Part shown: in pieces, positions 1 to 64,000 of the stretch
Layout: the number at the start of each line of letters is the position of its first letter
Numbering within the stretch: position 1 is the stretch's first letter
Assembly: GCF_001317345.1 (NCBI RefSeq)
Contig: NZ_JXCG01000006.1
Coordinates: 1 to 64,000, forward strand
Length of the DNA: 64,000 nucleotides
DNA from: Thermococcus sp. EP1
GTDB lineage: Archaea; Methanobacteriota_B; Thermococci; Thermococcales; Thermococcaceae
Direction: 5' to 3'
Translations under genes and position numbers: made by a program
The notes under the pieces: generated by a model
What the model was told of the DNA's origin: nothing
Databases searched by the model: none
The model's input: the letters and a program-made list of their open reading frames with translations, nothing else

Positions 1-14
1 TAATAGTCACTCAT
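1..14 (-). CDS. Possible 5' end of a leftward gene (edge, partial)
   Basis: An ATG read leftward at 14 opens a frame that runs off the window (Met-Ser-Asp-Tyr). A TATA-like TTTATAAGC on the minus strand lies about 24 bases before it (31-40), the spacing expected for a leaderless archaeal transcript. Only four codons are visible, so the product is unknown and the call rests on promoter spacing alone. Confidence 0.35.
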
Positions 15-145
15 ATCTCTTTCGAGCTGTGCTTATAAATTTTTCTTAGCATTATACAGAACTCCTGAGTTTCAATCTTTTTGTATTTTAATAACATCCT
101 CATTGGAAACTTCCCCATTGTTAAAGAATTTCTTTACTATATAGA

Positions 146-158
146 AAATATTTATATA
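146..158 (+). promoter_or_regulatory. TATA box of the subtilisin-like protease gene
   Basis: An A-rich stretch followed by TTTATATATG resembles an archaeal BRE/TATA element. The start codon is at 226, leaving a leader of about 45 bases that carries a GGGAGG-type ribosome binding site at 211-222. Confidence 0.55.
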
Positions 159-225
159 TGTCCAATGCCATAGAGTAAAATAGATTCTAAAATAAGTACA
201 ACGACCGCAAGGGAGGAAACGAGGA

Positions 226-1656
226 ATGAAGAGTAGTATAGGTGTCGGAATATTAGTGATGCTGTTGCTAATGAGCATACCACTGGCTTCAGGAGCTAGC
301 GAAAATGCTCCAAAGTCTGTTTTTGTCCAGATTGATGGAGCGATAACTCAAGAAGTTCTTGATACATTGAAAGCAAATGGAATGAAAATAACCTACGTTT
401 TTGATGAGATCGGTTTTGTCGCTGGCCTTGTAAAGGACAAAAATTTGGAAAAAATTTCACAGCTTGAGTTCGTTAAGAATGTGGGGGAAGATGTCCAGGT
501 TCACGTAACGAACGAGATGCTCCCAAGTGCAAGTCCATATGGTTTCGGATATTACACATGGAACCTCGACATGATAAACGTTCCAACAGTGCACGAGAAC
601 ATGGGGTACACTGGTGAGGGAGTGTATATAGCGGTTCTTGACACAGGTTTAGTTCCTAACTGGGAAGATTACTTCGAGGAAGATAAGATAGCAACGGAAT
701 TTGGAAGAGCGTTTCTCGCAGCTTCATTAAATGCTCATTACAATCCCAACGCGTGGGAAGCCGATACCCACAGCCATGGCACCCACGTGACAAGCACAAT
801 AATTGGCTTCTGGATTTATGATTTCTACAGGGTGAGTGGAGTTGCTCCAGATGTAAAGATAATCCCAGTCAAAGTCCTACATAACAGTGGATTTGGGTGG
901 TCAACTGACATCGCTGCTGGAATACTCTACATCGCTGACTTATACAAAGCTGAGAAAGAGAGCGGAGGAAATGTACTGCCGCCCTACGACGAGGTGAACC
1001 CAATTGTCATAAGCATGAGTCTTGGTGGACCTAGGTTAAGCCAAATTGAGAAAATAGCGATTGATTACGCTATCGCTCAGGGAGTATTCATTGTTGCGGC
1101 TGCAGGAAACGATGGAGAATTAGGGATGGACTATCCCGGTGCCTATGAACCGGTGATTTCAGTAGGAGCCGCTGGATGGGTTGGAGAATGGTTAGCAGGG
1201 GGATGGTGGAGACTCTCAGACGTTCCGGAGAACTTAATTGATCAAGTTTATGTAACAGACTTCAGCGGAAGAGAAAAACCAGGGCAGGATCTCGACGTCC
1301 TTGCCCCAGGGAGCTGGGTAGTTGGGCCTTACCTCCCCTATGGAGCAGCTCATCCCCCATACTGGGCAAATGGAGTTCCCGGCCAGTACTACTTCCTTGG
1401 CGGAACAAGTATGGCAACACCTCACGTCAGCGGAATAGTGGCATTAATGCTTGAAAAAGATATGGAAGACGGTGTAATAGACCTAAATCAAACAATGGTA
1501 GAGAATATTCTCGAAAGCACTGCAATGCCAATAACATGGAATAGCGCCTGGGTAATTGACATAAGCATCCCTGGATGGACATTAATGACATGGGGCCCAG
1601 ATGCAGTAGGTTCAGGATTGGTGCAAGCAGATGCTGCCGTAGGAGCAACACCGTGA
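226..1656 (+). CDS. Secreted subtilisin-like serine protease (S8)
   Basis: A signal peptide (about residues 1-24, hydrophobic core ILVMLLLMSIPLASG) is followed by an inhibitor-I9-like propeptide (about 30-95) and an S8 peptidase domain. The catalytic triad is visible: Asp139 in VLDTG, His184 in HSHGTHV and Ser395 in GGTSMATPHVSG; the oxyanion Asn is in AAAGNDG. At 476 residues it matches the shorter Thermococcales subtilisins rather than giant pyrolysin. It probably matures extracellularly and degrades peptides for growth. It has its own promoter and is followed by a T-rich terminator. Family is clear; the substrate is not. Confidence 0.92.
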   Translation: MKSSIGVGILVMLLLMSIPLASGASENAPKSVFVQIDGAITQEVLDTLKANGMKITYVFDEIGFVAGLVKDKNLEKISQLEFVKNVGEDVQVHVTNEMLPSASPYGFGYYTWNLDMINVPTVHENMGYTGEGVYIAVLDTGLVPNWEDYFEEDKIATEFGRAFLAASLNAHYNPNAWEADTHSHGTHVTSTIIGFWIYDFYRVSGVAPDVKIIPVKVLHNSGFGWSTDIAAGILYIADLYKAEKESGGNVLPPYDEVNPIVISMSLGGPRLSQIEKIAIDYAIAQGVFIVAAAGNDGELGMDYPGAYEPVISVGAAGWVGEWLAGGWWRLSDVPENLIDQVYVTDFSGREKPGQDLDVLAPGSWVVGPYLPYGAAHPPYWANGVPGQYYFLGGTSMATPHVSGIVALMLEKDMEDGVIDLNQTMVENILESTAMPITWNSAWVIDISIPGWTLMTWGPDAVGSGLVQADAAVGATP

Positions 1657-1680
1657 CCCTTTTTTATTTTCTCTTTTTAG
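1657..1680 (+). terminator. T-rich terminator after the protease
   Basis: CCCTTTTTTATTTTCTCTTTTT directly follows the protease stop; intrinsic archaeal terminators are oligo-T runs of this kind without a needed hairpin. Confidence 0.5.
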
Positions 1681-1727
1681 CCATATCTTTAAATACCTCC
1701 CAACTTACCTCTTCTGCGGTGAAGGTT

Positions 1728-2111
1728 ATGTTAAACACGATAGTTTTGATAAGGACAGACAACTTTGACAAGGCCCTAGTGGCATTAGCTGATTTAGTGA
1801 GATATGCTGGAATGGAAATACGAGGTAAGCCAAGGATAATCCCTCCGGCCCTCTCAGACTGGGCTTTTGAAAAGATTGTAGGCGAAAAACCCAAAAGAAA
1901 ATATAATGCCCATGTTGTGGCCCAAGTGGATCTACCACCTGCCAAGGCCATAGGGAGATTAAGAGAGATACACCCTCCTGCCCATATAATAGTAATTCCA
2001 CCGGATACTCCGGTTCACAAAGAACTCCTACGTCTTTGGAGTACTTTTGAAATCTTAAAAGGATTTTATTCTCCAAAGAAAGAACAGCAAGAAGGGGAAA
2101 GTAGGGAGTAG
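1728..2111 (+). CDS. DUF356 family protein, function unknown
   Basis: A 127-residue soluble protein. The ATG at 1728 is chosen because a good GGTGAAGG site lies just before it and because residues upstream in the same frame do not look like protein. The N-terminal half (LNTIVLIRTDNFDKALVALADLVRY) looks like a ferredoxin-like fold and the C-terminus is charged. Similar proteins in methanogens and Thermococcales are classed as DUF356; no reaction is known. It meets the MBF1 gene tail to tail with no gap. The family assignment is from memory of its sequence pattern and is moderately sure. Confidence 0.7.
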   Translation: MLNTIVLIRTDNFDKALVALADLVRYAGMEIRGKPRIIPPALSDWAFEKIVGEKPKRKYNAHVVAQVDLPPAKAIGRLREIHPPAHIIVIPPDTPVHKELLRLWSTFEILKGFYSPKKEQQEGESRE

Positions 2112-2645
2112 CTACTTCTTCTTCCTCTTTTTGATCTTAATATTAGCTACATCCCCCAAAGTTGGCTCATAATCTTTAGGTATAGTAGCTTTTTCTTTTA
2201 CAGTCTCTTCAATACGCTCAATTAGTTTTATCTTAAAGTAACGCTCAAGCTTTTTTGCCTCACTTATAGTGGGGATATACTCACCGTGCGCGATCCTTCT
2301 AATAAGATTGGTTGAAAGGCCTACCTTATGGGAAAGCTCTTCATAACTCAAGCCGCTTCTCTGGATAGCCTCCCTCACTCTATCTGCATAGTCTTCTACT
2401 ATGTCCTCAGTGTAAAGAGGTCTTTGCGTTCTTGGGGTTGGTTTAGGCCTTGGTCTTGGAGCATATGTTCTTCTAGGTTCTCTTCCTGTTGGCATTGGAC
2501 TCCAGGTTCCCGGCTTTTTCCTGCCATATTTTTGGTAACACTTGTAGCACACCAAAAGCTCAGCCCCTTCTATTTTCACTGTGTGTCCTTTACCTCTTAT
2601 CTCTGCTCCACAGATTTCACAAATTCTTGGCTTGGCTTTTGCCAT
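2112..2645 (-). CDS. Archaeal multiprotein bridging factor 1 (aMBF1)
   Basis: A 177-residue protein with an N-terminal zinc ribbon (CEICG...CYKC, residues about 9-36), a Pro/Arg-rich linker and a Cro/C1-type helix-turn-helix (about 85-145, with the YEELSHKVGLSTNLIRRIAHGE pattern), the architecture of archaeal MBF1, which in eukaryotes bridges TBP and activators and in archaea associates with the ribosome. The ATG at 2645 follows GGTGG at good spacing; a TTG five codons earlier has no site. Lysine-rich C-terminus. Confidence 0.88.
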   Translation of the reverse strand: MAKAKPRICEICGAEIRGKGHTVKIEGAELLVCYKCYQKYGRKKPGTWSPMPTGREPRRTYAPRPRPKPTPRTQRPLYTEDIVEDYADRVREAIQRSGLSYEELSHKVGLSTNLIRRIAHGEYIPTISEAKKLERYFKIKLIERIEETVKEKATIPKDYEPTLGDVANIKIKKRKKK

Positions 2646-2685
2646 TAAAACCACCTTCAACTCACTCTACTCTACGATGGAAGGC

Positions 2686-2698
2686 TAGCTTTTATAAA
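2686..2698 (+). promoter_or_regulatory. TATA box of the acetyltransferase gene
   Basis: GCTTTTATAAATC is centred about 28 bases before the ATG at 2723, implying a leaderless or very short-leader transcript; no ribosome binding site is seen before that ATG. Confidence 0.6.
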
Positions 2699-2722
2699 TC
2701 CATCTATTATAAGTTCCTAACG

Positions 2723-3265
2723 ATGGGAATGAAAGAAATTAAAAATAACGATAAGGAGCACTTGAGTATAGAAAAATTAGATAGAATGGATCAGGAAATA
2801 CTTGAGACTCTTGTAAGCATATACATGCGAGGATACGAGGAAATGAAGGAATATGGGGGCGAAGGAGAGAGCTATGCAAAGAGATATCTAAGATGGTGCT
2901 GGAGCAAGGCCAGTGATGGATTTTTCATCGCAAAAGACGGAGATAGGATAGTTGGTTTTATTGTGTGTGATAACGACTGGCACAGTCGATATGAAAATAG
3001 AGTAGTGGGTGCTATTCACGAGTTCGTTGTTGATAAGGGGTATCAGGGGAAAAGCGTTGGAAAGAAACTTATGGACAAATGTCTGGAGTATCTAAGTAAG
3101 TATAATGATAGAATTGAACTCTGGGTTGGGGAGAAAAACAAAAAGGCCATAGAGTTTTATAAAAAACTTGGTTTTAAAGTGGCTGGAAAAGCAGGCATCT
3201 GGATAAGAATGATAAAAGATATCAAAAAAGGGAAAAGTCACTTCAATAATGGCCTAAACTTATAG
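2723..3265 (+). CDS. GNAT-family N-acetyltransferase
   Basis: A 180-residue protein with the GNAT order of strands and the acetyl-CoA loop YQGKSVGKKLMDKCLEY (a Q-x-x-G-x-G/A type motif), preceded by the strand AIHEFVVD and followed by NKKAIEFYKKLGFK, the conserved motif B. It probably acetylates a protein N-terminus or small amine; the acceptor cannot be told. The long upstream extension of the frame overlaps the MBF1 promoter and is not used; the TATA box at 2690 places the start at 2723 (or 2729). Its 3' end overlaps the convergent DUF35 gene by 28 bases. Confidence 0.82.
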   Translation: MGMKEIKNNDKEHLSIEKLDRMDQEILETLVSIYMRGYEEMKEYGGEGESYAKRYLRWCWSKASDGFFIAKDGDRIVGFIVCDNDWHSRYENRVVGAIHEFVVDKGYQGKSVGKKLMDKCLEYLSKYNDRIELWVGEKNKKAIEFYKKLGFKVAGKAGIWIRMIKDIKKGKSHFNNGLNL

Positions 3266-3645
3266 CCGTATAGGATTATTCCATCCTCGCCGAACTCTCT
3301 GATCTTTCTTGTGACCATCTCAACTTCCATCCCAAAGTCTATTTCTTCTGGATCAACGTCAGTAAGTTGGGCTAAGATCACTGGCCCTTCCTCAAGTTCA
3401 ACTAAAGCTATTGGATATGGTTTGTAATATTCATAACCGCTTGGTGGGTTCCTTATTATTGTCCAGCTTAATACTTTTCCTTTTCCACTAAATTGGAACT
3501 CTTCTATTTCTTGGCTTCCACACTCTGGACAAACTGGCCTCTTTGGAAAGTGAACATGCCCGCAACTCTTACATTTGCCTCCAATAAGGCGGTATTTTTC
3601 CTTAAAATGTCTCCAATAGCGGGCGACCTGCATTGGCTTCCCCAT
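3238..3645 (-). CDS. DUF35 OB-fold/Zn-ribbon protein of the HMG-CoA synthesis complex
   Basis: A 135-residue protein with an N-terminal rubredoxin-like zinc ribbon (CKSCGHVHFP...CPECGS) and a C-terminal OB fold. It is the last gene of an operon with HMG-CoA synthase and thiolase. In methanogens the DUF35 protein holds thiolase and HMG-CoA synthase together so that acetoacetyl-CoA is channelled; the identical gene order here supports that role. The ATG at 3645 has AAGGAGGG seven bases upstream, and that site overlaps the thiolase stop codon, so translation is probably coupled. A TTG two codons earlier is less likely. Confidence 0.88.
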   Translation of the reverse strand: MGKPMQVARYWRHFKEKYRLIGGKCKSCGHVHFPKRPVCPECGSQEIEEFQFSGKGKVLSWTIIRNPPSGYEYYKPYPIALVELEEGPVILAQLTDVDPEEIDFGMEVEMVTRKIREFGEDGIILYGYKFRPLLK

Positions 3646-3647
3646 TT

Positions 3648-4805
3648 TCAAACCCTCCTTAATATGGTTACAGTTATGTTTGAACCCGTTCCACCTATGT
3701 TCTGAGTAAGGCCTACCTCCGCATCAGGCACTTGATTTGGAGCTTCGCCCCTAAGCTGCCATACTGCCTCTACTGTTTGATAAACTCCAGTTGCACCAAC
3801 CGGGTGTCCTCTTGCTTTCAATCCACCTAGTGTTTGGATTGGGTAGTCTCCATCAATCGCTATTTGTCCCTCCTTAGCTAACATAGCGCCTTTTCCTCTC
3901 TCTGCAGCCCCTATAGACTCCAAACTTAGGGCCGCCATGACTGTGAATGCATCGTGCACCTCGAAGAAGTCTATATCCTCCACACCTATACCAGCCATCT
4001 TGTAAGCTCTTTCTGCGGCTATTTTGGCTGCTTTCAGCAGAAGAAGGTCTTTTCTGTTAGCGAGGCTTATAGTGTCTATAGCTCTTCCCATTCCCGCAAC
4101 CTTGATCATCTTGGCTTTGTCCACAAATTCCTTGGCCTTCTCCTCAGTGGTGATAATAACTGCCGCAGCTCCATCAGCTATTGGAGAAGCATCAAAAAGC
4201 TTCAATGGATCAGCTATATAAGGACTCCTCATAACAGTCTCTACCTTGATTACCTTTTTGAACATGGCATATGGATTCTTGGCACCGTTTGCGTGAGCAT
4301 TAACTGCAAATAGGGCTAAGTCCTCTTCAGTGTACCCATATTCTTTCATGTAAAGCCTCATTGCAAGGGCATTCAGGGCCACAAAACTAACTCCATGGAA
4401 AAGCTCCCACTCGGCATCAGCTGCATATGCCAAGTATCTCGTTGCATCACTTGGCCACGCATCTGTCATCTTTTCAACGCCTACAACAGCAACCACGTCC
4501 TCAAGACCGCTCATTACAGCCTTTACACCTTCTTGGACTGCAGCTCCACCACTTGCACATGCACCCTCAATTTTAACTGCGGGGATATTCCCAAGACCTG
4601 CCCAATCTGCTATAAGGGCTCCAAGGTTTTCTTGTTCAACAAATGAGCCTGAAGCCATGTTTCCAACATAAAGTGAATCTACTTTGTCAACTCCGGCATC
4701 TTCCATAGCATTAAGCAGAGCCTCAACAGCTAGGTCTCTAAGACCAAGTTTCCAGTGCTCTCCAACAGGAGTTAAGCCCACACCAATAATCACTGGCTTT
4801 CTCAT
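3648..4805 (-). CDS. Acetyl-CoA C-acetyltransferase (thiolase, mevalonate pathway)
   Basis: A 385-residue archaeal thiolase that condenses two acetyl-CoA to acetoacetyl-CoA. Nucleophile Cys83 lies in EGACASGGAA; the His of FFEVHDAFTVMAAL and the GGLKARGHPVGATG loop are present, while the second catalytic Cys of bacterial thiolases is replaced near NIGGTGSN, as usual in the archaeal SCP2-thiolase group. The start at 4805 follows GGTGGTTGAA; the frame extends 17 codons upstream into the HMG-CoA synthase gene and is not used. It sits 10 bases after HMG-CoA synthase and just before the DUF35 gene. Confidence 0.92.
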   Translation of the reverse strand: MRKPVIIGVGLTPVGEHWKLGLRDLAVEALLNAMEDAGVDKVDSLYVGNMASGSFVEQENLGALIADWAGLGNIPAVKIEGACASGGAAVQEGVKAVMSGLEDVVAVVGVEKMTDAWPSDATRYLAYAADAEWELFHGVSFVALNALAMRLYMKEYGYTEEDLALFAVNAHANGAKNPYAMFKKVIKVETVMRSPYIADPLKLFDASPIADGAAAVIITTEEKAKEFVDKAKMIKVAGMGRAIDTISLANRKDLLLLKAAKIAAERAYKMAGIGVEDIDFFEVHDAFTVMAALSLESIGAAERGKGAMLAKEGQIAIDGDYPIQTLGGLKARGHPVGATGVYQTVEAVWQLRGEAPNQVPDAEVGLTQNIGGTGSNITVTILRRV

Positions 4806-4815
4806 TTCAACCACC

Positions 4816-5868
4816 TCACAAAATGTACTTCCCTCTGTGCTTTGCGTATAGGGCATAATCGAGATATTTCTTCCTGTTCACGTAGTCCATTGTTTTTGGA
4901 GCTAAATCTCTCTTCTCCTCAATCGCATCCTGCACAATAAGGCTAAAAGCATCGCTTCCTGCTCCACTTCCAAAGCTCACCCATAGGATCCTATCTCCTG
5001 GCTTTGCGATATCTAAAACTGCCGAGATTCCCACAAGAGTCGCTCCACTGTAAGTGTTTCCTATTATACCAGTGAGTAAACCAGGCAAAACTTTCTCTTT
5101 TGGAATACCGAGGATCTTTGCTACAGTGAGGGGGAACTTAACATTAGGTTGATGGAATACTGCGTAATCAAAATCATTTGGTGAATAACCGAGTTCCTCC
5201 ATTAGACCTTTTGCAGCACTTATTATTTGATGGAAGTAAGCAGGTTCACCAGTGAACCTATTACCATGTCTTGGATAGTGCTCGTGTTGTCTTCTCCAGA
5301 AATCAGGAGTATCAGTTACATAAGAGTAGCTTCCTTCAAAATATGCTAAGGTTTCATTACTCTTTTCTCCAACAATATAAGCTGCTCCTCCAGCAGAGGC
5401 TGTAAATTCTAAATGGTCTCCAGGCCTTCCTTGAGAAGTATCTGCTCCAATTGCCATGGCATATTTGGCCATGCCACTACCTACAAATCCAATAGCTGCT
5501 TGGAGGGCTTCGGTTCCAGCCTTACATGCAAACTCAAAATCTGCAGCATCTAAATCAGGAGTTGCTCCAATTGCTTCAGCTATAACAGTTGCAGAAGGTT
5601 TAACAGCATAAGGTTTTGACTCGGTACCAAACCAAAGGGCCCTAATCTCCTTCGGATCTATACGGGCCCTCTTAAGGGCATTTCTAGCAGCTTCAATACC
5701 AATTGTTATGGCGTCTTCGTCTAGATTATTCACGGATTTTTCTTGGATTGGAAAGCTACTAACTCCCCATACCCTTCCAATCTCCTCATTTTTAATTCTA
5801 AACATTGGCACGTATGCACCATAACCAACGATACCAACATCCTTTATTGGCTTTAACAGTTTCTTCAT
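4816..5868 (-). CDS. Hydroxymethylglutaryl-CoA synthase
   Basis: A 350-residue HMG-CoA synthase, which condenses acetoacetyl-CoA with acetyl-CoA for mevalonate and archaeal lipid synthesis. Catalytic Cys115 is in [12 protein letters not shown] and His239 in VFHQPN; length and motifs match archaeal enzymes. It opens the operon HMGS-thiolase-DUF35, with AGGTGATG before the ATG and a TATA element (minus-strand CTTTTATAATG) about 65 bases upstream of the start. Confidence 0.95.
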
Positions 5869-5927
5869 TGGGCATCACCTTTTTAAATGAATGAGCTTAA
5901 TGCTATTCTCTCCGAGGTTAAGCTTGT

Positions 5928-5940
5928 ACATTATAAAAGC
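5928..5940 (-). promoter_or_regulatory. TATA box of the HMG-CoA synthase operon
   Basis: The minus strand reads GCTTTTATAATGT here, which implies a leader of about 35-40 bases before the ATG at 5868. Confidence 0.5.
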
Positions 5941-6057
5941 CTTTCGGTAAACGTGTAATACTTTTTCGACAATTAGCGATGAAATTTGGATGTAGAGTAG
6001 GTTTAAAAGCTTAACTCTTTTATACTTCCTTAGCAAAGAATAGAAAAGGTGATGCTC

Positions 6058-7290
6058 ATGAAAGCATACGTAGGTGAAAATGTACAGGGAATCTATGCCT
6101 TTGATGAGAATGGCAATCTCATTGGAAAGAGAGTTTTCACAGAAAAGCCAGAAACAGTACTAGACAAACTTCTCAAAGGCGAAGTTGCAGAAGACCTAAT
6201 TCTTTTCTTAGAAGAGTTAAAGGAAAAAGGATACTCAACTTTTGTTGTAGAACATCCAGAACTTGCTAGAAAAATTAGAGAGTTTGGATTTGAGACAGAA
6301 GCAGAGTTTCCTAACATTGCCGGGGAGAAACTTAGAGAAAATGCCGAAGAATTTTTGGGAACTGATTGGTTTGAAAAATACTTCACAGTTGGAGTGGCAT
6401 TAACAAGGGCCAGGATCCAGGAGCAAAGTGGCGCGAGAGATAAGATGATAATCCAAGCAATTGAGGCTTTAGATGACATCGATAAAGTCATCAACCTTTT
6501 AGTATCAAGACTTAGAGAATGGTATTCACTTCACTTTCCAGAACTTGACGAAATCCTCCCAAAGCATCCCCAATATGTCATTTTTGTGAAAAACATTGGA
6601 CACAGAGACAACATTACAAAAGAAAGCTTGGAGTCTCTTGGATTCGGTGAGAACAAGATAACGAAGATTTTAGATGCAAAAGAAAAGACAATGGGCGCAT
6701 GGATGGACCAAAAAGACATTAAAGTTATTCAAGGGCTAGCCAAAGAAATAGATGACCTCTATAAATTAAGAAGTGAGATAGAGGACTACATCGAAAGGGC
6801 TATGGATGACGTTGCACCGAACTTAAAAGCCCTAGTGGGTGCAAAACTTGGTGCTCGCCTAATAAGTCTAGCAGGAGGTTTGAAAGAACTCGCAATAATG
6901 CCCTCTTCAACTATCCAGGTTCTTGGTGCAGAAAAAGCACTATTTAGGCACCTAAGAAGTGGGGCAAAGCCTCCAAAACACGGTATAATTTACCAATATC
7001 CCGCAATAAATAAGTCCCCCTGGTGGCAAAGAGGAAAAATTGCAAGAGCATTAGCTGGAAAACTAGCCATAGCAGCAAGAGTGGATTACTTCTCAGGTGA
7101 ATATATAGCCGAAGAGCTCAAAAATGAAATCGAAGCAAGGATCAAGGAAATTAAGGAGAAATACCCCAATCCACCAAAACGCAAAGAAAAGCCCAAGAAA
7201 GAAAAGAAGAAAAAATTCAAAAAGAAAAAGAAATTCAAAGGCAAAGAAAAGAAAAAGAGAAGCAAAGAAAAGAGAGGCGGTAGGAGGTGA
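6058..7290 (+). CDS. Nop5 (Nop56/58 homologue), C/D-box RNP core protein
   Basis: A 410-residue protein with an N-terminal domain, a coiled-coil stretch (about residues 150-245) and the Nop domain (APNLKALVGAKLGARLISLAGGLKELAIMPSSTIQVLGAEKALF), ending in a very Lys-rich tail (about the last 50 residues). It bridges fibrillarin and L7Ae on C/D guide RNAs for 2'-O-methylation of rRNA and tRNA. The ATG at 6058 follows AAGGTGATGCTC; GTG and ATG codons 2-3 codons upstream lie inside the ribosome binding site. It is followed five bases later by fibrillarin, the universal archaeal pairing. Confidence 0.95.
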   Translation: MKAYVGENVQGIYAFDENGNLIGKRVFTEKPETVLDKLLKGEVAEDLILFLEELKEKGYSTFVVEHPELARKIREFGFETEAEFPNIAGEKLRENAEEFLGTDWFEKYFTVGVALTRARIQEQSGARDKMIIQAIEALDDIDKVINLLVSRLREWYSLHFPELDEILPKHPQYVIFVKNIGHRDNITKESLESLGFGENKITKILDAKEKTMGAWMDQKDIKVIQGLAKEIDDLYKLRSEIEDYIERAMDDVAPNLKALVGAKLGARLISLAGGLKELAIMPSSTIQVLGAEKALFRHLRSGAKPPKHGIIYQYPAINKSPWWQRGKIARALAGKLAIAARVDYFSGEYIAEELKNEIEARIKEIKEKYPNPPKRKEKPKKEKKKKFKKKKKFKGKEKKKRSKEKRGGRR

Positions 7291-7295
7291 GATAA

Positions 7296-7976
7296 ATGAA
7301 CGTTAAGAAACATAAATTCCCTGGCGTTTATATTGTCATCGAGGATGATGGAAGCGAGAGACTGGCCACTAGGAATCTAGTTCCCGGCCAAAAAGTCTAC
7401 GGCGAGAGGATCATTAAGTGGGAAGGTGAAGAATACAGAATCTGGAATCCTCACAGATCAAAACTTGCTGCAGCTATACTCAATGGCCTTAAGAACTTTC
7501 CAATAAAGCCAGGACATAAGGTATTATATTTGGGCATAGCCAGTGGTACAACTGCTTCACATGTCAGCGATGTCATTGGATGGGAAGGTAAAATATTTGG
7601 TATAGAATTCTCACCAAGGGTTCTTAGAGAACTGGTTCCCCTGGTGGAAGAAAGAAGAAACATAATTCCAATACTCGGAGATGCTACAAAGCCTGAGGAA
7701 TACAGGGCCCTAGTTACCAAGGTCGATGTAATATTCGAAGACGTGGCTCAACCCACCCAAGCAAAAATTCTCGTGGATAATGCCAAAGCATACCTTAAAA
7801 GCGGTGGGTACGGGATGATATCTATTAAAAGCAGAAGTATAGACGTCACAAAAGAACCAGAGGAAGTATTTAGAGAAGTAGAAAAAGAACTTGGCGAATA
7901 CTTTGAAGTTGTCGAAAGAATTTCTCTTGAGCCCTACGAAAAAGACCATGCCTTGATAGTTGTGAGAAAACCGTAG
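7296..7976 (+). CDS. flpA: Fibrillarin-like rRNA/tRNA 2'-O-methyltransferase
   Basis: A 226-residue fibrillarin: N-terminal beta domain, then a Rossmann methyltransferase with SAM motif [20 protein letters not shown] (about residues 75-95), [12 protein letters not shown] (about 147-158) and the catalytic Lys in [11 protein letters not shown]. It methylates ribose 2'-OH groups chosen by C/D guide RNAs, working with Nop5, encoded just upstream. AGGAGGTGA overlaps the nop5 stop region and serves as its ribosome binding site, so the two are co-translated. Confidence 0.96.
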
Positions 7977-8008
7977 CTCTTTTTTCTTAAATTTTTAAAA
8001 TTAAAAAA
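7977..8008. terminator. Shared A/T-rich terminator between convergent fibrillarin and enolase genes
   Basis: CTCTTTTTTC followed by an A/T-symmetric stretch ending in AAAAAA gives an oligo-T run on each strand, so it can terminate both convergent transcripts. Confidence 0.5.
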
Positions 8009-8010
8009 GA

Positions 8011-9303
8011 TCAGAGAAGTGGATTCCTAAACTTCTTGCCTGGATAATATGCCACGCCCTCAAGTTCCTCTTCAATTCTTAAGAGTTGGTTATATTTGGC
8101 ATTTCTATCGCTCCTTGCAGGAGCCCCTGTCTTAATCTGACCAGCGTTTAAAGCAACTGCTATGTCTGCAATTGTGGCATCCTCTGTTTCTCCAGACCGA
8201 TGAGAAACAACGACTCCATAACCGGCCCTGAAAGCAAGATATGCAGCATCAATAGCCTCACTTAATGTTCCAATCTGGTTGACTTTCAGAAGGAGTGCAT
8301 TTGCCGCACCTATTTCAATACCCTTTCTCAAGCGCTTGACATTGGTCACAAAGAAGTCATCGCCAACGATCTGAACTTTCTTCCCAAGTTCTTTTGTAAC
8401 GATAGCAAAGCCTTCAAAATCTTCCTCATTAACTGGATCCTCAATTGAAACTATTGGATATGTTGAGATCAGCTCATTATAGAGGTCTATAAGCTCTTCT
8501 CTAGTATATTCCTTGCCACCCACGACATATACTTTCTTGTTTTCATCGTAGAATTCACTTGAGGCAACATCAAGAGCAAAGGCAATCTCATCTCCAACCT
8601 TGTAACCACTTTCTTCAATGGCCTTGACAAGAGCATCTAATGGCTCATTGACCTCTTTCATAGGTGGAGCGAATCCTCCCTCGTCTCCTACATTAACAGC
8701 CAATTTTCCATATTTCTCCACGAGAATCTTTTTCAGTGTGTGGTATGTCTCACTTACCATTTGAATGGCTTCTCTAAAGCTCTTTGCCCCAACAGGCATG
8801 ATCATGAACTCTTGAAAGTCAAGATCATTGCCAGCGTGAGCTCCCCCATTGATGACATTGCTCATTGGTACGGGAAGAACGTAAGCATTCGCACCACCCA
8901 AGTACCTGTAGAGTGGCATTCCAAGAGTGTTTGCGGCAGCCTTTGCAACAGCAAGAGAAACTCCTAGAATGGCATTTGCTCCAAGATTACTTTTGTTTTC
9001 TGTACCATCGAGTTCAATCATGAACATGTCGATGTCCCTTTGAAGTGTTACATCCATTCCCAAAAGTTCGGGAGCAATTATCTTATTTACGTTCTCCACT
9101 GCTCGTTTTACGCCTTTCCCATGATATCTCTTTCCACCATCCCTAAGTTCTAAAGCCTCATGAATCCCTGTTGAAGCTCCACTTGGTACAGCAGCCCTTC
9201 CCATCGCAACTGGTGTGTAAACATCCACCTCAATTGTTGGATTCCCCCTAGAATCTAGGATTTCCCTTGCCACTATTCCGGTAATTTCGAATGGGTTCTC
9301 CAT
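8011..9303 (-). CDS. eno: Enolase
   Basis: A 430-residue enolase converting 2-phosphoglycerate to phosphoenolpyruvate in the modified Embden-Meyerhof pathway and gluconeogenesis. Signature segments [30 protein letters not shown], the Mg2+-ligand regions ([35 protein letters not shown]), catalytic Lys in [14 protein letters not shown] and [11 protein letters not shown] are all present. The ATG at 9303 is preceded by AGGTGA; a GTG three codons earlier is part of that site. A TATA element lies about 35 bases upstream and a TGM-like palindrome sits between it and the start. Confidence 0.97.
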
Positions 9304-9306
9304 AGC

Positions 9307-9323
9307 TTTCACCTCGGGTGATA
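9307..9323 (-). promoter_or_regulatory. TGM-like operator in the enolase leader
   Basis: On the minus strand the leader reads TATCAC-N5-GTGAAA, one mismatch from the Thermococcales glycolytic motif TATCAC-N5-GTGATA bound by Tgr/TrmBL1. It lies downstream of the TATA box, the position associated with repression. One half coincides with the ribosome binding site, so chance cannot be excluded. Confidence 0.4.
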
Positions 9324-9334
9324 TTTGAGGTTTC

Positions 9335-9344
9335 TCTTTAAAGC
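9335..9344 (-). promoter_or_regulatory. TATA box of enolase
   Basis: The minus strand reads GCTTTAAAGA after an A-rich BRE-like stretch; a start about 26 bases downstream would give a roughly 10-base leader. Confidence 0.5.
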
Positions 9345-9463
9345 TTTTTCACAAGTTAAAAGAGAAAATAGTTTTCCCAAGAATGGCACTTTCCTTGTAG
9401 GAAAATTACTAAAAATAATAGGGTTCAAAAGTTTAAATAAAAAATATAAAGCGAGAAATGACC

Positions 9464-10913
9464 TCAACCAAGTTCAAAGGCCCTTTCAAAGTCCTTCTCG
9501 ATAGGCTTTGCAGTTGTTATCAGGCTAACAAGCACCATAACAACTGCCGATACTATGGCACCGCTCACATAAATGTATTCCCAGTAACTGAAGCTCACAA
9601 CACCTGTTACTCCTATAACTGCTGTTAATGATCCCGCAATCATTCCTAGTAATGCTCCTTCTTTTGTTGCCCTCTTCCAGTAAATGCCAAGTATTAGAGG
9701 TACGAAGACACCCGAAGTATATATATCGTAAGAGTATATAAGAAGCTCTATAATTCCCTGGATCGTCAAGGCCGCTACTAATGAGAGAATCCCTATAGCA
9801 ATTGTTGTACCTATTGAAAGTTTCAACAGCTTCTTATCATCCGCTTCAGGCTCTATAAAGCTTTGATATAAATCTTTGACAACGTGCGACGTGGCTGCAG
9901 AGAGGAGTGAATCAGCTGTGCTCATTACCGCCGCTAGAATTGCAGCAACAAATATTGCTCCTATTCCACTTCCAAAGACCGTTATAACTAATTTTGGCAC
10001 TGCAGTTTTTGGTGAATCTATTATTGCTTGTGGATCACTTGAGAGTGCCAATGCAAGCATCCCTGCCAGTGCTGGAAGGAATGACAGGGCCATAAGCAAT
10101 AGTCCACTATAAATTGCACCTCTTCTAGCCGTTTTTTCGTTCTTTGATGCAAAAAGCCTCTGATAAAAGTCTTGACCTATTAAGGTATACATCACTGTTG
10201 CCGCTAATGTTAAGGCAAAAAGCGAAATTCCCAGAGACATGAAGTTGAAGTATTCTCCAGTTGGTTGTGGCAAGTTTGGAATTGTAGAGAGACTCATTCT
10301 TAAGCCATCAAAGCCTCCTACTTTGCTTAGGCCCAAGATCACTGCAATTAACACACCAATACTTCCAAGGATTATTTGTATGAAATCTGTTAGTGCAACT
10401 GCCCATAATCCTGAAAACGCTGTATATGCTATAAAAATCAGTGTGGCGAACACTGCTCCAGCAGTTCCTGGTAATCCTATGGCTTCAAAGACTGCTGATG
10501 CTGCCCAAACTTGAGCTCCAAGAATTCCTACTAGGGCTAAAAGTGATAGCATTGCTGCTAAAAGTCTTATCATCTTACTTTTATAGCGCATTTCTAATAC
10601 ATCAGGGACTGTATACAGGGCCAAAGCACGCATAGGCTTTGCAAGAGTCACGCCAAGAAGCAAAAGACCCAGTCCCGTAGCAAAACCGTACCAGATTCCT
10701 CCTAATCCATAGGTGGCTCCCCAACTAGCTCCTCCGAGGATGAAAGCCACCACCATAGTGAGTGGCTGCCAAAGTTGCAGTAGTTAAAGCCAATCCTAGT
10801 CTCCTGCCGGCCACCAAAAAGTCGGCCGCCGTTTTAATGTACCTCCTAGCATATACTGAAACTCCTAGCATTGCTCCCATGTACAAAATAATTATTGTCC
10901 AAATCATGTCCAT
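9464..10913 (-). pseudogene. Sodium:solute symporter (SSS family), frameshifted
   Basis: Two overlapping frames make one SSS-family transporter of about 480 residues. The N-terminal part starts at ATG 10913 (after GGGGTG) with MDMIWTIIILYMGAMLGVSVYARRY and AADFLVAGRRLG, the conserved first segments, and ends ...LAATHYGGGF; the other frame resumes with ILGGASWGATYGLGGIWYG and continues through about 12 further membrane helices. The break is at 10741-10746, where one extra base in a TTTC run separates the frames. Either the gene is inactivated, a slippage event restores it, or the base is a sequencing error. The transported solute (amino acid, pantothenate or other) cannot be told. Confidence 0.8.
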
Positions 10914-11229
10914 TTTTCTGCACCCCTTGAAAGTACAAACCAAGGAATCTTGAATTATATTTAAAGTTTTTGACGAATTTTTTGTCAAAATGATAACTAT
11001 CCAATAAAAGAGGGTTAATGAACTCAGGTTTATTTTAGAGAAATATCATATTCTATGTCTATATAATAACCAACGGGAATTGTAAATATATTAACCTTGT
11101 AACTTATAACTGTGTAATTTGTAACAGCTATCTCAAATAACTAGATAATTTACAATATCGAACCGAAATATTTAAATATAGTATAACATCTAGTATTACC
11201 ACGTTTTGGATTAACATGTCTGGCCTTTT
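10914..11229. promoter_or_regulatory. Intergenic promoter region between the symporter and the archaellum regulator
   Basis: This AT-rich stretch of about 315 bases holds no gene I can support. Near 10955-10966 the minus strand has CTTTAAATATAA, a TATA candidate for the symporter. At 11167-11180 the plus strand has ATATTTAAATATAG, a TATA candidate for the wHTH gene, with a leader of roughly 45-50 bases. Confidence 0.45.
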
Positions 11230-11241
11230 GTGGTGGGGAAG

Positions 11242-11568
11242 TTGAGATTAGTAATTGATCCTCACATCTTACGATCATTACACAGGAGTGAACTAAGGAA
11301 GAAGATACTTTTCTACTTACATGAGATTTACCCCTCTTCCACATATCTCTCTGAAATTGCTAGAATCGTTAGGTCAGATCCTTCCAACGTAAAAGGAGCT
11401 TTAGTTGGTATGGGAAACCGCTATAACGGAGATAGTTCCTTAGTCTATCTTGGTTTGGTAGAAGAAATTAACCACAATGGATTTCGGTATTACAAACTTA
11501 CTGAACATGGGAAAAAAGTTGTTGAATTTCTAAAAACTTATCAATCATATTATAGTAGATTTATGTGA
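11242..11568 (+). CDS. Winged-helix regulator, EarA-like archaellum regulator candidate
   Basis: A 108-residue protein that is one winged helix-turn-helix domain: RSELRKKILFYLHEIYP (helix 1), TYLSEIARIVRSDPSNVKGAL (helices 2-3) and LGLVEEINHNGFRYYKLTEHGKKV (wing). It sits two genes upstream of flaB on the same strand. EarA of methanococci is a wHTH activator of the archaellum operon and relatives lie beside archaellin genes in Thermococcales, so EarA-like function is inferred from fold and position. The start is uncertain: TTG 11242 follows GGTGGGG closely, and GTG at 11230 or 11233 is possible. Confidence 0.72.
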   Translation: MRLVIDPHILRSLHRSELRKKILFYLHEIYPSSTYLSEIARIVRSDPSNVKGALVGMGNRYNGDSSLVYLGLVEEINHNGFRYYKLTEHGKKVVEFLKTYQSYYSRFM

Positions 11569-11578
11569 GGTGCAAAAA

Positions 11579-12541
11579 ATGGAAGATCTAATAAAACAAT
11601 TCGATTTCAACCTCTCAACTTTTATTGACTTTTCGTTCTTTAATGTAGTCAAAATTGGATTGGAACTAGGCGTTTTTAAGGAACTAGACAAAACTAAAAC
11701 CCTTGAAGATATTTTAAACTTAATAGATGTCAAAAATAAAGCCTACTTAAGATCACTACTAAGTGCATATTATGAGTTAGGAATTCTAGAAGCTACGGGG
11801 ACTGAATTAAGCCCCAAAAGGTTCTTACGTACTTTTACCCTTGAATATGAGAAATTACGAGATATTATTCCAGAATGGATTAACATACAAGATGAGATCG
11901 TCAGAATGGCAAATTACGCATTTTTATCTTTCGAGAATTCTAAAGTGATGATGGACTTTGACAAAGACTCAGACTTCTGGGACATTCGACTTTCGAACCC
12001 ATTAAACAAGTTATATAGAGAAATAATCGTTAGGGCTGGTGGACTTAGAGATGGAATGAGGGTCCTTGATCTTGGTTGCGGCTCGGTCTCACCGATAGAA
12101 CTCGGAAAACATGTTGGTCCAAATGGAGAGTATGTTGGGATTGACTTTTCCCCAGGATTACTAAGCATAGCCCAACAAAGGGTAAGAGAACTTGGTATGG
12201 ATTGGGTGTTCTTAAGAGAGCTTGACATAACAAATGCCATACCTAAAAGAAAGTATGACAGAGTTATAATGAGTTTTGTTCTCGAGTATCTTCCTGAAGT
12301 CCACAGAATCATTATAAAGGCTCTGAATTTCGTGGACGAAGGAGGGAAACTAATAATTGTAGAACCATTTAGAGAGAATTTTGAAAACATAGCTGCATGG
12401 GAGTTTTTTGAAAAACTCACGAAGGAGTTTAGAAGATTCCCAAGAAAATCCGAGATTCTTGATGCTCTTGAATACTACGGAAAGGACGCAAAAGTTAAGG
12501 AATACGGAAAATCGGTTCTTGTGCTCGAACCCACACTATAA
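11579..12541 (+). CDS. SAM-dependent methyltransferase-like protein of the archaellum locus
   Basis: A 320-residue protein. Residues about 1-95 form a helical winged-helix-like dimerisation region (FFNVVKIGLELGVFKEL, a pattern seen in small-molecule O-methyltransferases); residues about 155-300 are a class I methyltransferase with motif I VLDLGCGSVSPIEL, an acidic GIDFSPGLL ribose contact and an IIVEPF strand. The substrate is unknown; modification of archaellin, its glycan or a lipid is a guess from position. The ATG at 11579 follows AGGTG at seven bases; it lies 10 bases after the wHTH stop, so the two are co-transcribed. Confidence 0.75.
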   Translation: MEDLIKQFDFNLSTFIDFSFFNVVKIGLELGVFKELDKTKTLEDILNLIDVKNKAYLRSLLSAYYELGILEATGTELSPKRFLRTFTLEYEKLRDIIPEWINIQDEIVRMANYAFLSFENSKVMMDFDKDSDFWDIRLSNPLNKLYREIIVRAGGLRDGMRVLDLGCGSVSPIELGKHVGPNGEYVGIDFSPGLLSIAQQRVRELGMDWVFLRELDITNAIPKRKYDRVIMSFVLEYLPEVHRIIIKALNFVDEGGKLIIVEPFRENFENIAAWEFFEKLTKEFRRFPRKSEILDALEYYGKDAKVKEYGKSVLVLEPTL

Positions 12542-12615
12542 TATTTTGTTTACTTTGTAATTATTCTAATTTTATGATTTTTTTCTAAATTCTTAAAATT
12601 ACTACTTAATATTAG

Positions 12616-12645
12616 TATGTACCTACATATGTACCTACATGTGTA
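12616..12645 (+). repeat. Tandem TACATA-type repeats upstream of flaB (putative regulator sites)
   Basis: Two perfect copies of the 12-mer TATGTACCTACA (12616-12627 and 12628-12639) are followed by a degenerate TGTGTA. The array contains TATGTA twice, its complement TACATA once, and a further TACATG. A 6-base TACATA motif is the reported EarA recognition sequence in methanococci. The block lies about 30-55 bases upstream of the flaB TATA box, the position expected for an activator. Confidence 0.6.
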
Positions 12646-12670
12646 AAAATTGATGTAAAAACAAAAAATC

Positions 12671-12685
12671 AATTTATATTTAAAG
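12671..12685 (+). promoter_or_regulatory. TATA box of the archaellin operon
   Basis: An A-rich BRE-like stretch leads into TTTATATTTAAAG. A start about 26 bases downstream would give a leader of roughly 20-25 bases with GGAGGTG at 12715-12721. Confidence 0.6.
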
Positions 12686-12728
12686 GACATACACCTAATT
12701 GCAGAATTTCCAATGGAGGTGCCAAAAG

Positions 12729-13385
12729 GTGAAGCCTATTTTTGGTAAGAAGAGAGGTGCCGTTGGTATTGGCACCTTGATAGTCTTCATAGCCATGGTT
12801 TTAGTAGCTGCAGTAGCCGCAGCAGTACTCATCAACACCAGCGGCTACTTGCAACAAAGAGCAGAAGCCACAGGAAGACAAACAACAAAGGAAGTTGCTA
12901 GTGGTTTGAAGATTGACAAGGTAGTTGGTTATGCTCCAAGTGCCAACAACATAACTATGTTAGCAATTCAAGTTTCACTCAATGCAGGAAGTGAGCCTAT
13001 AGATCTCAACCAAACTAAGTTATACCTTGATGACGGAGCTACACAGGTAGTTCTAGCCTACGCAGGTAGTGCCGCTGCTAACATCTCAGGGAGCATGTTT
13101 GATACCACCTCAAGTGCATGGGGAACAGCTGTTGATGCCCAACACTTTGGAATTCTTATAGTACAAGATGCAGACGGATCATTAAGCGGTAGTATACCAA
13201 CCTTAACAGCTGGAGACATTGCAATTTTAACAGTTGATGCAAATGATGTCTTTGGTGGTATAGAACCAAGAACAACTCTAACTATTGAGGTCAGACCAGA
13301 ATTTGGTTCCCCAGGATATACAAGAGTTGTAACTCCAACTGCTTATGGACTAAGCACAAACGACAAGATTGTTGACCTCAAGTGA
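12729..13385 (+). CDS. flaB: Archaellin (major filament protein) FlaB
   Basis: A 218-residue prearchaellin. From the GTG at 12729 (GGAGGTG eight bases upstream) it has a class III signal peptide: basic KPIFGKKRG, predicted prepilin-peptidase cleavage after Gly10, then AVGIGTLIVFIAMVLVAAVA, the polymerising helix. NIT and NIS sequons suggest N-glycosylation. It assembles the external filament. It is the only archaellin in the window, while some relatives have several tandem copies. A T-rich gap of 65 bases separates it from flaC. Confidence 0.95.
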   Translation: MKPIFGKKRGAVGIGTLIVFIAMVLVAAVAAAVLINTSGYLQQRAEATGRQTTKEVASGLKIDKVVGYAPSANNITMLAIQVSLNAGSEPIDLNQTKLYLDDGATQVVLAYAGSAAANISGSMFDTTSSAWGTAVDAQHFGILIVQDADGSLSGSIPTLTAGDIAILTVDANDVFGGIEPRTTLTIEVRPEFGSPGYTRVVTPTAYGLSTNDKIVDLK

Positions 13386-13389
13386 TGCA

Positions 13390-13437
13390 TTAATTCTTTT
13401 GATTTTTCCAACTTCATTTACTTTCCATTAACCTTTT
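13390..13437 (+). terminator. T-rich partial terminator between flaB and flaC
   Basis: The gap holds several T runs (TTCTTTTGATTTTTCC and ACCTTTTTGG). It may stop many transcripts after flaB, allowing more archaellin than motor proteins. This is inferred from composition only. Confidence 0.35.
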
Positions 13438-13450
13438 TGGAGGGTCAGCA

Positions 13451-13945
13451 ATGTCATTCAGTTATTTGAAAGAGAAGTTCAAGAAAAAGCCAGAAAAAGA
13501 TGAAAAAGAAGAAATCTACCAACTAGAACTTGCCCTAAGTGAAGGAAACGTTCAAGAAAACCCAAAAGAGCAGAAAGAAGATGAAGAAAAAATTACCCTC
13601 ATAATGAACAGACTTAACGAGATTGAAAACGACCTGCCAAGAATTAAGGTCAACATCGACACTTTGAAGTCCCAAATCCAAGAACTAAGGGAGGAAATAG
13701 AAAAGCTTGACAAAACTATCAAAGATGTCATGATGCTCTATGAAGTAGTATCACAAGAGATCAACCCCTTTAGAGATCTGGATAGTGAAAACCCAATAGT
13801 AAAAGAAATACACGAACTAAAGCAAGATCTCGAAGATATTAGAAAAGAAATAGCACAGATAAAAGGAGACTTGAAACTCCTTGCCTATCACGGGGTAGAC
13901 CTCGACAGGATAATATACGAAGCAATCTCGGAGGGAGAAACATGA
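13451..13945 (+). CDS. flaC: Archaellum cytoplasmic ring protein FlaC
   Basis: A 164-residue protein with a charged, low-complexity N-terminus and a long coiled coil (about residues 50-150: MNRLNEIENDLPRIKVNID, IQELREEIEKLDKTIKDVM). FlaC with FlaD forms the cytoplasmic ring around the archaellum motor and, in euryarchaea, receives chemotaxis input. It ends in an ATGA overlap with flaD. Confidence 0.87.
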   Translation: MSFSYLKEKFKKKPEKDEKEEIYQLELALSEGNVQENPKEQKEDEEKITLIMNRLNEIENDLPRIKVNIDTLKSQIQELREEIEKLDKTIKDVMMLYEVVSQEINPFRDLDSENPIVKEIHELKQDLEDIRKEIAQIKGDLKLLAYHGVDLDRIIYEAISEGET

Positions 13946-14766
13946 TAACCGAGAACGAGATAGACAGTAAACTTCAGATGCTACAGGGAAAAGTACCTAA
14001 TGTCCTTATCAAGGACTTAAAAGACAAATTAGTTTCAAAAATGGACATCTTAACACCAGAGCAAGTGGATCTAATCATAAACAGGGTCCTCGAGAACTAT
14101 TCAAGTCAAGCAGAAAGGCTCAGAAGGTTAGACAAAAGAGTGGAAGAGATTGGAAAATACCTAGAGGAAATAAGAAGACATTTAATAGGCAAAACAGCGC
14201 CTCATAAAGAATTTAATGAAAATTTCGAGAGAGCTCCAGAAAGAATTCCTGAAGTTGAACACCAAGAGGAAATTAAAAGTTATGATCCCCCAAAGATTGA
14301 ATTAATTGAAAATAATAGGAGTGGGGAGGAAGAAATCTTGACTGAAGAATTTCAAATTCCGAAAGATGTGAGAGAAGCCCTAATAAGTCCAACAAAAATG
14401 AGGGCAAGATTAGAACATCTTCCAAATGACACTGTTTCAACAATGATAGCACTGAAATGGCTAGGTTTCCTCATCGAAAGAGCGGGAATGCTGAATCTAG
14501 AAAATGTCCTTGAGTTTTACTATACAATCGGGTGGATCTCCGAAGAAGTATTGGAAAGCCTATTGAAGTATGCAAATGGGACTAGACCTCACCAGAGAGA
14601 ACCAAACTGGAAACCAGATGACAAACTTACGATTCAAGATCACTTAATATCACTCCTATTCATTGAACGCCTAAGAGGTACCAAAATAACTCCAGAAGTC
14701 CTGAACTCTCTAGAAAGAGAACTTAAGATGATGAATAAGATCCTTGAACATGTGTATGGTGTTTAA
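13942..14766 (+). CDS. flaD: Archaellum protein FlaD (FlaD/E family)
   Basis: A 274-residue protein: an N-terminal coiled-coil part with RLRRLDKRVEEIGKYLEEIRRH, an acidic linker, and the C-terminal FlaD/E domain (about residues 145-270; RARLEHLPNDTVSTMIALKWLGFLIE, QDHLISLLFIERLRG). It partners FlaC in the cytoplasmic ring. It overlaps flaC by four bases (ATGA), indicating coupled translation. Confidence 0.9.
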   Translation: MITENEIDSKLQMLQGKVPNVLIKDLKDKLVSKMDILTPEQVDLIINRVLENYSSQAERLRRLDKRVEEIGKYLEEIRRHLIGKTAPHKEFNENFERAPERIPEVEHQEEIKSYDPPKIELIENNRSGEEEILTEEFQIPKDVREALISPTKMRARLEHLPNDTVSTMIALKWLGFLIERAGMLNLENVLEFYYTIGWISEEVLESLLKYANGTRPHQREPNWKPDDKLTIQDHLISLLFIERLRGTKITPEVLNSLERELKMMNKILEHVYGV

Positions 14767-14777
14767 GGGGATAGGGT

Positions 14778-15293
14778 ATGGGATTCAGCGTTTCAGCAAG
14801 CTTTGCAGTGATATTCATTGCATCGATAATGGCATTTGGCACTCTCTATATCTCTCTCGAGAATACTTATACTTCAATAGCTGAGTCCGTTGAAGCGTAT
14901 AAAGAAACTTTCATAAAATCCCAGACGTCACACCTTGATCTACAAGGTGTCTCTTACATTGATCCTGGAAGTGGTGTGTCCATCTATACAATAACTTTCA
15001 ATATTAGCAATAATGGCTCCACCCTATCCCCTAAATATTGGGATTTTGTTCGTGATGGACAACTAAAAGAGCCCGATGGATCGACGCTCATAGTGGAAGA
15101 TAAAACATACCTACTTCCCGGAGAATCCATACTAATACGAACTACTGAAGTCAAGGATCAAATTATCCACAGTCTGATAGTAGCAACTGAAACGGGATGC
15201 TCTCTGAAAATAGAATGGAAATGGATATGGCTTGATCCAAATCAAACGACTGGCCAACCTTCTATTGTTGGAAAGGCCTGGTACTGCTCCTAA
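14778..15293 (+). CDS. flaF: Archaellum stator protein FlaF
   Basis: A 171-residue protein with one N-terminal membrane helix (SASFAVIFIASIMAFGTLYIS) and an extracytoplasmic beta-sandwich domain. FlaF binds the S-layer and, with FlaG, forms the static part of the motor. GGGGAT precedes the ATG. It lies between flaD and flaG in the standard euryarchaeal order. Confidence 0.9.
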   Translation: MGFSVSASFAVIFIASIMAFGTLYISLENTYTSIAESVEAYKETFIKSQTSHLDLQGVSYIDPGSGVSIYTITFNISNNGSTLSPKYWDFVRDGQLKEPDGSTLIVEDKTYLLPGESILIRTTEVKDQIIHSLIVATETGCSLKIEWKWIWLDPNQTTGQPSIVGKAWYCS

Positions 15294-15303
15294 GGTGATG
15301 CTA

Positions 15304-15741
15304 ATGGCGAGCTCAGTAATTTCAGAAATAATCCTTTTCATTGTTTCCCTCCTTGTCGCAGGAACAATAGCTGGAGGTCTTTATATAGTGACCCAAGACT
15401 TAGCGGATGGTATCAGCACTAGAGGAGCAACAATAGCCCAAAATCTTAGAGTGGACTTCACGATAATAAATGATCCAGAGAATATTCCCGTCTTGGGTGG
15501 AGCTTATGTGTTTTATATTAAAAACACTGGGAGTGAAGAGTTCTCCTTTACAAGCAGCACTATTATTGTCTTTATTGATGGGAACCTCATTCCTCCTTCA
15601 AATCTCACGCTGACACCATCTACCCTTTATCCCTATGATGTCGGCGAGTTGAGAATAAGCACTACTCTTTCCTCTGGCTACCACAAACTCGTTGTGGTCA
15701 TTGAAAGTGGAAAACAGCGTGAATTTGTATTTAAAATCTGA
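15304..15741 (+). CDS. flaG: Archaellum stator protein FlaG
   Basis: A 145-residue protein with an N-terminal membrane helix (SEIILFIVSLLVAGTIAGGLY) and a beta-rich external domain like FlaF. FlaG forms filaments capped by FlaF that anchor the motor to the S-layer. The ATG at 15304 follows AAGGTGATG; the upstream extension of the frame overlaps flaF and is not used. Confidence 0.9.
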   Translation: MASSVISEIILFIVSLLVAGTIAGGLYIVTQDLADGISTRGATIAQNLRVDFTIINDPENIPVLGGAYVFYIKNTGSEEFSFTSSTIIVFIDGNLIPPSNLTLTPSTLYPYDVGELRISTTLSSGYHKLVVVIESGKQREFVFKI

Positions 15742-15751
15742 GGTGAACACC

Positions 15752-16447
15752 ATGGCCCGCTTACTTAAAATGCAGATCCCAAATGATGAGCTTCACAGAC
15801 GACTAGGTGGAGGAATACCCTCTGGGAGTATAATATTTATAGAGGGGGACAGGGGGACTGGAAAGTCTATATTCTCCCAGAGACTCGCTTATGGATTTCT
15901 AAAAAATGATATTCAAGTTAGTTATGTTTCTACCCAACTCACAACCCCTGAATTTATAAACCAAATGGAATCACTGGGATATAGTGTAATCCCCTTTCTG
16001 ATAAAGCGAAAACTTCTTTTTGTGTCGTTATATCCTCTTTTGAGCAGTGTTTCTAAAAGAGGAAAGTTTTTACCAAGATTCTTGAGTGAGGAACGATTAT
16101 GGGAAAGAGATGTTATTGTCATAGATTCACTACCTTCCATTTTACCTCCAAAAATAGATGAGGAGACTTTAAGACAGTTTACAGAACACCTCAAAAAATT
16201 AAGTGCTCTTAACAAGGCCATAATATTAACAGCGAGCCCAAGTGACCTCGATTCTTCTGTACTCTCGATTTTAGAAGAAATAGCTACAATGCTCATAAGA
16301 TTGCAGGTCAAAGTATTCGGAGGAGATTTGAAAAATTCTGCCACTATCGTGAAGTATAACAATGCTATGGGAATTTTTCAGAAGATAATTCCATTTAGAG
16401 TAGAGCCTAAAGCAGGATTTATAGTGGAGATAGCTGCGGTGGTGTAG
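15752..16447 (+). CDS. flaH: Archaellum ATPase-regulating protein FlaH
   Basis: A 231-residue KaiC/RecA-fold protein. The Walker A is GDRGTGKS (residues 32-39) and the Walker B region is VIVIDS with Asp125. FlaH binds ATP with little turnover and forms a ring on FlaI that controls assembly or rotation. The ATG at 15752 follows AGGTGAACACC. It sits directly before flaI. Confidence 0.92.
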   Translation: MARLLKMQIPNDELHRRLGGGIPSGSIIFIEGDRGTGKSIFSQRLAYGFLKNDIQVSYVSTQLTTPEFINQMESLGYSVIPFLIKRKLLFVSLYPLLSSVSKRGKFLPRFLSEERLWERDVIVIDSLPSILPPKIDEETLRQFTEHLKKLSALNKAIILTASPSDLDSSVLSILEEIATMLIRLQVKVFGGDLKNSATIVKYNNAMGIFQKIIPFRVEPKAGFIVEIAAVV

Positions 16448-16448
16448 A

Positions 16449-18074
16449 ATGGCTGAGATTAGCAGAGAAACCTTAGAAACCGCAATGGCAAGGAATCCAC
16501 ACTTAAGAGAATACGTTGAAAAGTTTACTAAAAAATATGGAAAAGTCCCAGAATTCTACACTCAACTGAGCAGGAATATGAAAGAAATAAAGTATCCCAA
16601 CATAATCTATCCAGTCGGGGATCCTCTTTTTGTTCACATTTACGGAGATCCAAAAACGGAGAGAAGATACATAGTAATAGAACCCAGACTTCAGAATACA
16701 GAAGAGCGAGTAAAATATGAAGTAGTCAAAGAAAAAATTCTTGAACTTGCTCCTTCAAAGGTAATACCCGAAAACAGAGAAGAGTTTGAAATATTCCTAG
16801 ACCAACTGTATAATGAGGCCCTCCAGAAGATTAATAATAAGGGTTTTTTCTCTAGAAAGAGCGTTAAACTAACGCAAATAGAAATTGAGAAATTTAGATA
16901 CCTCATAAAAAGAGATATTGTAGGAATTGGGCCATTAGAGGTCCTTATTAGAGATCCATATATTGAAGATATTCACATATTGGGTGCCGAATATGTATCT
17001 TTAATTCACAAGATCTTTGATGCTTTACCCACTAATATAAAATTTGAGAGTAATATCACATTGGCTGATTATTTCAAGGCCTTAAGTGAAAGAATTGGAA
17101 GACCTGTTAGTGACAAAAACCCCATTGTTGATGGAACACTTCCAGATGGATCAAGAATCAACATAATATACAGCCCAGACGTTAGTATAAAAGGGCCCTC
17201 AGCCACAATAAGAAAATTCTCTGCTACACCCCTAAGTGTTGTCCAACTTGTAAAGTGGAATACATTTTCTGCAGAAGTCGCGGCATACTTATGGCTTGCG
17301 CTTGAATATGGTATGAGTATTTTCGTATGTGGGGAAACAGCAAGTGGAAAAACCACCACTTTAAACTCTATCATTCCTTTCATCAAGCCCCAATCAAAGA
17401 TTTTTACCGCTGAAGACACTCCTGAGGTTGTTGTTCCTCATCCTACTTGGCAAAGACTTACAACAAGAGAAAGAGGACCCGAGGAAAGCAGAGTTACACT
17501 TTTTGATCTTTTGAAAGCAGCATTGAGATCAAGACCAAATTATATCATTGTGGGTGAGATCAGAGGTGCAGAGGGTGCAATTGCTTTTCAAGCCATGCAA
17601 ACGGGCCATCCAGTCATGGCAACGTTTCACGCCGGCGATATAAAGAAGATGATACAACGTTTTACCGGGCATCCAATAAACGTTCCTGTGACTTTTATAG
17701 ATAACTTGAATATTGCTCTCTTTCAACAGGCTGTATATGTTAAAGGGAGGTTCTTAAGAAGAGTTCTCAACGTTGTTGAGATTGAGGGCTATTATGAGGA
17801 GCTTGGAGGAGTAGCAACAAGGAGTGTGTTTGAATGGGATTCTGTGAGTGATAGACATATATTCAGAGGTATGAACAACTCATATATCCTCGAGAGAAAA
17901 ATTGCTGAAGTTGCTGGTTATGAAGATCCAAAGGACATTTACAACGAGCTATTTCTAAGAGCCAGGATAATCCAGAGAATGGCAGAACTTGGAATAACCG
18001 ACTATTGGGATGTCTATAGAGAGATAAAGAACTTCTATGAAAAGGGCATTCAAGGATTAAGCTTTAGATTGTAG
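16449..18074 (+). CDS. flaI: Archaellum motor ATPase FlaI
   Basis: A 541-residue type II/IV secretion ATPase. An N-terminal domain is followed by the core with Walker A GETASGKT (residues 295-302), Asp box SKIFTAEDTPE, Walker B IIVGEIRGAE (Glu370) and the His box MATFHAGD. It powers filament assembly and rotation as a hexamer under FlaJ. It begins one base after flaH, with GGTGGTG just upstream. Confidence 0.96.
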   Translation: MAEISRETLETAMARNPHLREYVEKFTKKYGKVPEFYTQLSRNMKEIKYPNIIYPVGDPLFVHIYGDPKTERRYIVIEPRLQNTEERVKYEVVKEKILELAPSKVIPENREEFEIFLDQLYNEALQKINNKGFFSRKSVKLTQIEIEKFRYLIKRDIVGIGPLEVLIRDPYIEDIHILGAEYVSLIHKIFDALPTNIKFESNITLADYFKALSERIGRPVSDKNPIVDGTLPDGSRINIIYSPDVSIKGPSATIRKFSATPLSVVQLVKWNTFSAEVAAYLWLALEYGMSIFVCGETASGKTTTLNSIIPFIKPQSKIFTAEDTPEVVVPHPTWQRLTTRERGPEESRVTLFDLLKAALRSRPNYIIVGEIRGAEGAIAFQAMQTGHPVMATFHAGDIKKMIQRFTGHPINVPVTFIDNLNIALFQQAVYVKGRFLRRVLNVVEIEGYYEELGGVATRSVFEWDSVSDRHIFRGMNNSYILERKIAEVAGYEDPKDIYNELFLRARIIQRMAELGITDYWDVYREIKNFYEKGIQGLSFRL

Positions 18075-18083
18075 GTGAATATG

Positions 18084-19793
18084 ATGGCAAGAGAAAAAGC
18101 CAGCATATTTATCCAAGCTGATTTGGATATGAAGAGGTATGCAAGAAAAGTATTATTGCCCAGCATAGCTGGGAGTGTCATTCTTTTCATAGTTTTCTCA
18201 CTTGTTCCCAGATTTGTTACAATTTCACGGGTAATTCGAATTGCTCTTTATGCGATTCCCATTCTTCCTCTAGTTTACGCAATCATGCACCCTTACTCAA
18301 TGGCAAGTGGGAAAAAAGTAAAAATAAATTCAAAAATCCCTTATTTTGTAACCTATTTTGCGGTACTTTCCACTAGTGAAGTTGGAAGAAATGAACTTAT
18401 ACACACATTAGCAAAGGAGAAGGTTTTAGAGCCTATTTCAAGAGATATGGAAAAAATCTACCATTTAATAGCAAAGTTTAATCGTGGAATGCCTGAAGCG
18501 TTTAGATTTTTGGCTAAGAGAACACCAAGTAAGGTCTTCTCAGACTTTCTAGAGAGACTCGCGTACTCCTTAGATAGTGGTGTAGAGTTAAGAGAATATC
18601 TACTCCAAGAGCAGAAAATTGTGATGGATGACTACCAAACATTCTATGAAGGAGCACTTTACGACTTGGACGTCTTTAAGGAAGTTTATAGCTCTCTAAT
18701 AATTTCTGTAGTATTTATGGTGACCTTTATTATTATAGGGCCGATTATTACTGGGCAAGATCTAGTAACCCTCACAATTTTTACATTTATACTTGTTATG
18801 GTTGTGGAAATAGGGGTCTTGATTTTGATAAAACATAAAATGCCAGAAGATAATATATGGGCCCACAATGCAATGAATCCAGAACGAAAAGAGAAATTAA
18901 TACGAGCTATCCTACTCTCTATCGCTGGAACGGCCATTGTTGGAACCTTATACTTTTTTGTAATAAGAGCAAGATTTGATGTACCAATAGAAATCGCCAT
19001 TGCTTTGTTTGTGACCCCAATAGCATATATCGGATATGTACTCTCAAAAGAAGAGGAAGACATTCTGATAAAAGATGAGAACTTTCCAGCATTTATGAGA
19101 AGCTTAAGTTCGTCTCTAGCAGCAAGCGGAGTATCTATGGCATTAGTTCTGAAATATTTGAGCTCTCACGATTTTGGAAGCCTTACTAAAGATATCCGAA
19201 ACTTGAACAAAAGAATTTCCCTCAAGATAGACGATACCAAATCATGGAAATACTTCGTCTCAGAGACCGGAAGCTGGCTCATAGATATCTTCTCAGACAT
19301 CTTTAGAAAGAGCTTACACCTAGGAGCAGACCCCGATTATGTAGGAAAGGTCATTTCTAGTAACTTTGAAAGACTTCTGAGACTTAGAAGAAAAAGAAAA
19401 CAGAACGTGGCCAGTTTTAAAGGGGTTATCTACGGAGTTACTGGAGCTTTTGCCTTTTCCGTCGCGGCAGCATTTCAAGTTGCAGTTTACATGACCCACC
19501 TTTTCTCAAGTGTCCAGCTACAAGGAGAGTTCATTCAAGACATACTTTTTGTCCCAAGCCCAGAAGGACTCCAACTAACAAATTACATCCTTATCTCTAT
19601 CCTCCTAGTTCATTCCTTAATTTCAGCATTCTCAATAAAAATTGCAGATGGAGGGCACCTAGGAATAGCTCTCTATTATTTTGTTATGCTCACATGGATG
19701 TCCGCAATAGGTCTCTATCTTGGGGAGTTCATAATGGGTAAAATGATGACATTTTCAAGTATTTTACTTCCTCTACTGGGGGTGGGAACGTGA
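18084..19793 (+). CDS. flaJ: Archaellum membrane platform protein FlaJ
   Basis: A 569-residue polytopic protein of the TadC/GspF family, with clusters of membrane helices near residues 30-80, 205-260, 300-325 and 450-560 and two cytoplasmic helical domains that contact FlaI. It starts at ATG 18084 (18081 is also possible), five bases after AGGTGA that overlaps the flaI stop. Its stop overlaps the GTG of the next gene. Confidence 0.93.
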   Translation: MAREKASIFIQADLDMKRYARKVLLPSIAGSVILFIVFSLVPRFVTISRVIRIALYAIPILPLVYAIMHPYSMASGKKVKINSKIPYFVTYFAVLSTSEVGRNELIHTLAKEKVLEPISRDMEKIYHLIAKFNRGMPEAFRFLAKRTPSKVFSDFLERLAYSLDSGVELREYLLQEQKIVMDDYQTFYEGALYDLDVFKEVYSSLIISVVFMVTFIIIGPIITGQDLVTLTIFTFILVMVVEIGVLILIKHKMPEDNIWAHNAMNPERKEKLIRAILLSIAGTAIVGTLYFFVIRARFDVPIEIAIALFVTPIAYIGYVLSKEEEDILIKDENFPAFMRSLSSSLAASGVSMALVLKYLSSHDFGSLTKDIRNLNKRISLKIDDTKSWKYFVSETGSWLIDIFSDIFRKSLHLGADPDYVGKVISSNFERLLRLRRKRKQNVASFKGVIYGVTGAFAFSVAAAFQVAVYMTHLFSSVQLQGEFIQDILFVPSPEGLQLTNYILISILLVHSLISAFSIKIADGGHLGIALYYFVMLTWMSAIGLYLGEFIMGKMMTFSSILLPLLGVGT

Positions 19794-21727
19794 AAAAGTT
19801 GATCCCTCTCTTATTCTTAATAATTCTACTCCCATATGCAACTGCACATTCCATTATAACAGGATGGATAGAAATACCTTCCAGAGTTGGGATAAAAGAA
19901 TATCCCTTAGAGATCAGGGATGTTTCACCAACTGAAGGCTCTTTGCTTATTGAACTCAATAATAGAGAATACATTTTGAAACCAGAAGTGTTACTGAACA
20001 CAAGTTTCTATTCGGTTTACATGAACTCAGTATTCTTAAAAGAAAATGGAGGTTATGCTACTTTTAACATTACTTTCCCATATCTCCTAGAAAATCAAAC
20101 AGTTCTAGCAGGGGACTATGCCCTTACACTTCTCTCAGTAGAAGAAAATAGAGCAAAAATTAGACTTAGGTATAACGATATTGAAAAAGAACTCATATAT
20201 AATGGAGGTAAGATAGAATTCAATGGATTGACAGTTCAACTTTCTATAATGCCCCTTCTTTTTGACGGGTATCTTTACAAAGGAGGTACCAAATACTTTC
20301 AAGATTGGCGGATAAAATTTGAAGATTATAATATCACTGAAATCAACGGAGAACTCAAAGAATTTGCAAAGATCTCTATTAACAACAAGGAGTACTGGAT
20401 AGAAGTGGGGGGCACGTTGAAAGCCGAAGGGATTATTGTTGAAACTAAGGAGTTAGTTGGCTCAATGTACCTGAAGACAATAATAAAAATAAATGGAGCT
20501 TACGCGTCCCTCTCTATTTCTCCGAGTTTATATAAAGAGCTGGAAGAAGGCAAAGATGCTCAAATAGGGCCTTATATTGTTAAACTCGAAAAAATATTCT
20601 CTGATGGCGTCTATATATCCATTAAAAACATGTGTGGAATGACCCTTAAGAGCACGTGGATACGTTTAGGGAAAATTGGAACATTAGTATCATACGGAGG
20701 TTTGCATATAGGGGTCACTGAAGTAAGTAACATGGCTACCAAAAAAGTAGCAAAAATAATAGGGTTTTTAGACGAACAAGAAATACCAAAAGTCGGAGAA
20801 TATGCATTTGCAAATGTTTCTTTCTTAACCCCCTCGAGGGCTCTTCAATTTGAACCATTCAACAGCACTATTGTAATAAAAAACACAGGAGACATTGATT
20901 TGAAGTACATTGAAATAATCCCAAAGCTTTCTGAGGAATTCAAAATTATAAGCTCATATCCACTATATATTCCAGAACTTAAAGTAGGAGAAAAGATAGA
21001 GTTTAACGTCCGAATAGAACCAAAGAAAGGAGGGTTTCTACAACTAGGAAACATTGAAATCCAGGCAAACGTCCCATACCAACTTTCATGTGATGGTTTT
21101 GCTAGAATCTCATTTTCTTCGGAGACCCGTTGGATAAATGTGGAAAATGCAACCCCAAAATATAAACTTGTTCTAAACAGCCAAAATGGCACAGTAGGTA
21201 GTAGCACTCAACTTAACCTTACTGTTGTAAACATGGGGAACACTAAAGGGCCATTTACAATAACAATAGCATTTCCAGAACAATCTGCCATAATCGGAGA
21301 AAACATAAACCTCCAAGGAAGATTTGTTTATTTTGAAGATTCATTAAACCCCAACGAGAACAAGACGTATTCCTTACTCTTCATCCCTATCCAAGGAGGA
21401 GAATTCGAGATACTAGCAGCACTGAAAGAAGGAGAGTACATTATCAAGAATTCCACGATTGCGAAGATCTTTACTATTCCAGCACCCGTAGAAAAAGAGA
21501 GCTTTGGGAACTCTACAGGCGAAACTCCTACTTCCACTGCACCAAAAATTATTAAAGAAAACATCACAACGACAGTAACTTACACAAAAGTCCTAAATTC
21601 CACAATAACAGTATTTCCAATAAAACAGAAACTTCTTTTTGGTGGAGCTGGATTTGCAGGAGGCATGGCCTTTATACTCCTCCTTGCTTGGATTGCTGCA
21701 AAACTTGAAGAAAGGAGTAGGAGGTAA
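19790..21727 (+). CDS. Large cell-surface protein encoded at the end of the archaellum operon
   Basis: A 645-residue protein with a signal peptide (KKLIPLLFLIILLPYATA), a long beta-rich exterior rich in Asn sequons (NIT, NTS, NLT, NST), an immunoglobulin-like/CARDB-type segment around residues 355-545 and a C-terminal membrane helix (GGAGFAGGMAFILLLAWIAA) with a basic tail. It is anchored outward. It begins with GTG four bases inside flaJ (GTGA overlap) after GGGGGTGGG, so it is translated with the archaellum genes. A role in S-layer attachment or as a motor bushing is inferred from position only; I recognise no catalytic domain. Confidence 0.7.
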   Translation: MKKLIPLLFLIILLPYATAHSIITGWIEIPSRVGIKEYPLEIRDVSPTEGSLLIELNNREYILKPEVLLNTSFYSVYMNSVFLKENGGYATFNITFPYLLENQTVLAGDYALTLLSVEENRAKIRLRYNDIEKELIYNGGKIEFNGLTVQLSIMPLLFDGYLYKGGTKYFQDWRIKFEDYNITEINGELKEFAKISINNKEYWIEVGGTLKAEGIIVETKELVGSMYLKTIIKINGAYASLSISPSLYKELEEGKDAQIGPYIVKLEKIFSDGVYISIKNMCGMTLKSTWIRLGKIGTLVSYGGLHIGVTEVSNMATKKVAKIIGFLDEQEIPKVGEYAFANVSFLTPSRALQFEPFNSTIVIKNTGDIDLKYIEIIPKLSEEFKIISSYPLYIPELKVGEKIEFNVRIEPKKGGFLQLGNIEIQANVPYQLSCDGFARISFSSETRWINVENATPKYKLVLNSQNGTVGSSTQLNLTVVNMGNTKGPFTITIAFPEQSAIIGENINLQGRFVYFEDSLNPNENKTYSLLFIPIQGGEFEILAALKEGEYIIKNSTIAKIFTIPAPVEKESFGNSTGETPTSTAPKIIKENITTTVTYTKVLNSTITVFPIKQKLLFGGAGFAGGMAFILLLAWIAAKLEERSRR

Positions 21728-21732
21728 GGGAT

Positions 21733-22371
21733 ATGAAAACAGACATTATTTGGGATTCACTAAAGTTTGGAGAGACAGTGCTTTTAGAGCATGATTCCCT
21801 GATGTTCCCATACAAAGAGCTTGCTGAGTTAATAGTGTGGAGTAAAAAAAGAGGCTATACACTGGTTATTGAAGATGTCCTCGATACTCTTTACACGTAC
21901 AAGAGTCAGATGGAACTTGCAGGTATAGACTCCAAAATCTTAGATAATATAAAAGTGCTTAAAACTGGAGGGAGATTAGAAGTAGGGAACGTCATGAGAC
22001 GGTTTCAGGTTAGTGATATACTATCATTAATAAAAGAATTTGAAATGAACTATGAACATATTCTCTCCCGAATAGAACACGCAACAGTCCCCATAGTTGG
22101 ACTCGACAAACTGTTTTTACTAGCTGAATCTAAGCTAGAGATCCTAGCCCTAGTAAATACACTTGCTAGATATGCTGGAAGTAGGAAAAGAACTGCCTTT
22201 TATTTTATTAACACTGCTGTGCTAATGAATAGCATCCCCTATGTGGTTCCACTATTAGAAGAATTAGCCAGTACTGTGATCAAAATCTATAAAGACGACG
22301 AGAAAACTTTCGAAATCATGAAATCTACAAACAATAGAGTATGGAAAGCACTCCAAATGATCAAACAATAA
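21733..22371 (+). CDS. DUF257 protein (degenerate KaiC-like), end of archaellum operon
   Basis: A 212-residue soluble protein of the DUF257 type, a family known mainly from Pyrococcus and Thermococcus. The strand-turn GETVLLEHDSLMFPYKELAELIVW sits where a RecA/KaiC protein has its P-loop, but no Walker A remains, and GYTLVIEDVLDTLYTY follows as the next strand. It lies five bases after the surface protein. A paralogue lies at 49092. Function unknown; a partner or decoy for FlaH-like KaiC proteins is possible. It overlaps the convergent permease by 11 bases. Confidence 0.75.
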   Translation: MKTDIIWDSLKFGETVLLEHDSLMFPYKELAELIVWSKKRGYTLVIEDVLDTLYTYKSQMELAGIDSKILDNIKVLKTGGRLEVGNVMRRFQVSDILSLIKEFEMNYEHILSRIEHATVPIVGLDKLFLLAESKLEILALVNTLARYAGSRKRTAFYFINTAVLMNSIPYVVPLLEELASTVIKIYKDDEKTFEIMKSTNNRVWKALQMIKQ

Positions 22372-23236
22372 CTCTAAAGACTAGAAAGAGTATTAAAACC
22401 ATCAAAGTCAAGACAATTGTAACTCCTATGCCCTCTTCTTCCCTAAGCCCATAATGGGCTAAAATTGCATTGGCTATTATGGCTGGAGGCATTGTAGCCT
22501 CTACAAGAACTGCATAAAATATCTCAGATGGTGCTTTTAAAGTCAAGAAGACAAATATAAATGGAATGAATGTTCTAAACGTGCTAACTTCGAGTAACTT
22601 CCTTAATTCAAATTTCTGGAGGTTTACTCGAGACCCAAAGTATATCAAGATAATCGGAATACTCCACCAGCCAACTTGATTCATGACTGTTAAGATAGTA
22701 GTAGGCAATTTAATATCTAAAAATACAAAACCAAGAGCCAAAAGGTTGGCACTTGTAGGAGGGAATTTTAACGCTCTTAAGAGACTTTCCTTTAATGAGG
22801 CTTTTCCACTAGAGTAGTGAGCCGCCAGAAATGTAGCAAGAGGGATAATTATCAATGTATGGATACTAGCATAAAGTACTACTGGAGTTAGATCATCCAG
22901 AAACAAACTAGCTATCGGGAACCCCATGGCCACAGTATTTGGGTATGTGGATAGAATTATCAATGCACCTTTCCACTTGTTGTCTCTTACAAAAAATCTT
23001 GCATAAAAGTACGAAGACACCAGGTTTATAGTAATGATCAAAAATACATAAACAAAAACAAGCTTAATCCGTATGAGGTACTCCAAATCCTTTGCCGCAA
23101 CACTTGAAAAGATATAAAATGTCAAAAGTAGTTGGATGGCGATTTTATTAAGATAAACAAATAGCTTTTCTGATTTTATCACCCTCTTAAGGATAAACCC
23201 GATAATGATTAAACCAAGCATTTCGTAAATGTTCAT
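22361..23236 (-). CDS. Auxin efflux carrier (AEC) family permease
   Basis: A 291-residue membrane protein with about ten hydrophobic segments, including YPNTVAMGFPIASLFL (the characteristic AEC N-x-x-x-G/P region) and VEATMPPAIIANAILAHYG near the C-terminus. AEC proteins export organic anions such as malate, or amino-acid-like acids; the substrate here is unknown. There is no clear ribosome binding site before the ATG at 23236, which suggests a leaderless transcript. Confidence 0.82.
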   Translation of the reverse strand: MNIYEMLGLIIIGFILKRVIKSEKLFVYLNKIAIQLLLTFYIFSSVAAKDLEYLIRIKLVFVYVFLIITINLVSSYFYARFFVRDNKWKGALIILSTYPNTVAMGFPIASLFLDDLTPVVLYASIHTLIIIPLATFLAAHYSSGKASLKESLLRALKFPPTSANLLALGFVFLDIKLPTTILTVMNQVGWWSIPIILIYFGSRVNLQKFELRKLLEVSTFRTFIPFIFVFLTLKAPSEIFYAVLVEATMPPAIIANAILAHYGLREEEGIGVTIVLTLMVLILFLVFRVIV

Positions 23237-23299
23237 GCTCTGAGATAAGAAATCAAGTTAAAGAATTTTTCGCTTTATACGTAGAGCATCCCTATAAGA

Positions 23300-23644
23300 C
23301 TACCCTTTAAGCCATACACTGTCTTCTCCATAATACTCCAACTTTACTACAAAGAGCCTAAAGGGCTCGTTTTTATCATTTACAACCCAATGAATTGTTT
23401 TGGGTTTCACTAGATAAATATCACCAGCTCTTGCACTGTATTCTCGTTCTCCTATGCCCAGCCTTGCCTCACCACTTATGATGTAAAAGAGCTCATACTG
23501 CCTTTCATGATAGTGCCTAGGAACTTCTTGCTTAGGCTTAATCTCCACTATCTGAGCAAAACTTCCTTCCGGAAGTTCCCCTTCAAAGAGAGGCATTTTC
23601 TTGTAACTTCCTCTATCTATAAGTTTTCCAATCTCACCTTTCAT
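23300..23644 (-). CDS. Cupin-domain protein
   Basis: A 114-residue single cupin. Motif 1 is VPRHYHERQYELFYIISGEA, with metal ligands His-His-Glu, and motif 2 is GDIYLVKPKTIHWV, with the last His. It may be a small sugar or organic-acid binding or isomerising enzyme; the substrate is unknown. It shares a short divergent promoter with the carbamoyltransferase gene. Confidence 0.78.
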   Translation of the reverse strand: MKGEIGKLIDRGSYKKMPLFEGELPEGSFAQIVEIKPKQEVPRHYHERQYELFYIISGEARLGIGEREYSARAGDIYLVKPKTIHWVVNDKNEPFRLFVVKLEYYGEDSVWLKG

Positions 23645-23671
23645 TATTTTGTCCCCAAAATTATTCCTGAA

Positions 23672-23686
23672 GTTAGCTTTAAAAAT
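23672..23686. promoter_or_regulatory. Shared near-symmetric TATA element of two divergent genes
   Basis: AGCTTTAAAAATGCT reads as a TATA box on both strands. It is about 27 bases from the rightward ATG at 23707 and about 30 from the leftward ATG at 23644, so one element may drive a leaderless carbamoyltransferase message and a short-leader cupin message. Confidence 0.45.
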
Positions 23687-23706
23687 GCTCCTCCCAACCC
23701 TAAAAC

Positions 23707-25308
23707 ATGATTATCTTGGGGATCCATGATGGGCATGACGCAGGGGCAGTCCTTCTCAAAGGGAATACAATCTACGCAGTGAATGAAGAAAGACTCAACA
23801 GGATTAAGAAATATCGAGGATTTCCTGAGCTTAGCATAAAGAAGGTTATTGAAATGGCCCATGTGCATTCCAATGAGATCGATGCTATAGCCGTTGCTGG
23901 ACTCTTTAGAAAACATTCTAGACTACTTGAACTTGAAAGAGGATTAAAATCAATATTTGGAGACGGATTCAAAAAGAAGATCCTCTTTGTTGAACACCAC
24001 TTAGCACATGCTGCTTCAGCTTATTACACTTCTGGATGGAAAGAGGCTCTAGCCCTAAGTATAGATGCTGCCGGAGATGGACTAAGCTCTTCAATATATA
24101 TCGCCAGAAATGGAGAAATGATTAGAATAGCCCAGAGTACATATCTTGATTCTCTAGGAGATTTTTATGCATCTGTTACTGAGCTTTTGGGTTTCAAACC
24201 TATGCGGCACGAAGGAAAAATTATGAGCCTAGCAGCTTATGGAAAACCTACCTATGATCTCGCGAACATAATAGAACTTAATGAACTAAGCTTCGAAAAC
24301 AAGCTTAAGGTAGTTGGAATCGAAGCCACAAAAAAACTTGCAGAACTTTTTGACTATCCTTTCTCAAGAGCTAGAGAAATTGCCCAGCAAATGAAGAAAG
24401 GAAATCTGGAAGGAGAGATACAAAGAAAAGCAATAGAAATAGCAGCAAGTGCCCAAGCCCATCTTGAGAAAATCATCGACGAGCTTGGATTAAAACTTAC
24501 AACTTACAACTTAAAACTAGCCTATGCTGGTGGTGTTGCTCAAAACGTAAAAGCAAATGCTGTTTTAAGGGAACATTTTCCAGATCTTTGGGTTTTTCCT
24601 GCAATGGATGACTCAGGATTGGCATTTGGTGCTGCGGCTTTTATAAAGGCTCAATTTGAGCGATTGGATGGTAAATGGAAACCATTCAAATTAGAACATG
24701 TCTATTTAGGCCCAAGTTATAATGAAAATGAAATTGAAGCCTTCCTAAAGAAGAATGACATTAACTTTGAATATCAAGAAGACATCTCAGAATTCGTTGC
24801 TGAAATGCTTGTTGAAGGCAAAATCATTGGACTTTTCCAAGGAAAAATGGAGTACGGTCCAAGGGCCTTGGGAAACCGTTCTATTCTTGCAGACCCGAGA
24901 AATAAGGAAATCGTCAAGAAGCTTAATGTTGCACTAAACAGAGATGTGTTTCAACCTTTTGCTCCATCGATTCTAGAGGAGAAAATTAAGGAGTATCTCC
25001 GAAATCCATACCCAAATAAGTTTATGACAATGAGCTATGAAGCTACTGAAAAAATGAAGCTTGAGGCACCAGCAGTTGTTCATGTGGATGGTACTACACG
25101 ACCACAAACCCTTATGAAAAAAGACAATCCAACTTATTACGAGATAATAAAACATTTTGAGCAAGAAACAGGAACAGGAATAGTGTTAAACACTAGTTTC
25201 AATATGCACGGCGAACCTATAGTGTGCTCACCTAACGATGCTTTAAGAACCTTCTTCAAAGCCAAATTGGATATTCTTATTTTAGAGAACTTTGTTGTCT
25301 ATCGATGA
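23707..25308 (+). CDS. NodU/CmcH-family carbamoyltransferase
   Basis: A 533-residue protein. The N-terminal Kae1-like domain begins ILGIHDGHDAGAVLL and contains the metal-binding FVEHHLAHAASAYYTSGW and SIDAAGDGLSSS; the C-terminal domain has GPRALGNRSILADPR and VDGTTRPQT, the YrdC-like carbamoyl-adenylate part. Such enzymes transfer a carbamoyl group to a hydroxyl of a sugar or secondary metabolite; in archaea the acceptor is unknown. No HypF zinc fingers are present, so it is not a hydrogenase maturase. The ATG appears leaderless. Confidence 0.9.
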   Translation: MIILGIHDGHDAGAVLLKGNTIYAVNEERLNRIKKYRGFPELSIKKVIEMAHVHSNEIDAIAVAGLFRKHSRLLELERGLKSIFGDGFKKKILFVEHHLAHAASAYYTSGWKEALALSIDAAGDGLSSSIYIARNGEMIRIAQSTYLDSLGDFYASVTELLGFKPMRHEGKIMSLAAYGKPTYDLANIIELNELSFENKLKVVGIEATKKLAELFDYPFSRAREIAQQMKKGNLEGEIQRKAIEIAASAQAHLEKIIDELGLKLTTYNLKLAYAGGVAQNVKANAVLREHFPDLWVFPAMDDSGLAFGAAAFIKAQFERLDGKWKPFKLEHVYLGPSYNENEIEAFLKKNDINFEYQEDISEFVAEMLVEGKIIGLFQGKMEYGPRALGNRSILADPRNKEIVKKLNVALNRDVFQPFAPSILEEKIKEYLRNPYPNKFMTMSYEATEKMKLEAPAVVHVDGTTRPQTLMKKDNPTYYEIIKHFEQETGTGIVLNTSFNMHGEPIVCSPNDALRTFFKAKLDILILENFVVYR

Positions 25309-25322
25309 CCTTTTTTATTCAT
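25309..25322 (+). terminator. T-rich terminator after the carbamoyltransferase
   Basis: CCTTTTTTATTC immediately follows the stop codon. Confidence 0.4.
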
Positions 25323-25387
25323 CATTGTCAAATATTTTATGTCGGTAAAATTATAAACATCAAGGAGAAACCCTACTGGTGATGCTC

Positions 25388-26557
25388 ATGGCTCTAAGTG
25401 ATAGACTAGAGTTAGTAAACCCTTCCGAAATAAGAAAGCTTTTTGATCTTGCACAAGGGATCGAAGGAGTCATTTCTCTAGGAATAGGCGAACCTGATTT
25501 TGACACTCCAGCACATATAAAAGAGTACGCAAAGGAAGCCCTTGACAGAGGACTAACTCATTATAGTCCAAATAGTGGGATTCCTGAACTTCGGGAAGCA
25601 GTTGCAGAGAAACTCAAAAAGCATAACAAGATTAATGCTGACCCAAAGACTCAAATAATGATAACCGTTGGTACGAATCAGCAAATTTTAATGGGATTGA
25701 GCACTTTCTTAAAAGATAATGAAGAAGTCCTCATTCCCTCTCCCATGTTTGTAAGTTATGCTCCTGCCGTTATCCTGGCAGGAGGGAAACCTATTGAGGT
25801 TCCTACTTATGAGGAGAACGAATTTCGCCTAAGTGTTGATGAGCTTAAAAAATACATCACACCTAGGACAAGAGCACTCATTATAAACTCCCCAAATAAC
25901 CCTACAGGTGCAGTTTTAACAAAGAAAGACCTCGAAGAGATAGCAGATTTTGCAGTAGAACATGACTTGATAATACTTAGTGATGAAGTCTATGAGTACT
26001 TTGTTTATGATGGAGTGAAAAATTACAGCATGGCCTCCCTTAATGGGATGTTTGAAAGAACAATAACAATGAACGGTTTTTCAAAGACATTTGCCATGAC
26101 CGGATGGAGACTAGGATTTGTAGCAGCTCCTGAATGGATAATAGAAAAAATGATACGCTTCCAAATGTATAATGCAACCTGCCCAGTGACTTTCATCCAA
26201 TATGCGGCTGCTAAGGCCCTAAGAGATGAAAGAAGCTGGGAGGCTATTGAAGAAATGCGAAGAGAATACGAAAGACGAAGGAACCTTGTCTGGAAAAGAC
26301 TCAATGAAATGGGTCTCCCCACAGTAAAACCAAAGGGCGCCTTTTACATCTTTCCAAGAATCAAAGATACTGGGCTGTCAAGCAAAGAATTCAGCGAACT
26401 CATGATTAAGGAAGCAAAAGTTGTCCTAGTGCCAGGGAGTGCTTTTGGACAAGCTGGTGAAGGCTATATAAGAATAAGCTATGCCACAGCGTATGAAAAG
26501 CTTGAAGAGGCTATGGATAGAATAGAGAAAGTCCTGAAAGATAAAGAGCTCGTTTGA
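25388..26557 (+). CDS. Class I/II PLP-dependent aminotransferase
   Basis: A 389-residue fold-type I aminotransferase with the GIGEPDFDTP N-terminus, SPNNPTG, SDEVYEYFVYDG, PLP Lys233 in GFSKTFAMTGWRLGF and the C-terminal Arg of YIRISYA. It resembles the aromatic/aspartate aminotransferases of Pyrococcus, which transfer amino groups to 2-oxoglutarate in amino-acid fermentation. The ATG at 25388 follows GGTGATGCTC; the GTG and ATG upstream lie within the ribosome binding site. Confidence 0.92.
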   Translation: MALSDRLELVNPSEIRKLFDLAQGIEGVISLGIGEPDFDTPAHIKEYAKEALDRGLTHYSPNSGIPELREAVAEKLKKHNKINADPKTQIMITVGTNQQILMGLSTFLKDNEEVLIPSPMFVSYAPAVILAGGKPIEVPTYEENEFRLSVDELKKYITPRTRALIINSPNNPTGAVLTKKDLEEIADFAVEHDLIILSDEVYEYFVYDGVKNYSMASLNGMFERTITMNGFSKTFAMTGWRLGFVAAPEWIIEKMIRFQMYNATCPVTFIQYAAAKALRDERSWEAIEEMRREYERRRNLVWKRLNEMGLPTVKPKGAFYIFPRIKDTGLSSKEFSELMIKEAKVVLVPGSAFGQAGEGYIRISYATAYEKLEEAMDRIEKVLKDKELV

Positions 26558-26801
26558 GTTTTCTACATCTTTTTATCGCTTCACTCTCTATTTTAGATAT
26601 CTCCCATTCTCGTAGGAGACTTCTACCTTCAAGAAAAAGAAAGTGGATAAGCAATCAGTTAGTCATCTGGCTTCATCTATTTCCCTCACTATTTCATTCA
26701 AATACAAATGTATAAAACTCAAAAAGTTATTAATGACTAAAAATATCCTTCAAAAATTTTATTAAGTTCAAAATAACAATTTCCTATTTAGAGGTGATAA
26801 T
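26558..26801 (+). promoter_or_regulatory. Upstream region of the glycerol operon
   Basis: A 244-base AT-rich gap with no supported gene. AAAATTTTATTAAG at about 26753-26766 is the best TATA candidate, giving a leader of about 15 bases that ends in GAGGTGAT before the TTG start. No sugar-regulator motif (TATCAC-N5-GTGATA) was seen here. Confidence 0.4.
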
Positions 26802-28220
26802 TTGACCAATTTTGAGGTTGTAATGAAGTCTAATCATGAACTCCCTTCCGATGTTCTGAAACACTTAATTAGTATCCTGGGAAATAGGATCTCCACAAAA
26901 GATGTTGATCTTCTCTCATATAGCCGAGATTACTGGCCAATAACCCTTCACTGGATGCTCAAAGGAAAAATTCCTGCACTAGCAAGAGCCATTGTATGGC
27001 CTAAGAACACAAAAGAGGTGCAAGAAGTGGTAAAGATAGCATACGAAAATGATATTCCAATATATACTTACGGAGGTGGCTCTGGGGTTCTTGGCGGAGC
27101 TATTCCCGAACAAGGGGGAATAGTTGTAGACATGAAAAAAATGCGCTCTATCAAGCTTCATGAGGAAAACTTGTTGGTTGAAGTTGAAGCTGGCACGAAT
27201 GGCTATTATTTGGAAAAATACCTCAATAAAAAAGGATACACACTTGGTCATTTCCCACAATCTCTTTATCCCTCAACCATCGGTGGATGGATAGCCACTA
27301 AAGCAACCGGCCAATTTTCAACAAAATATGGCGGAATAGAAGACATGGTGCTAGGCCTTGAAGCAGTTCTTCCATGGGGAGATGTGGTAACTTTAAAACC
27401 TCATGTAAGAAGTGCGACAGGACCTGACTTGAAGACACTTTTTATTGGTAGTGAGGGAATTCTTGGAATAATCACAAAAGCTTGGCTTAAAATATGGCCT
27501 TATCCCGAAAAGAGAATACTGCTATCCTTTGCCTCAGAAACTCTTGAAGAAGCTCTCGACTCAGTGAACCGCATACTTAAAAGAGGCGCAAGACCAGCAG
27601 TTGTAAGGATATACGACGTTGTTGAGACTAAAAGACACTTTTACAAATTCGACGAAGTCTATGGAAAGATAGCTACCATTATCATACTTGAAGGAGATTC
27701 AAAACTTGTTGAAGCAGAAAAACAGATAATTGAAGAGGAGTTTAAAGGAAAGGCCCTTGGAGAAGACCTTGTAAAACACTGGTTAGAAACCCGATTTAAC
27801 GTAAAAGAGGCTTCAGAGTTCGCACCACTAGGGGTTGTGTTTGACACCATTGAAGTCTCTATTCACTGGAATAAAGCCATAAAACTGTATAGATCCCTGA
27901 TTAACGTTATGCGTTCTGTAAAGGGAACACTCTTTGCCTCTGCCCATGCTTCTCACTTTTATCCTCAAGGAGTGTGCTTTTATTTCACCTTTGCAGGGAT
28001 TCCCAAGGGAGATCCTACGGAGTACTACAACAAAGTATGGGATGCTGCTATGAAAACCACTCTTGAAGTGGGCGGAGCAATAAGCCACCATCATGGAATA
28101 GGGAGACAACGAGGTAAATGGCTCAAAGAAGATCTTGGACCTGCTTTTGAAGTACTGAAGAGAGTAAAGAATGCTCTTGATGAGAAAAAGATTATGAATC
28201 CCAGAAACATGGAGGTATGA
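26802..28220 (+). CDS. FAD-linked oxidase (GlcD / alkyl-DHAP-synthase-like)
   Basis: A 472-residue VAO-family flavoprotein. The PCMH-type FAD domain shows IYTYGGGSGVLGGAIPEQGGIVVD, YPSTIGGWIATKATGQFSTKYGG and GSEGILGIITKAWLKI; the C-terminal cap ends with AISHHHGIGRQRGKW and MNPRN. It could oxidise a 2-hydroxy acid such as glycolate or D-lactate, or act on a glycerol derivative. The start is TTG with GAGGTGAT upstream; ATG at 26823 is an alternative. It leads a six-gene operon and overlaps the next gene by a few bases. Confidence 0.85.
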   Translation: MTNFEVVMKSNHELPSDVLKHLISILGNRISTKDVDLLSYSRDYWPITLHWMLKGKIPALARAIVWPKNTKEVQEVVKIAYENDIPIYTYGGGSGVLGGAIPEQGGIVVDMKKMRSIKLHEENLLVEVEAGTNGYYLEKYLNKKGYTLGHFPQSLYPSTIGGWIATKATGQFSTKYGGIEDMVLGLEAVLPWGDVVTLKPHVRSATGPDLKTLFIGSEGILGIITKAWLKIWPYPEKRILLSFASETLEEALDSVNRILKRGARPAVVRIYDVVETKRHFYKFDEVYGKIATIIILEGDSKLVEAEKQIIEEEFKGKALGEDLVKHWLETRFNVKEASEFAPLGVVFDTIEVSIHWNKAIKLYRSLINVMRSVKGTLFASAHASHFYPQGVCFYFTFAGIPKGDPTEYYNKVWDAAMKTTLEVGGAISHHHGIGRQRGKWLKEDLGPAFEVLKRVKNALDEKKIMNPRNMEV

Positions 28221-28222
28221 AA

Positions 28223-29368
28223 ATGCCCAGAAAGTGGGACTGGCTGAAAGATGAGATCAAGGGCTTTGAACTGATCAGAAGTGCTCCATTGATCTTTAAA
28301 TTCATAAGTGGAAAGTTAAAAGGGCCAGATGATCTTGTAAAATGTGCTCTCTGTCCCAACATGTGCCGGCATGCATGTCCAATCAGCATAGTTGATGGAA
28401 AGGAAACCACATCTCCCGCTGGAAAAGCCAGAATAGCGTTCTTTATACGTGACGGAAAACTAGAGTTGAACTTGGAAAATATTGAGCCGCTTTATACGTG
28501 CCTCTCATGCGACGCATGCAGTCAGTGGTGCCCATTCGAGTTCTCTGTATCGAATTTAACAAGACCCATTAAAGAAGAGGCCGTCAAAAAAGGGATAACT
28601 TTTAAAGAATTTAGTGAAGTCTTTAAAAATCTTGAAGAATATGGATACGTCTATGGAGAACCTAGGGACAAAGAAATGGTAAAAGAGGGTAATATCCTTT
28701 ATTTAAGGGGGTGTACTATCAGGGAAAAATATCCCGAAGTCGAAAAGAAAGCTTCTAAAGTTCTTGAGAGTTTGGGATATCAACCCTTTACAACAAGCGA
28801 AAAGTGTTGTGGAATCCCTGCATATAATCTTGGAAATATTGCACTCTTCAAAAAGCTTGCAAAAGAGCAAGCTGAAATAATAAACTCTTCTGGAGCAGAT
28901 GTTGTGGTAACTTCTTGCCCCTCATGTGCCTACGCTTATCGGATGCTTTACCCAAAATACGGTATAAAGATTAATCCAAAGATCTTCCATATTACAGAAT
29001 TCCTCGAGGGGAAAATTAAGGGACTAAAAGCCAAAGGAACTGTAACGTTTCATGATCCATGCAAACTAGCCATAGGGCTTAAAAGACCCGAACTTCTTGA
29101 AAAACTTCTATTAAGCATAGAAGGTCTTGAAGTCAAATCTCCTAGAAGAAAAGGAAAGGAGACTTTCTGTTGCGGATATGGAGGAAGTGCGATACCACGC
29201 TTAAACGCACAGTTGGCAGACGAAATATCAAACGAACGTCTTAAAGAGCTTAAAGAAGAAGCTGACGTTATAGTAACTGCTTGTCCTACATGTAAACTCG
29301 CTTTTGAATCTAATTATGGAAAAGCTCTTGATATAGTGGAGCTTCTGTACGATGTTTTGAGGGGGTAA
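28223..29368 (+). CDS. CCG-domain iron-sulfur electron-transfer protein (GlpC/GlcF/HdrD-like)
   Basis: A 381-residue protein with two 4Fe-4S motifs (CALCPNMCRHACP and CLSCDACSQWCPFEF) and two CCG repeats (TSEKCCGIPAYNLG and ETFCCGYGGSAIP, each after its own CxxC segment). Such proteins carry electrons between a flavin dehydrogenase and quinone, heterodisulfide or ferredoxin. It sits between a FAD oxidase and a GlpA-like dehydrogenase and probably serves both. The ATG at 28223 is six bases after GGAGGT, which overlaps the upstream stop. Confidence 0.88.
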   Translation: MPRKWDWLKDEIKGFELIRSAPLIFKFISGKLKGPDDLVKCALCPNMCRHACPISIVDGKETTSPAGKARIAFFIRDGKLELNLENIEPLYTCLSCDACSQWCPFEFSVSNLTRPIKEEAVKKGITFKEFSEVFKNLEEYGYVYGEPRDKEMVKEGNILYLRGCTIREKYPEVEKKASKVLESLGYQPFTTSEKCCGIPAYNLGNIALFKKLAKEQAEIINSSGADVVVTSCPSCAYAYRMLYPKYGIKINPKIFHITEFLEGKIKGLKAKGTVTFHDPCKLAIGLKRPELLEKLLLSIEGLEVKSPRRKGKETFCCGYGGSAIPRLNAQLADEISNERLKELKEEADVIVTACPTCKLAFESNYGKALDIVELLYDVLRG

Positions 29369-29370
29369 AA

Positions 29371-31134
29371 ATGTCCTCCCTCGAGTCAAAAGTGGCTAAA
29401 ATATTGAAAAGATACCCATACGACATAACATTTGAAATAAAAGACAAAATCGTCTTTCTTTACGGGAATGTGGAAAAATACGAAGAATGGGTTGAAATAG
29501 GTCTGAGAATCGGAAAAATCAAAGGTGTTGATGGAGTAGTAAACAAAATAAAGTGGAGAGGTTTCCCAGAGGACAGATTTAAAGAAAAAGAAGAGAGAAG
29601 AAAAAAATTGTTTGAAAAGAACAGGGGGAAAGTAATCGGCGAATACGACGTCATCATAATTGGTGGTGGGATTATAGGCACCGCCATTGCTAGAGAGCTA
29701 TCTAGATATGATATTAAGATAGCACTTCTAGAAAAAGCGTCTGATATTGCCACTGGTGCATCTAAAGCAAACAACGGTATGATACATCCTGGAGTTGCAC
29801 CCCCTAGGAATACTCTAAAACGGAAGTTAAACATCAGAGGAAACGCTATGTATGATAAATGGGCAGAAGAATTGGGCTTTAAATTCAAGCGTGTTGGTAG
29901 TCTATGGCTAATAACACCAAGAACACTTGTTAGATACAAAAAATATCTACCTGGCCCTCTCTACAAGGTAGTCCTCAAATATATATTTCCATGGGTTGTT
30001 AAATTCAAAGGCATGAGAAACGGTGTGAAAGGGATTAAGATACTCCAAGACAAAGAAATTTTTAGACTAGAACCTTATGTGACTAAAGACACTCTAGCTG
30101 CAGTGTATGTTCCTTCCACAGGCATAGTAGACCCTTATGAAGTCACAATAGCACTGGCTGAAAATGCCAAAGAAAATGGTGTTGAAATCCACCTGAGAAC
30201 AGAAGTTGTTGGTTTCTTAAAGGAGAAAAATGCCATAAAAGGCGTAGTTACAAATAAAGGTGTTTTTTTGTGTAAATACGTTGTTAATGCTGCTGGAGTA
30301 TATGCTGACGAGATAGCAGAACTAGCTGGGGCAAGAGAATATACTATACATCCACGAAAAGGCGTTGAATTGATGTTTCACAAAGATACTGGAGAACTTA
30401 TCCATCATTGTCTATCGGAACTAGTTTTTCCGTCTCATCCCACGAGTAAGGGTGGTGGACTAAACCCCACAATACATGGAAACGTCATGTGGGGACCAAC
30501 TGCAGTTGAAGTTCCAGATAAAGAGGACACTTCAGTAAAAAGAGAGGAAATAGAGTTTGTTCTAAAGAGATATTCTACAATAATCCCCAACTTTCCCAGA
30601 GAGCAAATGATAAGATACTTTGCCGGTGTAAGAGCTCCCACATTTACAGAGGATTTTATAATTAGACCTGCAAAATGGGTGAAAAACTTCCTTCATGTTG
30701 CGGGAATACAATCTCCCGGCCTTGCATCAGCGCCAGCAATAGCAGAGTATGCAATAGAGAAACTCAAAGCAATGGGATTAGAATTGAAAGAGAATCCACG
30801 CTTTAACCCAAGGAGGAGCCCAATTCCAACAACTGCAGAAATGAGCATAGAGGAATTAGACAAACGAATAATGGAAAATCCAAAGTGGGGAAATATCGTC
30901 TGTACATGTGAGCTTGTCTCAGAAGCAGAGATTATTGAAGCTATCAACCGAGGAGCTTACACACTAGATGCCATTAAAAGACGGACACGAGCAGGAATGG
31001 GTACTTGTCAAGGGAGTTACTGTACACTAAAAATAGCTGAAATTCTCTCCAGAGAACTTGGAGTTCCACTAAATGACATACTCAAGGAAGAAGCCAAGCT
31101 CTTTAATGGACCAGTAAGAGGTGAGGCCCCTTGA
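29371..31134 (+). CDS. FAD-dependent glycerol-3-phosphate dehydrogenase (GlpA-like) with BON-like and BFD domains
   Basis: A 587-residue fusion. Residues about 1-66 resemble a BON domain (a small alpha-beta unit ending GVDGVVNKI). Then a DAO-type flavoprotein starts with YDVIIIGGGIIGTAIARELS and contains GASKANNGMIHPGV and HVAGIQSPGLASAPAIAEY. The C-terminus is a BFD-type 2Fe-2S domain with Cys511, Cys513, Cys546 and Cys551. It should oxidise sn-glycerol-3-phosphate to dihydroxyacetone phosphate and pass electrons through the Fe-S domain. Next to an FGGY kinase and an NAD/FAD oxidoreductase, it forms the core of glycerol catabolism. The N-terminal BON-like part is unusual for GlpA. Confidence 0.87.
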   Translation: MSSLESKVAKILKRYPYDITFEIKDKIVFLYGNVEKYEEWVEIGLRIGKIKGVDGVVNKIKWRGFPEDRFKEKEERRKKLFEKNRGKVIGEYDVIIIGGGIIGTAIARELSRYDIKIALLEKASDIATGASKANNGMIHPGVAPPRNTLKRKLNIRGNAMYDKWAEELGFKFKRVGSLWLITPRTLVRYKKYLPGPLYKVVLKYIFPWVVKFKGMRNGVKGIKILQDKEIFRLEPYVTKDTLAAVYVPSTGIVDPYEVTIALAENAKENGVEIHLRTEVVGFLKEKNAIKGVVTNKGVFLCKYVVNAAGVYADEIAELAGAREYTIHPRKGVELMFHKDTGELIHHCLSELVFPSHPTSKGGGLNPTIHGNVMWGPTAVEVPDKEDTSVKREEIEFVLKRYSTIIPNFPREQMIRYFAGVRAPTFTEDFIIRPAKWVKNFLHVAGIQSPGLASAPAIAEYAIEKLKAMGLELKENPRFNPRRSPIPTTAEMSIEELDKRIMENPKWGNIVCTCELVSEAEIIEAINRGAYTLDAIKRRTRAGMGTCQGSYCTLKIAEILSRELGVPLNDILKEEAKLFNGPVRGEAP

Positions 31135-32387
31135 AAGCCTATAACTATGACGTTGTTGTAATTGGTGGTGGCCCATCAGGCCTCGCCGCAGCTACAAAGC
31201 TTGCTGAAAAGGGATACAAAGTCTCACTCATAGAAAGAAAAGACGAACTGGGAGGAATCCTAGATCAATGCATTCATGATGGGTTCGGAACCAAGCTCTT
31301 CAATAAAGCCCTTTCAGGACCTGAATTCGCAAGCTTTTTCATAAACAAAGCAGAGTCACTTGGAATTGACATACATCTAAACACGTACGTAAAGAACGTT
31401 GAAATCAAAGAAAACGAGAAAGAGATAGTGGCTATAAGTCCACAAGGTGTCAAAAACATAAAAACAAAAGCAATAGTGTATGCGGTAGGATGTAGGGAGA
31501 GACATCAATTTGAAATAAAAATTGGTGGCACTAGGCCTGCAGGTGTATACACAGCCGGAATGGTGCAACGACTTATCAATCTTTATGGGATCCTTCCTGG
31601 AAAGAACATACTCATAGTGGGTGGTGGAGATGTGGGGATGATCGTCGCAAGGCATCTTTATCTTGAAGGAGCAGAAAACCTCCTTATTGTATTTCCCGAA
31701 AAACGATTTGCTGGATTACCAAGAAATGTACAACAATGTGTTTTAGATTTTGGAATTCCATATCGGCCCCAGACAGTAGTAAAAGAGATAATTGGAAAAG
31801 AAAGGGTTGAAGGGGCTATTCTGGTTAGAGTAGACGAAAGATGGAAACCCATACCCGGAACTGAGGAACTTTATCCCTGTGACACAATCATTCTCTCTGT
31901 AGGCCTTATTCCTTATTCATTAAAACTCAAGAAAATCGGAGCAAAAATAGATCCAAAAACTAAAGGACCCGAAATAAACGAGTTCTTTGAAACCACAATT
32001 GAAGGGGTATTTGCAGTTGGGAACCTTGTTCAAATATTTGATTATGTAGATGACGCAGTTGAAAGTGCACTAATAGCTGCCAATGGAGTTGAAAAGTATC
32101 TAAACCAAGAACCAAAGGAAAAAACCGTAGAATTCGTTCCTGGCAAATACATTAGAGCCCTTATCCCACACAGAATCGAGTGGAAAGACGATAGAAATAT
32201 TATAGCATTTTTCCGAGTAAATACAGAAAAAGAAAACGCCTATATAGAACTAAGAGATGAGAATGGTAACTTGCTCAAGAGATACTTCCGGAGATACATA
32301 AGGCCTTCTACACTTGAGAGAATAGAAATCCCAAGAGAGCTAATACAAGACAAAAGGCAGGTGACCCTAAATGTCTCAGAAGACTGA
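31131..32387 (+). CDS. NAD(P)/FAD-dependent oxidoreductase of the glycerol operon
   Basis: A 418-residue two-dinucleotide-binding flavoprotein: FAD motif VVVIGGGPSGLAAATKLAEKG at the N-terminus, NAD(P) motif ILIVGGGDVGMIVARHL in the middle and the FAD-contact GVFAVGNLVQIFDYVDDA. It probably moves electrons between the GlpA-like dehydrogenase and NAD(P) or oxygen, as in G3P dehydrogenase complexes. It starts at TTG 31131 overlapping the upstream stop (TTGA), with GAGGTGAGG before it. Confidence 0.85.
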   Translation: MKAYNYDVVVIGGGPSGLAAATKLAEKGYKVSLIERKDELGGILDQCIHDGFGTKLFNKALSGPEFASFFINKAESLGIDIHLNTYVKNVEIKENEKEIVAISPQGVKNIKTKAIVYAVGCRERHQFEIKIGGTRPAGVYTAGMVQRLINLYGILPGKNILIVGGGDVGMIVARHLYLEGAENLLIVFPEKRFAGLPRNVQQCVLDFGIPYRPQTVVKEIIGKERVEGAILVRVDERWKPIPGTEELYPCDTIILSVGLIPYSLKLKKIGAKIDPKTKGPEINEFFETTIEGVFAVGNLVQIFDYVDDAVESALIAANGVEKYLNQEPKEKTVEFVPGKYIRALIPHRIEWKDDRNIIAFFRVNTEKENAYIELRDENGNLLKRYFRRYIRPSTLERIEIPRELIQDKRQVTLNVSED

Positions 32388-32736
32388 GATTTTATGTATA
32401 AAATGTCCAAAAGGGTGTCTTCTGAGAATAACTATTGGAACCAACGAAGTAAAAGTAGAGGGTAATGAATGTCCATTAGGAGAGAGATATGGAATAGAGG
32501 AGATTAAAAATCCAAAAAGAATCGTTACATCAACTGTTAGAATATTAAATGCCAGATATCCTCGTTTACCAGTTAGAACGTCTGAACCAGTCCCCAAAGA
32601 AAAGATAAAGGAAGTTATAAACAATCTTAAGAATGTAGTAGTTAAGGCCCCCGTGAAAAAAGGGCAAATTATTGTTAAGAACGTAGCTAATACGGGTGTT
32701 GATATTATAGCTGAGAGGGATATGGAGAGGGTTTAG
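32371..32736 (+). CDS. DUF1667 small Cys-rich protein
   Basis: A 121-residue protein with conserved Cys pairs near the N-terminus (LCIKCPKGC and NECPLGERYG), likely binding a metal or Fe-S centre, and a C-terminal DUF1667 domain. In bacteria and archaea it accompanies GlpA- and GlpK-type genes and is probably an electron-transfer subunit of the G3P dehydrogenase complex. The first codons overlap the upstream gene by 17 bases. Confidence 0.83.
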   Translation: MSQKTEILCIKCPKGCLLRITIGTNEVKVEGNECPLGERYGIEEIKNPKRIVTSTVRILNARYPRLPVRTSEPVPKEKIKEVINNLKNVVVKAPVKKGQIIVKNVANTGVDIIAERDMERV

Positions 32737-34242
32737 ATGGAGTATTTTCTTGTTTTAGATGTTGGAACAACTAATGTGAAAGCATTAGCCTTTTCAGACG
32801 GAAAACTAATAGCTAACTTCGAGAAACGCCTAAAACCTCACTACCCAAAACCTGGATGGGTAGAAGAAGATCCAAAGGAAGTTATTAAGATTGTGTACAA
32901 GCTTTTAGACAAAGCTGAAGAAAAACTTGGAAATCCTCTCGGAGTAGCACTCACCAACCAGAGAAGCAGTACTGTCTTATGGGATAAAAATACCGGTGAA
33001 CCACTTTACAACATGATTACATGGCAAGATACTAGAACCGAGGCAATCATTGAAGAGTTTTCCTCTAAGTTCCTCGTTAAATTAGGAAATGCCCTTGGGA
33101 AGGTTCTTGGTCTCCTTTCCAAACCCCTACCATTCATAAAGAATACAAAAAAAGGAGCATATATAATTACACTGGCATACGTAAAGTTTGGCACCACTCA
33201 CTCGTCAATGCATCTTCGATGGCTCATAGACAATATAGCGGAAGTAAAACTGGCAATTGAGAATGGAACCGCTCTTTTTGGTACTGTTGACTCTTGGATC
33301 GCATGGAACTTAACTGGAAAACAAGTAACAGACTGTACAAATGCAAGTGCCACCGGCCTCTTTGATCCTTTTTACTTAAAATGGAGTGATAATATTGCCA
33401 AAATCGTTGGCATCCCCCAAGGTATTCTTCCTAGTGTTGTGACAAATGACACTCCAATTGGAGAGATTAGGGACTATGGAATTCCTCTATTGACAATGAT
33501 CGCAGATCAACAAGCTTCTCTGTATATGGCAGGAGTCTCAAAAGGAACCACAAAAATGACAAATGGGACTGGAACATTCATAGATATAAACGTTGGAGAA
33601 AAACCCTTGCCTGGAGCAACAGGCCTTTATCCAATGATAGCTCTAGGAACTAGAAAAAAAGTTCTCTATCTCCTCGAGGGTTCAGTGATAACATCTGGGT
33701 CTGCAATAGACTGGCTTATGAATCTAGGAGTACTAAAAGACTATTCCGATATTCCTAAGGCCTTTGATCAAAGTGAAGATGAAATTATTGTCATTCCCGC
33801 TCTCTCAGGGCTTGGAACCCCTTATGTTAAACCAAATGTAAAAGGAGCAATTTTTGAACTTACACGAGGGACAAAAAAGGAGGATCTCATCTGCGGAATG
33901 ATAAAAGGGATAGCAATGAGATGCTCTGAAGTAATTGAGCACATAGAAAAAAATTCCCAAATAAATATTCATCCGATACTAGCTGATGGTGGACTCTCGA
34001 TAAGTGATGAATTCCTTCAGGCCGTGGCTGATTTCTCCTCAAAACAAATTTTACGGCCATTATATCTCAATGGATCAGCCTATGGAGCCTACATGCTTGC
34101 AAATGCTGTTTACTTTAAAAAAGACATAATAAAATCTTGGAAAACTCCCCCCATTGAAAAAACATTTTTACCAAGAAAGCAAAAAATGGAATTTAAAGAG
34201 AACTGGAAGAAAAAAGTGAAGAAGTTGATTGAAGCTTCTTAG
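32737..34242 (+). CDS. FGGY-family carbohydrate kinase, likely glycerol kinase
   Basis: A 501-residue FGGY kinase: ATP-phosphate loop LVLDVGTTNVKALAF, the substrate segment ALTNQRSSTVLWDKNTGEPLYNMITWQDTRT, catalytic Asp in MIADQQASLYMAGV and LADGGLSISDEFLQ. The NQR and WQDTR pattern is that of glycerol kinases, and the surrounding G3P dehydrogenase genes point to glycerol. It ends the operon and starts directly after the DUF1667 stop. Confidence 0.88.
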   Translation: MEYFLVLDVGTTNVKALAFSDGKLIANFEKRLKPHYPKPGWVEEDPKEVIKIVYKLLDKAEEKLGNPLGVALTNQRSSTVLWDKNTGEPLYNMITWQDTRTEAIIEEFSSKFLVKLGNALGKVLGLLSKPLPFIKNTKKGAYIITLAYVKFGTTHSSMHLRWLIDNIAEVKLAIENGTALFGTVDSWIAWNLTGKQVTDCTNASATGLFDPFYLKWSDNIAKIVGIPQGILPSVVTNDTPIGEIRDYGIPLLTMIADQQASLYMAGVSKGTTKMTNGTGTFIDINVGEKPLPGATGLYPMIALGTRKKVLYLLEGSVITSGSAIDWLMNLGVLKDYSDIPKAFDQSEDEIIVIPALSGLGTPYVKPNVKGAIFELTRGTKKEDLICGMIKGIAMRCSEVIEHIEKNSQINIHPILADGGLSISDEFLQAVADFSSKQILRPLYLNGSAYGAYMLANAVYFKKDIIKSWKTPPIEKTFLPRKQKMEFKENWKKKVKKLIEAS

Positions 34243-34243
34243 G

Positions 34244-34257
34244 CAACCTTTATATTT
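34244..34257 (+). promoter_or_regulatory. TATA box of the AIR-synthase-family gene
   Basis: CCTTTATATTTC about 35 bases before the ATG at 34288, with GGGGATG in the leader as ribosome binding site. Confidence 0.5.
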
Positions 34258-34287
34258 CTCCCCAGTGACTCAATAAGGGGATGAAAG

Positions 34288-35277
34288 ATGCTTCCAGGAA
34301 AAGTTCCTCCAGAAGTTCTTGAGAAAATCGTGTTTGGCTTTTTAGGAGCCAAAGACGAGAGAGTAATACTTAAATCAGGGGTAGGTATTGATGCTGCTGC
34401 AATTGACTTTGGTGAGAATGTTTTAGTTGCCTCAAGTGACCCAATAACTGGAGCGGAGAAACACATAGGCTTTTATGCAATTCACGTAAATGCAAATGAC
34501 GTTGCAACTTTTGGGGCAAAACCAAAATGGTTCCTCGCAACTATTCTCCTTCCCGAAAACTCCGATGAAACATTACTTAAAGAAATCATGGAAGATATGC
34601 ACGAAAATGCGAAGAAACTTGGAGTTTCTATAGTAGGAGGTCATACAGAGGTAACAATTGGGCTAAACAGACCAATAGTGATAGGAACAATGCTTGGAGA
34701 AGTTAAAAAGGAAAAACTCGTCAGGTCAAATGGTGCTAAGCCAGGAGACATGATAATTCTAACTAAGGGAGCCGGGATTGAAGGAACAGCAATCATAGCA
34801 AGCGAACATGAAGAAAAACTAAAAAACGCTTTTGGTAAAGAGCTTGTTAAAAGCGCAAAAGAATTTTTAGAAAAAATCAGCGTTGTGGAAGAAGCGCTCA
34901 TTGCTGCTGAAATAGGGGTAAATGCTATGCATGATCCAACAGAAGGTGGGATAGCAAACGGATTTCATGAGATGGCAGATGCTGCTGGGTTGGGCTTTAG
35001 GGTTTATTATGAAAAAATCCCGATAGCTAGCGAAACAAAGAAAATATGTGAGTATTTTAACTTAGATCCTCTGGCTCTTATAAGCTCAGGCTCACTTTTA
35101 ATAGCTGCTTCTAGAGAGAATGCAGACATTATAGTTAGAGCAATAAAAGAAAAAGGAATAGAAGCTGCAATAATCGGCGAATTCTTAAGAAACAACGAAA
35201 CCAAAGTTATTGTGAAAGACGGGAAAGAATTCCCCCTAAAAAGGCCTGAAAGTGATGAACTTTGGAAGATTTTTTAA
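34288..35277 (+). CDS. AIR-synthase/HypE-related protein
   Basis: A 329-residue PurM-fold protein. ATP-binding features include GVGIDAAAIDFG, SSDPITGAEKHIGFYAIHVNANDVATFGAKP, VGGHTEVT and AMHDPTEGGIANGFHEMADAAG. It aligns with HypE, which dehydrates carbamoyl on HypE's C-terminal Cys for NiFe-hydrogenase maturation, but the C-terminus here ends ESDELWKIF with no terminal Cys, so it cannot be a normal HypE. It is a separate archaeal AIR-synthase-related paralogue of unknown reaction. Confidence 0.82.
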   Translation: MLPGKVPPEVLEKIVFGFLGAKDERVILKSGVGIDAAAIDFGENVLVASSDPITGAEKHIGFYAIHVNANDVATFGAKPKWFLATILLPENSDETLLKEIMEDMHENAKKLGVSIVGGHTEVTIGLNRPIVIGTMLGEVKKEKLVRSNGAKPGDMIILTKGAGIEGTAIIASEHEEKLKNAFGKELVKSAKEFLEKISVVEEALIAAEIGVNAMHDPTEGGIANGFHEMADAAGLGFRVYYEKIPIASETKKICEYFNLDPLALISSGSLLIAASRENADIIVRAIKEKGIEAAIIGEFLRNNETKVIVKDGKEFPLKRPESDELWKIF

Positions 35278-35307
35278 GTTCTCTTTTCTATTATCTATGG
35301 TGGTTAC

Positions 35308-35631
35308 ATGGCCGATGTTGAAATGGCTAAAACGCTCATAAAAGTTGGAGGAATATTAAGTTTTATAGAGCCATTTCTTATAGCATTTATGCTTCTGTTA
35401 ACTGTGATAGGAGTATTATTTGCAGTCCCCTTTGCCATCCTTGGCTTTTGGATATATAACAGGGCAAACGAGTGCATTGAACTAATCGAAAATGGAGAGT
35501 ACAAAAAAGCAAAAGACAAGCTTTTGATCCCAGCTATAATTGCCCTCATTTTAACCAGTCGAGTTGGTGGAATATTAATGCTCCTTGGTTTGGTGTTGCT
35601 ACCCTCCGAAGAGTCTACTTCAACCTTCTAA
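35308..35631 (+). CDS. Small membrane protein, unknown
   Basis: A 107-residue protein with three hydrophobic stretches (about residues 13-32, 34-50 and 75-98) and a charged amphipathic loop NECIELIENGEYKKAKDKLL between them. No family is recognised. GGTGG precedes the ATG. It is co-directional with the HypE-like gene 30 bases upstream and overlaps the next, convergent gene by 17 bases. Confidence 0.7.
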   Translation: MADVEMAKTLIKVGGILSFIEPFLIAFMLLLTVIGVLFAVPFAILGFWIYNRANECIELIENGEYKKAKDKLLIPAIIALILTSRVGGILMLLGLVLLPSEESTSTF

Positions 35632-36418
35632 TCTTTCCTCCTTTTATATCTATACGACCTTCTTTTTCCAAGAGCCTGAGGATTTCTTCAAGGGCTTTTG
35701 TATTCACTACGTTTATTATCATTGTTCCTTTTTCAGTTGGAATTTCCATAGGCATTGCTTTGAGAAAACTTGCAACTAAGTCCTCTTTTGGAATTTTCTC
35801 ATTATTAATGACGGTTAATATTTCATTTGAAACTATTCCTTGAGAGATAGCTGCAAAATAAGTTCCCATTACCATATCTTCTTCAAAGTACTTCGCTGCT
35901 ATATGAAAAGCCCTGTTGATTTTGTCTATTTCCACTTCCTTTATTTCTATTTCATACTCTGGAAGCAAATCTACAAAAGCAAACTGCTTTGCTATCTTTT
36001 CAATACTCTCCAAATCCTTTGCAAGTTGATATGGGAAACGGAACTGGAACTTAAGCCTTGTAACATCTACATCCTCTTTAAGCTTGGCCTTCTCCCCCTC
36101 AACAGCAATAGCCCCATTTTTAAAAAGCTGATCTAAGACATCGCCCATCCAATATCCTTCTTGGAGAAGATGATTTATACTTTCACCCTCTTTAAGATGT
36201 TCAAGAGCGTGATTAATTTGTTCTTTAAAGTTTAAAAAGCCCTGAAGGAGAACTTCCTTTTCTTCTCCTTGAAAAGAGTTTATAGTAGTACTGATCTCGT
36301 CAAGAGTTCCCTCAAGCATATACCCAAGTCTTTCTTTGACCATAAACTTTATTCTCTCTTTTCTAAGCTCATTCAAAAATGCTTCCTTCACAACTTCATT
36401 TTTTGTGACCAATCTCAT
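35615..36418 (-). CDS. Conserved hypothetical protein
   Basis: A 267-residue soluble, mostly helical, Glu/Lys-rich protein with no signal peptide or membrane segment. The C-terminus (VNTKALEEILRLLEKEGRIDIKGGKIRRLK) looks like the last helix and wing of a winged-helix domain. I do not recognise a family. The ATG at 36418 follows GGTGAG; an earlier in-frame start at 36451 lies over the divergent promoter. It is divergent from the LSm gene. Confidence 0.7.
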   Translation of the reverse strand: MRLVTKNEVVKEAFLNELRKERIKFMVKERLGYMLEGTLDEISTTINSFQGEEKEVLLQGFLNFKEQINHALEHLKEGESINHLLQEGYWMGDVLDQLFKNGAIAVEGEKAKLKEDVDVTRLKFQFRFPYQLAKDLESIEKIAKQFAFVDLLPEYEIEIKEVEIDKINRAFHIAAKYFEEDMVMGTYFAAISQGIVSNEILTVINNEKIPKEDLVASFLKAMPMEIPTEKGTMIINVVNTKALEEILRLLEKEGRIDIKGGKIRRLK

Positions 36419-36446
36419 AAAACTCACCAGATGGAAAAGGCTAAAA

Positions 36447-36459
36447 GACATTTATAGTC
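36447..36459 (+). promoter_or_regulatory. TATA box of the LSm gene
   Basis: GACATTTATAGTC lies about 25-30 bases before the ATG at 36480; a GGTGGG site sits just before the ATG. Confidence 0.5.
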
Positions 36460-36479
36460 TTTTTGTATTAGGTGGGACA

Positions 36480-36701
36480 ATGAGTGAAGAAAAACCTCTC
36501 CTACTTGACAAGACACTTGAGAAATGGAAGGGAAAAAGAGTTGCTCTTGCAGTTAGTGGAGACCATTCTTTCACTGGAACTCTAGAAGAGTTTGATGAAG
36601 AAGTCATTGTGCTTGAAAACGTCGCAGATGTTGTTGGAAACAGAGGAAAATCCTTAATAGTTAAGATAGATGATATCAACTGGATAATGCTTCTAGAGTG
36701 A
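36480..36701 (+). CDS. LSm-type (Sm-like) RNA-binding protein
   Basis: A 73-residue protein matching a single Sm fold: Sm1 region KRVALAVSGDHSFTGTLEEFDEEVIVLENV and Sm2-like end GKSLIVKIDDINWIMLLE. It is divergent from the canonical archaeal Sm1/Sm2 sequences, so RNA binding is likely but not proved. The long upstream extension of the frame overlaps the divergent gene and is not used. It ends four bases inside a possible start of mobB, so the two are an operon. Confidence 0.75.
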   Translation: MSEEKPLLLDKTLEKWKGKRVALAVSGDHSFTGTLEEFDEEVIVLENVADVVGNRGKSLIVKIDDINWIMLLE

Positions 36702-36706
36702 TTAAA

Positions 36707-37444
36707 ATGAAGGCCATAGCTTTTATAGGTTTTAAAAAGAGTGGGAAGACCTCCGCAGTAGAAAAAGTTGCAAATGAACTCAAGAACAGAGGATACAAAA
36801 TAGCAATAGCCAAGAGCATGCACACTAATTTTGATAACAAGAACACAGACACATGGAAATTTAAACAGGTAGCAGATTACGTCATCGTTAAAGCCCAGGA
36901 AACTGACGCTTTACTTTTTGAGGCTAAAGATATAAATGCATTATTTTCAATAATTCCCGAAGTGGATTTCCTTCTTCTTGAGGGATTTAAAACAGTCAAA
37001 CACATGCCAAAAATAATATGTGCAAAAAGTGAAGAAGAAGTAGATGCTCTCAATGATGGCCTAGCAATTGCAATTAGTGGAATCGTAGCAAATAACAAAA
37101 TACACCAAATAAAGGGATTACCTGTGATAAATGCTCTTGAAAACCCCGAGAAACTAGCTGATTTAATCGAAGAAAAAGCATTTATGTTGCCAAACATTGA
37201 TTGTAGAATGTGTGGTCTCACTTGCTATGAAATGGCAAAATTAATTATCAGAGGAGAGAAAAGCATCAAGGACTGTGTCGTCATAAGCTCAAAGCCTCAA
37301 GTAGTAGTGAAAGTTGATGGAAAAGAGCTCCCAATGAAAGATTGGGTTCAAGAGCTGGTAAAAAAGACCATCGAAGGTATGCTCTCAGCTATGAAAGGGT
37401 ATAAAGAAGGGCGAAAAATTGAGATTACAATAAATAACGAGTGA
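36707..37444 (+). CDS. mobB: MobB-like molybdopterin-guanine dinucleotide protein with a C-terminal Fe-S motif
   Basis: A 245-residue protein. Residues about 1-155 are the MobB P-loop domain (AFIGFKKSGKTSAVEKVANEL, and VDFLLLEGFK near the middle), which assists attachment of GMP to molybdopterin or tungstopterin; Thermococcales use tungsten cofactors. The C-terminus has Cys166, Cys169, Cys173 and Cys190 in CRMCGLTCYE...KDC, resembling a 4Fe-4S FeS-domain motif not found in bacterial MobB. A GTG three codons upstream of the ATG is less likely. Confidence 0.85.
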   Translation: MKAIAFIGFKKSGKTSAVEKVANELKNRGYKIAIAKSMHTNFDNKNTDTWKFKQVADYVIVKAQETDALLFEAKDINALFSIIPEVDFLLLEGFKTVKHMPKIICAKSEEEVDALNDGLAIAISGIVANNKIHQIKGLPVINALENPEKLADLIEEKAFMLPNIDCRMCGLTCYEMAKLIIRGEKSIKDCVVISSKPQVVVKVDGKELPMKDWVQELVKKTIEGMLSAMKGYKEGRKIEITINNE

Positions 37445-37445
37445 T

Positions 37446-37850
37446 TCAATCCAGAACCACTACTCTAATCTCTTTAATTTCTCCGTCCTTTAAAAGGAAT
37501 GCTCCATAAGTTCCAAGAGTGCTGACTATTAACCATACATTTCTCCATAAATTCATTCCTTTTAGATCCTTGCCAGAGGGATAATGAGGACAATTAACAT
37601 GAGAATGGAAAATTCCAATTATCTCTAACTCTTCCTTTTCAGCTTTTTGAAAAACTTCTAAAGTTTCCAGTGGATCTACTTCAAATTCTACTGGAGAATC
37701 TAACTTATTTTTCGTGAAAACTATTTCCTCTACGAAAAATCCGTCTTCGCGTTCTTGTCCGAGTAAAAAACCACATATTTCAACTTTGCTTTCTTTTGCC
37801 CTCTGAAGTATTTCGTACAGATGTACGCTTTTTATATAAAGGAACCTCAT
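37446..37850 (-). CDS. JAMM/MPN-domain metalloprotease
   Basis: A 134-residue single JAB1/MPN+ domain. The zinc site is complete: Glu24 in VEICGFLLG, His82 and His84 in IFHSHVN, Ser92 and Asp95 in YPSGKD. Archaeal proteins of this kind cleave ubiquitin-like SAMPs from targets or release them for sulfur transfer. The ATG at 37850 lies about 25 bases after a TTTAAAC box and has no ribosome binding site, so the message looks leaderless; the longer upstream frame is not used. Confidence 0.85.
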   Translation of the reverse strand: MRFLYIKSVHLYEILQRAKESKVEICGFLLGQEREDGFFVEEIVFTKNKLDSPVEFEVDPLETLEVFQKAEKEELEIIGIFHSHVNCPHYPSGKDLKGMNLWRNVWLIVSTLGTYGAFLLKDGEIKEIRVVVLD

Positions 37851-37916
37851 AACAGATTTTTTGCCTTTGTTGTTTAAACATTTTTTGTTCATCGATGTAT
37901 TTTTTTGTGCAGAAAG

Positions 37917-37930
37917 GCTTATAAAAATGT
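37917..37930 (+). promoter_or_regulatory. TATA box of the 47-residue gene
   Basis: GGCTTATAAAAATG on the plus strand, roughly 70 bases before the ATG at 37995, predicts a leader of about 40-45 bases carrying GGGGGGTGA. Confidence 0.45.
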
Positions 37931-37994
37931 TTACAAACATCAAGATTTAGGCCTAATGTACTACTACTGAGGGTGATATGTGGGGGGTGAAGAA

Positions 37995-38138
37995 ATGCTT
38001 GCAAGAATAGTTTACTACAAACTAAATTCAATCCCCGAAGAGGAAATAATAGCTGTTAATAAAATTGAAAAAGCCATTAAAATAGCTGAGAAAAAGTTAG
38101 GGAACGATATAGTGGGATTTGAAATCGAGATAATCTGA
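37995..38138 (+). CDS. Small 47-residue protein, unknown
   Basis: ATG at 37995 with a strong GGGGGGTGA site seven to eight bases upstream opens a 47-codon frame ending TGA at 38138. The product MLARIVYYKLNSIPEEEI... is charged and reads like a ferredoxin-like strand-helix-strand unit ending DIVGFEIEII. It has its own TATA box and a T-rich end at 38157-38172. I recognise no family; the clear translation signals and amino-acid pattern make it a likely real gene. Confidence 0.62.
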   Translation: MLARIVYYKLNSIPEEEIIAVNKIEKAIKIAEKKLGNDIVGFEIEII

Positions 38139-38162
38139 TCACGATCGCCTTCTTCTCCCCTT

Positions 38163-38873
38163 TTATTTTATATGCAAGCTCTTGTCATAACCCCATTCAT
38201 AAAGATATCCCATTCTTTTAAGCTTTCCAGCATGATATTCATAGATTAATGGCACCCCAGTAGGAATATTAAGTTTCAAAACCTCTTCCTTACTTAATCC
38301 CTCAATATGCATAACTATTGAGCGCAAACTGTTTCCGTGAGCTGAAACAAGGACATTTTTGCCCCTCTCAAGCTCCGGTATTATCTTTTCCTTAAAATAT
38401 GGAATGGTTCTCTTGGCAGTGTCTTTAAGACTTTCTCCACCGGGTGGAGCAATGTCATAGCTTCGCCTCCATAAAAGCACTTGTTCTTCCCCATAAATCT
38501 TTTTGGCCTTATCCTTGTTTAACCCTTGAAGTTGCCCATAATATCGCTCATTCAAATGCCATGACTTATATGTAGGCACATACCTTTCCCCATCTTCTCC
38601 ATAAATTAAACCCCATTCTTTCATCATTCCATTTTCATGCTCTATCTTTGGAATTCCAGAACAGTTTTTACTCATTACAAGCATTGCTGTTTGGATTGCA
38701 CGGACAAGTTCAGAAGTAAAAATCACATCAATTCGCCAATGCTTAAGAAGATCCCCAGCATTCAAGGCCTCTTCTACGCCTTTCTCACTTAGAGGAACAT
38801 CTACCCATCCAGTGAAGAGGTTTAACTTATTCCAAAGGCTCTCACCATGTCTTATTAGTATGAGGTTGCTCAT
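38163..38873 (-). CDS. Phosphoglycerate mutase, cofactor-dependent type (dPGM-like)
   Basis: A 236-residue histidine-phosphatase protein close to GpmA: LILIRHGESLWNKLNLFTGWVDVPLSEKG (His9), TSELVRAIQTA, LNERYYGQLQGLNKDKA, APPGGESLKDTAKR and SAHGNSLRSIVMHIEGLS. These are the full dPGM signatures, not those of general phosphatases. It would interconvert 3- and 2-phosphoglycerate. Archaea, including Thermococcales, normally use the unrelated cofactor-independent PGM, so this looks like a transferred bacterial-type gene. The ATG at 38873 follows GGTGGA. Confidence 0.88.
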   Translation of the reverse strand: MSNLILIRHGESLWNKLNLFTGWVDVPLSEKGVEEALNAGDLLKHWRIDVIFTSELVRAIQTAMLVMSKNCSGIPKIEHENGMMKEWGLIYGEDGERYVPTYKSWHLNERYYGQLQGLNKDKAKKIYGEEQVLLWRRSYDIAPPGGESLKDTAKRTIPYFKEKIIPELERGKNVLVSAHGNSLRSIVMHIEGLSKEEVLKLNIPTGVPLIYEYHAGKLKRMGYLYEWGYDKSLHIK

Positions 38874-38993
38874 TAGGTCCACCTAAAATTTCTCGGCACT
38901 TGAATATAAATCCTTTTCTGCTCAAAAGTGAACAGTATTCTATTGTATCTTGACCATTGAAACTATCAGTGACAATACATTTAGAGAAGATTA

Positions 38994-39007
38994 AAGCTAT
39001 ATAAAAC
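38994..39007 (+). promoter_or_regulatory. TATA box of the PspC operon
   Basis: AGCTATATAAAAC lies about 50 bases before the ATG at 39052; GAGGTGAG sits in the predicted leader. Confidence 0.5.
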
Positions 39008-39051
39008 AAAGACCCAATACAATTTGGGTTTGGAAAGTGAGGTGAGATCCC

Positions 39052-39282
39052 ATGGAAAAAAAGCTGTATAGAAGCAGAAAAAATAGAATGTTATTTGGAG
39101 TTTGTGGTGGACTAGCAGAATATTTTAACGTCGATCCTACTCTTGTAAGGATACTATTTATAATACTACTCATAGGAAGTGTAGGGACGGCGGTTTTGTT
39201 ATATCTTCTCCTGGCGGTTGTAATGCCCGAGGAGCCTAAGAAAGGAGGTGAAGAAATTGGAAAAGAAATTAAAGAGGAGTAA
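39052..39282 (+). CDS. PspC-domain membrane protein (first of a pair)
   Basis: A 76-residue PspC domain: MEKKLYRSRKNRMLFGVCGGLAEYFNVDP-type start and one membrane helix (LVRILFIILLIGSVGTAVLLYLLLAVVM), then an acidic/basic tail. PspC proteins sense membrane stress in bacteria; the archaeal role is unknown. Its 3' end overlaps the next PspC gene by 26 bases. Confidence 0.85.
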   Translation: MEKKLYRSRKNRMLFGVCGGLAEYFNVDPTLVRILFIILLIGSVGTAVLLYLLLAVVMPEEPKKGGEEIGKEIKEE

Positions 39283-39697
39283 GAAAAACAAGGTATTTTT
39301 AGGAGTTTTAGGTGGCATTGCTGAATATCTTGAAGTGGATCCCACAATAATAAGGATATTATTTATCCTTTTATGTCTCGTGGAACCAGTGTTCATCTTA
39401 GCATACTTCCTAATGGCTATAGTTATGCCCGAAGAGGAAGAAATAGTTACTGCAGAAAAGATCCCTCAAAAATTTGAAAAGATAGTTGAAGAGACTGGAG
39501 AAAAAGTGGAAGAACTCGCCAAGAAAGCTCCAAAAATTGAGAAAAAAGACGATACAAAACTCTTTGGAATAGCTCTTGTCATCCTAGGAACTGCATTACT
39601 CTTAAAAGAATTTATCCCAATTCCCTTCTTAGGTCTTAGAGAAATCGTTGCCGTGCTTATCTTGCTCCTTGGACTATACTTGGTGGCGAGGGGATAA
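39257..39697 (+). CDS. PspC-domain membrane protein (second of a pair)
   Basis: A 146-residue protein: a PspC domain with helix IIRILFILLCLVEPVFILAYFLMAIVM, a charged helical linker (about residues 70-100) and two C-terminal hydrophobic segments. TTG 39257 is chosen because it lies seven bases after AAGGAGGT and because the product then begins MEKKLKRSKKN, parallel to MEKKLYRSRKN of the preceding paralogue; a GTG three codons upstream lies inside the ribosome binding site. The pair arose by duplication. Confidence 0.83.
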   Translation: MEKKLKRSKKNKVFLGVLGGIAEYLEVDPTIIRILFILLCLVEPVFILAYFLMAIVMPEEEEIVTAEKIPQKFEKIVEETGEKVEELAKKAPKIEKKDDTKLFGIALVILGTALLLKEFIPIPFLGLREIVAVLILLLGLYLVARG

Positions 39698-39699
39698 AA

Positions 39700-40572
39700 A
39701 TGAAAAGACTTCTTGGTGTATTTTTAGTATTTTTCGGCCTCTTAATACTTTTAAGAAGTTTCCAACCCCAGTTCTATAACTACCTCCTACCTTATGCACC
39801 ATATATCAAACAAACATTCTGGGGGGTCACATTACTTATCGCTGGTCTTTACATCCTAATAAAAAACCGAAATGCAAGAACTATCTTGGGAGTCGTGTTT
39901 ATCCTTTACCTCGCCCTCTACCTTGTAACCCCTGAGACAAGTTTCAGATGGTACTTCTCCTTCAGAGAGGCTGGAGATGTTAAAGAACTTGGAGAGTTCC
40001 AGGCATCCAAGATAGATATAGAGAACATCGCCGCAGAGATCAGCATCGTGAGAGTGTCTGGTGATGGTATAAAAGTCCTCAGCAATTTGCCATTAAGGAT
40101 AAACGAAGGGGACGTTTTAGAGATAAGTTGTTCTGGATGTCCTGAGTACAGAAATGGCAAACTTTTCATTAAAGTTGGTGAAGAAGCAGAAATTAATTCC
40201 CTAACTTTAAGAAACACCGTGGGAGACGTAGACATCAACATAGATGACGTTACCTCAATCACTATAGAAAATGTTATTGGAGACTTTAAAATCTCAGGGT
40301 CATTTAGCAGTCTTACAACAGCCAACTTTGTAGGGGAAATGGAAATAAGCCTAGAAAGATGCCCCGATATTGAAATCGAGGAGTATTGCTCTCAAATTGG
40401 CATATACAGAGGAAGCGGTGAAGTCACTCTCTACATACCAGACAATATCAAGGTAGCGCCAGAAATTGAAGGGTCTTTAACATCGATCACCATAGATAAG
40501 GGGTTTGAAGTTGGAGAAAAGACTTTAAAATTAACAGCCAAGAACTTTGTAGGCAAAATAATTGTGGAATGA
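39700..40572 (+). CDS. Membrane protein with C-terminal beta-helix-like adhesin domain
   Basis: A 290-residue protein with N-terminal hydrophobic segments (LLGVFLVFFGLLILLRSF, about residues 20-75) followed by a beta-strand-rich part (about 100-290: repeated strands like SLTLRNTVGDVDINIDDV and SITIENVIGDFKIS) resembling DUF4097/toast-rack proteins found beside PspC in bacteria. It starts two bases after the second PspC gene and likely works with the pair in envelope stress sensing. Confidence 0.72.
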   Translation: MKRLLGVFLVFFGLLILLRSFQPQFYNYLLPYAPYIKQTFWGVTLLIAGLYILIKNRNARTILGVVFILYLALYLVTPETSFRWYFSFREAGDVKELGEFQASKIDIENIAAEISIVRVSGDGIKVLSNLPLRINEGDVLEISCSGCPEYRNGKLFIKVGEEAEINSLTLRNTVGDVDINIDDVTSITIENVIGDFKISGSFSSLTTANFVGEMEISLERCPDIEIEEYCSQIGIYRGSGEVTLYIPDNIKVAPEIEGSLTSITIDKGFEVGEKTLKLTAKNFVGKIIVE

Positions 40573-40578
40573 TGTACC

Positions 40579-41469
40579 ATGGAAACATGGGAGGTTGTTA
40601 AAGCCTTTACCATAGGACCGTTACTAGAAGTAGCAATACCTAAACCAGGAAATGTAAATAGGTATAAAGACTTTGAAGACCTTACATTTTATCATTTTCT
40701 TTTTGCCAATACAGCAGTTATGGATGTGTTTTTCGAGGCTGCAGAAAGAGGAAAACAAATTAAAAATAAAGAACTCTTACCCCGAGATGCAAGGCTTGGG
40801 GAACTCATAAAAAAAGCTGTTGAAAACTCCAAGAGAATCCAGGACTCCAATCCAAACTTTGGCATCATAACTTTAGCAGTCCCCTTAATCATCGGTCTTA
40901 CATGGAGTGGAGACATTAATTCCGCTAGAGAAAAAACTAAGCTCTTAATACACTCCTCAACTCCCCAAGATACTATCGAGTTCTACAGAGCAATAAGGAT
41001 TGCAAATCCAAAAGGAATTAAAAAGGGAGTAGAATACGATGTGTATGACGACTCCTCATTTGACGCAATTGTGAAAGATGAAGTAAACTTGTGGAAACTT
41101 GCCGAAATCTCAAGCAAAAGAGAGTTGATATTCAAAGAATGGCTAAATGGGTATGAACTTAGCTATTCTACCTTTGAAAAGCTCAAACAACTTACCTCCT
41201 CACTTCCTCTTGAAAAAGCTGCCTTACGAGCATTTCTAGAACTTTTAGCAACTAAGGTGGACACACTTATAATAAGAAAAGCAGGTATTGAAGAAGCTAT
41301 TCTTGTCCAAGAGACTGCTAAAAGAGCATTGAATGGGAAAGTCACCTTCCAAGAACTTGATAGCTTTCTGAGAGAAAAGAAAGATCTAAGAAACCCCGGA
41401 AGTCTGGCGGACATTATGGCTATTGCTCTAAGTATGCTCGTTCTAAGTGGATACAAACTCAATCTTTGA
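40579..41469 (+). CDS. CitG/MdcB-family protein (triphosphoribosyl-dephospho-CoA synthase-like)
   Basis: A 296-residue all-helical protein with CitG-family signatures: [34 protein letters not shown] and the C-terminal [22 protein letters not shown]. In bacteria CitG makes the prosthetic-group precursor of citrate or malonate lyase from ATP and dephospho-CoA; no lyase genes occur here, so the archaeal product is probably different. It follows the PspC operon by six bases and overlaps the convergent encapsulin gene by 11. Confidence 0.83.
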
Positions 41470-41743
41470 TTATCTTAACTCTTTTAGCCCCCCCAAGACC
41501 AAGGCCTAAAACCTTTGAATCGATAACGACAGCGTCTTTTCCGAGCTCTTCAACCACCCTTATTGGAAGTCCAGAAATCTCTGAGACTGTATCTTCCCCT
41601 CCAAATTCTGCATTAACTTGATTTTTCAGGAATTCGTATGCCTCTTTCCCAAATAAAACAATATCTGGCTCAAACCCTTCCATCTTAAGTTCATTGGCCT
41701 TTTCTTCAACGCCACTTAAAACCCTAATAAGTTCTCCCCTCAT
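41459..41743 (-). CDS. DUF1884 A-domain (family 4) encapsulin
   Basis: A 94-residue protein: [18 protein letters not shown], then [16 protein letters not shown], and the C-terminus [24 protein letters not shown]. This is the pattern of Pfam DUF1884 (for example Pyrococcus furiosus PF0899, a solved structure), recently classed as family 4 encapsulins, which keep only the A-domain of the HK97 phage capsid fold. The ATG at 41743 follows GGTGGG; an ATG four codons earlier is part of that site. It is 34 bases downstream of an OsmC-like gene on the same strand, a candidate cargo or partner. Confidence 0.8.
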
Positions 41744-41777
41744 CAAACCCACCATATAAAATTTAGAAAAGAGAGCC

Positions 41778-42176
41778 TTAAACTTTTTCCCTAATAATCT
41801 CGTAAGAATAAGTTACCTCAGTACCACTTAATTTCAAATGAGCACCCACAGAACAGTATTTTGTTTGACTGAGGTCTATTGCTCTTTTAGCTTTTTCCTC
41901 GTTCACGTCTCCATAGATTTTATAATGGAGATGGACTTTTGTGTAGATTCTAGGGTACTCATCTCTCCTTTCACCAGTTATTTCGACTTCTAGACCTTCT
42001 ATGGGCTCCCGCATTTTTTGCAATATCATTACTACATCTATTGAGGTACATCCAGCAACACTAAGAAGGAGAGTCTTCATTGGAGAGATACCACTTTCTC
42101 CAAAAATTATTTTCCCACCCTCCTCTGTTAGAGCTTCGAACTTCTTATCCTCAATCCATTTGACGACTCCTTTCAT
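41778..42176 (-). CDS. OsmC-family peroxide-reductase-like protein
   Basis: A 132-residue OsmC/Ohr-fold protein with both redox Cys: Cys43 in [18 protein letters not shown] and Cys108 in [12 protein letters not shown]. Such proteins reduce organic hydroperoxides with dithiols. GGTGGTCC precedes the ATG. It is the first gene of a two-gene unit with the DUF1884 encapsulin, suggesting it may be housed in or work with it. Confidence 0.87.
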
Positions 42177-42234
42177 AGGACCACCTAACCAAAATAGGGA
42201 GAATTTTTTAAATCTCTTTTGTGAACCTTAAGTT

Positions 42235-43077
42235 ATGTATATTAGAGCTTTTGACCCATGGAAATCCAAGCTCTGCACATGTCCCCCTAAGTACACTCTC
42301 AATATATATACTGGATGCGATCACGCGTGCGTTTACTGTTATATAACCTCCTACATTCCCAAAGCCTTTAAAGTGAGGATAAAGGAGAATCTTTTCCTAT
42401 ATCTAGAAAGAGAACTTAGAAGCTTCGACAAACGCTTTATAATAGCCTTGTCATATTCCTCTGATCCATACCCTACAATAGATAAAGAGCTTGAAATAAC
42501 CCGAAAAGTTCTCAAACTCTTACAAAGATACAATGTCAGATGTTTAATCCTCACCAAGTCGGATTTGTTTGAACGAGACTTGGATATACTAAAAGACCTA
42601 AAGTGTGCCGTGGGAATCACTGTGACCACGGTAGACAAGAAAAAAGCCAAGTTATTGGAGCCAAATGCTCCTTCTCCATCGGAGAGAATTAAAGCCCTAA
42701 AACAGGCAAAAGAAGAAGGAATTCCCATCTACGCCAGAATTGATCCTATAATACCATTCTACACCTGGAAAGATTTTGATAAGACTCTTAAAGCCTTGAA
42801 CTTTGTGTCCCATATTACCGTTTCTACTCTAAAACTGCGCCCAGATTCATGGAAGAGAATGGAGGCAAAATTCCCCACATTAATGGAAAGACTTTCCCCT
42901 CTTTATAAAAAGGGAGAAAAAATTGCTGGATACTACTATCTACCTAAAGAAATAAGGTTCAAGATTCTTAGAGAGGCCCGAGAAAAGATTGAAGGAATGG
43001 GTATAACGTTTGGTTCTTGCCGAGAGGGATACTATTCCTACCCAAGCTGCGATGGCTCCCATTTGGTACCCCCATGA
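42235..43077 (+). CDS. Radical SAM protein (SPL/MJ0683-like)
   Basis: A 280-residue radical SAM protein with Cys28, Cys32 and Cys35 in TGCDHACVYCYI, and the GGE-region equivalent ALSYSSDPYPTIDKE. It resembles the archaeal/bacterial group annotated as DNA repair photolyase-like (COG1533), whose substrate is mostly unknown. An additional early CTCPP motif is typical of the group. A TTTTTTAAATC box about 25 bases before the ATG suggests a leaderless transcript. Confidence 0.85.
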   Translation: MYIRAFDPWKSKLCTCPPKYTLNIYTGCDHACVYCYITSYIPKAFKVRIKENLFLYLERELRSFDKRFIIALSYSSDPYPTIDKELEITRKVLKLLQRYNVRCLILTKSDLFERDLDILKDLKCAVGITVTTVDKKKAKLLEPNAPSPSERIKALKQAKEEGIPIYARIDPIIPFYTWKDFDKTLKALNFVSHITVSTLKLRPDSWKRMEAKFPTLMERLSPLYKKGEKIAGYYYLPKEIRFKILREAREKIEGMGITFGSCREGYYSYPSCDGSHLVPP

Positions 43078-43111
43078 ACTACCACTCAAACTATGATAAT
43101 CCAAAATCTTG

Positions 43112-43819
43112 CTAGCGGGAAGTTTTAGGTATTGTTAAGGCCTTTATTTGAAAGACTATTGGATTAAAGCCATGTTCAATGCTTTTAAGGATCACAATAT
43201 TTTCATAGAACTCACCCTTTTCAAAAAACCCCTTACTCAAAATTACGTAATCACTCACACCAACAAGCCAAGAATGAAGGCCCTCTGGAATGACATCCCT
43301 GTTAACTAGCATAATTGTATAAAACTCTCTACCTTCTTGGATAAGCCTTTCTGTATGAGACATGTACATAGAAATCATGTTCTTTATAAAATTCCCTCCA
43401 AAATGTTCATACAGAGCATCCAACGTTGCAAACATTGCAACAACCCTTTTATCTTGAAAGTTGTACTTGCGACCAAGTTTTCTCATGATGTTCTTATATT
43501 TCGGAGAAAATGTTTCCTCGTCAAACTCAACAAAAGGGTACACGAAGGTATGATCCACCAAAGGCTCTTTAAACCCATTAATTACTGCAATACTTCCCTT
43601 ATCTCCATGTTCAAGTAGATTCAAACCAACTGAACTTGCCCTATACACAAGCTTTCTAAAGGGTACTGTAAAATTGGCTATTATTCCAAATCCCCCATTT
43701 TCCAATTCTTGCTTCAGAAAGTTCATTCCGATTTTCCATCCTAAGCTGTACTGGCCATAAGAGACTAATACCATACCTCCTGGGATAATCTCACCCAGAT
43801 ATGCTCTTATTTCATCCAT
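43112..43819 (-). CDS. Degenerate RecA/KaiC-like protein, unknown
   Basis: A 235-residue protein that begins MDEIRAYLGEIIPGGMVLVSYG, as KaiC/RadA-like proteins do, but the P-loop Gly-Lys-Ser is lost (SYGQYSLGWKIGMNF). Later strands (SIAVINGFKEP, DKRVVAMFATLDALYEHFG, REFYTIMLVNRDVIP) follow the RecA order. It probably does not hydrolyse ATP. Function is unknown. GGTGGTATCC precedes the ATG. Confidence 0.65.
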   Translation of the reverse strand: MDEIRAYLGEIIPGGMVLVSYGQYSLGWKIGMNFLKQELENGGFGIIANFTVPFRKLVYRASSVGLNLLEHGDKGSIAVINGFKEPLVDHTFVYPFVEFDEETFSPKYKNIMRKLGRKYNFQDKRVVAMFATLDALYEHFGGNFIKNMISMYMSHTERLIQEGREFYTIMLVNRDVIPEGLHSWLVGVSDYVILSKGFFEKGEFYENIVILKSIEHGFNPIVFQIKALTIPKTSR

Positions 43820-44075
43820 AGGATACCACCTATAGTAATTTACCTAATCCATGAATCTTTTTTAATTTTTGGCAGATGGTTGTGAGAACATTAAGATATG
43901 AATCTGAAGTAGTCTATGATCCCTCCACATTTGATGCCAAAATCCCAGAAAGAAATCTAAAACAAGTAAAATTTTCAGAGTAGGAAAACTCAAATGACGA
44001 ATGTCTTTAAAAATATTTAGAAAGAAGGAAAAAGCCTCTATATCTCCGTTAAGTTCTACAACCATATTTCCCTAA
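43820..44075. other. Gene-poor gap with a possible gene remnant
   Basis: A leftward ATG at 44065 opens 67 codons whose first part (VVELNGDIEAF...KDIRHLSFPTLK) faintly resembles the C-terminal ACT-like domain of NikR/CopG-type regulators, while the rest is hydrophobic and unlike protein of this organism. I see no ribosome binding site. It is more likely a decayed fragment than a gene. Confidence 0.3.
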
Positions 44076-44498
44076 CTAACTTTCTTCAGCATCCCACAAA
44101 GCTAACCCGCTTTCTTTAGGCTTCCTCTCCAATAATTCTCCTAGCAACTCTTGAATAAACACCTCTGCCACGAAAACTTCGCCTTCTACTAAATGACCAC
44201 CAAGCATCTTCCCTTCTTTGTCCCCTAGGCTTACGTGAATATGGGCAAAAGGCTCATCATCTTTGAGACTTATGTTCCCCAAAGCGGAAATAAGTTCATA
44301 AGTCCCCTTGAGCTCAATAACTTTGTATTGTTTCTTATCCTCTTCGAAATATCCAATTTTAGGATCTCTTAGAGTGCCTATCACACTAACAGTGCCAATT
44401 AGCACATTGTGCTTTTTGGCAAACTCATTGATAAAACTTAAGAGTTCCTTTCCTTCCGGTACCCTGAAAAGAAATGCTCTACCCTTTGAAAATCTCAT
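44076..44498 (-). CDS. PPC/DUF296-domain DNA-binding-like protein
   Basis: A 140-residue single PPC domain: GKELLSFINEFAKKHNVLIGTVSVIGTL, the conserved histidines in FAHIHVSLGDKEGKMLGGHLVEG and GEVFVAEVFI. These trimeric proteins bind zinc and sometimes DNA (fused to AT-hooks in plants). GGTGATT precedes the ATG at 44498. Its exact role is unknown. Confidence 0.85.
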   Translation of the reverse strand: MRFSKGRAFLFRVPEGKELLSFINEFAKKHNVLIGTVSVIGTLRDPKIGYFEEDKKQYKVIELKGTYELISALGNISLKDDEPFAHIHVSLGDKEGKMLGGHLVEGEVFVAEVFIQELLGELLERKPKESGLALWDAEES

Positions 44499-44585
44499 GG
44501 TAATCACCTAAATTAAATAGAGGACTAAGATTAATTTAACTTTTTAGGTTGAGGTTTGAAAATAAAATCCAAAAACAAAAGGAGG

Positions 44586-45017
44586 TTAAGTTTTTCCCTC
44601 CTCTAGTTCTTTCTTGAAATATGCATACAACGCGTCATAGAGATAAAATTCCTTTTCTAGTGTCTCATAGTCATCCTTACAGATCATCCTATAGCCTCTA
44701 GCAATAATATCAAGAGCTACTGCCAAAGGAGAGGAGTTCTCAACGTGAGTATCTGCTTCTCTAACTATTTCAGCTATCTTTAACACTGCAGGGTCCGTTA
44801 TATTGTATTTCTCTATAAATGCATCAAAGGAGCATTTTCCATTATGGTGACCCAGTTCAACTCCCTTAAAATCAAATGGTATTCCTTCAGTTATAGTTGA
44901 AGGGTCTGTATCACGCGGTACAAAAATAAACTCGGCTTCGGGATCTATAAATCGTTTTATAAGCCACGGGCAAGCAACTCTATCCACATGGACATGTTCA
45001 CGTGTTACCCACTTCAT
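44586..45017 (-). CDS. ChrB C-terminal-domain protein
   Basis: A 143-residue protein with WVTREHVHVDRVACPWLIKRFIDPEAEFIFVP and LGHHNGKCSFDAFIEKY, the signature of the ChrB C-terminal domain. In bacteria ChrB senses chromate beside the ChrA transporter. No chrA is in the window, so another role, possibly heme- or metal-related, is likely. The TATA-like GTTTAAATATTTC (minus strand, about 45058-45070) and GGTGAG before the ATG support it. Confidence 0.85.
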   Translation of the reverse strand: MKWVTREHVHVDRVACPWLIKRFIDPEAEFIFVPRDTDPSTITEGIPFDFKGVELGHHNGKCSFDAFIEKYNITDPAVLKIAEIVREADTHVENSSPLAVALDIIARGYRMICKDDYETLEKEFYLYDALYAYFKKELEEGKT

Positions 45018-45057
45018 AATACTCACCTTCAGTAATTTACTATATTAAATTGTAGAT

Positions 45058-45071
45058 GGAAATATTTAAAC
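45058..45071 (-). promoter_or_regulatory. TATA box of the ChrB-like gene
   Basis: The minus strand reads GGTTTAAATATTTC here, about 45 bases before the ATG at 45017. Confidence 0.45.
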
Positions 45072-45126
45072 CTATTCTACCAATTAGAAAAGATATAGAA
45101 AACCGCTACTTTACAAAATTAAATGG

Positions 45127-45585
45127 TTAATATTCTAAGACTACCTCCGCATAACTCCTTGGATCTTCCCATATCTTTACCCTAATTTTTTTCACATTTT
45201 CCCCAGCTTTTTCAGATATCCTTTCAGCAAACCACTCCGCTATGAGTTCAGCAGTTACATTTGGCTTGTTGAGAACTACTACCTCATCCTCCGGCAACTC
45301 CAATCGCTTGCCATTTTTCTCGATTATTATATAAGAATCTTTTTTTTCGGTTATCCACTCCTCACTTACCAGAATCTTATGATCCAGGAGCTTTATTAGG
45401 TTACTAAGGTAGTTAAAGTCAAAAATCATTCCATTTTCATTAAGATCTCCCCATATCTCTACATCTACATTATATGTGTGTCCATGAATCCTAAGACACT
45501 TACTCTCATATGGAAGCACCAAGAAGTGGGAACTATCAAAATCCTTATGCCACCCGATTTTTCTCCCAACAATCTTGAATCTCAT
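45127..45585 (-). CDS. 6-pyruvoyl-tetrahydropterin synthase / QueD family
   Basis: A 152-residue T-fold enzyme. Zinc ligands are His20 (DSSHFL), His34 and His36 (RIHGHTYNV); Cys30 lies four residues before, where QueD/PTPS have their catalytic Cys. In archaea this family makes 6-carboxytetrahydropterin for archaeosine/7-deazaguanine tRNA bases or pterin precursors. The ATG at 45585 follows GGTGGG; the frame's earlier starts overlap that site. It lies just downstream of the zinc-finger gene on the same strand. Confidence 0.88.
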   Translation of the reverse strand: MRFKIVGRKIGWHKDFDSSHFLVLPYESKCLRIHGHTYNVDVEIWGDLNENGMIFDFNYLSNLIKLLDHKILVSEEWITEKKDSYIIIEKNGKRLELPEDEVVVLNKPNVTAELIAEWFAERISEKAGENVKKIRVKIWEDPRSYAEVVLEY

Positions 45586-45621
45586 GAATCCCACCATAAT
45601 CAAGAACGAAAAATAGACTTA

Positions 45622-45762
45622 TTAATCTTTTTGGCCATGCTTAATACCTCTTATATCCCCTCTATTTAGCGTATGTTCTTCTAAGATGTGTTTTTTCAAT
45701 TCTTCAAGACTTTTCGCTCTATAGCCACAAAAGGGACATACAAAATTTTGGGTTTCCCTCAT
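45622..45762 (-). CDS. 46-residue C2H2 zinc-finger protein
   Basis: An ATG at 45762 with GGTGAG five bases upstream opens a 46-codon frame ending TAA at 45622. Residues 9-30 read CPFCGYRAKSLEELKKHILE-EH, a classical C2H2 finger (C-x2-C-x12-H-x5-H type). It occupies most of the protein, with a short basic tail. It may bind DNA, RNA or a protein. It is 36 bases upstream of the queD start and the two probably share a message from a TATA box at about 45795-45804. Confidence 0.75.
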   Translation of the reverse strand: MRETQNFVCPFCGYRAKSLEELKKHILEEHTLNRGDIRGIKHGQKD

Positions 45763-45793
45763 ACTCTCTCACCGTGAATACGTATATCCTACA

Positions 45794-45805
45794 AGGTATA
45801 AATAA
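45794..45805 (-). promoter_or_regulatory. TATA box of the zinc-finger gene
   Basis: The minus strand reads GTTATTTATACC about 35 bases before the ATG at 45762. Confidence 0.4.
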
Positions 45806-46517
45806 CCTTGGGAAATATTTACTCTAGTTAGTAGTATTTCAATGCGACATTTATTTCCTTTCTCTCTCAACTTTTACTTCAAATTATTACGATAAATTGT
45901 ATAGCCCCAATTAAAATTTGAGATAATATCTTAATAATATCACCTATGGTTAACGTCTATTAGAATTATATGATATATATTATACTATAATGTTGTTCAA
46001 TTCTAATCCTTACTATTGTAAGAAATTACAAAATATACATTTTTTACTATATTGAGTTGTTCTGAGCTCATGAAACAATTGATTGAACTTAACCCCCTGC
46101 TTATGCAGTCTCTCCAAGAATTTGCAAATGAGTATTGAATAAGCCGGCATCTCAAACAATTTTTATGATTACAAGCCAAGGTGGTAATAATAGTGGAATA
46201 TTAAGCACCTTTATTAGAGCCCACACAACAAATTACAAGGAGATGGAATATACGACGACTATAATCAAGATTTTGGATACCAATCTCATCCAAAAAGGTT
46301 TGCACCCAATATACAGTGAAGGCCTTATTCAAGGTATTTTAAGAAACCAAGAGAATTGCGCGCTATTTGAGAATATGGGCTAAGAAAATTGCTCCACCAA
46401 TAGCTTTCAATGAACATGTATATACACGTATTTTAGATATAAGGCACATTATATCTAAAATTCATGTACAGAAACGAACGTTAAAAACATCGAGAAAAAG
46501 AGGGAAAGAGAGAGTCA
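45806..46517. other. AT-rich gene-poor stretch with decayed frames
   Basis: No gene is supported in about 700 bases. Short rightward frames (46070-46138, 46135-46383, 46367-46549) follow one another with stop codons between them and without ribosome binding sites, which suggests a decayed gene that I cannot identify. ATTAGAATT near 45959 and AATTCTAAT near 45998 form a loose inverted repeat. A perfect 13-bp hairpin is at 46430-46461. Confidence 0.4.
46430..46461. repeat. Perfect 13-bp inverted repeat, 6-base loop
   Basis: ATTTTAGATATAA, a GGCACA spacer and TTATATCTAAAAT form a perfect hairpin-capable inverted repeat, with weaker symmetry continuing outward (TATACACGT left, TCATGTACA right). 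It is in no obvious gene. It could be a regulator or recombinase site, or the end of an old mobile element. Confidence 0.6.
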
Positions 46518-46847
46518 TCATCCCTTCCAAGACCTCCAGAGACCGATGACAAAGGCTGGTGCGAGCAGGAGTATTGGAGTCACGACACTGTGCATATATA
46601 AGTAAAACGATGTTGCCCCAAGGCCAAATGATGCTACGTTCAAGAGAAGCATTAGCCTTTCATCCTTCTGTTTATCTTGTCTCCTTATATCAGAACTAGC
46701 CTGCTCTATTGACCAAAAGGCAAGCAATATATAACCCAGTGCTGCTGGAAGTGCTAATAGCCGCGAAATACCTCCAGAGAATGCTGCTATAAACAGTATC
46801 ACAAGGGATGCTCCAGCATAGAAAATGAATCCGAGTATATCCAGCAT
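46518..46847 (-). CDS. Small membrane protein, unknown
   Basis: A 109-residue protein with about four hydrophobic stretches (IFYAGASLVILFIAAFSGG, LLALPAALGYILLAFWSI, LLLNVASFGLGATSFYLY and VVTPILLLAPAFVIGLW) and a charged loop IRRQDKQKDERL. AGGTGAT precedes the ATG. No family is recognised. It sits at the border of the AT-rich island. Confidence 0.65.
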   Translation of the reverse strand: MLDILGFIFYAGASLVILFIAAFSGGISRLLALPAALGYILLAFWSIEQASSDIRRQDKQKDERLMLLLNVASFGLGATSFYLYMHSVVTPILLLAPAFVIGLWRSWKG

Positions 46848-47027
46848 ATTTTATCACCTCATATTATAACGCATTTAAAGTTTAAAAGCATATCTAATAT
46901 GTCATACCCCTTCCAGAAGGTGGGATAGTATTCTCATCTATGAGAAGTTTCTTTGAGGCTTTTTCATACATGGGCCCAAGTGTATATTTTACTCTGTTGC
47001 TGGCTTAAGTGATAAAATAATAACATA

Positions 47028-47047
47028 ATTAAATAATTATTGTAATT
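47028..47047 (+). repeat. Partition-site-like repeat, copy 1 (half site)
   Basis: ATTAAATAAT followed by TATTGT and a truncated right arm (AATT). The preceding TAAAATAATAA at 47013-47023 also recurs before other copies. Confidence 0.6.
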
Positions 47048-47200
47048 CCCGGTACATTGATCGACTCTCCCTTGTCCTAGATTTTCAAACGAGGATCAAT
47101 AGAACTGTTACTATATCTCCACTAGGAGTCATATCTGTTAATAGCAGTTTAATTCTCTCTCATCCCTTGAATGTCTCTCCCGTTTTAAAATAATAAAGTA

Positions 47201-47226
47201 ATTAAATAATTATTGTATTATTTAAT
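47201..47226 (+). repeat. Partition-site-like repeat, copy 2 (full palindrome)
   Basis: ATTAAATAAT, spacer TATTGT, then ATTATTTAAT: a perfect 10-bp inverted repeat with a 6-base asymmetric spacer. It lies in non-coding DNA 500 bases before parA. Confidence 0.75.
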
Positions 47227-47692
47227 AATGTGATACGTTTTTTCCAGGAGATGCGGCCCTATCAGAAAAGGCCAATACATGCTTGTATAAATTACCTACT
47301 ATCAATGATAATAAAAATTTGATATTTTTTACTATGGTTCATTTTATTAGTGATAATATATTCATTTGTTCTTAATAATAAATCAATAAAGTATAATAAT
47401 CATGAAAAAATTTTATTTTGTAATTAAGAATTATTTGTAGTAATTGATTTATAACTATATTTTTAAGTAAAAAATTAAGTCAAAGTTTGAGAGTTGAAAG
47501 AGCACTCCCTATTTTATAATTATAAAACAATGAGATAGATATCTAAAAATAATAACTGAAACTCCATTCTTGGCCCTTTAAATCAGTATCAAAAACATTA
47601 ATTATCCCTAACAAGCAAGTGGAAAGTCCGGCTACATCTTTGTATCTCTTAGGATAAAACCTCACACTGAAATCCCAATATTCAGCAAAATT

Positions 47693-47718
47693 ATTAAATA
47701 ATTATTGCATTATTTAAT
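47693..47718 (+). repeat. Partition-site-like repeat, copy 3 (at the parA start)
   Basis: ATTAAATAAT, spacer TATTGC, ATTATTTAAT, one spacer base different from copy 2. It ends 12 bases before the parA ATG and covers the expected promoter or leader, so binding there would also regulate the operon. Confidence 0.78.
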
Positions 47719-47730
47719 TATGGTGATCAA

Positions 47731-48513
47731 ATGGCGATTATAATCAGTATTGCTAATCAAAAGGGTGGTGTTGGAAAGACTACAATAAGTCTCAACTTGG
47801 CCCATGCACTGGCTAAAAAGGGTTATGATACCCTAATAATCGATACTGATCCCCAATTCAACCTTACGTTTGCTCTAATCGGCATGAATATAATCAATTA
47901 CAGCGACAACAACATAGGCACCCTTCTAATAGAAAACTCCGTGAAAAAGGCTCAAATTGAGGACGCCATAGTCCACATACATGAGAATCTATCTCTCATA
48001 CCCTCCCACCTAAAAGTTTCTGCGATTGAAAGATTGCTCATGACAGCATACATGCGTGAACAGAGACTCAAAAGAGTTTTAGAGAAAATAGAGGATGAAT
48101 ATGACTTTATAATCATCGATAACCCACCAAGTCTAGGAATATTCTTAATAAACTCTCTTGGAGCCTCAGATTATGTCTTGATCCCAACTGAGTTAGGATA
48201 CTTTAGTGTCATGGGTGTGCAGTTAACACTTGATGTCATCAGGGAGATAAAGTCCACTGAACTCAACCCAGACTTGGAAATCATGGGTATTGTTGCAAAC
48301 AAATTTACACGTCAAAGCAAAGTCCCCCAGGTGAGGTTAGATCAGCTAAAAGAGGCCTATCCTGACTTACCGATAGTTGCCATTTTGCCGAGGGCAGTTG
48401 CAGTTGAGAAGTCTCAAGAAGAGGGTAAGCCAGTTTTTGAATTTGAGCCGAACAATAGAGTATCCAAGGCTTTCTTAAAACTTGCGGAGAGTGTGATCAA
48501 AAATGTCAGGTAA
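47731..48513 (+). CDS. ParA/SegA-type partition ATPase
   Basis: A 260-residue Walker-type ATPase without an N-terminal helix-turn-helix. The deviant Walker A is KGGVGKTT (residues 11-18); the A' motif TLIIDTDPQFN and Walker B DFIIIDNPPSLG follow. It is like chromosomal Soj/SegA proteins, which form ATP-dependent patches on DNA and move partition complexes. GGTGATCA precedes the ATG. The next gene overlaps by 11 bases and encodes an RHH protein, the SegB position. Five AT-rich repeats flank the pair. No plasmid replication or integrase gene is seen nearby. Confidence 0.92.
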   Translation: MAIIISIANQKGGVGKTTISLNLAHALAKKGYDTLIIDTDPQFNLTFALIGMNIINYSDNNIGTLLIENSVKKAQIEDAIVHIHENLSLIPSHLKVSAIERLLMTAYMREQRLKRVLEKIEDEYDFIIIDNPPSLGIFLINSLGASDYVLIPTELGYFSVMGVQLTLDVIREIKSTELNPDLEIMGIVANKFTRQSKVPQVRLDQLKEAYPDLPIVAILPRAVAVEKSQEEGKPVFEFEPNNRVSKAFLKLAESVIKNVR

Positions 48514-48841
48514 AAGTAGAAAGAAAACTTTGCCCAAGCTTCCCTCCATGAGTAGCGAGGTCGTGAGAACCCTAACGGAAGAACCAAAAAACAATAGGAC
48601 AAATGCGAAGAAAGATACCGAGAAGAAGATGAAAACCCTATACATAAGCGTAGACGCGGATAAGTTGCTAAGGCTACTCTATGCTGAAGGTGAAGGCAAA
48701 CAAAATGAAATCTTTGAAAAGGCTATAAAACTGTACTGGGCCCTCAGAGAGGTTTTACCAGAGGAAGAATTTAGAAGATTGGTAAAGCTGGCCGAAAAGA
48801 AGGAAATCGAAAAGATAAAGCGACGACTCGAGTTTAAGTGA
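48503..48841 (+). CDS. SegB-like ribbon-helix-helix partition partner
   Basis: A 112-residue protein. The first about 40 residues are basic and low in structure (GKSRKKTLPKLPS...NNRTNAKKDTEKK), as needed to stimulate a ParA ATPase. Residues about 42-80 fit a ribbon-helix-helix fold (MKTLYISVDADKLLRLLYAE, QNEIFEKAIKLYWAL). Disordered N-terminus plus RHH is the layout of Sulfolobus SegB. It overlaps parA by 11 bases. Its stop codon touches repeat copy 4. It is the likely binder of the five repeats. Confidence 0.8.
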   Translation: MSGKSRKKTLPKLPSMSSEVVRTLTEEPKNNRTNAKKDTEKKMKTLYISVDADKLLRLLYAEGEGKQNEIFEKAIKLYWALREVLPEEEFRRLVKLAEKKEIEKIKRRLEFK

Positions 48842-48866
48842 TTAAATAATACAATAATTATTTTAT
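48841..48866 (-). repeat. Partition-site-like repeat, copy 4 (inverted orientation)
   Basis: On the plus strand ATTAAATAAT, spacer ACAATA, ATTATTTTAT: the reverse complement of copies 2 and 3, with one arm mismatch. It begins on the last base of the segB-like stop codon. Confidence 0.7.
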
Positions 48867-48944
48867 TATTTTATTGTTGTTTTATATTAGGGAATACTTT
48901 TTCTCTCACAATTGATAAAGTTCAAATAAAATTGAGTTAAAGAA

Positions 48945-48980
48945 TAAAATAATAAAATAATAAAATAATTATTGAAATTA
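48945..48980 (+). repeat. Partition-site-like repeat, copy 5 (degenerate)
   Basis: Repeated TAAAATAA units run into ATAAAATAAT, TATTGA, AATTA, matching the left arm and spacer of the other copies and the upstream TAAAATAATAA block but lacking a good right arm. Confidence 0.5.
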
Positions 48981-49091
48981 AAAACTGCTGTATTTGGTTA
49001 TTCAAAGATTCTAGGAGCCTTTAAATGGCTTGAAAATCTCTCAAATAGACTCAAAGCCAACCAAACTAATGATGTAATGATAAAACAAAGC

Positions 49092-49727
49092 TTAAAACTC
49101 ATAGCTCTTAACACTAAAACCAAGACCATTGTTTATTCTCCCCAGCTCAACCACAGTAGTTGCAATCTCTTCAAGGAGCGGTAGAGCCCATGGGATGGCC
49201 TCTTCAAGTGCGTTAACATTCACAAAATAAAATGCCGTTCTCTGAAAGCTCGAGGTAAATGAGAGTATCATTGATAAAGTAGCGAAAACTTCCCTTGGTG
49301 ATTCACTTAATATTAAAAGTTTTTCAAATCCCAAAACAGGGTTAATTATTCGTTTTTCACTATCTAGGTGTGGGAGTGCAACTTCCAAGTACTCTTTTAC
49401 TCTTATATGAGGTTCCTTAAGGGCCAAGTGTCCGATAACATCACCTACGTCCAATGTTCCTCCAATTTTTACTACCTTAATGTCATTCAGTACCTCACTA
49501 TTTAAGCCTTTCAAGTCCATTTTGATCTTGTAAATAGGCAGGGTGTCAAGAGTATCATCTATTATCACCTGGTAGTCATTTTCTTTGGCCCAGATGATTA
49601 ACTCGTACAAAATAACAGCAGAATTAATAATTGGAGAATATTCAATTAACACCGTTTCTCCTTCGCTTACTTCCTCAAAAAGTTGGGGGAAGTTCTTTAT
49701 AAACCCCTTAAGAATATTGGCATTCAT
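49092..49727 (-). CDS. DUF257 protein (degenerate KaiC-like)
   Basis: A 211-residue paralogue of the protein at 21733: both show GE-TVL-E in the position of a lost P-loop, then a strand with DD/EDVLDTLxxYK, then LNDIKVxKxGGxLxVG, and GFEKLLILSES / GLDKLFLLAES. No Walker A remains. The ATG at 49727 follows TAGGTGATG. It borders the partition island and is alone on its strand. Function unknown. Confidence 0.75.
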   Translation of the reverse strand: MNANILKGFIKNFPQLFEEVSEGETVLIEYSPIINSAVILYELIIWAKENDYQVIIDDTLDTLPIYKIKMDLKGLNSEVLNDIKVVKIGGTLDVGDVIGHLALKEPHIRVKEYLEVALPHLDSEKRIINPVLGFEKLLILSESPREVFATLSMILSFTSSFQRTAFYFVNVNALEEAIPWALPLLEEIATTVVELGRINNGLGFSVKSYEF

Positions 49728-49852
49728 AAACATCACCTAGTTTTCGATATAGCATTTGTTTTATAAAAGGATTTTCTTTTAGAATATTTTTAAGCCCATA
49801 TAGCAAAAATCCTCGGAATAATACTTATTGATTAGTTAACGATGATTTTCTT

Positions 49853-51088
49853 TCAGCCACTTTTCAAAAACTCATCTATGGTCTTTGTAAACTTTATCCT
49901 CTTCAAAAGGGCCGAAGATGAAAGCCACTTACCACTACCAAGCTTTGTTTCCCTGTCTAAAAGTTCCATGACCTCGTCCAAGTTGTCTGTCTTTAAAACT
50001 GGTGGAGAATTAAACATTGCCCTAACACTTTCTCTAACAAACCAGACCCCTACGGGGATTTTAAATCCGGGGTAAATCTCCCTAAGAAGTATAGCAGTGG
50101 CTTGTCTTTTTATCCTCTTTAAATACTCAACTGTTGCGAGCATGCTTGCATAATAGCATCCACCTATGCCCGGATAGGTTGTCCTTCCATGATAACCTTC
50201 ATGGTCACCCTCGATAACCACGTTGTCTGCGCCTGGGTTCCACGTGGATCCAGGCCACCATGCTTCCATCCATTCGTAACTCCATTTGGCTGGATATAGT
50301 ATTGCGATAAACAAATTATCATGAAGGCGATATCTGAAGACTAAAATCTCGTTCAAGGGATCGTATTCTTTTATCTCTTTGATGAGTTTCCTCGAAAGTA
50401 TGCTATCTACGGCGGTGATGCTCCACCTCGTGGGAACAAGTCTTCTCCTACCTTTAACACCAAATGCACCAGTGCTAAATATCTTCTGTATGTGTGAAAC
50501 CGGCACACCAGACTCGTAGAGATATGTAACTGCCTCAAGCGCAGGTAGGTCAGTGTCATCATGAGCCTTTTCCACAGGTCTAGGGATTGATGGATTTCCA
50601 AGGATTTTCATCTTAGTAAGAGGAGAACGAGGCCCCTGTGGGGGTTCATGCTCACTAAATGTCATAAAAGGCCTAGGGGGCTTTTTAAGGGCAATTTGTA
50701 CATCCACAGGTTTAGAACTCATTGCCAAAAGCCTTAACTCATCAATAAGTTTATCTTCAGGTTTTTTCACATCTGCTATTTTAATGCCAGTTATAAGACT
50801 CCATCGATACTCAAGGATATCCTCTATTTTCTTCTCAATCCACAGCTCAGGATAGTCAAACACTTGGGTGTCTCCAACTAAAGGTGGTGCGGCTGGCCCT
50901 ATTCTCACATAAGGATAGCCTATTCTCCCGATAAAAATCGATGGAGGGCTAGAACCTTCTACAATTTTTGAGGAAACACGTCGTTTAACCATTAAGGTGG
51001 CCCTGGCCCTAGCTATTACAGGGCAATATGCAAGACCGCACCATCCCCTACCTCTGCAGAGTATACATAAATTCGGATCCAGTTTCAT
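49853..51088 (-). CDS. nreA: NreA-family DNA repair protein
   Basis: A 411-residue Nre protein: N-terminal zinc-binding motif CILCRGRGWCGLAYCP, the DUF650-like body (SSPPSIFIGRIGYPYVRIGP, TFSEHEPPQGPRSPLTKMK) and DUF651-like end (GGCYYASMLATVEYLKRIKRQATAILLREIYPGF). In haloarchaea NreA takes part in repair of DNA damage with PCNA. The last residues TKTIDEFLKSG fit a PIP-like PCNA-binding pattern. The start at 51088 is the best ATG before the zinc motif; it lacks a clear ribosome binding site. Confidence 0.9.
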   Translation of the reverse strand: MKLDPNLCILCRGRGWCGLAYCPVIARARATLMVKRRVSSKIVEGSSPPSIFIGRIGYPYVRIGPAAPPLVGDTQVFDYPELWIEKKIEDILEYRWSLITGIKIADVKKPEDKLIDELRLLAMSSKPVDVQIALKKPPRPFMTFSEHEPPQGPRSPLTKMKILGNPSIPRPVEKAHDDTDLPALEAVTYLYESGVPVSHIQKIFSTGAFGVKGRRRLVPTRWSITAVDSILSRKLIKEIKEYDPLNEILVFRYRLHDNLFIAILYPAKWSYEWMEAWWPGSTWNPGADNVVIEGDHEGYHGRTTYPGIGGCYYASMLATVEYLKRIKRQATAILLREIYPGFKIPVGVWFVRESVRAMFNSPPVLKTDNLDEVMELLDRETKLGSGKWLSSSALLKRIKFTKTIDEFLKSG

Positions 51089-51223
51089 CGAGTTAGTTAC
51101 CCATGTATGTATCGGTATGAAGGGATAATTAAAGGTTATCACAAATATCGTGAACTAATATTTAATATCTCTAAGAAGGGAATAATATATTGTTTAGCAG
51201 TCAACTCGAGAAACTAGAAATAT

Positions 51224-51300
51224 TGGAGCCGGGACCGGGATTTGAACCCGGGACCTGCGGATTACGAGTCCGCCGCCCTACCGAGCTAGGCTACCCCGGC
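51224..51300 (-). tRNA. tRNA-Thr (CGT)
   Basis: Read leftward from 51300: acceptor GCCGGGG, D arm GCCT...GGGC, anticodon stem GCGGA with loop CTCGTAA, T arm CCGGG-TTCAAAT-CCCGG, 3' acceptor TCCCGGC, discriminator T and an encoded CCA. Anticodon CGT decodes ACG (threonine). It is 77 bases with CCA and has no intron. Confidence 0.95.
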
Positions 51301-51327
51301 ACGTCCCAAGGATGTTGATAAAAGAGA

Positions 51328-51338
51328 AATTTATAAGC
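51328..51338 (-). promoter_or_regulatory. TATA box of tRNA-Thr
   Basis: The minus strand reads GCTTATAAATT about 30-35 bases before the mature 5' end. Confidence 0.5.
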
Positions 51339-51342
51339 TTTT

Positions 51343-51759
51343 TCATACCAGTTCCTTGCCTGTAGTAGTCATTACCAGCTTTCCGTGTTTTACTCCCTTT
51401 AAACTTATCAATCGTTCCGCTATCTTTTTCACTCTACTGGCCTCGCCCTTCACCACTATCACTTCAAGACAGTTGTGCTCATCCATGTGAACATGAAGAC
51501 TTGAAATGATCTCATTCACGTAGTCATGTTGCATCTCAAGAAGCTCCTTCACCACATCGGCCTCATCATGGTTGTAGACTATTGTTATAGTGCCTGCCAC
51601 TTCTTTATTCCCTTCTTCCCACTCGTGCCTCACTATAAAGTCTCTAACCAAATCTCTTATAGCCTCACTTCTATTTGCATAACCTTTTTCCTCTATTATT
51701 GCATCAAATTTTCCAAGCAAATCCTCAGGCATTGAAACTCCAAAGCGGATTATTTTCAT
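51343..51759 (-). CDS. nikR: Nickel-responsive regulator NikR
   Basis: A 138-residue protein with an N-terminal ribbon-helix-helix ([35 protein letters not shown]) and a C-terminal ACT-like nickel domain carrying the four canonical ligands, His78, His89, His91 and Cys97. It represses nickel uptake when Ni2+ is bound. GGTGGTGAAG precedes the ATG. No nickel transporter is in the window, so its targets are elsewhere. Confidence 0.93.
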
Positions 51760-51847
51760 ACTTCACCACCGTTGTTAAATAATCGCCTCTAATATTTAAA
51801 TTTTGAGAAAGGAAAAATAGATAAGGAAGGTTAAGGAAAAATAAAAT

Positions 51848-53905
51848 ATGCAAAAAAAGTTTAAACTGGATGCTGGAAAGCTCATTATTATCCTGTTTTT
51901 AGCATACTTAGTATTTCTTTTCTGGAGTATGAGAGCAGTTCAACCCCCTCCCCATCCACCGCCAGAAGAGGAGCAAGAGATTATGTTTATTGCCGAAAAA
52001 CTTGGTTTTCTCAAAGATGGTATGTTAAGTGAAGAAGAAAAGAGCATAGCAATCAAAATTTACCCCCTCTATAAATACCGTACAACTCTTTTTGATGAGG
52101 TGGAGACTGACAACCCCTTACTCCTCGCAAATCTAAGCGAACAAATTAGTGAGATATTAGAAAAAGTCCCCCTTCCTCTCCAAGATGACATGGTGCGCTT
52201 TCTGTTCTCCGAGAGTCCATATACCCTTGAGGACTTTTCAAACAGAGTGATGATATTTAAGTCTCAGGTAAATGAGTTTCTCAAGACCTATGAAAAATTA
52301 CCTCCAAGAATTAAGAATGGGATAGAGAACTCAAGAAACATTTACGAAGTAAACAACCTCCAAGACTATATAGCCATAGTAAAGCTACTCTACATGAACC
52401 TATATGAACTCCCACCCGAGATTATAACAGCAATAGACAATACCCAAGGTATTCTAGATGGTTTTGAACCCCACGAGATAGAAGAGTTTTTGGATAGCCT
52501 CAACTCGGTTAAAGAAAGATTTTTTACGAACCAAACGTTTAGAGAGTGGTTCGTTGAAAATTCAAGATACTTTGATGCGACTAACATCGAAACAAGCTGG
52601 GATAAATTTGTACAAGAAAGCCAAAAAGATACAACGCCTCCAAAGATATGGGGTGTGGTAACAAGCGAAGGAAAAAATATCAGAGTAAGCTTCACAATAA
52701 AAGACAATGTAAATGTTCCAAAAGAGGTAATCATCAAAATAGGAGCAAAAGTAATTACTCTTCCAATTTCTACCAATTCCCTTACATATAGCAGTGCCAT
52801 AGATTTTGAACAAGAATGGGGAGAGTATAATGTAACAATCACAGGTATGGATGCAAAAGGGAACAAACACTCTGCAAAAATTGAATTCTCCCACTACCCG
52901 GAAATCTTCGAAATAAAGTTTGATGGGAGTGGCAAGGAATTTCAAAACGCTCGACCTTACACTAAAGAAGAACTCACAAAGATGTGGCGCTATGCGGCCA
53001 AATACAAACCCCTGCAGATTTACAAAATCGTTTATCCATACTTGGGATTTGACAGATATGGAAAAATGAAATTTGATGGTGCAATGGAATTCTTCTACGA
53101 GAAAGCAAAAAGAGATCTTTTCAAATTCTACCACAAGCCTCTCCCCTTCTATTCAATAACCCCTCTTCATATTGTGTATTTTGTAAACAGCTATGTGCAC
53201 TCATACGATATGCCTTACATAAAAACCTTGAGATCCTCCATCTGTGGATATGATGGGGAGACACAAGTAGTACTTATGAACAACCTTTTCTTGGACTTTA
53301 ATCTCAAAGCATGGGCCCTTCAGGTACCTGCAAGTATAAGCGGCTGGCGACTAGATCACTCAGAGGTCATTGTTATATGGGATGTCCCCCTCCTAGTGGG
53401 AAGCAATTACAAAGGAGTTTACGTGTTGGGAAAGGATCCCTATATTCAGAATGATAATCTCTTCTATCCTTATGATCCTGATTGGTTTTCTACATATTAT
53501 GATGACACTGTAGAGATGCTGGTCCTTGGAATACTTCCATACAGGCCAGATATGGTCTCCGTTGAAGAATTCTACAAACGTTTTAACCTCCCCGTAACTC
53601 CTGCATATCCGTATAAAAATCTCATGAAAGAACTCATCACCGGCTACGAGTTTTTTGCTTCTTACGTAACGTTTAACATAAGCAAAGACTACGTACAGGG
53701 TCTCTTAGAAAAAATACAAGAGGGAGACCTAAGTGTACTTGAAGATTTAAACAAGCTTGAAGCAGCAAGAGGTTTATGGTACAGACTCGATGGACGTAAT
53801 CTCTATTATGGGTCTAAATACACGCCAGATTATGTTACAGTTACAAAAGATGGGAGATTTTATTATGTTCACAGAAATCGTTCCAAAATATTCTCTACTT
53901 CGTAG
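51848..53905 (+). CDS. Large membrane-anchored extracellular protein, unknown
   Basis: A 685-residue protein with an N-terminal membrane anchor (KLIIILFLAYLVFLFWSM), a Pro-rich linker, a helical region (about residues 45-265), an Ig-like beta domain beginning TTPPKIWGVVTSEGKNIRVSFTIKDN (about 268-355) and a 330-residue C-terminal domain rich in Tyr and Trp (SGWRLDHSEVIVIWDVPLL). The C-terminal part reads like an unrecognised enzyme or binding domain. I do not recognise a family. Its 3' end overlaps the convergent flavoprotein gene by 37 bases. The ribosome binding site is weak. Confidence 0.7.
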   Translation: MQKKFKLDAGKLIIILFLAYLVFLFWSMRAVQPPPHPPPEEEQEIMFIAEKLGFLKDGMLSEEEKSIAIKIYPLYKYRTTLFDEVETDNPLLLANLSEQISEILEKVPLPLQDDMVRFLFSESPYTLEDFSNRVMIFKSQVNEFLKTYEKLPPRIKNGIENSRNIYEVNNLQDYIAIVKLLYMNLYELPPEIITAIDNTQGILDGFEPHEIEEFLDSLNSVKERFFTNQTFREWFVENSRYFDATNIETSWDKFVQESQKDTTPPKIWGVVTSEGKNIRVSFTIKDNVNVPKEVIIKIGAKVITLPISTNSLTYSSAIDFEQEWGEYNVTITGMDAKGNKHSAKIEFSHYPEIFEIKFDGSGKEFQNARPYTKEELTKMWRYAAKYKPLQIYKIVYPYLGFDRYGKMKFDGAMEFFYEKAKRDLFKFYHKPLPFYSITPLHIVYFVNSYVHSYDMPYIKTLRSSICGYDGETQVVLMNNLFLDFNLKAWALQVPASISGWRLDHSEVIVIWDVPLLVGSNYKGVYVLGKDPYIQNDNLFYPYDPDWFSTYYDDTVEMLVLGILPYRPDMVSVEEFYKRFNLPVTPAYPYKNLMKELITGYEFFASYVTFNISKDYVQGLLEKIQEGDLSVLEDLNKLEAARGLWYRLDGRNLYYGSKYTPDYVTVTKDGRFYYVHRNRSKIFSTS

Positions 53906-54393
53906 GGATGCTCTAATATTATCACTCCTTCCTCTTTCAAGGCCTTAATATGCTCAAGATCAACTTTCCTCGGATATATTTTGAAAACTTTACCATTAGG
54001 TGCCTTTGTCTCGACAACAGGTTTTGAGTCTGTGGGAACCATTATCAAAGGAACTTTGCTTTTTAAGGCCTGTGAAGCACAGCATGAAAGAAGAGAATCT
54101 GCAATTCCAAGTCTTATTTTGGCCACCGTATTCGATGTTGCTGGGGAGATTACAAAAACGTCAAACTTACCTAAATTGAAAGAACCGCATGATGGAAATG
54201 CATGTCCTTGTTTCGACTCCCTTACAACGGGAAAATTACCTATTCTTTCAAGAATCCCATAAATCCTGGCTACTTCTTCGCCCGCTGAAGAAAGGAACAC
54301 TTTAAGCTCATGGTGATCCTTTAAGTGTTCCAGTACATCAACACTTTCCAGGAGCAAATGTCCTGCACCACTGATCCCCCATGCGATTTTCAA
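53869..54393 (-). CDS. Flavoprotein (UbiX/DmrB-like family)
   Basis: A 174-residue flavodoxin-like protein: KIAWGISGAGHLLLESVDV (FMN phosphate loop), VFLSSAGEEVARIYG, FDVFVISPATSNTVAKIRLGIADSLLSCCASQALK and PLIMVPTD. It resembles archaeal dihydromethanopterin-reductase-like and AfpA flavoproteins, with a likely FMN redox role. The start is uncertain: TTG 54393 has GGTGG upstream and gives MKIAWG, while ATG 54405 would fit a leaderless message from a CTTAAAAC box. Confidence 0.82.
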   Translation of the reverse strand: MKIAWGISGAGHLLLESVDVLEHLKDHHELKVFLSSAGEEVARIYGILERIGNFPVVRESKQGHAFPSCGSFNLGKFDVFVISPATSNTVAKIRLGIADSLLSCCASQALKSKVPLIMVPTDSKPVVETKAPNGKVFKIYPRKVDLEHIKALKEEGVIILEHPYEVENILERFL

Positions 54394-54462
54394 CGCCGCC
54401 ACCATCCAAAGTTCGAGAACAAAGTTTTAAGTATTTTTGCCAAACCTTAAGTGGTGAAAAAT

Positions 54463-54909
54463 ATGGAGATCCCGAACTATGGGAGGATAATGGCAAAGAC
54501 AGTCATATTTGATTTGAATGGAACATTAGGAGTTGAAGGAAAAGTAAAAGCAGACGTTAAAGAACTCTTAAAAGAACTTAGTGAAAAATATGAAATCGTG
54601 GTATTAAGCTCCGATACATTCGGAACCTTGAAAGATGAATTCAACGAACTTGATATAAAGATAGAAAGGGTCAAAGATGGCAACGAAAAGCTTCAGAAGG
54701 CCCTTGAATATGAGCCTTACATTGGTGTAGGCAATGGAAACAACGACGTTAGAATGCTTGAAAACGCTGAACTTGCTATTTGTGTAATAGGAGAAGAAGG
54801 AGCAAGTGTTGAGGCTTTGCTGGCCAGTGATATCGTGGTTAAAGACATTAAAAATGCGATCAATCTGCTGTTAAATGAAAAAAGACTAATAGCAACTCTT
54901 AGAGGTTAA
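54463..54909 (+). CDS. HAD-superfamily hydrolase, soluble P-type-ATPase-like
   Basis: A 148-residue HAD protein: nucleophile motif VIFDLNGTLG, motif II strand IVVLSSDTFG and motif IV VGNGNNDVRMLENAELAICVIGEEGAS, the end typical of P-type ATPase-like phosphatases. It may dephosphorylate a small metabolite. The ATG at 54463 follows GGTGAAAAAT; GTG at 54451 lies at the ribosome binding site. It overlaps the convergent ATPase gene by 11 bases. Confidence 0.85.
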   Translation: MEIPNYGRIMAKTVIFDLNGTLGVEGKVKADVKELLKELSEKYEIVVLSSDTFGTLKDEFNELDIKIERVKDGNEKLQKALEYEPYIGVGNGNNDVRMLENAELAICVIGEEGASVEALLASDIVVKDIKNAINLLLNEKRLIATLRG

Positions 54910-55993
54910 AACGCTCTTTAATAACCCTCTCAATAACTGGATCAATTATTTTATACCTTTTTTCCCCATCTCTATATTCTGCATTAATCCAACTCATCTT
55001 TTGAAGAGCCTCTAAGATAGCAGCCAATCGTGAATTTGGTATTTTACCACTCCTAGATTCCAAGAATTCTTTTATGAGTGTCCATCTATCAAATCCCATT
55101 GAAATAGCTCTTAACACCAAGATATACCTAGGACTCCGCTTTTCAAGTTCTCTTAACTCACCTTCGAGGAATTTTTCTGCTTTTCTCATTACCCCTTTTA
55201 TAGCATTTTCAAAACTTTTCGTTTTTATGTAATTGTATCCAAACTCTACTAACCAGCCTGGAATTCCACCTAAAAGTTCTGCAGCATGTTCTACTTCTTC
55301 TTCCCTTATTTTTATTCCTGCCTCAACAAATCCCTGTCTCAAGAATTCAATTGAGAGTTCTCTGGAAAAGGGAGAGATAGTAATCTCATTATATATCCTA
55401 CCATACAGTGGAGATTCATAATCTGAAACGCCAATAAGATCATGCAAAAGTCCTATTTCAGAACCTGTGAAGATAAAACTTATATTTGGCAGATTGTCAT
55501 ATGCGTAGGCCACGAGGGTTAAGAACTCTTTTCCTCCTCTCCGTCCGTAGAACCTCAAATATTGGGCCTCATCGAAGGCTATAATAATCCTACTACGCTT
55601 ATTTAATGCCTCCAAAATCTCCGAGAGTGAGACTTCAGGTTCAAAGTTCAATTGAAGTCCTGCAATTGATACTCCCTTCACTCTTTTCAGGTACTGAAAG
55701 ACTTCCCTTTTTATGGGATGGCTAAGGGAGTTTAATCCATTTTCAAAGGCCTTCAGCAGAGACTCATTTGTTATCCACCCTCCGGAATCAAAATGAAGCT
55801 TCCTTACATCTATGTATATACCGCTTTCCAACTCATTCAGCACAACTTTGAGTAAAGAGGATTTTCCTACCCGTCTTATTCCCAGAATAAGGGTAATCGG
55901 ATATTCCTTAGCAGAATTCTTTATCATTTCTATCTCTTGTTCCCTATCGAATATGTCTTCCCTCTTTTCCTTTGGTCTTGGGTCAAACAACAT
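54899..55993 (-). CDS. Archaeal AAA ATPase (ATPase_2 family)
   Basis: A 364-residue protein of the archaeal ATPase group (STAND-like): LFDPRPKEKREDIFDREQEIE before Walker A LILGIRRVGKSS, Walker B RIIIAFDEAQYLRFYGR, sensor SFIFTGSEIGLLHDLI and a C-terminal winged helix. The family is abundant in Thermococcales, often near mobile DNA; function unknown. MLFDPRP at 55993 is the usual start of the family. ATG 56008 is an alternative because a TATA box 26 bases upstream would make it leaderless. The promoter carries a perfect palindrome. Confidence 0.87.
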   Translation of the reverse strand: MLFDPRPKEKREDIFDREQEIEMIKNSAKEYPITLILGIRRVGKSSLLKVVLNELESGIYIDVRKLHFDSGGWITNESLLKAFENGLNSLSHPIKREVFQYLKRVKGVSIAGLQLNFEPEVSLSEILEALNKRSRIIIAFDEAQYLRFYGRRGGKEFLTLVAYAYDNLPNISFIFTGSEIGLLHDLIGVSDYESPLYGRIYNEITISPFSRELSIEFLRQGFVEAGIKIREEEVEHAAELLGGIPGWLVEFGYNYIKTKSFENAIKGVMRKAEKFLEGELRELEKRSPRYILVLRAISMGFDRWTLIKEFLESRSGKIPNSRLAAILEALQKMSWINAEYRDGEKRYKIIDPVIERVIKERFNL

Positions 55994-56005
55994 AGGTAAT
56001 GCCCC

Positions 56006-56033
56006 CATTACTTAGTAATGGTACCATTACTTA
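56006..56033. promoter_or_regulatory. Palindromic operator at the start of the ATPase gene
   Basis: AGTAATGGTACCATTACT (56014-56031) is a perfect 18-bp palindrome, and a further CATTACTTA copy at 56006-56014 makes a direct repeat with 56025-56033. It lies between the TATA box (minus-strand CTTTATAAG, 56030-56038) and the start codon, the position for repressor binding. Confidence 0.6.
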
Positions 56034-56038
56034 TAAAG
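56030..56038 (-). promoter_or_regulatory. TATA box of the AAA ATPase gene
   Basis: The minus strand reads CTTTATAAG, overlapping the edge of the palindromic operator. Confidence 0.5.
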
Positions 56039-56119
56039 TTTTTGAGGGAAAGTTAAAAGGCAAGATGAGGATAATACAATAGCGGATGATGATGAATCAA
56101 ACCTGATTGATGAAGAACC

Positions 56120-56605
56120 CTATGAGCGCTGACGCCTTTTCCTCTTCTTTTTGGGAAGAAGCCTAACCTTGCTCCCACAATCAGGACAAACATCATCAAG
56201 AGGCCGAGTTTCAAACTTTTTCCCACACCCTACGCAGACATAACGCCACTTTATCACTCTTCTTATACCTTTTTTTAAAGTCCTAAACTTAAGCCCTAGA
56301 AGAGTGGCAATGTTCTGAAGGTTATAATCATCAGTAAAAAGTTCTCCTTTAAGTTCATAGGCTAGAGCCAGTATTTCAATATCAGCATCACTTAATTCTC
56401 CAAGTTCACCAGTTTCAATAGCCTTTTCTTTAATTTTTTCAATGCTATCCTTTGAGGGCACCATAACTCTAACTTTGCCTGCACTAATAAGACTTTCCAG
56501 TAAAAGTCTCGATTCTGGGTCTTTAACCTCCTCAATTACTTTTGGAGTTGTAATGCCCTCTACATCAATACCCTGGATAAATATGGCTGCATCTATAATC
56601 AACAT
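56120..56605 (-). CDS. NOB1 endonuclease (PIN domain plus zinc ribbon)
   Basis: A 161-residue protein: a PIN domain starting [11 protein letters not shown] with catalytic Asp5, acidic residues in [18 protein letters not shown] and [12 protein letters not shown], and a C-terminal zinc ribbon CVGCGKKF...CPDCGS with a very basic tail. NOB1 cleaves the 3' end of 16S rRNA precursor during small-subunit maturation. Confidence 0.93.
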
Positions 56606-56667
56606 GGGATTTAATTAGAAGAAAGAGTTAAAGGTTTATCGTCTCATCTATGAAGTGGTGAAAAACT

Positions 56668-57435
56668 ATGAAAATTGACCTTAATTCAGATCTTGGGGAA
56701 AGTTTTGGAAGGTATAAGCTAGGTCTCGATGAAGAGGTTATGAAGTACATAACCTCAGCCAACATTGCCTGCGGATGGCACGCAGGAGATCCCCTAGTAA
56801 TGAGGAATACTGTGAGACTCGCAAAAGACATGAATGTTGAAGTTGGCGCTCATCCAGGATATCCTGATCTTATGGGATTTGGAAGAAGATATATGGGCAT
56901 TACAAGAGAAGAGGCCAGAAACTATATCCTGTATCAGATTGGGGCCTTATACGCATTTGTGAAAGCTGAAGGATTAACATTACAGCATGTCAAACCACAT
57001 GGAGCTCTTTATAATGCTCTCGTTAGAGATGAAGAACTTACAAGAGGTGTTCTTGAAGGAATAGCTGATTTTGATAAAAACATAATCTTTGTCGGGCTTT
57101 CTATGTCAAAACCCTTAGAAATTGCAGAAGAAATGGGACTAAAAGTTGCCCATGAAGTTTTTGCAGATAGGGCTTACAATCCTGATGGAACCCTTGTTTC
57201 ACGAAGAAAACCAGGTGCGATAATCCATAATAAAGAGGAGATAGCCGAGAGAGTTATCTCCATGGTAAAGGATGGTGGAGTAAAAGCGATCAATGGAGAA
57301 TGGGTTGAACTCAAAGCAGATACAATCTGTGTCCATGGGGATAATCCAAAAGCTGTGGAGATAACAGCATACATAAGAAAACGCCTCGAAGAGGAAGGAA
57401 TTAAAATAGTCGCAATGAAAGAGTTGATACGGTGA
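56668..57435 (+). CDS. pxpA: 5-oxoprolinase subunit A (LamB/YcsF family)
   Basis: A 255-residue YcsF-type TIM-like protein: [48 protein letters not shown] and [12 protein letters not shown]. With PxpB and PxpC it forms the ATP-dependent prokaryotic 5-oxoprolinase that opens pyroglutamate to glutamate, important in heat where glutamine cyclises. GGTGAAAAACT precedes the ATG. It is the first gene of pxpABC. Confidence 0.92.
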
Positions 57436-57439
57436 TCAA

Positions 57440-58132
57440 ATGCTCCCTAAGTTCAAACCCGCTGGTGATTCAGCGATAGCTATAATCTTTGGTAATGAAA
57501 TTAGCGAAGAGATAAACAAAAAAGTGCATGCCGTGGCGGAAACAATAGAACATGCTTCCCCAGAATGGCTAGTTGAAGTTGTTCCTACATATACAAGCGT
57601 CTATGTGTATTATGATCCTATTAGAATTTCCTACTCTGAGATAGCAGAGGCCCTGAAACCTTTTTTATCAGCCGAGCCTAAGAAAGAAGAAAAAAGAATA
57701 GTTAAAATACCCGTTGTCTATGGAGGGGACTTTGGCCCAGACATAGAGTTCGTTGCTCAATACAACAATCTCACCATAGATGAAGTCATAGAGATTCACT
57801 CAAAACCACTATATAGAGTCTATATGCTCGGATTTCTCCCTGGATTTGCGTATCTGGGTGGCATGGATGGTAGAATAGCAACGCCTAGACTTGAGAAACC
57901 CCGTTTAAAAGTCCCTGCTGGAAGTGTGGGTATAGCTGGGAAACAAACAGGATGGTACGCAATAGAAAGCCCTGGAGGATGGAGACTCATAGGCAGAACT
58001 CCCTTAAAAACGTTTGACCCCCATAAAAAACCTCCAAGCATTGTAAAAGCTGGAGATTATGTGAAGTTTGTTCCTATAACCGAAGAGGAATTTCAAGAGA
58101 TTTACAAAGATGAATGGGGAGAGGAAAGATGA
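57440..58132 (+). CDS. pxpB: 5-oxoprolinase subunit B (KipI/AHS1 family)
   Basis: A 230-residue protein with the AHS1 signature YRVYMLGFLPGFAYLGGMDGRIATPRLEKPRLKVPAGSVGIAGKQTGWY (in parts) and SPGGWRLIGRTP. It pairs with PxpC in the oxoprolinase complex. It starts four bases after pxpA with GGTGATCA and overlaps pxpC by four (ATGA). Confidence 0.92.
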   Translation: MLPKFKPAGDSAIAIIFGNEISEEINKKVHAVAETIEHASPEWLVEVVPTYTSVYVYYDPIRISYSEIAEALKPFLSAEPKKEEKRIVKIPVVYGGDFGPDIEFVAQYNNLTIDEVIEIHSKPLYRVYMLGFLPGFAYLGGMDGRIATPRLEKPRLKVPAGSVGIAGKQTGWYAIESPGGWRLIGRTPLKTFDPHKKPPSIVKAGDYVKFVPITEEEFQEIYKDEWGEER

Positions 58133-59130
58133 TAGAACTCGTTAATGTTCCTTCCTTAATTACAGTGCAGGACTTAGGAAGAAGTAAATATCAGAGTTTT
58201 GGAGTTCCCGTTAGTGGCGTGATGGATGAGGTTTCTGCAAGACTAGCAAATTATCTTGTAGGTAATGAAGATAACACTCCACTCCTAGAGTTCGTATTAA
58301 AAGGGCCCACCATAAAGTTCCATTCCTCGGCGGTTTTTGCAGTAGGTGGAGATGTAGAAGTAAAGCTTAATGGCCAGCCAATAAAAGCATGGAGGAGCTA
58401 CTGGGCAAAAAGAGGAGATATACTTGAGATAGGCATCCTTAAATCCGGAATGTATGGCTATATAGCGTTTGCCGGAGGAATTGCATGTGAACCAATTTTA
58501 GGCAGTTGTTCCACATACTTAAGAGCAAATTTTGGAAAAGCCCTAAGTTCCGGAGATAAGCTTAAACTTGGTTATGCAATTTTAACTGGTAAAGACGGAA
58601 AACAGCTGCCAAAAGAATTTGTTCCAAAATATGAAAAGGAAAATATAGTTAGAGTTATCCTTGGCCCTCAAGAGGAACACTTCACCAAAAGAGGCATAGA
58701 GACCTTCCTAACATCAGAATATACTGTAACTTCTGAATCCGATAGAATGGGTTACCGTCTAGAAGGGCCAAAGATAGAGCACTCTGATAAAGGAGCAGAC
58801 ATAATAACAGATGCAATCCCCCTTGGCTCAATTCAAGTACCAAAAAATGGAAAACCGATCATAATGCTCGCAGATAGACAGACTACTGGAGGGTATGCAA
58901 AAATAGCCATAGTCACAAGGGTGGATATTCCAAAAGTTGCCCAAACAAGACCCGGAGAGAAAATTAGATTCAAAGCAATCAGTGTTGAAAAAGCTCAAGA
59001 AGCTTTGAGACGACAAGAAAAGTTCATGAAAGCGATAAAATTCTTTCTCCGTGGAGAGATGAGAGCATATAAAGTGAAAACTTCTGGAGAAGAGGTAATA
59101 GCATTTACAAAGATAGAAAAGAAGAGGTGA
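58129..59130 (+). CDS. pxpC: 5-oxoprolinase subunit C (KipA/AHS2 family)
   Basis: A 333-residue AHS2 protein: LITVQDLGRSKYQSFGVPVSGVMDEVSARLANYLVGNEDNTPLLEF (in parts), GYIAFAGGI, VILGPQEEHFT, TVTSESDRMGYRLEGP and DRQTTGGYAKIA. It completes pxpABC. The ATG at 58129 forms an ATGA overlap with pxpB after GGAGAGG; the GTG-type start 15 bases earlier is not favoured. Confidence 0.92.
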   Translation: MIELVNVPSLITVQDLGRSKYQSFGVPVSGVMDEVSARLANYLVGNEDNTPLLEFVLKGPTIKFHSSAVFAVGGDVEVKLNGQPIKAWRSYWAKRGDILEIGILKSGMYGYIAFAGGIACEPILGSCSTYLRANFGKALSSGDKLKLGYAILTGKDGKQLPKEFVPKYEKENIVRVILGPQEEHFTKRGIETFLTSEYTVTSESDRMGYRLEGPKIEHSDKGADIITDAIPLGSIQVPKNGKPIIMLADRQTTGGYAKIAIVTRVDIPKVAQTRPGEKIRFKAISVEKAQEALRRQEKFMKAIKFFLRGEMRAYKVKTSGEEVIAFTKIEKKR

Positions 59131-59559
59131 TCATTCCTTTTCCCGCATAACACGGGCAACTTTGTAGTGCTTTCCATCACATTCAAAATCATCTAAAATT
59201 TCAAGAATCTTAACGATATCGCCCTCAAAGAGGCCTTCTGGCCTAGTAAGGGCCTGTTTTTCAGGATCACTGCATTCAACAAAGCTTAATTTTATTTTCG
59301 AACCCACTATTGCAACTCGTGGTTCCATTGCTACTTCTATTGCTGGCTCAATAACCTCGACCACTCTAACCTTACCTTCGTGCAGTGGGCATGAGTGCTC
59401 TATGTTCCTAACCCGTACAACCTTGTACCTCCTTCCTGGCTCCAAATTTCCTACACAAACTCTTGCAAGTCTACAACTTTTGCAGGGATCAGCTGGCCCA
59501 TAATAAATGAATTCAACTCCTGGTTTTGCAAGCTTTTCCCCAACCAACGTGATTGTCAT
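59131..59559 (-). CDS. UPF0179 family protein
   Basis: A 142-residue protein with several conserved Cys ([36 protein letters not shown]) and a beta-rich layout. The family is archaeal; its function is unknown, and the Cys pattern suggests metal or Fe-S binding. GGAGGTG precedes the ATG. It is tail to tail with pxpC and directly after egsA on the same strand. Confidence 0.88.
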
Positions 59560-59583
59560 TTTAACACCTCCTATGAAATATGA

Positions 59584-60624
59584 TCATATTACCCCAGTTA
59601 CCTTGGCTGCTTTTTCAGCAGCCTCTTTTGTTAATCCATCTTTGCCCAAGATAGTGTACCTTTCAGGTCGTATAGTATGAGCAATAGTCAAAGCCTCTAT
59701 TATAAACTCCGGGTCAATTCCTAGTTCATATGCATTAGTTGGTGCCCCAACCCTCTTTAATGTTTCTCTAATTTTTTGCCATTTCAAACCATGTAAGTAT
59801 GCCATTATTATTGTTCCAACTCCACATTGTTCTCCATGTAATGCAGGTTTTGGAGCTATTGCATCCAATGCATGGCTAAATAGATGTTCAGCTCCACTGG
59901 CGGGCCTTGATGAACCTGCTATGCTCATTGCGACACCACTCGAGATGAGGCCTTTTATGACTTTCCGAACACTCTCTTCGTTACCTAATCTTATTATGTT
60001 AGCATTCTTGATTACCATTTTGGCACTCATAAGAGACAAAGAAGCAGCATACTCACTGAAATATTCTCCCTTTATCTTATGTGCAAGTTCCCAGTCTTTC
60101 ACTGCAGTCAGGTTGCTTATCATGTCTCCAACTCCTGCTGCAAGATACCGATAGGGGGCGGTCTTTATAACATTAACATCTGCAATAATAGCTACAGGTG
60201 GACGTGCTTTTATAGAGGTCTTGGCATTAAGATCCTTTATTGAAGCATTTGCACTCGCTATTCCATCATGAGAAGCTGTTGTTGGGAAGCTTATGAAAGG
60301 AATGTCCGCTTTAAATGAGGCAAGTTTAGCAACATCGATTATACTTCCCCCGCCTACCCCCAGAAGCCAGTTAATATCCTCATTTTCAATAAGCTCTAAG
60401 GTTTTTTGCACCTCTCTCATTGAGGCTTCTTTTATCACCATATTTCTTACATTAAATGAATTTTTCAAATGTTTTTCAACATCCTTTCCTGCTATCTCCT
60501 TTGTTTTGGGTCCATAAAGAATCAGGGCATTTTCCCCTAATTTTAACCTTCTAGCTACTTGACTGACTTTATCCTTCAAATCTTCTCCGAGAAGAACTTC
60601 CCGAGGTAACTCCATTAAATGCAT
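59584..60624 (-). CDS. egsA: sn-glycerol-1-phosphate dehydrogenase
   Basis: A 346-residue iron-alcohol-dehydrogenase-fold enzyme that reduces dihydroxyacetone phosphate to sn-glycerol-1-phosphate, the backbone of archaeal lipids. NAD-binding GVGGGSIIDVAK and FISFPTTASHDGIASANAS are present, with metal ligands in GVGDMISN, GAEHLFSHALD and LHGEQCGVGT. The ATG at 60624 follows GGTGAG; the TTG/ATG upstream lies at that site. Confidence 0.94.
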   Translation of the reverse strand: MHLMELPREVLLGEDLKDKVSQVARRLKLGENALILYGPKTKEIAGKDVEKHLKNSFNVRNMVIKEASMREVQKTLELIENEDINWLLGVGGGSIIDVAKLASFKADIPFISFPTTASHDGIASANASIKDLNAKTSIKARPPVAIIADVNVIKTAPYRYLAAGVGDMISNLTAVKDWELAHKIKGEYFSEYAASLSLMSAKMVIKNANIIRLGNEESVRKVIKGLISSGVAMSIAGSSRPASGAEHLFSHALDAIAPKPALHGEQCGVGTIIMAYLHGLKWQKIRETLKRVGAPTNAYELGIDPEFIIEALTIAHTIRPERYTILGKDGLTKEAAEKAAKVTGVI

Positions 60625-60719
60625 GAGACTCACCATCCTATTCTTAGGGTTTCAAAGCTTAAAAAATAATTGGAAGAAAAAGCTTTAACCTTTCTCACAA
60701 TATTCCTCTGGGTGGTCAA

Positions 60720-61526
60720 ATGGGAATTGCGGAAGTCTTTCAGAGATACTTTATAGATCCAATAAAATACAACCAAGGGTATAATATCGTTAACACATTA
60801 ACATATGCCTTAATTCTTGGATTGGCATCCTTAGGAGTTTATAAAATTTTAAAAAAGCTCAATATAAAATATGATAACGCTTTCTTTAGAGCCCTTATGC
60901 CCTACATGATTCTGGGGGCCTTTGGACGAGCCCTGACTGATGCAACCATAATACCCAGAACGTATCTCACAGTCACGCCGGGGATTTATATTCTTGTATT
61001 TACAATAACGTTCTCTGCTTTATTAATAACCCACAAACTTTTTGAAGATTGGCAGAAGGTCTTCTTATACTTTGGTTGGAGTCTCGTTGGAATGGAGAGT
61101 CTACTCCTACTATTTAATATTGATAAAGTAGATTTTAACCTCACCGTCTTAAAATACTTTATTCCATTTGCAACAATAGCCCTTATAACAATATATCTAC
61201 TTTCAAAAAAGATCTGGCTGGTTAAAGAAAACTCTTACCTCTTCTATGCCCATTTCTATGATGCCACAACAACATTTGTAGGCGTTGACTTCTTGGGTTA
61301 CTGGGAGCAACATGTAGTTCCAAGATACCTGATGGAACTTACAGGAACCGCTGCAGTGATGTATTTATTGAAGTTTGCTGTATTAATGATTGCTTTATAC
61401 CTCATGGAGAAATTAGAAGAGACTGAAAGTGACAAAGAGCTTATGGACTTCATAAAAATGGTAATGTTCATTCTTGGCTTTGCTCCTGGTACTAGGAACC
61501 TTTTGAGAATGCTCATGGGGGTTTAG
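60720..61526 (+). CDS. DUF63 integral membrane protein
   Basis: A 268-residue protein with about six to seven membrane helices and the DUF63 signatures YNIVNTLTYALILG, GAFGRALTDA and HFYDATTTFVGVDFLGYWEQHVVP. The family is archaeal and uncharacterised. It ends two bases before the phosphatase gene and shares its message. Regulation and role are unknown. Confidence 0.88.
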   Translation: MGIAEVFQRYFIDPIKYNQGYNIVNTLTYALILGLASLGVYKILKKLNIKYDNAFFRALMPYMILGAFGRALTDATIIPRTYLTVTPGIYILVFTITFSALLITHKLFEDWQKVFLYFGWSLVGMESLLLLFNIDKVDFNLTVLKYFIPFATIALITIYLLSKKIWLVKENSYLFYAHFYDATTTFVGVDFLGYWEQHVVPRYLMELTGTAAVMYLLKFAVLMIALYLMEKLEETESDKELMDFIKMVMFILGFAPGTRNLLRMLMGV

Positions 61527-61528
61527 AT

Positions 61529-62284
61529 ATGTATGAGTGGAATGAGATAGCACTTAATCTTGCAAAGGATATTGAAAGGGAAATTATGCCACTTTTTGGC
61601 ACAAAAAAAGCTGGAGAATTTATTGGATTCAGTCCAAGTGGTGATAAAACAAAGTTTGTTGACAAAATAGCTGAAGATATAGTTTTGGAGTATCTTAAAC
61701 CCCTTGGAGTGAACATAATAAGTGAGGAAATTGGGAGCATAGATACCGGGAGCAAGTACTCTGTCATCGTTGATCCCATTGACGGTTCTTTCAATTTTAT
61801 TCATGGAATCCCGATCTTTGGATTCAGCTTTGCAGTTTTTAAAGAGAAAAAGCCAGTGTATTCCATGTTATATGAGTTCATGCCTAAAAATGTTTACGAA
61901 GGAATTCCAGGACAGGGAGCATACCTAAACGGAGATAGAATAAGAGTAAAAACGCTAAATGAAAAATCGATCTCAATAAGCTTTTATACAAGAGGAAGGG
62001 GAGCAAAACTAGTTGAAAAAGTTAGAAGAACTAGGGTATTGGGAGCCATTGCGATAGAGTTGGCATATCTTGCTAGAGGCTCTCTTGATGGGGTTGTAGA
62101 CATAAGAAACTATGTTAGGCCCACTGATATAGCTGCCGGTTACATAATCGCAAAGGAAGCCGGAGCCATTATAACCGACGACAGTGGGGAAGAAATTAGA
62201 TTTGATCTTAGTGCATCAGAGAAGTTGAATATAATAGCTGTAAATGACAAAAGACTTCTCAAATTGATACTCGAAGAGATCTAA
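61529..62284 (+). CDS. Inositol monophosphatase / fructose-1,6-bisphosphatase
   Basis: A 251-residue IMPase-fold phosphatase: ISEEIGSIDTG, catalytic metal motif VDPIDGSFNFIHGIP and the second motif VRPTDIAAGYIIAKEAGA. Archaeal members hydrolyse both inositol-1-phosphate (for the solute di-myo-inositol phosphate) and fructose-1,6-bisphosphate. It follows the DUF63 gene by two bases. Confidence 0.9.
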   Translation: MYEWNEIALNLAKDIEREIMPLFGTKKAGEFIGFSPSGDKTKFVDKIAEDIVLEYLKPLGVNIISEEIGSIDTGSKYSVIVDPIDGSFNFIHGIPIFGFSFAVFKEKKPVYSMLYEFMPKNVYEGIPGQGAYLNGDRIRVKTLNEKSISISFYTRGRGAKLVEKVRRTRVLGAIAIELAYLARGSLDGVVDIRNYVRPTDIAAGYIIAKEAGAIITDDSGEEIRFDLSASEKLNIIAVNDKRLLKLILEEI

Positions 62285-62554
62285 CTTACACTGAAAATGA
62301 AAAACAAAAAAGTACTCAGCTCTCCCAAATCCCGTAGTTCCTTCTCATCAAACTCATAGTTAGTTAAAACGAATTGCAAGAATCACTTAGAAATATTTGA
62401 ATATTTGACAAGTATTACCCCATTAATATGAAAAGTATCTCCTCTAAAATAATTATAATGTGATCAAATCATTAGACTAAAAATATAAGAAAAACAGAAG
62501 ATTCAAACGGGCGAAAGATTTAAAAATAAATCACAAAGAGGTATATGCGGAAGT
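62285..62554 (+). promoter_or_regulatory. Intergenic region with the tRNA-Met promoter
   Basis: About 270 AT-rich bases with no supported gene. GATTTAAAAATA at 62517-62528 is a TATA candidate about 30 bases before the tRNA. Confidence 0.5.
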
Positions 62555-62662
62555 GCCGGGGTGGCTCAGCCTGGTCAGAGCGCCCGGCTCATAGGGCCGC
62601 TCCCTCTTGGGGGAGCCTGAGAAACCGGGAGGTCGCGGGTTCAAAGCCCGCCCCCGGCACCA
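62555..62662 (+). tRNA. tRNA-Met (CAT), with a 30-base intron
   Basis: Acceptor GCCGGGG pairs with CCCCGGC, discriminator A and encoded CCA. The D arm is GCTC...GAGC, the anticodon stem CCCGG/CCGGG with loop CTCATA plus A, and the T arm GCGGG-TTCAAAG-CCCGC. A 30-base insert at about 62594-62623 after position 37 contains a GCTCCC/GGGAGC hairpin, consistent with a bulge-helix-bulge intron cut by the archaeal splicing endonuclease. Exons total 78 bases. Elongator Met is favoured because Thermococcales carry an intron in that tRNA; tRNA-Ile2 (CAT) is the alternative. Confidence 0.9.
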
Positions 62663-62687
62663 TTAAAAGTCTTTTCTAGGTGTTACA

Positions 62688-63131
62688 ATGTTGCTCACAA
62701 ACCACGCAAAAGAAAGGATCATTAAAAGACTTTCAAAACGACGGAGGCTCGACCTAGTTTACTCCTCCATTTTAAAGTTTCTAGAAAGTGCAAACGAAAT
62801 AAAGATAAACGAAAAGATTATCATTTTTACTGATGGGAAGAAGTCTCTCGTGTGCACTAAATTGCCCTCCAAGATTTTAACTAAGAATGAAGCCGAGAAA
62901 ATAAAGAAAATAGAAGATAGTTATGAGTGCATTTTCTGGGGAAAAGAAAGGTTTGCTCGTGTCACAACCCCAAAAAAGTTCCTAAATAGTATCACAGAAG
63001 AGGGATTTTATTTCTATCTCAATCGAGAGAAAAAAGTCCTTTATATCGGAAACATTCAACCACTATTAGCTATAACACTTAGACCAGCAAAAAAAGAGGA
63101 GAGAAACCTATTTATAAATCTCAAAACATGA
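62688..63131 (+). CDS. Conserved hypothetical basic protein
   Basis: A 147-residue Lys/Arg-rich protein beginning LTNHAKERIIKRLSKRRRLDLVYSSIL, a helical part that looks like the YgaT/toxin-type 'HA+ERI+KR' start seen in small archaeal proteins, followed by beta strands. I recognise no family. GGTGTT precedes the ATG, 25 bases after the tRNA. It meets scpA tail to tail with a short gap. Confidence 0.65.
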   Translation: MLLTNHAKERIIKRLSKRRRLDLVYSSILKFLESANEIKINEKIIIFTDGKKSLVCTKLPSKILTKNEAEKIKKIEDSYECIFWGKERFARVTTPKKFLNSITEEGFYFYLNREKKVLYIGNIQPLLAITLRPAKKEERNLFINLKT

Positions 63132-63139
63132 TGAAATCC

Positions 63140-63799
63140 TCAGTTCCCTATAGGTACCACAAATATCTCTCCAAATGGTTCTTCCTGAATGAGCTCTATT
63201 TTCCCCATATTTGCCAAAAACAAGAGATACAGAAAAGTCCTTGCCACTATTTTGGGGCTAGGATCAAATATAAGCTCCCAAAAAGTTATTTTGTCCTTAG
63301 TATTATTGTAGAGCTCTTTCACTATTTCATACAGCTTATTAACATGCTTTTCAATGTCCACACGAAAATCATCGACAACGAATATTTCTTCTTCAATTTG
63401 TACTTTCTTTTTCTTTTTGGGTTTCCTTTTCTCAGTCTCTTCAAGGGCATCCATTAAAGCCTCTATTAAATCATCCAGAGTATAATACCTTTCCGCTCTC
63501 CTAAGAGGTGGAATGTATGGATCAACATCTACCCTTATCCTTTCCTCTTCCTTCTGTTCCTCTTCTTCTTCATCCTTGGCATAGAGCAGGGCCTCAGTTT
63601 TCATTCTAAGGAGAACAGAGGCCGCTAGAATGGCCCTTGCTGAGATTCTCAAATCTAAGTCTCGCATTTCTCTTATACGTTCAATGTATTTCTCGGTAAT
63701 ATCCACTATATCAATGTTCCACGGGTCAACTTTACCCATAGTGACAAGTTGCAAGAGTATATCAATCGGAGTTATTTCTTCTTCTCTTCTATATTCCAT
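63140..63799 (-). CDS. scpA: Segregation and condensation protein ScpA
   Basis: A 219-residue kleisin: N-terminal TPIDILLQLVTMGKVDPWNIDI and YIERIREMRDLDLRISARAILAASVLLRMKTEALL, an acidic/basic linker and a C-terminal winged helix (ITFWELIFDPSPKIVARTFLYLLFLANMGKIELIQEEPFGEI). It closes the SMC ring. The ATG at 63799 follows GGTGAAATAAG, and that site directly follows the smc stop codon, so smc and scpA form an operon. Confidence 0.94.
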   Translation of the reverse strand: MEYRREEEITPIDILLQLVTMGKVDPWNIDIVDITEKYIERIREMRDLDLRISARAILAASVLLRMKTEALLYAKDEEEEEQKEEERIRVDVDPYIPPLRRAERYYTLDDLIEALMDALEETEKRKPKKKKKVQIEEEIFVVDDFRVDIEKHVNKLYEIVKELYNNTKDKITFWELIFDPSPKIVARTFLYLLFLANMGKIELIQEEPFGEIFVVPIGN

Positions 63800-63809
63800 C
63801 TTATTTCAC

Positions 63810-64000
63810 CTACAAACCAAGGGCATTTGCATTTTTTGCCCTTGCTTTCTCCAGGTACTGCATGGCCTTTTCAAGGCTTAAACTGACAACCCTTGAAACT
63901 CCTCTACGCATTGAGACACCAATTATTTTATCAGCGTTCGACATCATGACATCTCTCAATGTAATAACTATGAACTGACTATCTTTTGAAGCTTCCTTTA
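63810..64000 (-). CDS. smc: SMC protein, C-terminal end (partial)
   Basis: The leftward frame ending TAG at 63810 is open to the window edge. Its last residues SKDSQFIVITLRDVMMSNAD and IIGVSMRRGVSRVV are the C-terminal D-loop/H-loop side of the SMC ATPase head. The rest of the gene lies beyond the window. It is immediately upstream of scpA. Confidence 0.92.
   Translation of the reverse strand, partial: KEASKDSQFIVITLRDVMMSNADKIIGVSMRRGVSRVVSLSLEKAMQYLEKARAKNANALGL

Follow-up and report, generated by a model that had tools for sequence, protein, structure and literature searches.

According to the passages on Family 4 in Andreas and Giessen 2021 (PMC8346489), this group of encapsulins was defined from PF08967 and is present in all sequenced Pyrococcus and Thermococcus. 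The same passages describe four operon types, among which the OsmC type, often with MarC, is restricted to Family 4A; they also cite P. furiosus proteomics in which GAPDH and the A-domain (4B) protein of that archaeon form a stable complex, and they treat shell formation and cargo binding by Family 4 as hypotheses. Family 4 is without a defined loading signal and its cargo has been assigned by gene order only. In P. furiosus, the gene of the A-domain protein PF0899 (PDB 2PK8) adjoins the [NiFe] sulfhydrogenase (PMC8346489), whereas the gene considered here has an OsmC neighbour.

The window, a 64,000-nucleotide stretch of Thermococcus sp. EP1 DNA, contains an OsmC gene directly upstream of a 4A gene on the same strand, 34 nt separating the stop codon of OsmC from the start of the A-domain gene (Table 1). 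The first-pass annotation of this DNA, made from the sequence alone, had located both open reading frames and the gap correctly and had put OsmC forward as a possible partner of the A-domain protein. The OsmC-4A pairing is in fact already known: it was published in 2021, the window locus is the known OsmC operon type, differing from the description in PMC8346489 by the lack of a MarC gene, and the pairing idea is a rediscovery of a published locus type. On the other side, a convergent CitG-type gene overlaps the 3' end of the A-domain gene by 11 nt. Further along the window (39052-39697), two tandem open reading frames with a similar PspC-like N-terminal sequence (by reading) are followed by a membrane protein.

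Table 1. Features of the OsmC/A-domain locus (positions in the window)
Feature	Position	Strand	Basis or remark
CitG/triphosphoribosyl-transferase-like gene, convergent	40579..41469	+	PF01874 183 bits
Family 4A A-domain encapsulin protein	41459..41743	-	94 aa; longest ORF reaches 41755
34-nt intergenic stretch, GGTGG Shine-Dalgarno-like before A-domain start	41744..41777	-	sequence
Promoter-like BRE/TATA element GGAAAAAGTTTAA of A-domain gene	41778..41790	-	spacing conserved across 4A genes
YhfA-type OsmC family protein, 132 aa, Cys43 and Cys108	41778..42176	-	PF02566 64.4 bits
Radical SAM protein, divergent from OsmC	42235..43077	+	PF04055

Family and fold of the A-domain protein

Profile and structure comparisons support the assignment of the 94-residue protein to the Family 4 (A-domain) encapsulins, taken as a statement on family and fold, and bear out what the first-pass annotation had recognized. 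The protein matched NF041190 (encap_f4a, 'family 4A encapsulin nanocompartment shell protein') at 157.5 bits against a cut-off of 90, and PF08967, the profile that the annotation had named as a check, at 108.3 bits against a cut-off of 31.4; PF0899 is 56% identical to it (E 1.9e-30) and has the same fold. A 98-residue reading starting at ATG 41755 was considered and dropped for the 94-residue one (ATG 41743), because the GGTGG Shine-Dalgarno precedes the latter and the aligned start is conserved, being Met/Val-Arg-Gly in non-Pyrococcus 4A genes. In the first helix of 4A proteins, R2, G3, L5, I6, L9, E13, E14, K15, N17, E18 and L19 are invariant across loci with OsmC, MarC, hydrogenase or DHH neighbours.

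An AlphaFold2 model of the window protein, for which 22 relatives were also used (mean pLDDT 77.9), was compared with the PDB by VIA-align 2, a Foldseek ranking being made as well. 2PK8 aligned with a Z of 15.4 and an rmsd of 1.3 over 90 residues, and the 49 further VIA-align 2 matches listed after it were all HK97-fold phage capsid, encapsulin or related phage proteins, which align to the model over their A-domain. Among them, HK97 itself (1OHG, residues 250-381) gave a Z of 8.9 and an rmsd of 3.3 over 91 residues and the T. maritima encapsulin (7KQ5, residues 143-265) a Z of 7.8, with the caveat that a Z near 8 may reflect a common arrangement. A true A-domain fold can nevertheless be argued because one superfamily fills the listed matches and covers the whole model; the predicted structure is thus that of an HK97 A-domain standing alone. 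PHROG profiles gave no match to the A-domain protein even at an E of 1, and its kinship with phage capsids, to which the model points, therefore rests on the fold.

Distribution and gene neighbourhood in Thermococcaceae

Of 94 Thermococcaceae genomes searched with PF08967, 92 gave a match; the other listed genomes of the phylum gave none, and neither did any of 14 control genomes. Thermococcaceae genomes usually carry two copies, one 4A and one 4B. This is also the case of the genome studied here, whose second A-domain gene (locus L033, positions 128171-128407 of contig C3 of genome G000), outside the window, is of the 4B type and overlaps the 3' end of the DeoC gene. We assembled 109 loci for synteny, comprising 57 4A loci from as many Thermococcaceae genomes and 52 4B loci, and searched for OsmC with HMMs on all open reading frames, since long antisense frames mask it otherwise.

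The first-pass annotation had suggested examining the co-occurrence of OsmC and the A-domain gene: OsmC lies upstream of the 4A gene on the same strand in 37 of the 57 genomes and is absent from that place in the other 20. Where linked, it is directly adjacent (17 genomes, with a gap of 20-70 nt), separated by MarC (11) or separated by MarC and an additional gene (9). In these nine Thermococcus genomes the additional gene comes after MarC, sometimes in two copies, and encodes a protein of about 290 residues without a Pfam match (for example L042:2166-3056, L046, L053 and L102, among others). The 4A loci without OsmC have a hydrogenase (8), MarC alone (7) or other neighbours (5). One Pyrococcus-like genome has an orphan 4A gene (L099 of G038, 3968-4279), upstream of which there is no hydrogenase and no OsmC.

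Of the 20 genomes lacking the linkage, 17 have a YhfA-type OsmC at another place; as for the remaining three, it was not found in G032, and G024 and G040 are incomplete genomes. The divergent radical-SAM neighbour seen in the window is kept in all 17 unlinked OsmC loci and also in linked loci wherever the flank was covered. T. kodakarensis illustrates the separated state: some 35 kb separate its OsmC gene (TK0189), which has the same radical-SAM neighbour, from its 4A gene, which adjoins that of a DHH-family protein. The radical SAM-OsmC association is stronger than that of OsmC with the A-domain gene. For its part, the 4A gene has a convergent CitG gene in 48 of the 57 loci (it is missing only in a Pyrococcus-like genus, g2) and retains it where OsmC is absent from the locus. 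On a 55-genome tree, which is rough, having been built from the neighbouring genes with part of its rows gappy, the OsmC-4A linkage was gained or lost six times or more, the 4A gene itself being retained each time. Radical SAM-OsmC and 4A-CitG are thus the more persistent units, and OsmC-4A would be their meeting point. The situation differs at the 52 4B loci, where DeoC is adjacent in 44 and GAPDH in 7, one further GAPDH being more distant.

We also considered correlations of evolutionary distance as a sign of co-evolution between the 4A protein and OsmC; they were not specific, the partial r with 4A in linked genomes being no higher for OsmC (0.67) than for CitG (0.74) or the radical-SAM protein (0.78).

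A promoter-like element before the 4A gene

A promoter of its own seems to serve the 4A gene, as judged from a BRE/TATA-like element, GGAAAAAGTTTAA, whose last three bases are the TAA stop codon of OsmC. In the consensus derived from P. furiosus dRNA-seq, the last A of the TATA box lies 23 bp before the start site (PMC6640164); transcription would then be predicted to begin about 12 nt before the 4A ATG, just upstream of the ribosome-binding site. Among 40 distinct upstream sequences, 30 carry TTT[AT]A at -43 to -33 of the 4A start, with a peak at -39 to -36, against a mean of 3.2 and a maximum of 8 in 200 shuffles, figures that are descriptive and not an independent confirmation, the motif and position range having been picked after viewing the sequences. 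The spacing from the 4A start is constant whatever the upstream gene. By eye, the remaining Thermococcus sequences show variants (CTTAAA, GTTAATA) at the same position, and in those of Pyrococcus TTTTTAT lies at about -29, where leaderless mRNAs would place it. OsmC starts, used as a positive control, display the same TATA spacing, while none of the 17 4B starts, located inside the 3' end of deoC, has TTT[AT]A. A similar element precedes MarC in 8 of 18 cases, so internal promoters are common here.

The passages of PMC8346489 on 4A contain no discussion of such an element or of the repeated separation from OsmC.

Explanations of the pairing and nature of the OsmC protein

We consider it rather probable that a block of radical SAM and OsmC (sometimes with MarC) and another of the A-domain gene and CitG, each conserved in its own right, adjoin at this locus, that the A-domain gene would mainly be transcribed from its own promoter overlapping the OsmC stop codon, that the A-domain protein would serve a function common to all Thermococcaceae, and that OsmC would be at most one optional client of it. 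Several observations pull the other way: chance would link the two genes in far fewer than 37 of 57 genomes, the 20-70-nt gap in the 17 genomes with direct adjacency permits co-transcription by read-through, and both proteins exist in nearly all genomes, where they could meet in trans, separate promoters being no obstacle to an interaction. Promoters inside predicted operons are frequent in compact archaeal genomes. The neighbourhood comparisons nonetheless indicate that OsmC is probably not a dedicated partner of the 4A protein. A broader proposal, which we regard as evenly balanced, is that the 4A protein is independently expressed and near-universal in Thermococcaceae, that its job is independent of the neighbouring enzyme and that the published 4A 'operon types' (hydrogenase, OsmC) describe neighbourhood, not cargo, unlike 4B with its ties to DeoC or GAPDH.

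The first-pass annotation had leaned towards the opposite solution, which follows Andreas and Giessen: a two-gene operon whose OsmC is bound or enclosed by an A-domain assembly, forming a peroxide-detoxifying complex. The OsmC operon type described in PMC8346489, the constant order of OsmC then A-domain gene on one strand in the 37 linked genomes and the stable complex of GAPDH with an A-domain protein in the P. furiosus proteomics cited there all speak for it. That complex, however, involves the 4B protein with GAPDH and not 4A with OsmC; the linkage was lost repeatedly, and each of the two genes retains other neighbours when apart; a promoter-like element precedes the 4A gene itself; and the evolutionary distances of the 4A protein correlate no better with those of OsmC than with those of CitG and radical SAM. 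Moreover, when 37 linked OsmC sequences were compared with 17 unlinked ones, no loading-signal-like tail or motif peculiar to the linked proteins was seen. A search of the available literature on 4A partners and on interactions of PF0899 or TK0189 returned nothing beyond PMC8346489. We thus view a dedicated pair as unlikely; OsmC as a partner is a possible, weakly supported idea, sustained by the linkage and not favoured by the comparative evidence. Assigning cargo by gene order may therefore mislead for 4A, although the rule looks sound for 4B, whose gene abuts or overlaps deoC and is without a promoter-like element of its own. DeoC and GAPDH are then the first candidates for 4B, and partners of 4A are better sought by pull-down than in the neighbourhood.

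With two conserved blocks and an independently transcribed 4A gene as the preferred reading, the A-domain protein would most likely self-associate to form small rings or facets serving as scaffolds or stabilisers of proteins. A 'shell' made of the window protein is hypothetical, and our literature search found no published assembly of any Family 4 protein. The alignment spans the A-domain only, so that, of the HK97 fold, the N-arm, the E-loop and the greater part of the P-domain are missing, and 2PK8 crystallised as a dimer, a state for which the His-tag is named as a possible cause (PMC8346489). It is conceivable, albeit doubtful, that the protein now forms no shell at all and acts as a small dimer or adaptor retaining only the HK97 A-domain fold.

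The nature of the OsmC protein bears on the proposed peroxide detoxification. The annotation was right about the family and about the two redox cysteines: the peroxidatic and resolving residues, Cys43 and Cys108, are present in the window protein and in every orthologue examined, 37 of them upstream-linked and 17 unlinked. Calling the protein a peroxide reductase is less secure, given what is published on its subfamily. Among solved structures, E. coli YhfA (1ML8, 4e-24, full length) is its best match and shares both cysteines with it, although the score of the window protein against the YhfA equivalog NF008009 (102.7 bits) is under the cut-off of 138. Of the three subfamilies, Ohr and OsmC are established peroxidases and YhfA is not (PMC8945050, PMC4069020), and the Arg and Glu that neighbour the peroxidatic Cys are described as missing from YhfA proteins (PMC8945050). 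All orthologues examined, aligned among themselves, have Met33 before the Cys motif, presumably at the position of the Glu of Ohr. These features make a non-peroxidase, YhfA-type thiol protein with another function a tentative option, one opposed by the invariance of both cysteines and by the T. kodakarensis orthologue TK0189, identified by its sequence and a matching mass (15.34 kDa) and pI (5.85). TK0189 is cited as a defence protein against oxidative stress and is raised in osmotic stress, and the window protein may be pictured as a thiol enzyme that uses two cysteines in redox or osmotic stress. It also matches phrog_30510 (4.4e-26), and YhfA-type OsmC genes therefore occur in viruses too.

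Follow-up and report, generated by a model that had tools for sequence, protein, structure and literature searches.

Which DNA does a ParA-type partition cassette serve when it lies in a Thermococcus chromosome, and where does it come from? Chromosome segregation in archaea outside the Sulfolobales is a largely open field. The locus analysed here lies in a window of 64,000 nucleotides at the start of contig C6 (bases 1-64000) of G000, a draft genome of 1.82 Mb. Its gene content and its position in a family of six genera indicate the Thermococcaceae. An earlier note on this DNA had described a SegAB-like pair of genes for a ParA ATPase and a ribbon-helix-helix (RHH) protein surrounded by repeats, either as the chromosome's own segregation locus or as the remnant of an integrated plasmid.

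The gene pair

47731..48513, + strand: parA, HTH-less ParA/Soj-type ATPase, 260 aa (Pfam AAA_31, E 3e-53)
48503..48841, + strand: rhh, putative ribbon-helix-helix centromere-binding protein, ParB-equivalent, 112 aa, basic; overlaps parA by 11 bp

The product of parA is a Walker ATPase without an N-terminal HTH, as the earlier note had read it. Its deviant Walker motif KGGVGKTT lies close to the N-terminal start, and its best structure matches are ParA/Soj structures. The overlapping gene for a small basic protein and the AT-rich, gene-poor stretch around the pair were also described correctly. The RHH fold that had been claimed for this partner is likely; it is suggested by a single, sub-threshold match of the partner family profile in the PDB, the omega repressor 1irq (E 0.44), next to a Pfam search of the 112-aa protein that gave no match and a poor AlphaFold model from two-sequence input (pLDDT 57.6). 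Purifying selection is strong on both genes (overall dN/dS range 0.02-0.05), with values of 0.048 for parA and 0.044 for rhh, the latter limited by a dS close to saturation.

The repeats are arrays of 8-bp octads

Five clusters of repeats had been described, three upstream of the pair and two downstream, with one of the upstream clusters next to the parA start, and their coordinates bear this out. The repeat unit had been taken to be a 26-bp spaced palindrome. This palindrome is exact in two of the five clusters and has 1-3 mismatches in the others; with two exact copies only, we reject it as the unit. What all clusters share is an 8-bp octad with the consensus 5'-TNMAATAA-3'. Each cluster is an unspaced array in which direct octads are followed by inverted octads around a head-to-head centre (slash). 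The arrays have 5-7 octads, some of the end octads being degenerate, with at least four to five in every array.

47005..47044, + strand: octad array 1, TTAAGTGA TAAAATAA TAACATAA TTAAATAA / TTATTGTA; kept in G076, G084 and G079
47186..47225, + strand: octad array 2, TAAAATAA TAAAGTAA TTAAATAA / TTATTGTA TTATTTAA, then a weaker octad TAATGTGA
47686..47725, + strand: octad array 3, predicted autoregulatory operator, ends 5 bp 5' of the parA ATG
48834..48889, + strand: octad array 4, begins at the rhh stop codon; kept in all four relatives examined
48937..48976, + strand: octad array 5, TTAAAGAA TAAAATAA TAAAATAA TAAAATAA / TTATTGAA; present in G076, G079 and G082, degraded in G084

Five arrays of tandem short units, the predicted centromere, adjoin the genes, one of them at the promoter. 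Array 2 of G079 contains one octad more than that of the window genome, visible as an 8-bp indel, and the octads of array 3 are identical in G076, G084 and G079. What had been read as an inverted fourth copy is a near-symmetric array. In a comparison of G000 with G079, identity is 85% in arrays 1-3 and 57% in the remaining upstream non-coding bases. The octads are variable at positions 2-3 and keep AATAA, and the head-to-head centres are shared between species.

The octad matrix was built from 38 octads, picked by eye from the window genome and G079, and chained at fixed steps. In the window, this chaining yields arrays at steps 8 and 16 only, and none at steps 9-15. The five arrays score 29-43, compared to 14.6 for the next best place in the window and 18.3 for the highest shuffle maximum, scores that are partly circular because the matrix was trained on the same arrays. 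This circularity does not affect the core counts, the conservation between species or the plasmid scan. The two-octad 16-bp core TNMAATAATTATTKNA is found 5 times in the window versus 0.02 expected. It is present in all five clusters and a 15-mer in three, and neither occurs elsewhere in the draft genome. Whole genomes were scanned with these 15-bp and 16-bp patterns rather than with the matrix. All genome-wide matches of the 16-bp core lie at the cassette locus in G000 (5), G076 (5), G084 (4) and G082 (3), as do four of the five in G079. Elsewhere we observe 0-2 matches per genome, but 4 in G011, and the control with the reversed 16-bp pattern gives 0-1. The earlier note had called for a search of its 26-bp motif across the genome and its relatives; with the 16-bp octad core, the matches are locus-specific in four of the five carriers.

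The Pyrococcus genome G011 contains a 14-octad array and smaller ones (L181 7564-7761 and 8765-8876; G011:C3, ~393.5-394.9 kb). They adjoin a transposase-like gene fragment and a 151-aa ORF, with no close parA-rhh there. This 14-octad array far from a close parA-rhh counts against the explanation proposed below.

The cassette lies beside a predicted dif site

One feature that is absent from the earlier note adjoins the cassette.

46432..46459, + strand: predicted chromosomal dif, XerA target, 11-6-11, TTTAGATATAAGGCACATTATATCTAAA

Counted by eye, it agrees with P. abyssi dif at 24 of 28 positions; the P. abyssi oligonucleotide of the same strand is TTTAGATATAAGGCCGATTATATCCAAT (PMC2958812). 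The predicted dif is a single copy in the genome, 28 bp long with 11-bp inverted arms and a 6-bp spacer, and lies in the terminus region. Genomes of the genus that carry the cassette, and others that do not, have a dif-like site at the corresponding position. The distance from dif is 546 bp (~0.55 kb) to the start of array 1 and 1.27 kb to parA. By our own arithmetic, cdc6, the marker of oriC, is ~122 degrees away from dif in G076 and ~145 degrees in G079, and with cdc6 at 120-145 degrees an origin-proximal location of the cassette is rejected. The angles in G076 and G079 are close to the published range of 120-142 degrees (PMC2958812).

The non-coding DNA upstream of parA contains a further conserved element.

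47465..47536, no strand assigned: AT-rich non-coding conserved element between arrays 2 and 3, AGTAAAAAATYRAGTCAAAGTTTGAGAG; also in genomes without parA-rhh

In one genome without the cassette (L138), 75% identity to this element is seen over 73 bp. Judged from such alignments, the element predates the cassette or is independent of it. An Rfam search of the locus including the element gave no match, and an ncRNA is not supported. A single clean insertion does not explain the layout, because cassette DNA flanks the element on both sides. No second dif, direct repeats or integrase were found at the locus, in line with the earlier statement that no integrase or Rep gene is near, and integration at dif leaving a scar is rejected for want of a second dif and of direct repeats. 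The same neighbours enclose ~0.46 kb in genomes without the cassette and 1.8 kb of other DNA in G080, where ~1.3 kb of unrelated coding-looking DNA lies near dif (L141 ~7.6-9.0 kb; G080:C1) and an equivalent of the 47465-47536 element is retained. The region near dif seems to take up foreign DNA. The cassette may have been gained in the carriers or lost from the other genomes of the genus.

Two DUF257 genes are present in the window, at 21733-22371 and, adjoining the cassette, at 49092-49736. The latter is present in G076 and G084; in G079 we did not find it at the corresponding site. The gene of the condensin kleisin ScpA lies at 63140-63799, 14 kb from the cassette.

Distribution and other ParA systems of the family

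Five of 13 genomes of the genus (G000, G076, G079, G082 and G084) carry the cassette, at the same syntenic place beside dif; the short G082 contig does not reach dif. Because only five of 13 carry it, the proposal that it is the chromosome's own locus for segregation is unlikely to hold in general.

The window genome encodes a second ParA at G000:C3:287024 (L038 1495-2549), whose partner has an ALGRGLEALI box at its start and is matched to Sulfolobus SegB at E 1.2e-9. A search at E 1e-35 detects SegA-like ParAs of this kind in 12 of the 13 genomes of the genus and in hardly any other genus of the family. Of the SegAB-like character that had been ascribed to the cassette, the overlapping order of the two genes stands (11 bp). 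Membership in SegAB is rejected: neither the window partner nor its family profile matches SegB, the genome has its own SegAB at C3, and TCTAGA-S-TCTAGA sites are at chance in the window (20 versus 20.1 expected) and absent between 44.7 and 51.2 kb. In a SegAB study of 2025, no SegB-like sites were detected in the neighbourhood of segAB of Thermococcus sibiricus (PMC12284271).

A related parA-rhh pair occurs once in nearly every other Thermococcaceae genome, directly 3' of ftsZ in the 16 genomes with context checked (L049-L064). The matrix scan found no octad arrays at these ftsZ-linked loci, and in the genus of the window we find no parA-rhh pair next to ftsZ. Upstream of ftsZ the same loci contain a small RHH gene (e.g. 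L049 4539-6913, L055 3453-5889), which we take to resemble CdrS; a division-segregation operon of CdrS-like RHH, ftsZ and parA-rhh is possible. The two distributions are near-reciprocal. The genus has SegAB and no ftsZ-linked pair; in the other genera that pair is present and a SegA-like ParA hardly ever occurs, a pattern that looks like the replacement of a chromosomal partition system.

Octad arrays on a methanogen plasmid

The closest plasmid ParA to that of the window (58.5%, ~59%) is encoded on the 58-kb plasmid NC_001732 of the methanogen Methanocaldococcus jannaschii. In the ParA tree the two group together (support 87/81), and the ftsZ-linked ParAs form a separate clade (97/97); the grouping with the plasmid ParA has moderate support only, because the plasmid branch is long and the outgroups are distant. 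The plasmid genes (MJ_RS09090-09095) overlap by 11 bp as in the window, the partners are 36% identical, and the family alignment shows a C-terminal LPEEEF..VKLAE pattern common to both. With the Thermococcus octad matrix, we detect ten arrays of 4-12 octads on NC_001732. All ten are intergenic, on a plasmid with a coding share of about three quarters, and several are far from parA.

NC_001732 (L148/L149), 20223-20345, 30338-30504, 36536-36835, 38394-38679 and 41804-41883: octad arrays, candidate centromere clusters

No arrays appear in 40 block-wise shuffles of the plasmid, nor with the same matrix on two other Methanocaldococcus plasmids. This co-occurrence is the strongest evidence from sequence that the octads belong with the parA-partner pair. 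In M. jannaschii the octads may also lie outside this plasmid, since the scan covered plasmids. A functional study of the plasmid pair was not found in the papers searched, and a limited search of open-licence papers gave no octad ParA system shared between the terminus of an archaeal chromosome and a plasmid from a different order. A viral or phage source of the cassette is rejected, as the viral contigs searched contain no close ParA and no four-octad pattern; no match of the partner was found in phages.

Proposed function and alternatives

We conclude that the cassette is probably a functional plasmid-type ParABS cassette, captured in the terminus beside dif and acting on the terminus/dif region. 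ParA would be the nucleoid-binding ATPase and the partner the centromere-binding protein, working, by analogy, like omega of pSM19035 with dimers side by side on the unspaced octads. Arrays coated by the partner would stimulate ParA, and array-bearing DNA would in this way be moved or held on the nucleoid. With array 3 on the parA promoter the operon would be self-regulated, which is likely because this array ends 5 bp before the parA ATG. The prediction that the repeats are the DNA sites of the partner, as centromere and operator, is strengthened because they are locus-specific, conserved above the spacers and recurring beside the closest ParA/partner on a plasmid. The source would most likely be an extrachromosomal relative of the M. 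jannaschii plasmid. The present target would be the terminus/dif region, and action there is the most direct reading because the cassette sits beside dif. The genes, the octad arrays and their restriction to the locus, the shared motif on the plasmid, the purifying selection and the place beside dif are observed; we infer binding, ATPase stimulation, autoregulation, movement and the terminus role. As for the remnant of an integrated plasmid proposed earlier, the ParA tree and the octads speak for the plasmid origin, but neither decay (dN/dS 0.02-0.05) nor an integration scar was found.

The location next to dif prompts one to ask what takes care of the terminus in archaea, organisms without FtsK (PMC2958812). 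A dedicated terminus partition, in which ParA/RHH and octad centromeres beside dif position or separate the sister termini, are coupled to XerA dimer resolution without FtsK and operate alongside SegAB, is a tentative answer that we put forward as possible.

The main rival to terminus action is a cassette for plasmid stability that became stranded in the chromosome and has no role in its segregation; it would be kept because it stabilises the region or, as a competing centromere, acts against related plasmids that enter the cell (incompatibility). Plasmid-type ParA and octads, the presence in only five of 13 genomes of the genus and a complete SegAB elsewhere in the genome are in agreement with it. 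We nevertheless regard it as unlikely, given the same syntenic place beside dif and the strong purifying selection in the carriers, and given that the searches made found no octad-bearing plasmid of the genus.

It is improbable that the cassette is the ftsZ-linked parA-rhh of the family, moved to a new place while the copy behind ftsZ disappeared in this genus. The tree places the window ParA with the plasmid ParA and outside the ftsZ-linked clade, the ftsZ-linked loci are without octads, and the LPEEEF..VKLAE C-terminus is shared with the plasmid partner. Tree and absent octads therefore disfavour relocation, even though gene order and overlap are the same, the ParA proteins are 47-59% identical and the ftsZ locus of the genus is without the pair.

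Array 3 abuts the parA start in four aligned genomes, as would be expected if the octads were purely operators, with the partner as autorepressor of parA-rhh and arrays that are not centromeres. Four of the five arrays, however, are off the parA promoter, arrays 4 and 5 lying 3' of the operon, and of the ten intergenic plasmid arrays several are remote from parA, which makes this reading very doubtful. Replication-origin iterons or AT-rich slippage repeats are hardly credible, for although AT-rich 8-bp tandem units slip easily, these octads differ from one another at positions 2-3 with AATAA retained, their orientation switches, their head-to-head centres are conserved between species, cdc6 is 120-145 degrees away and no Rep gene is seen.

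Comparison with known partition systems

Besides SegAB, the Thermococcus group has in this cassette another ParA system of a different type. Its predicted centromere code recurs on a methanogen plasmid and is precise enough for a direct test. The pair of NC_001732 resembles it in ParA (59%), partner (36%), the 11-bp overlap and the octads, but is extrachromosomal, with arrays that are more numerous and spread across the replicon. The ftsZ-linked parA-rhh has the same gene order, with identities of 47-59% for ParA and ~30-40% for the partner, but lies directly behind ftsZ, lacks octads and belongs to a separate ParA clade. SegAB of the Sulfolobales likewise combines ParA with an overlapping small DNA-binding gene and sites upstream of segA. 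In contrast to the cassette, its partner has no detectable relation to that of the window, and its 13-bp sites, TCTAGA-S-TCTAGA palindromes, are dispersed around the chromosome (PMC12284271).

A ParA that works with an RHH-type protein on tandem short repeats is of a kind known in bacteria. The MetJ repressor is an RHH protein on tandem 8-bp boxes, but its role is metabolic, it has no ParA and its box sequence is different. The delta/omega-parS system of pSM19035 (type Ib ParABS) shares with the cassette an HTH-less ParA, a small partner, here putatively of RHH type, and several sites of contiguous short units, direct and inverted, one of them on the parA promoter. Each parS site there consists of 7-10 unspaced 7-bp repeats, and ParA is fully activated only with at least four of them in a row (PMC9499535). 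The units differ, 8-bp AT-rich octads here and 7-bp WATCACW heptads there. Such heptads occur 4 times in the window versus 8 expected and form no array, so that the cassette is not omega/parS proper. It further differs from the pSM19035 system in being archaeal and chromosomal, in its place beside dif with overlapping genes, and in a partner that matches omega below threshold only (E 0.44).
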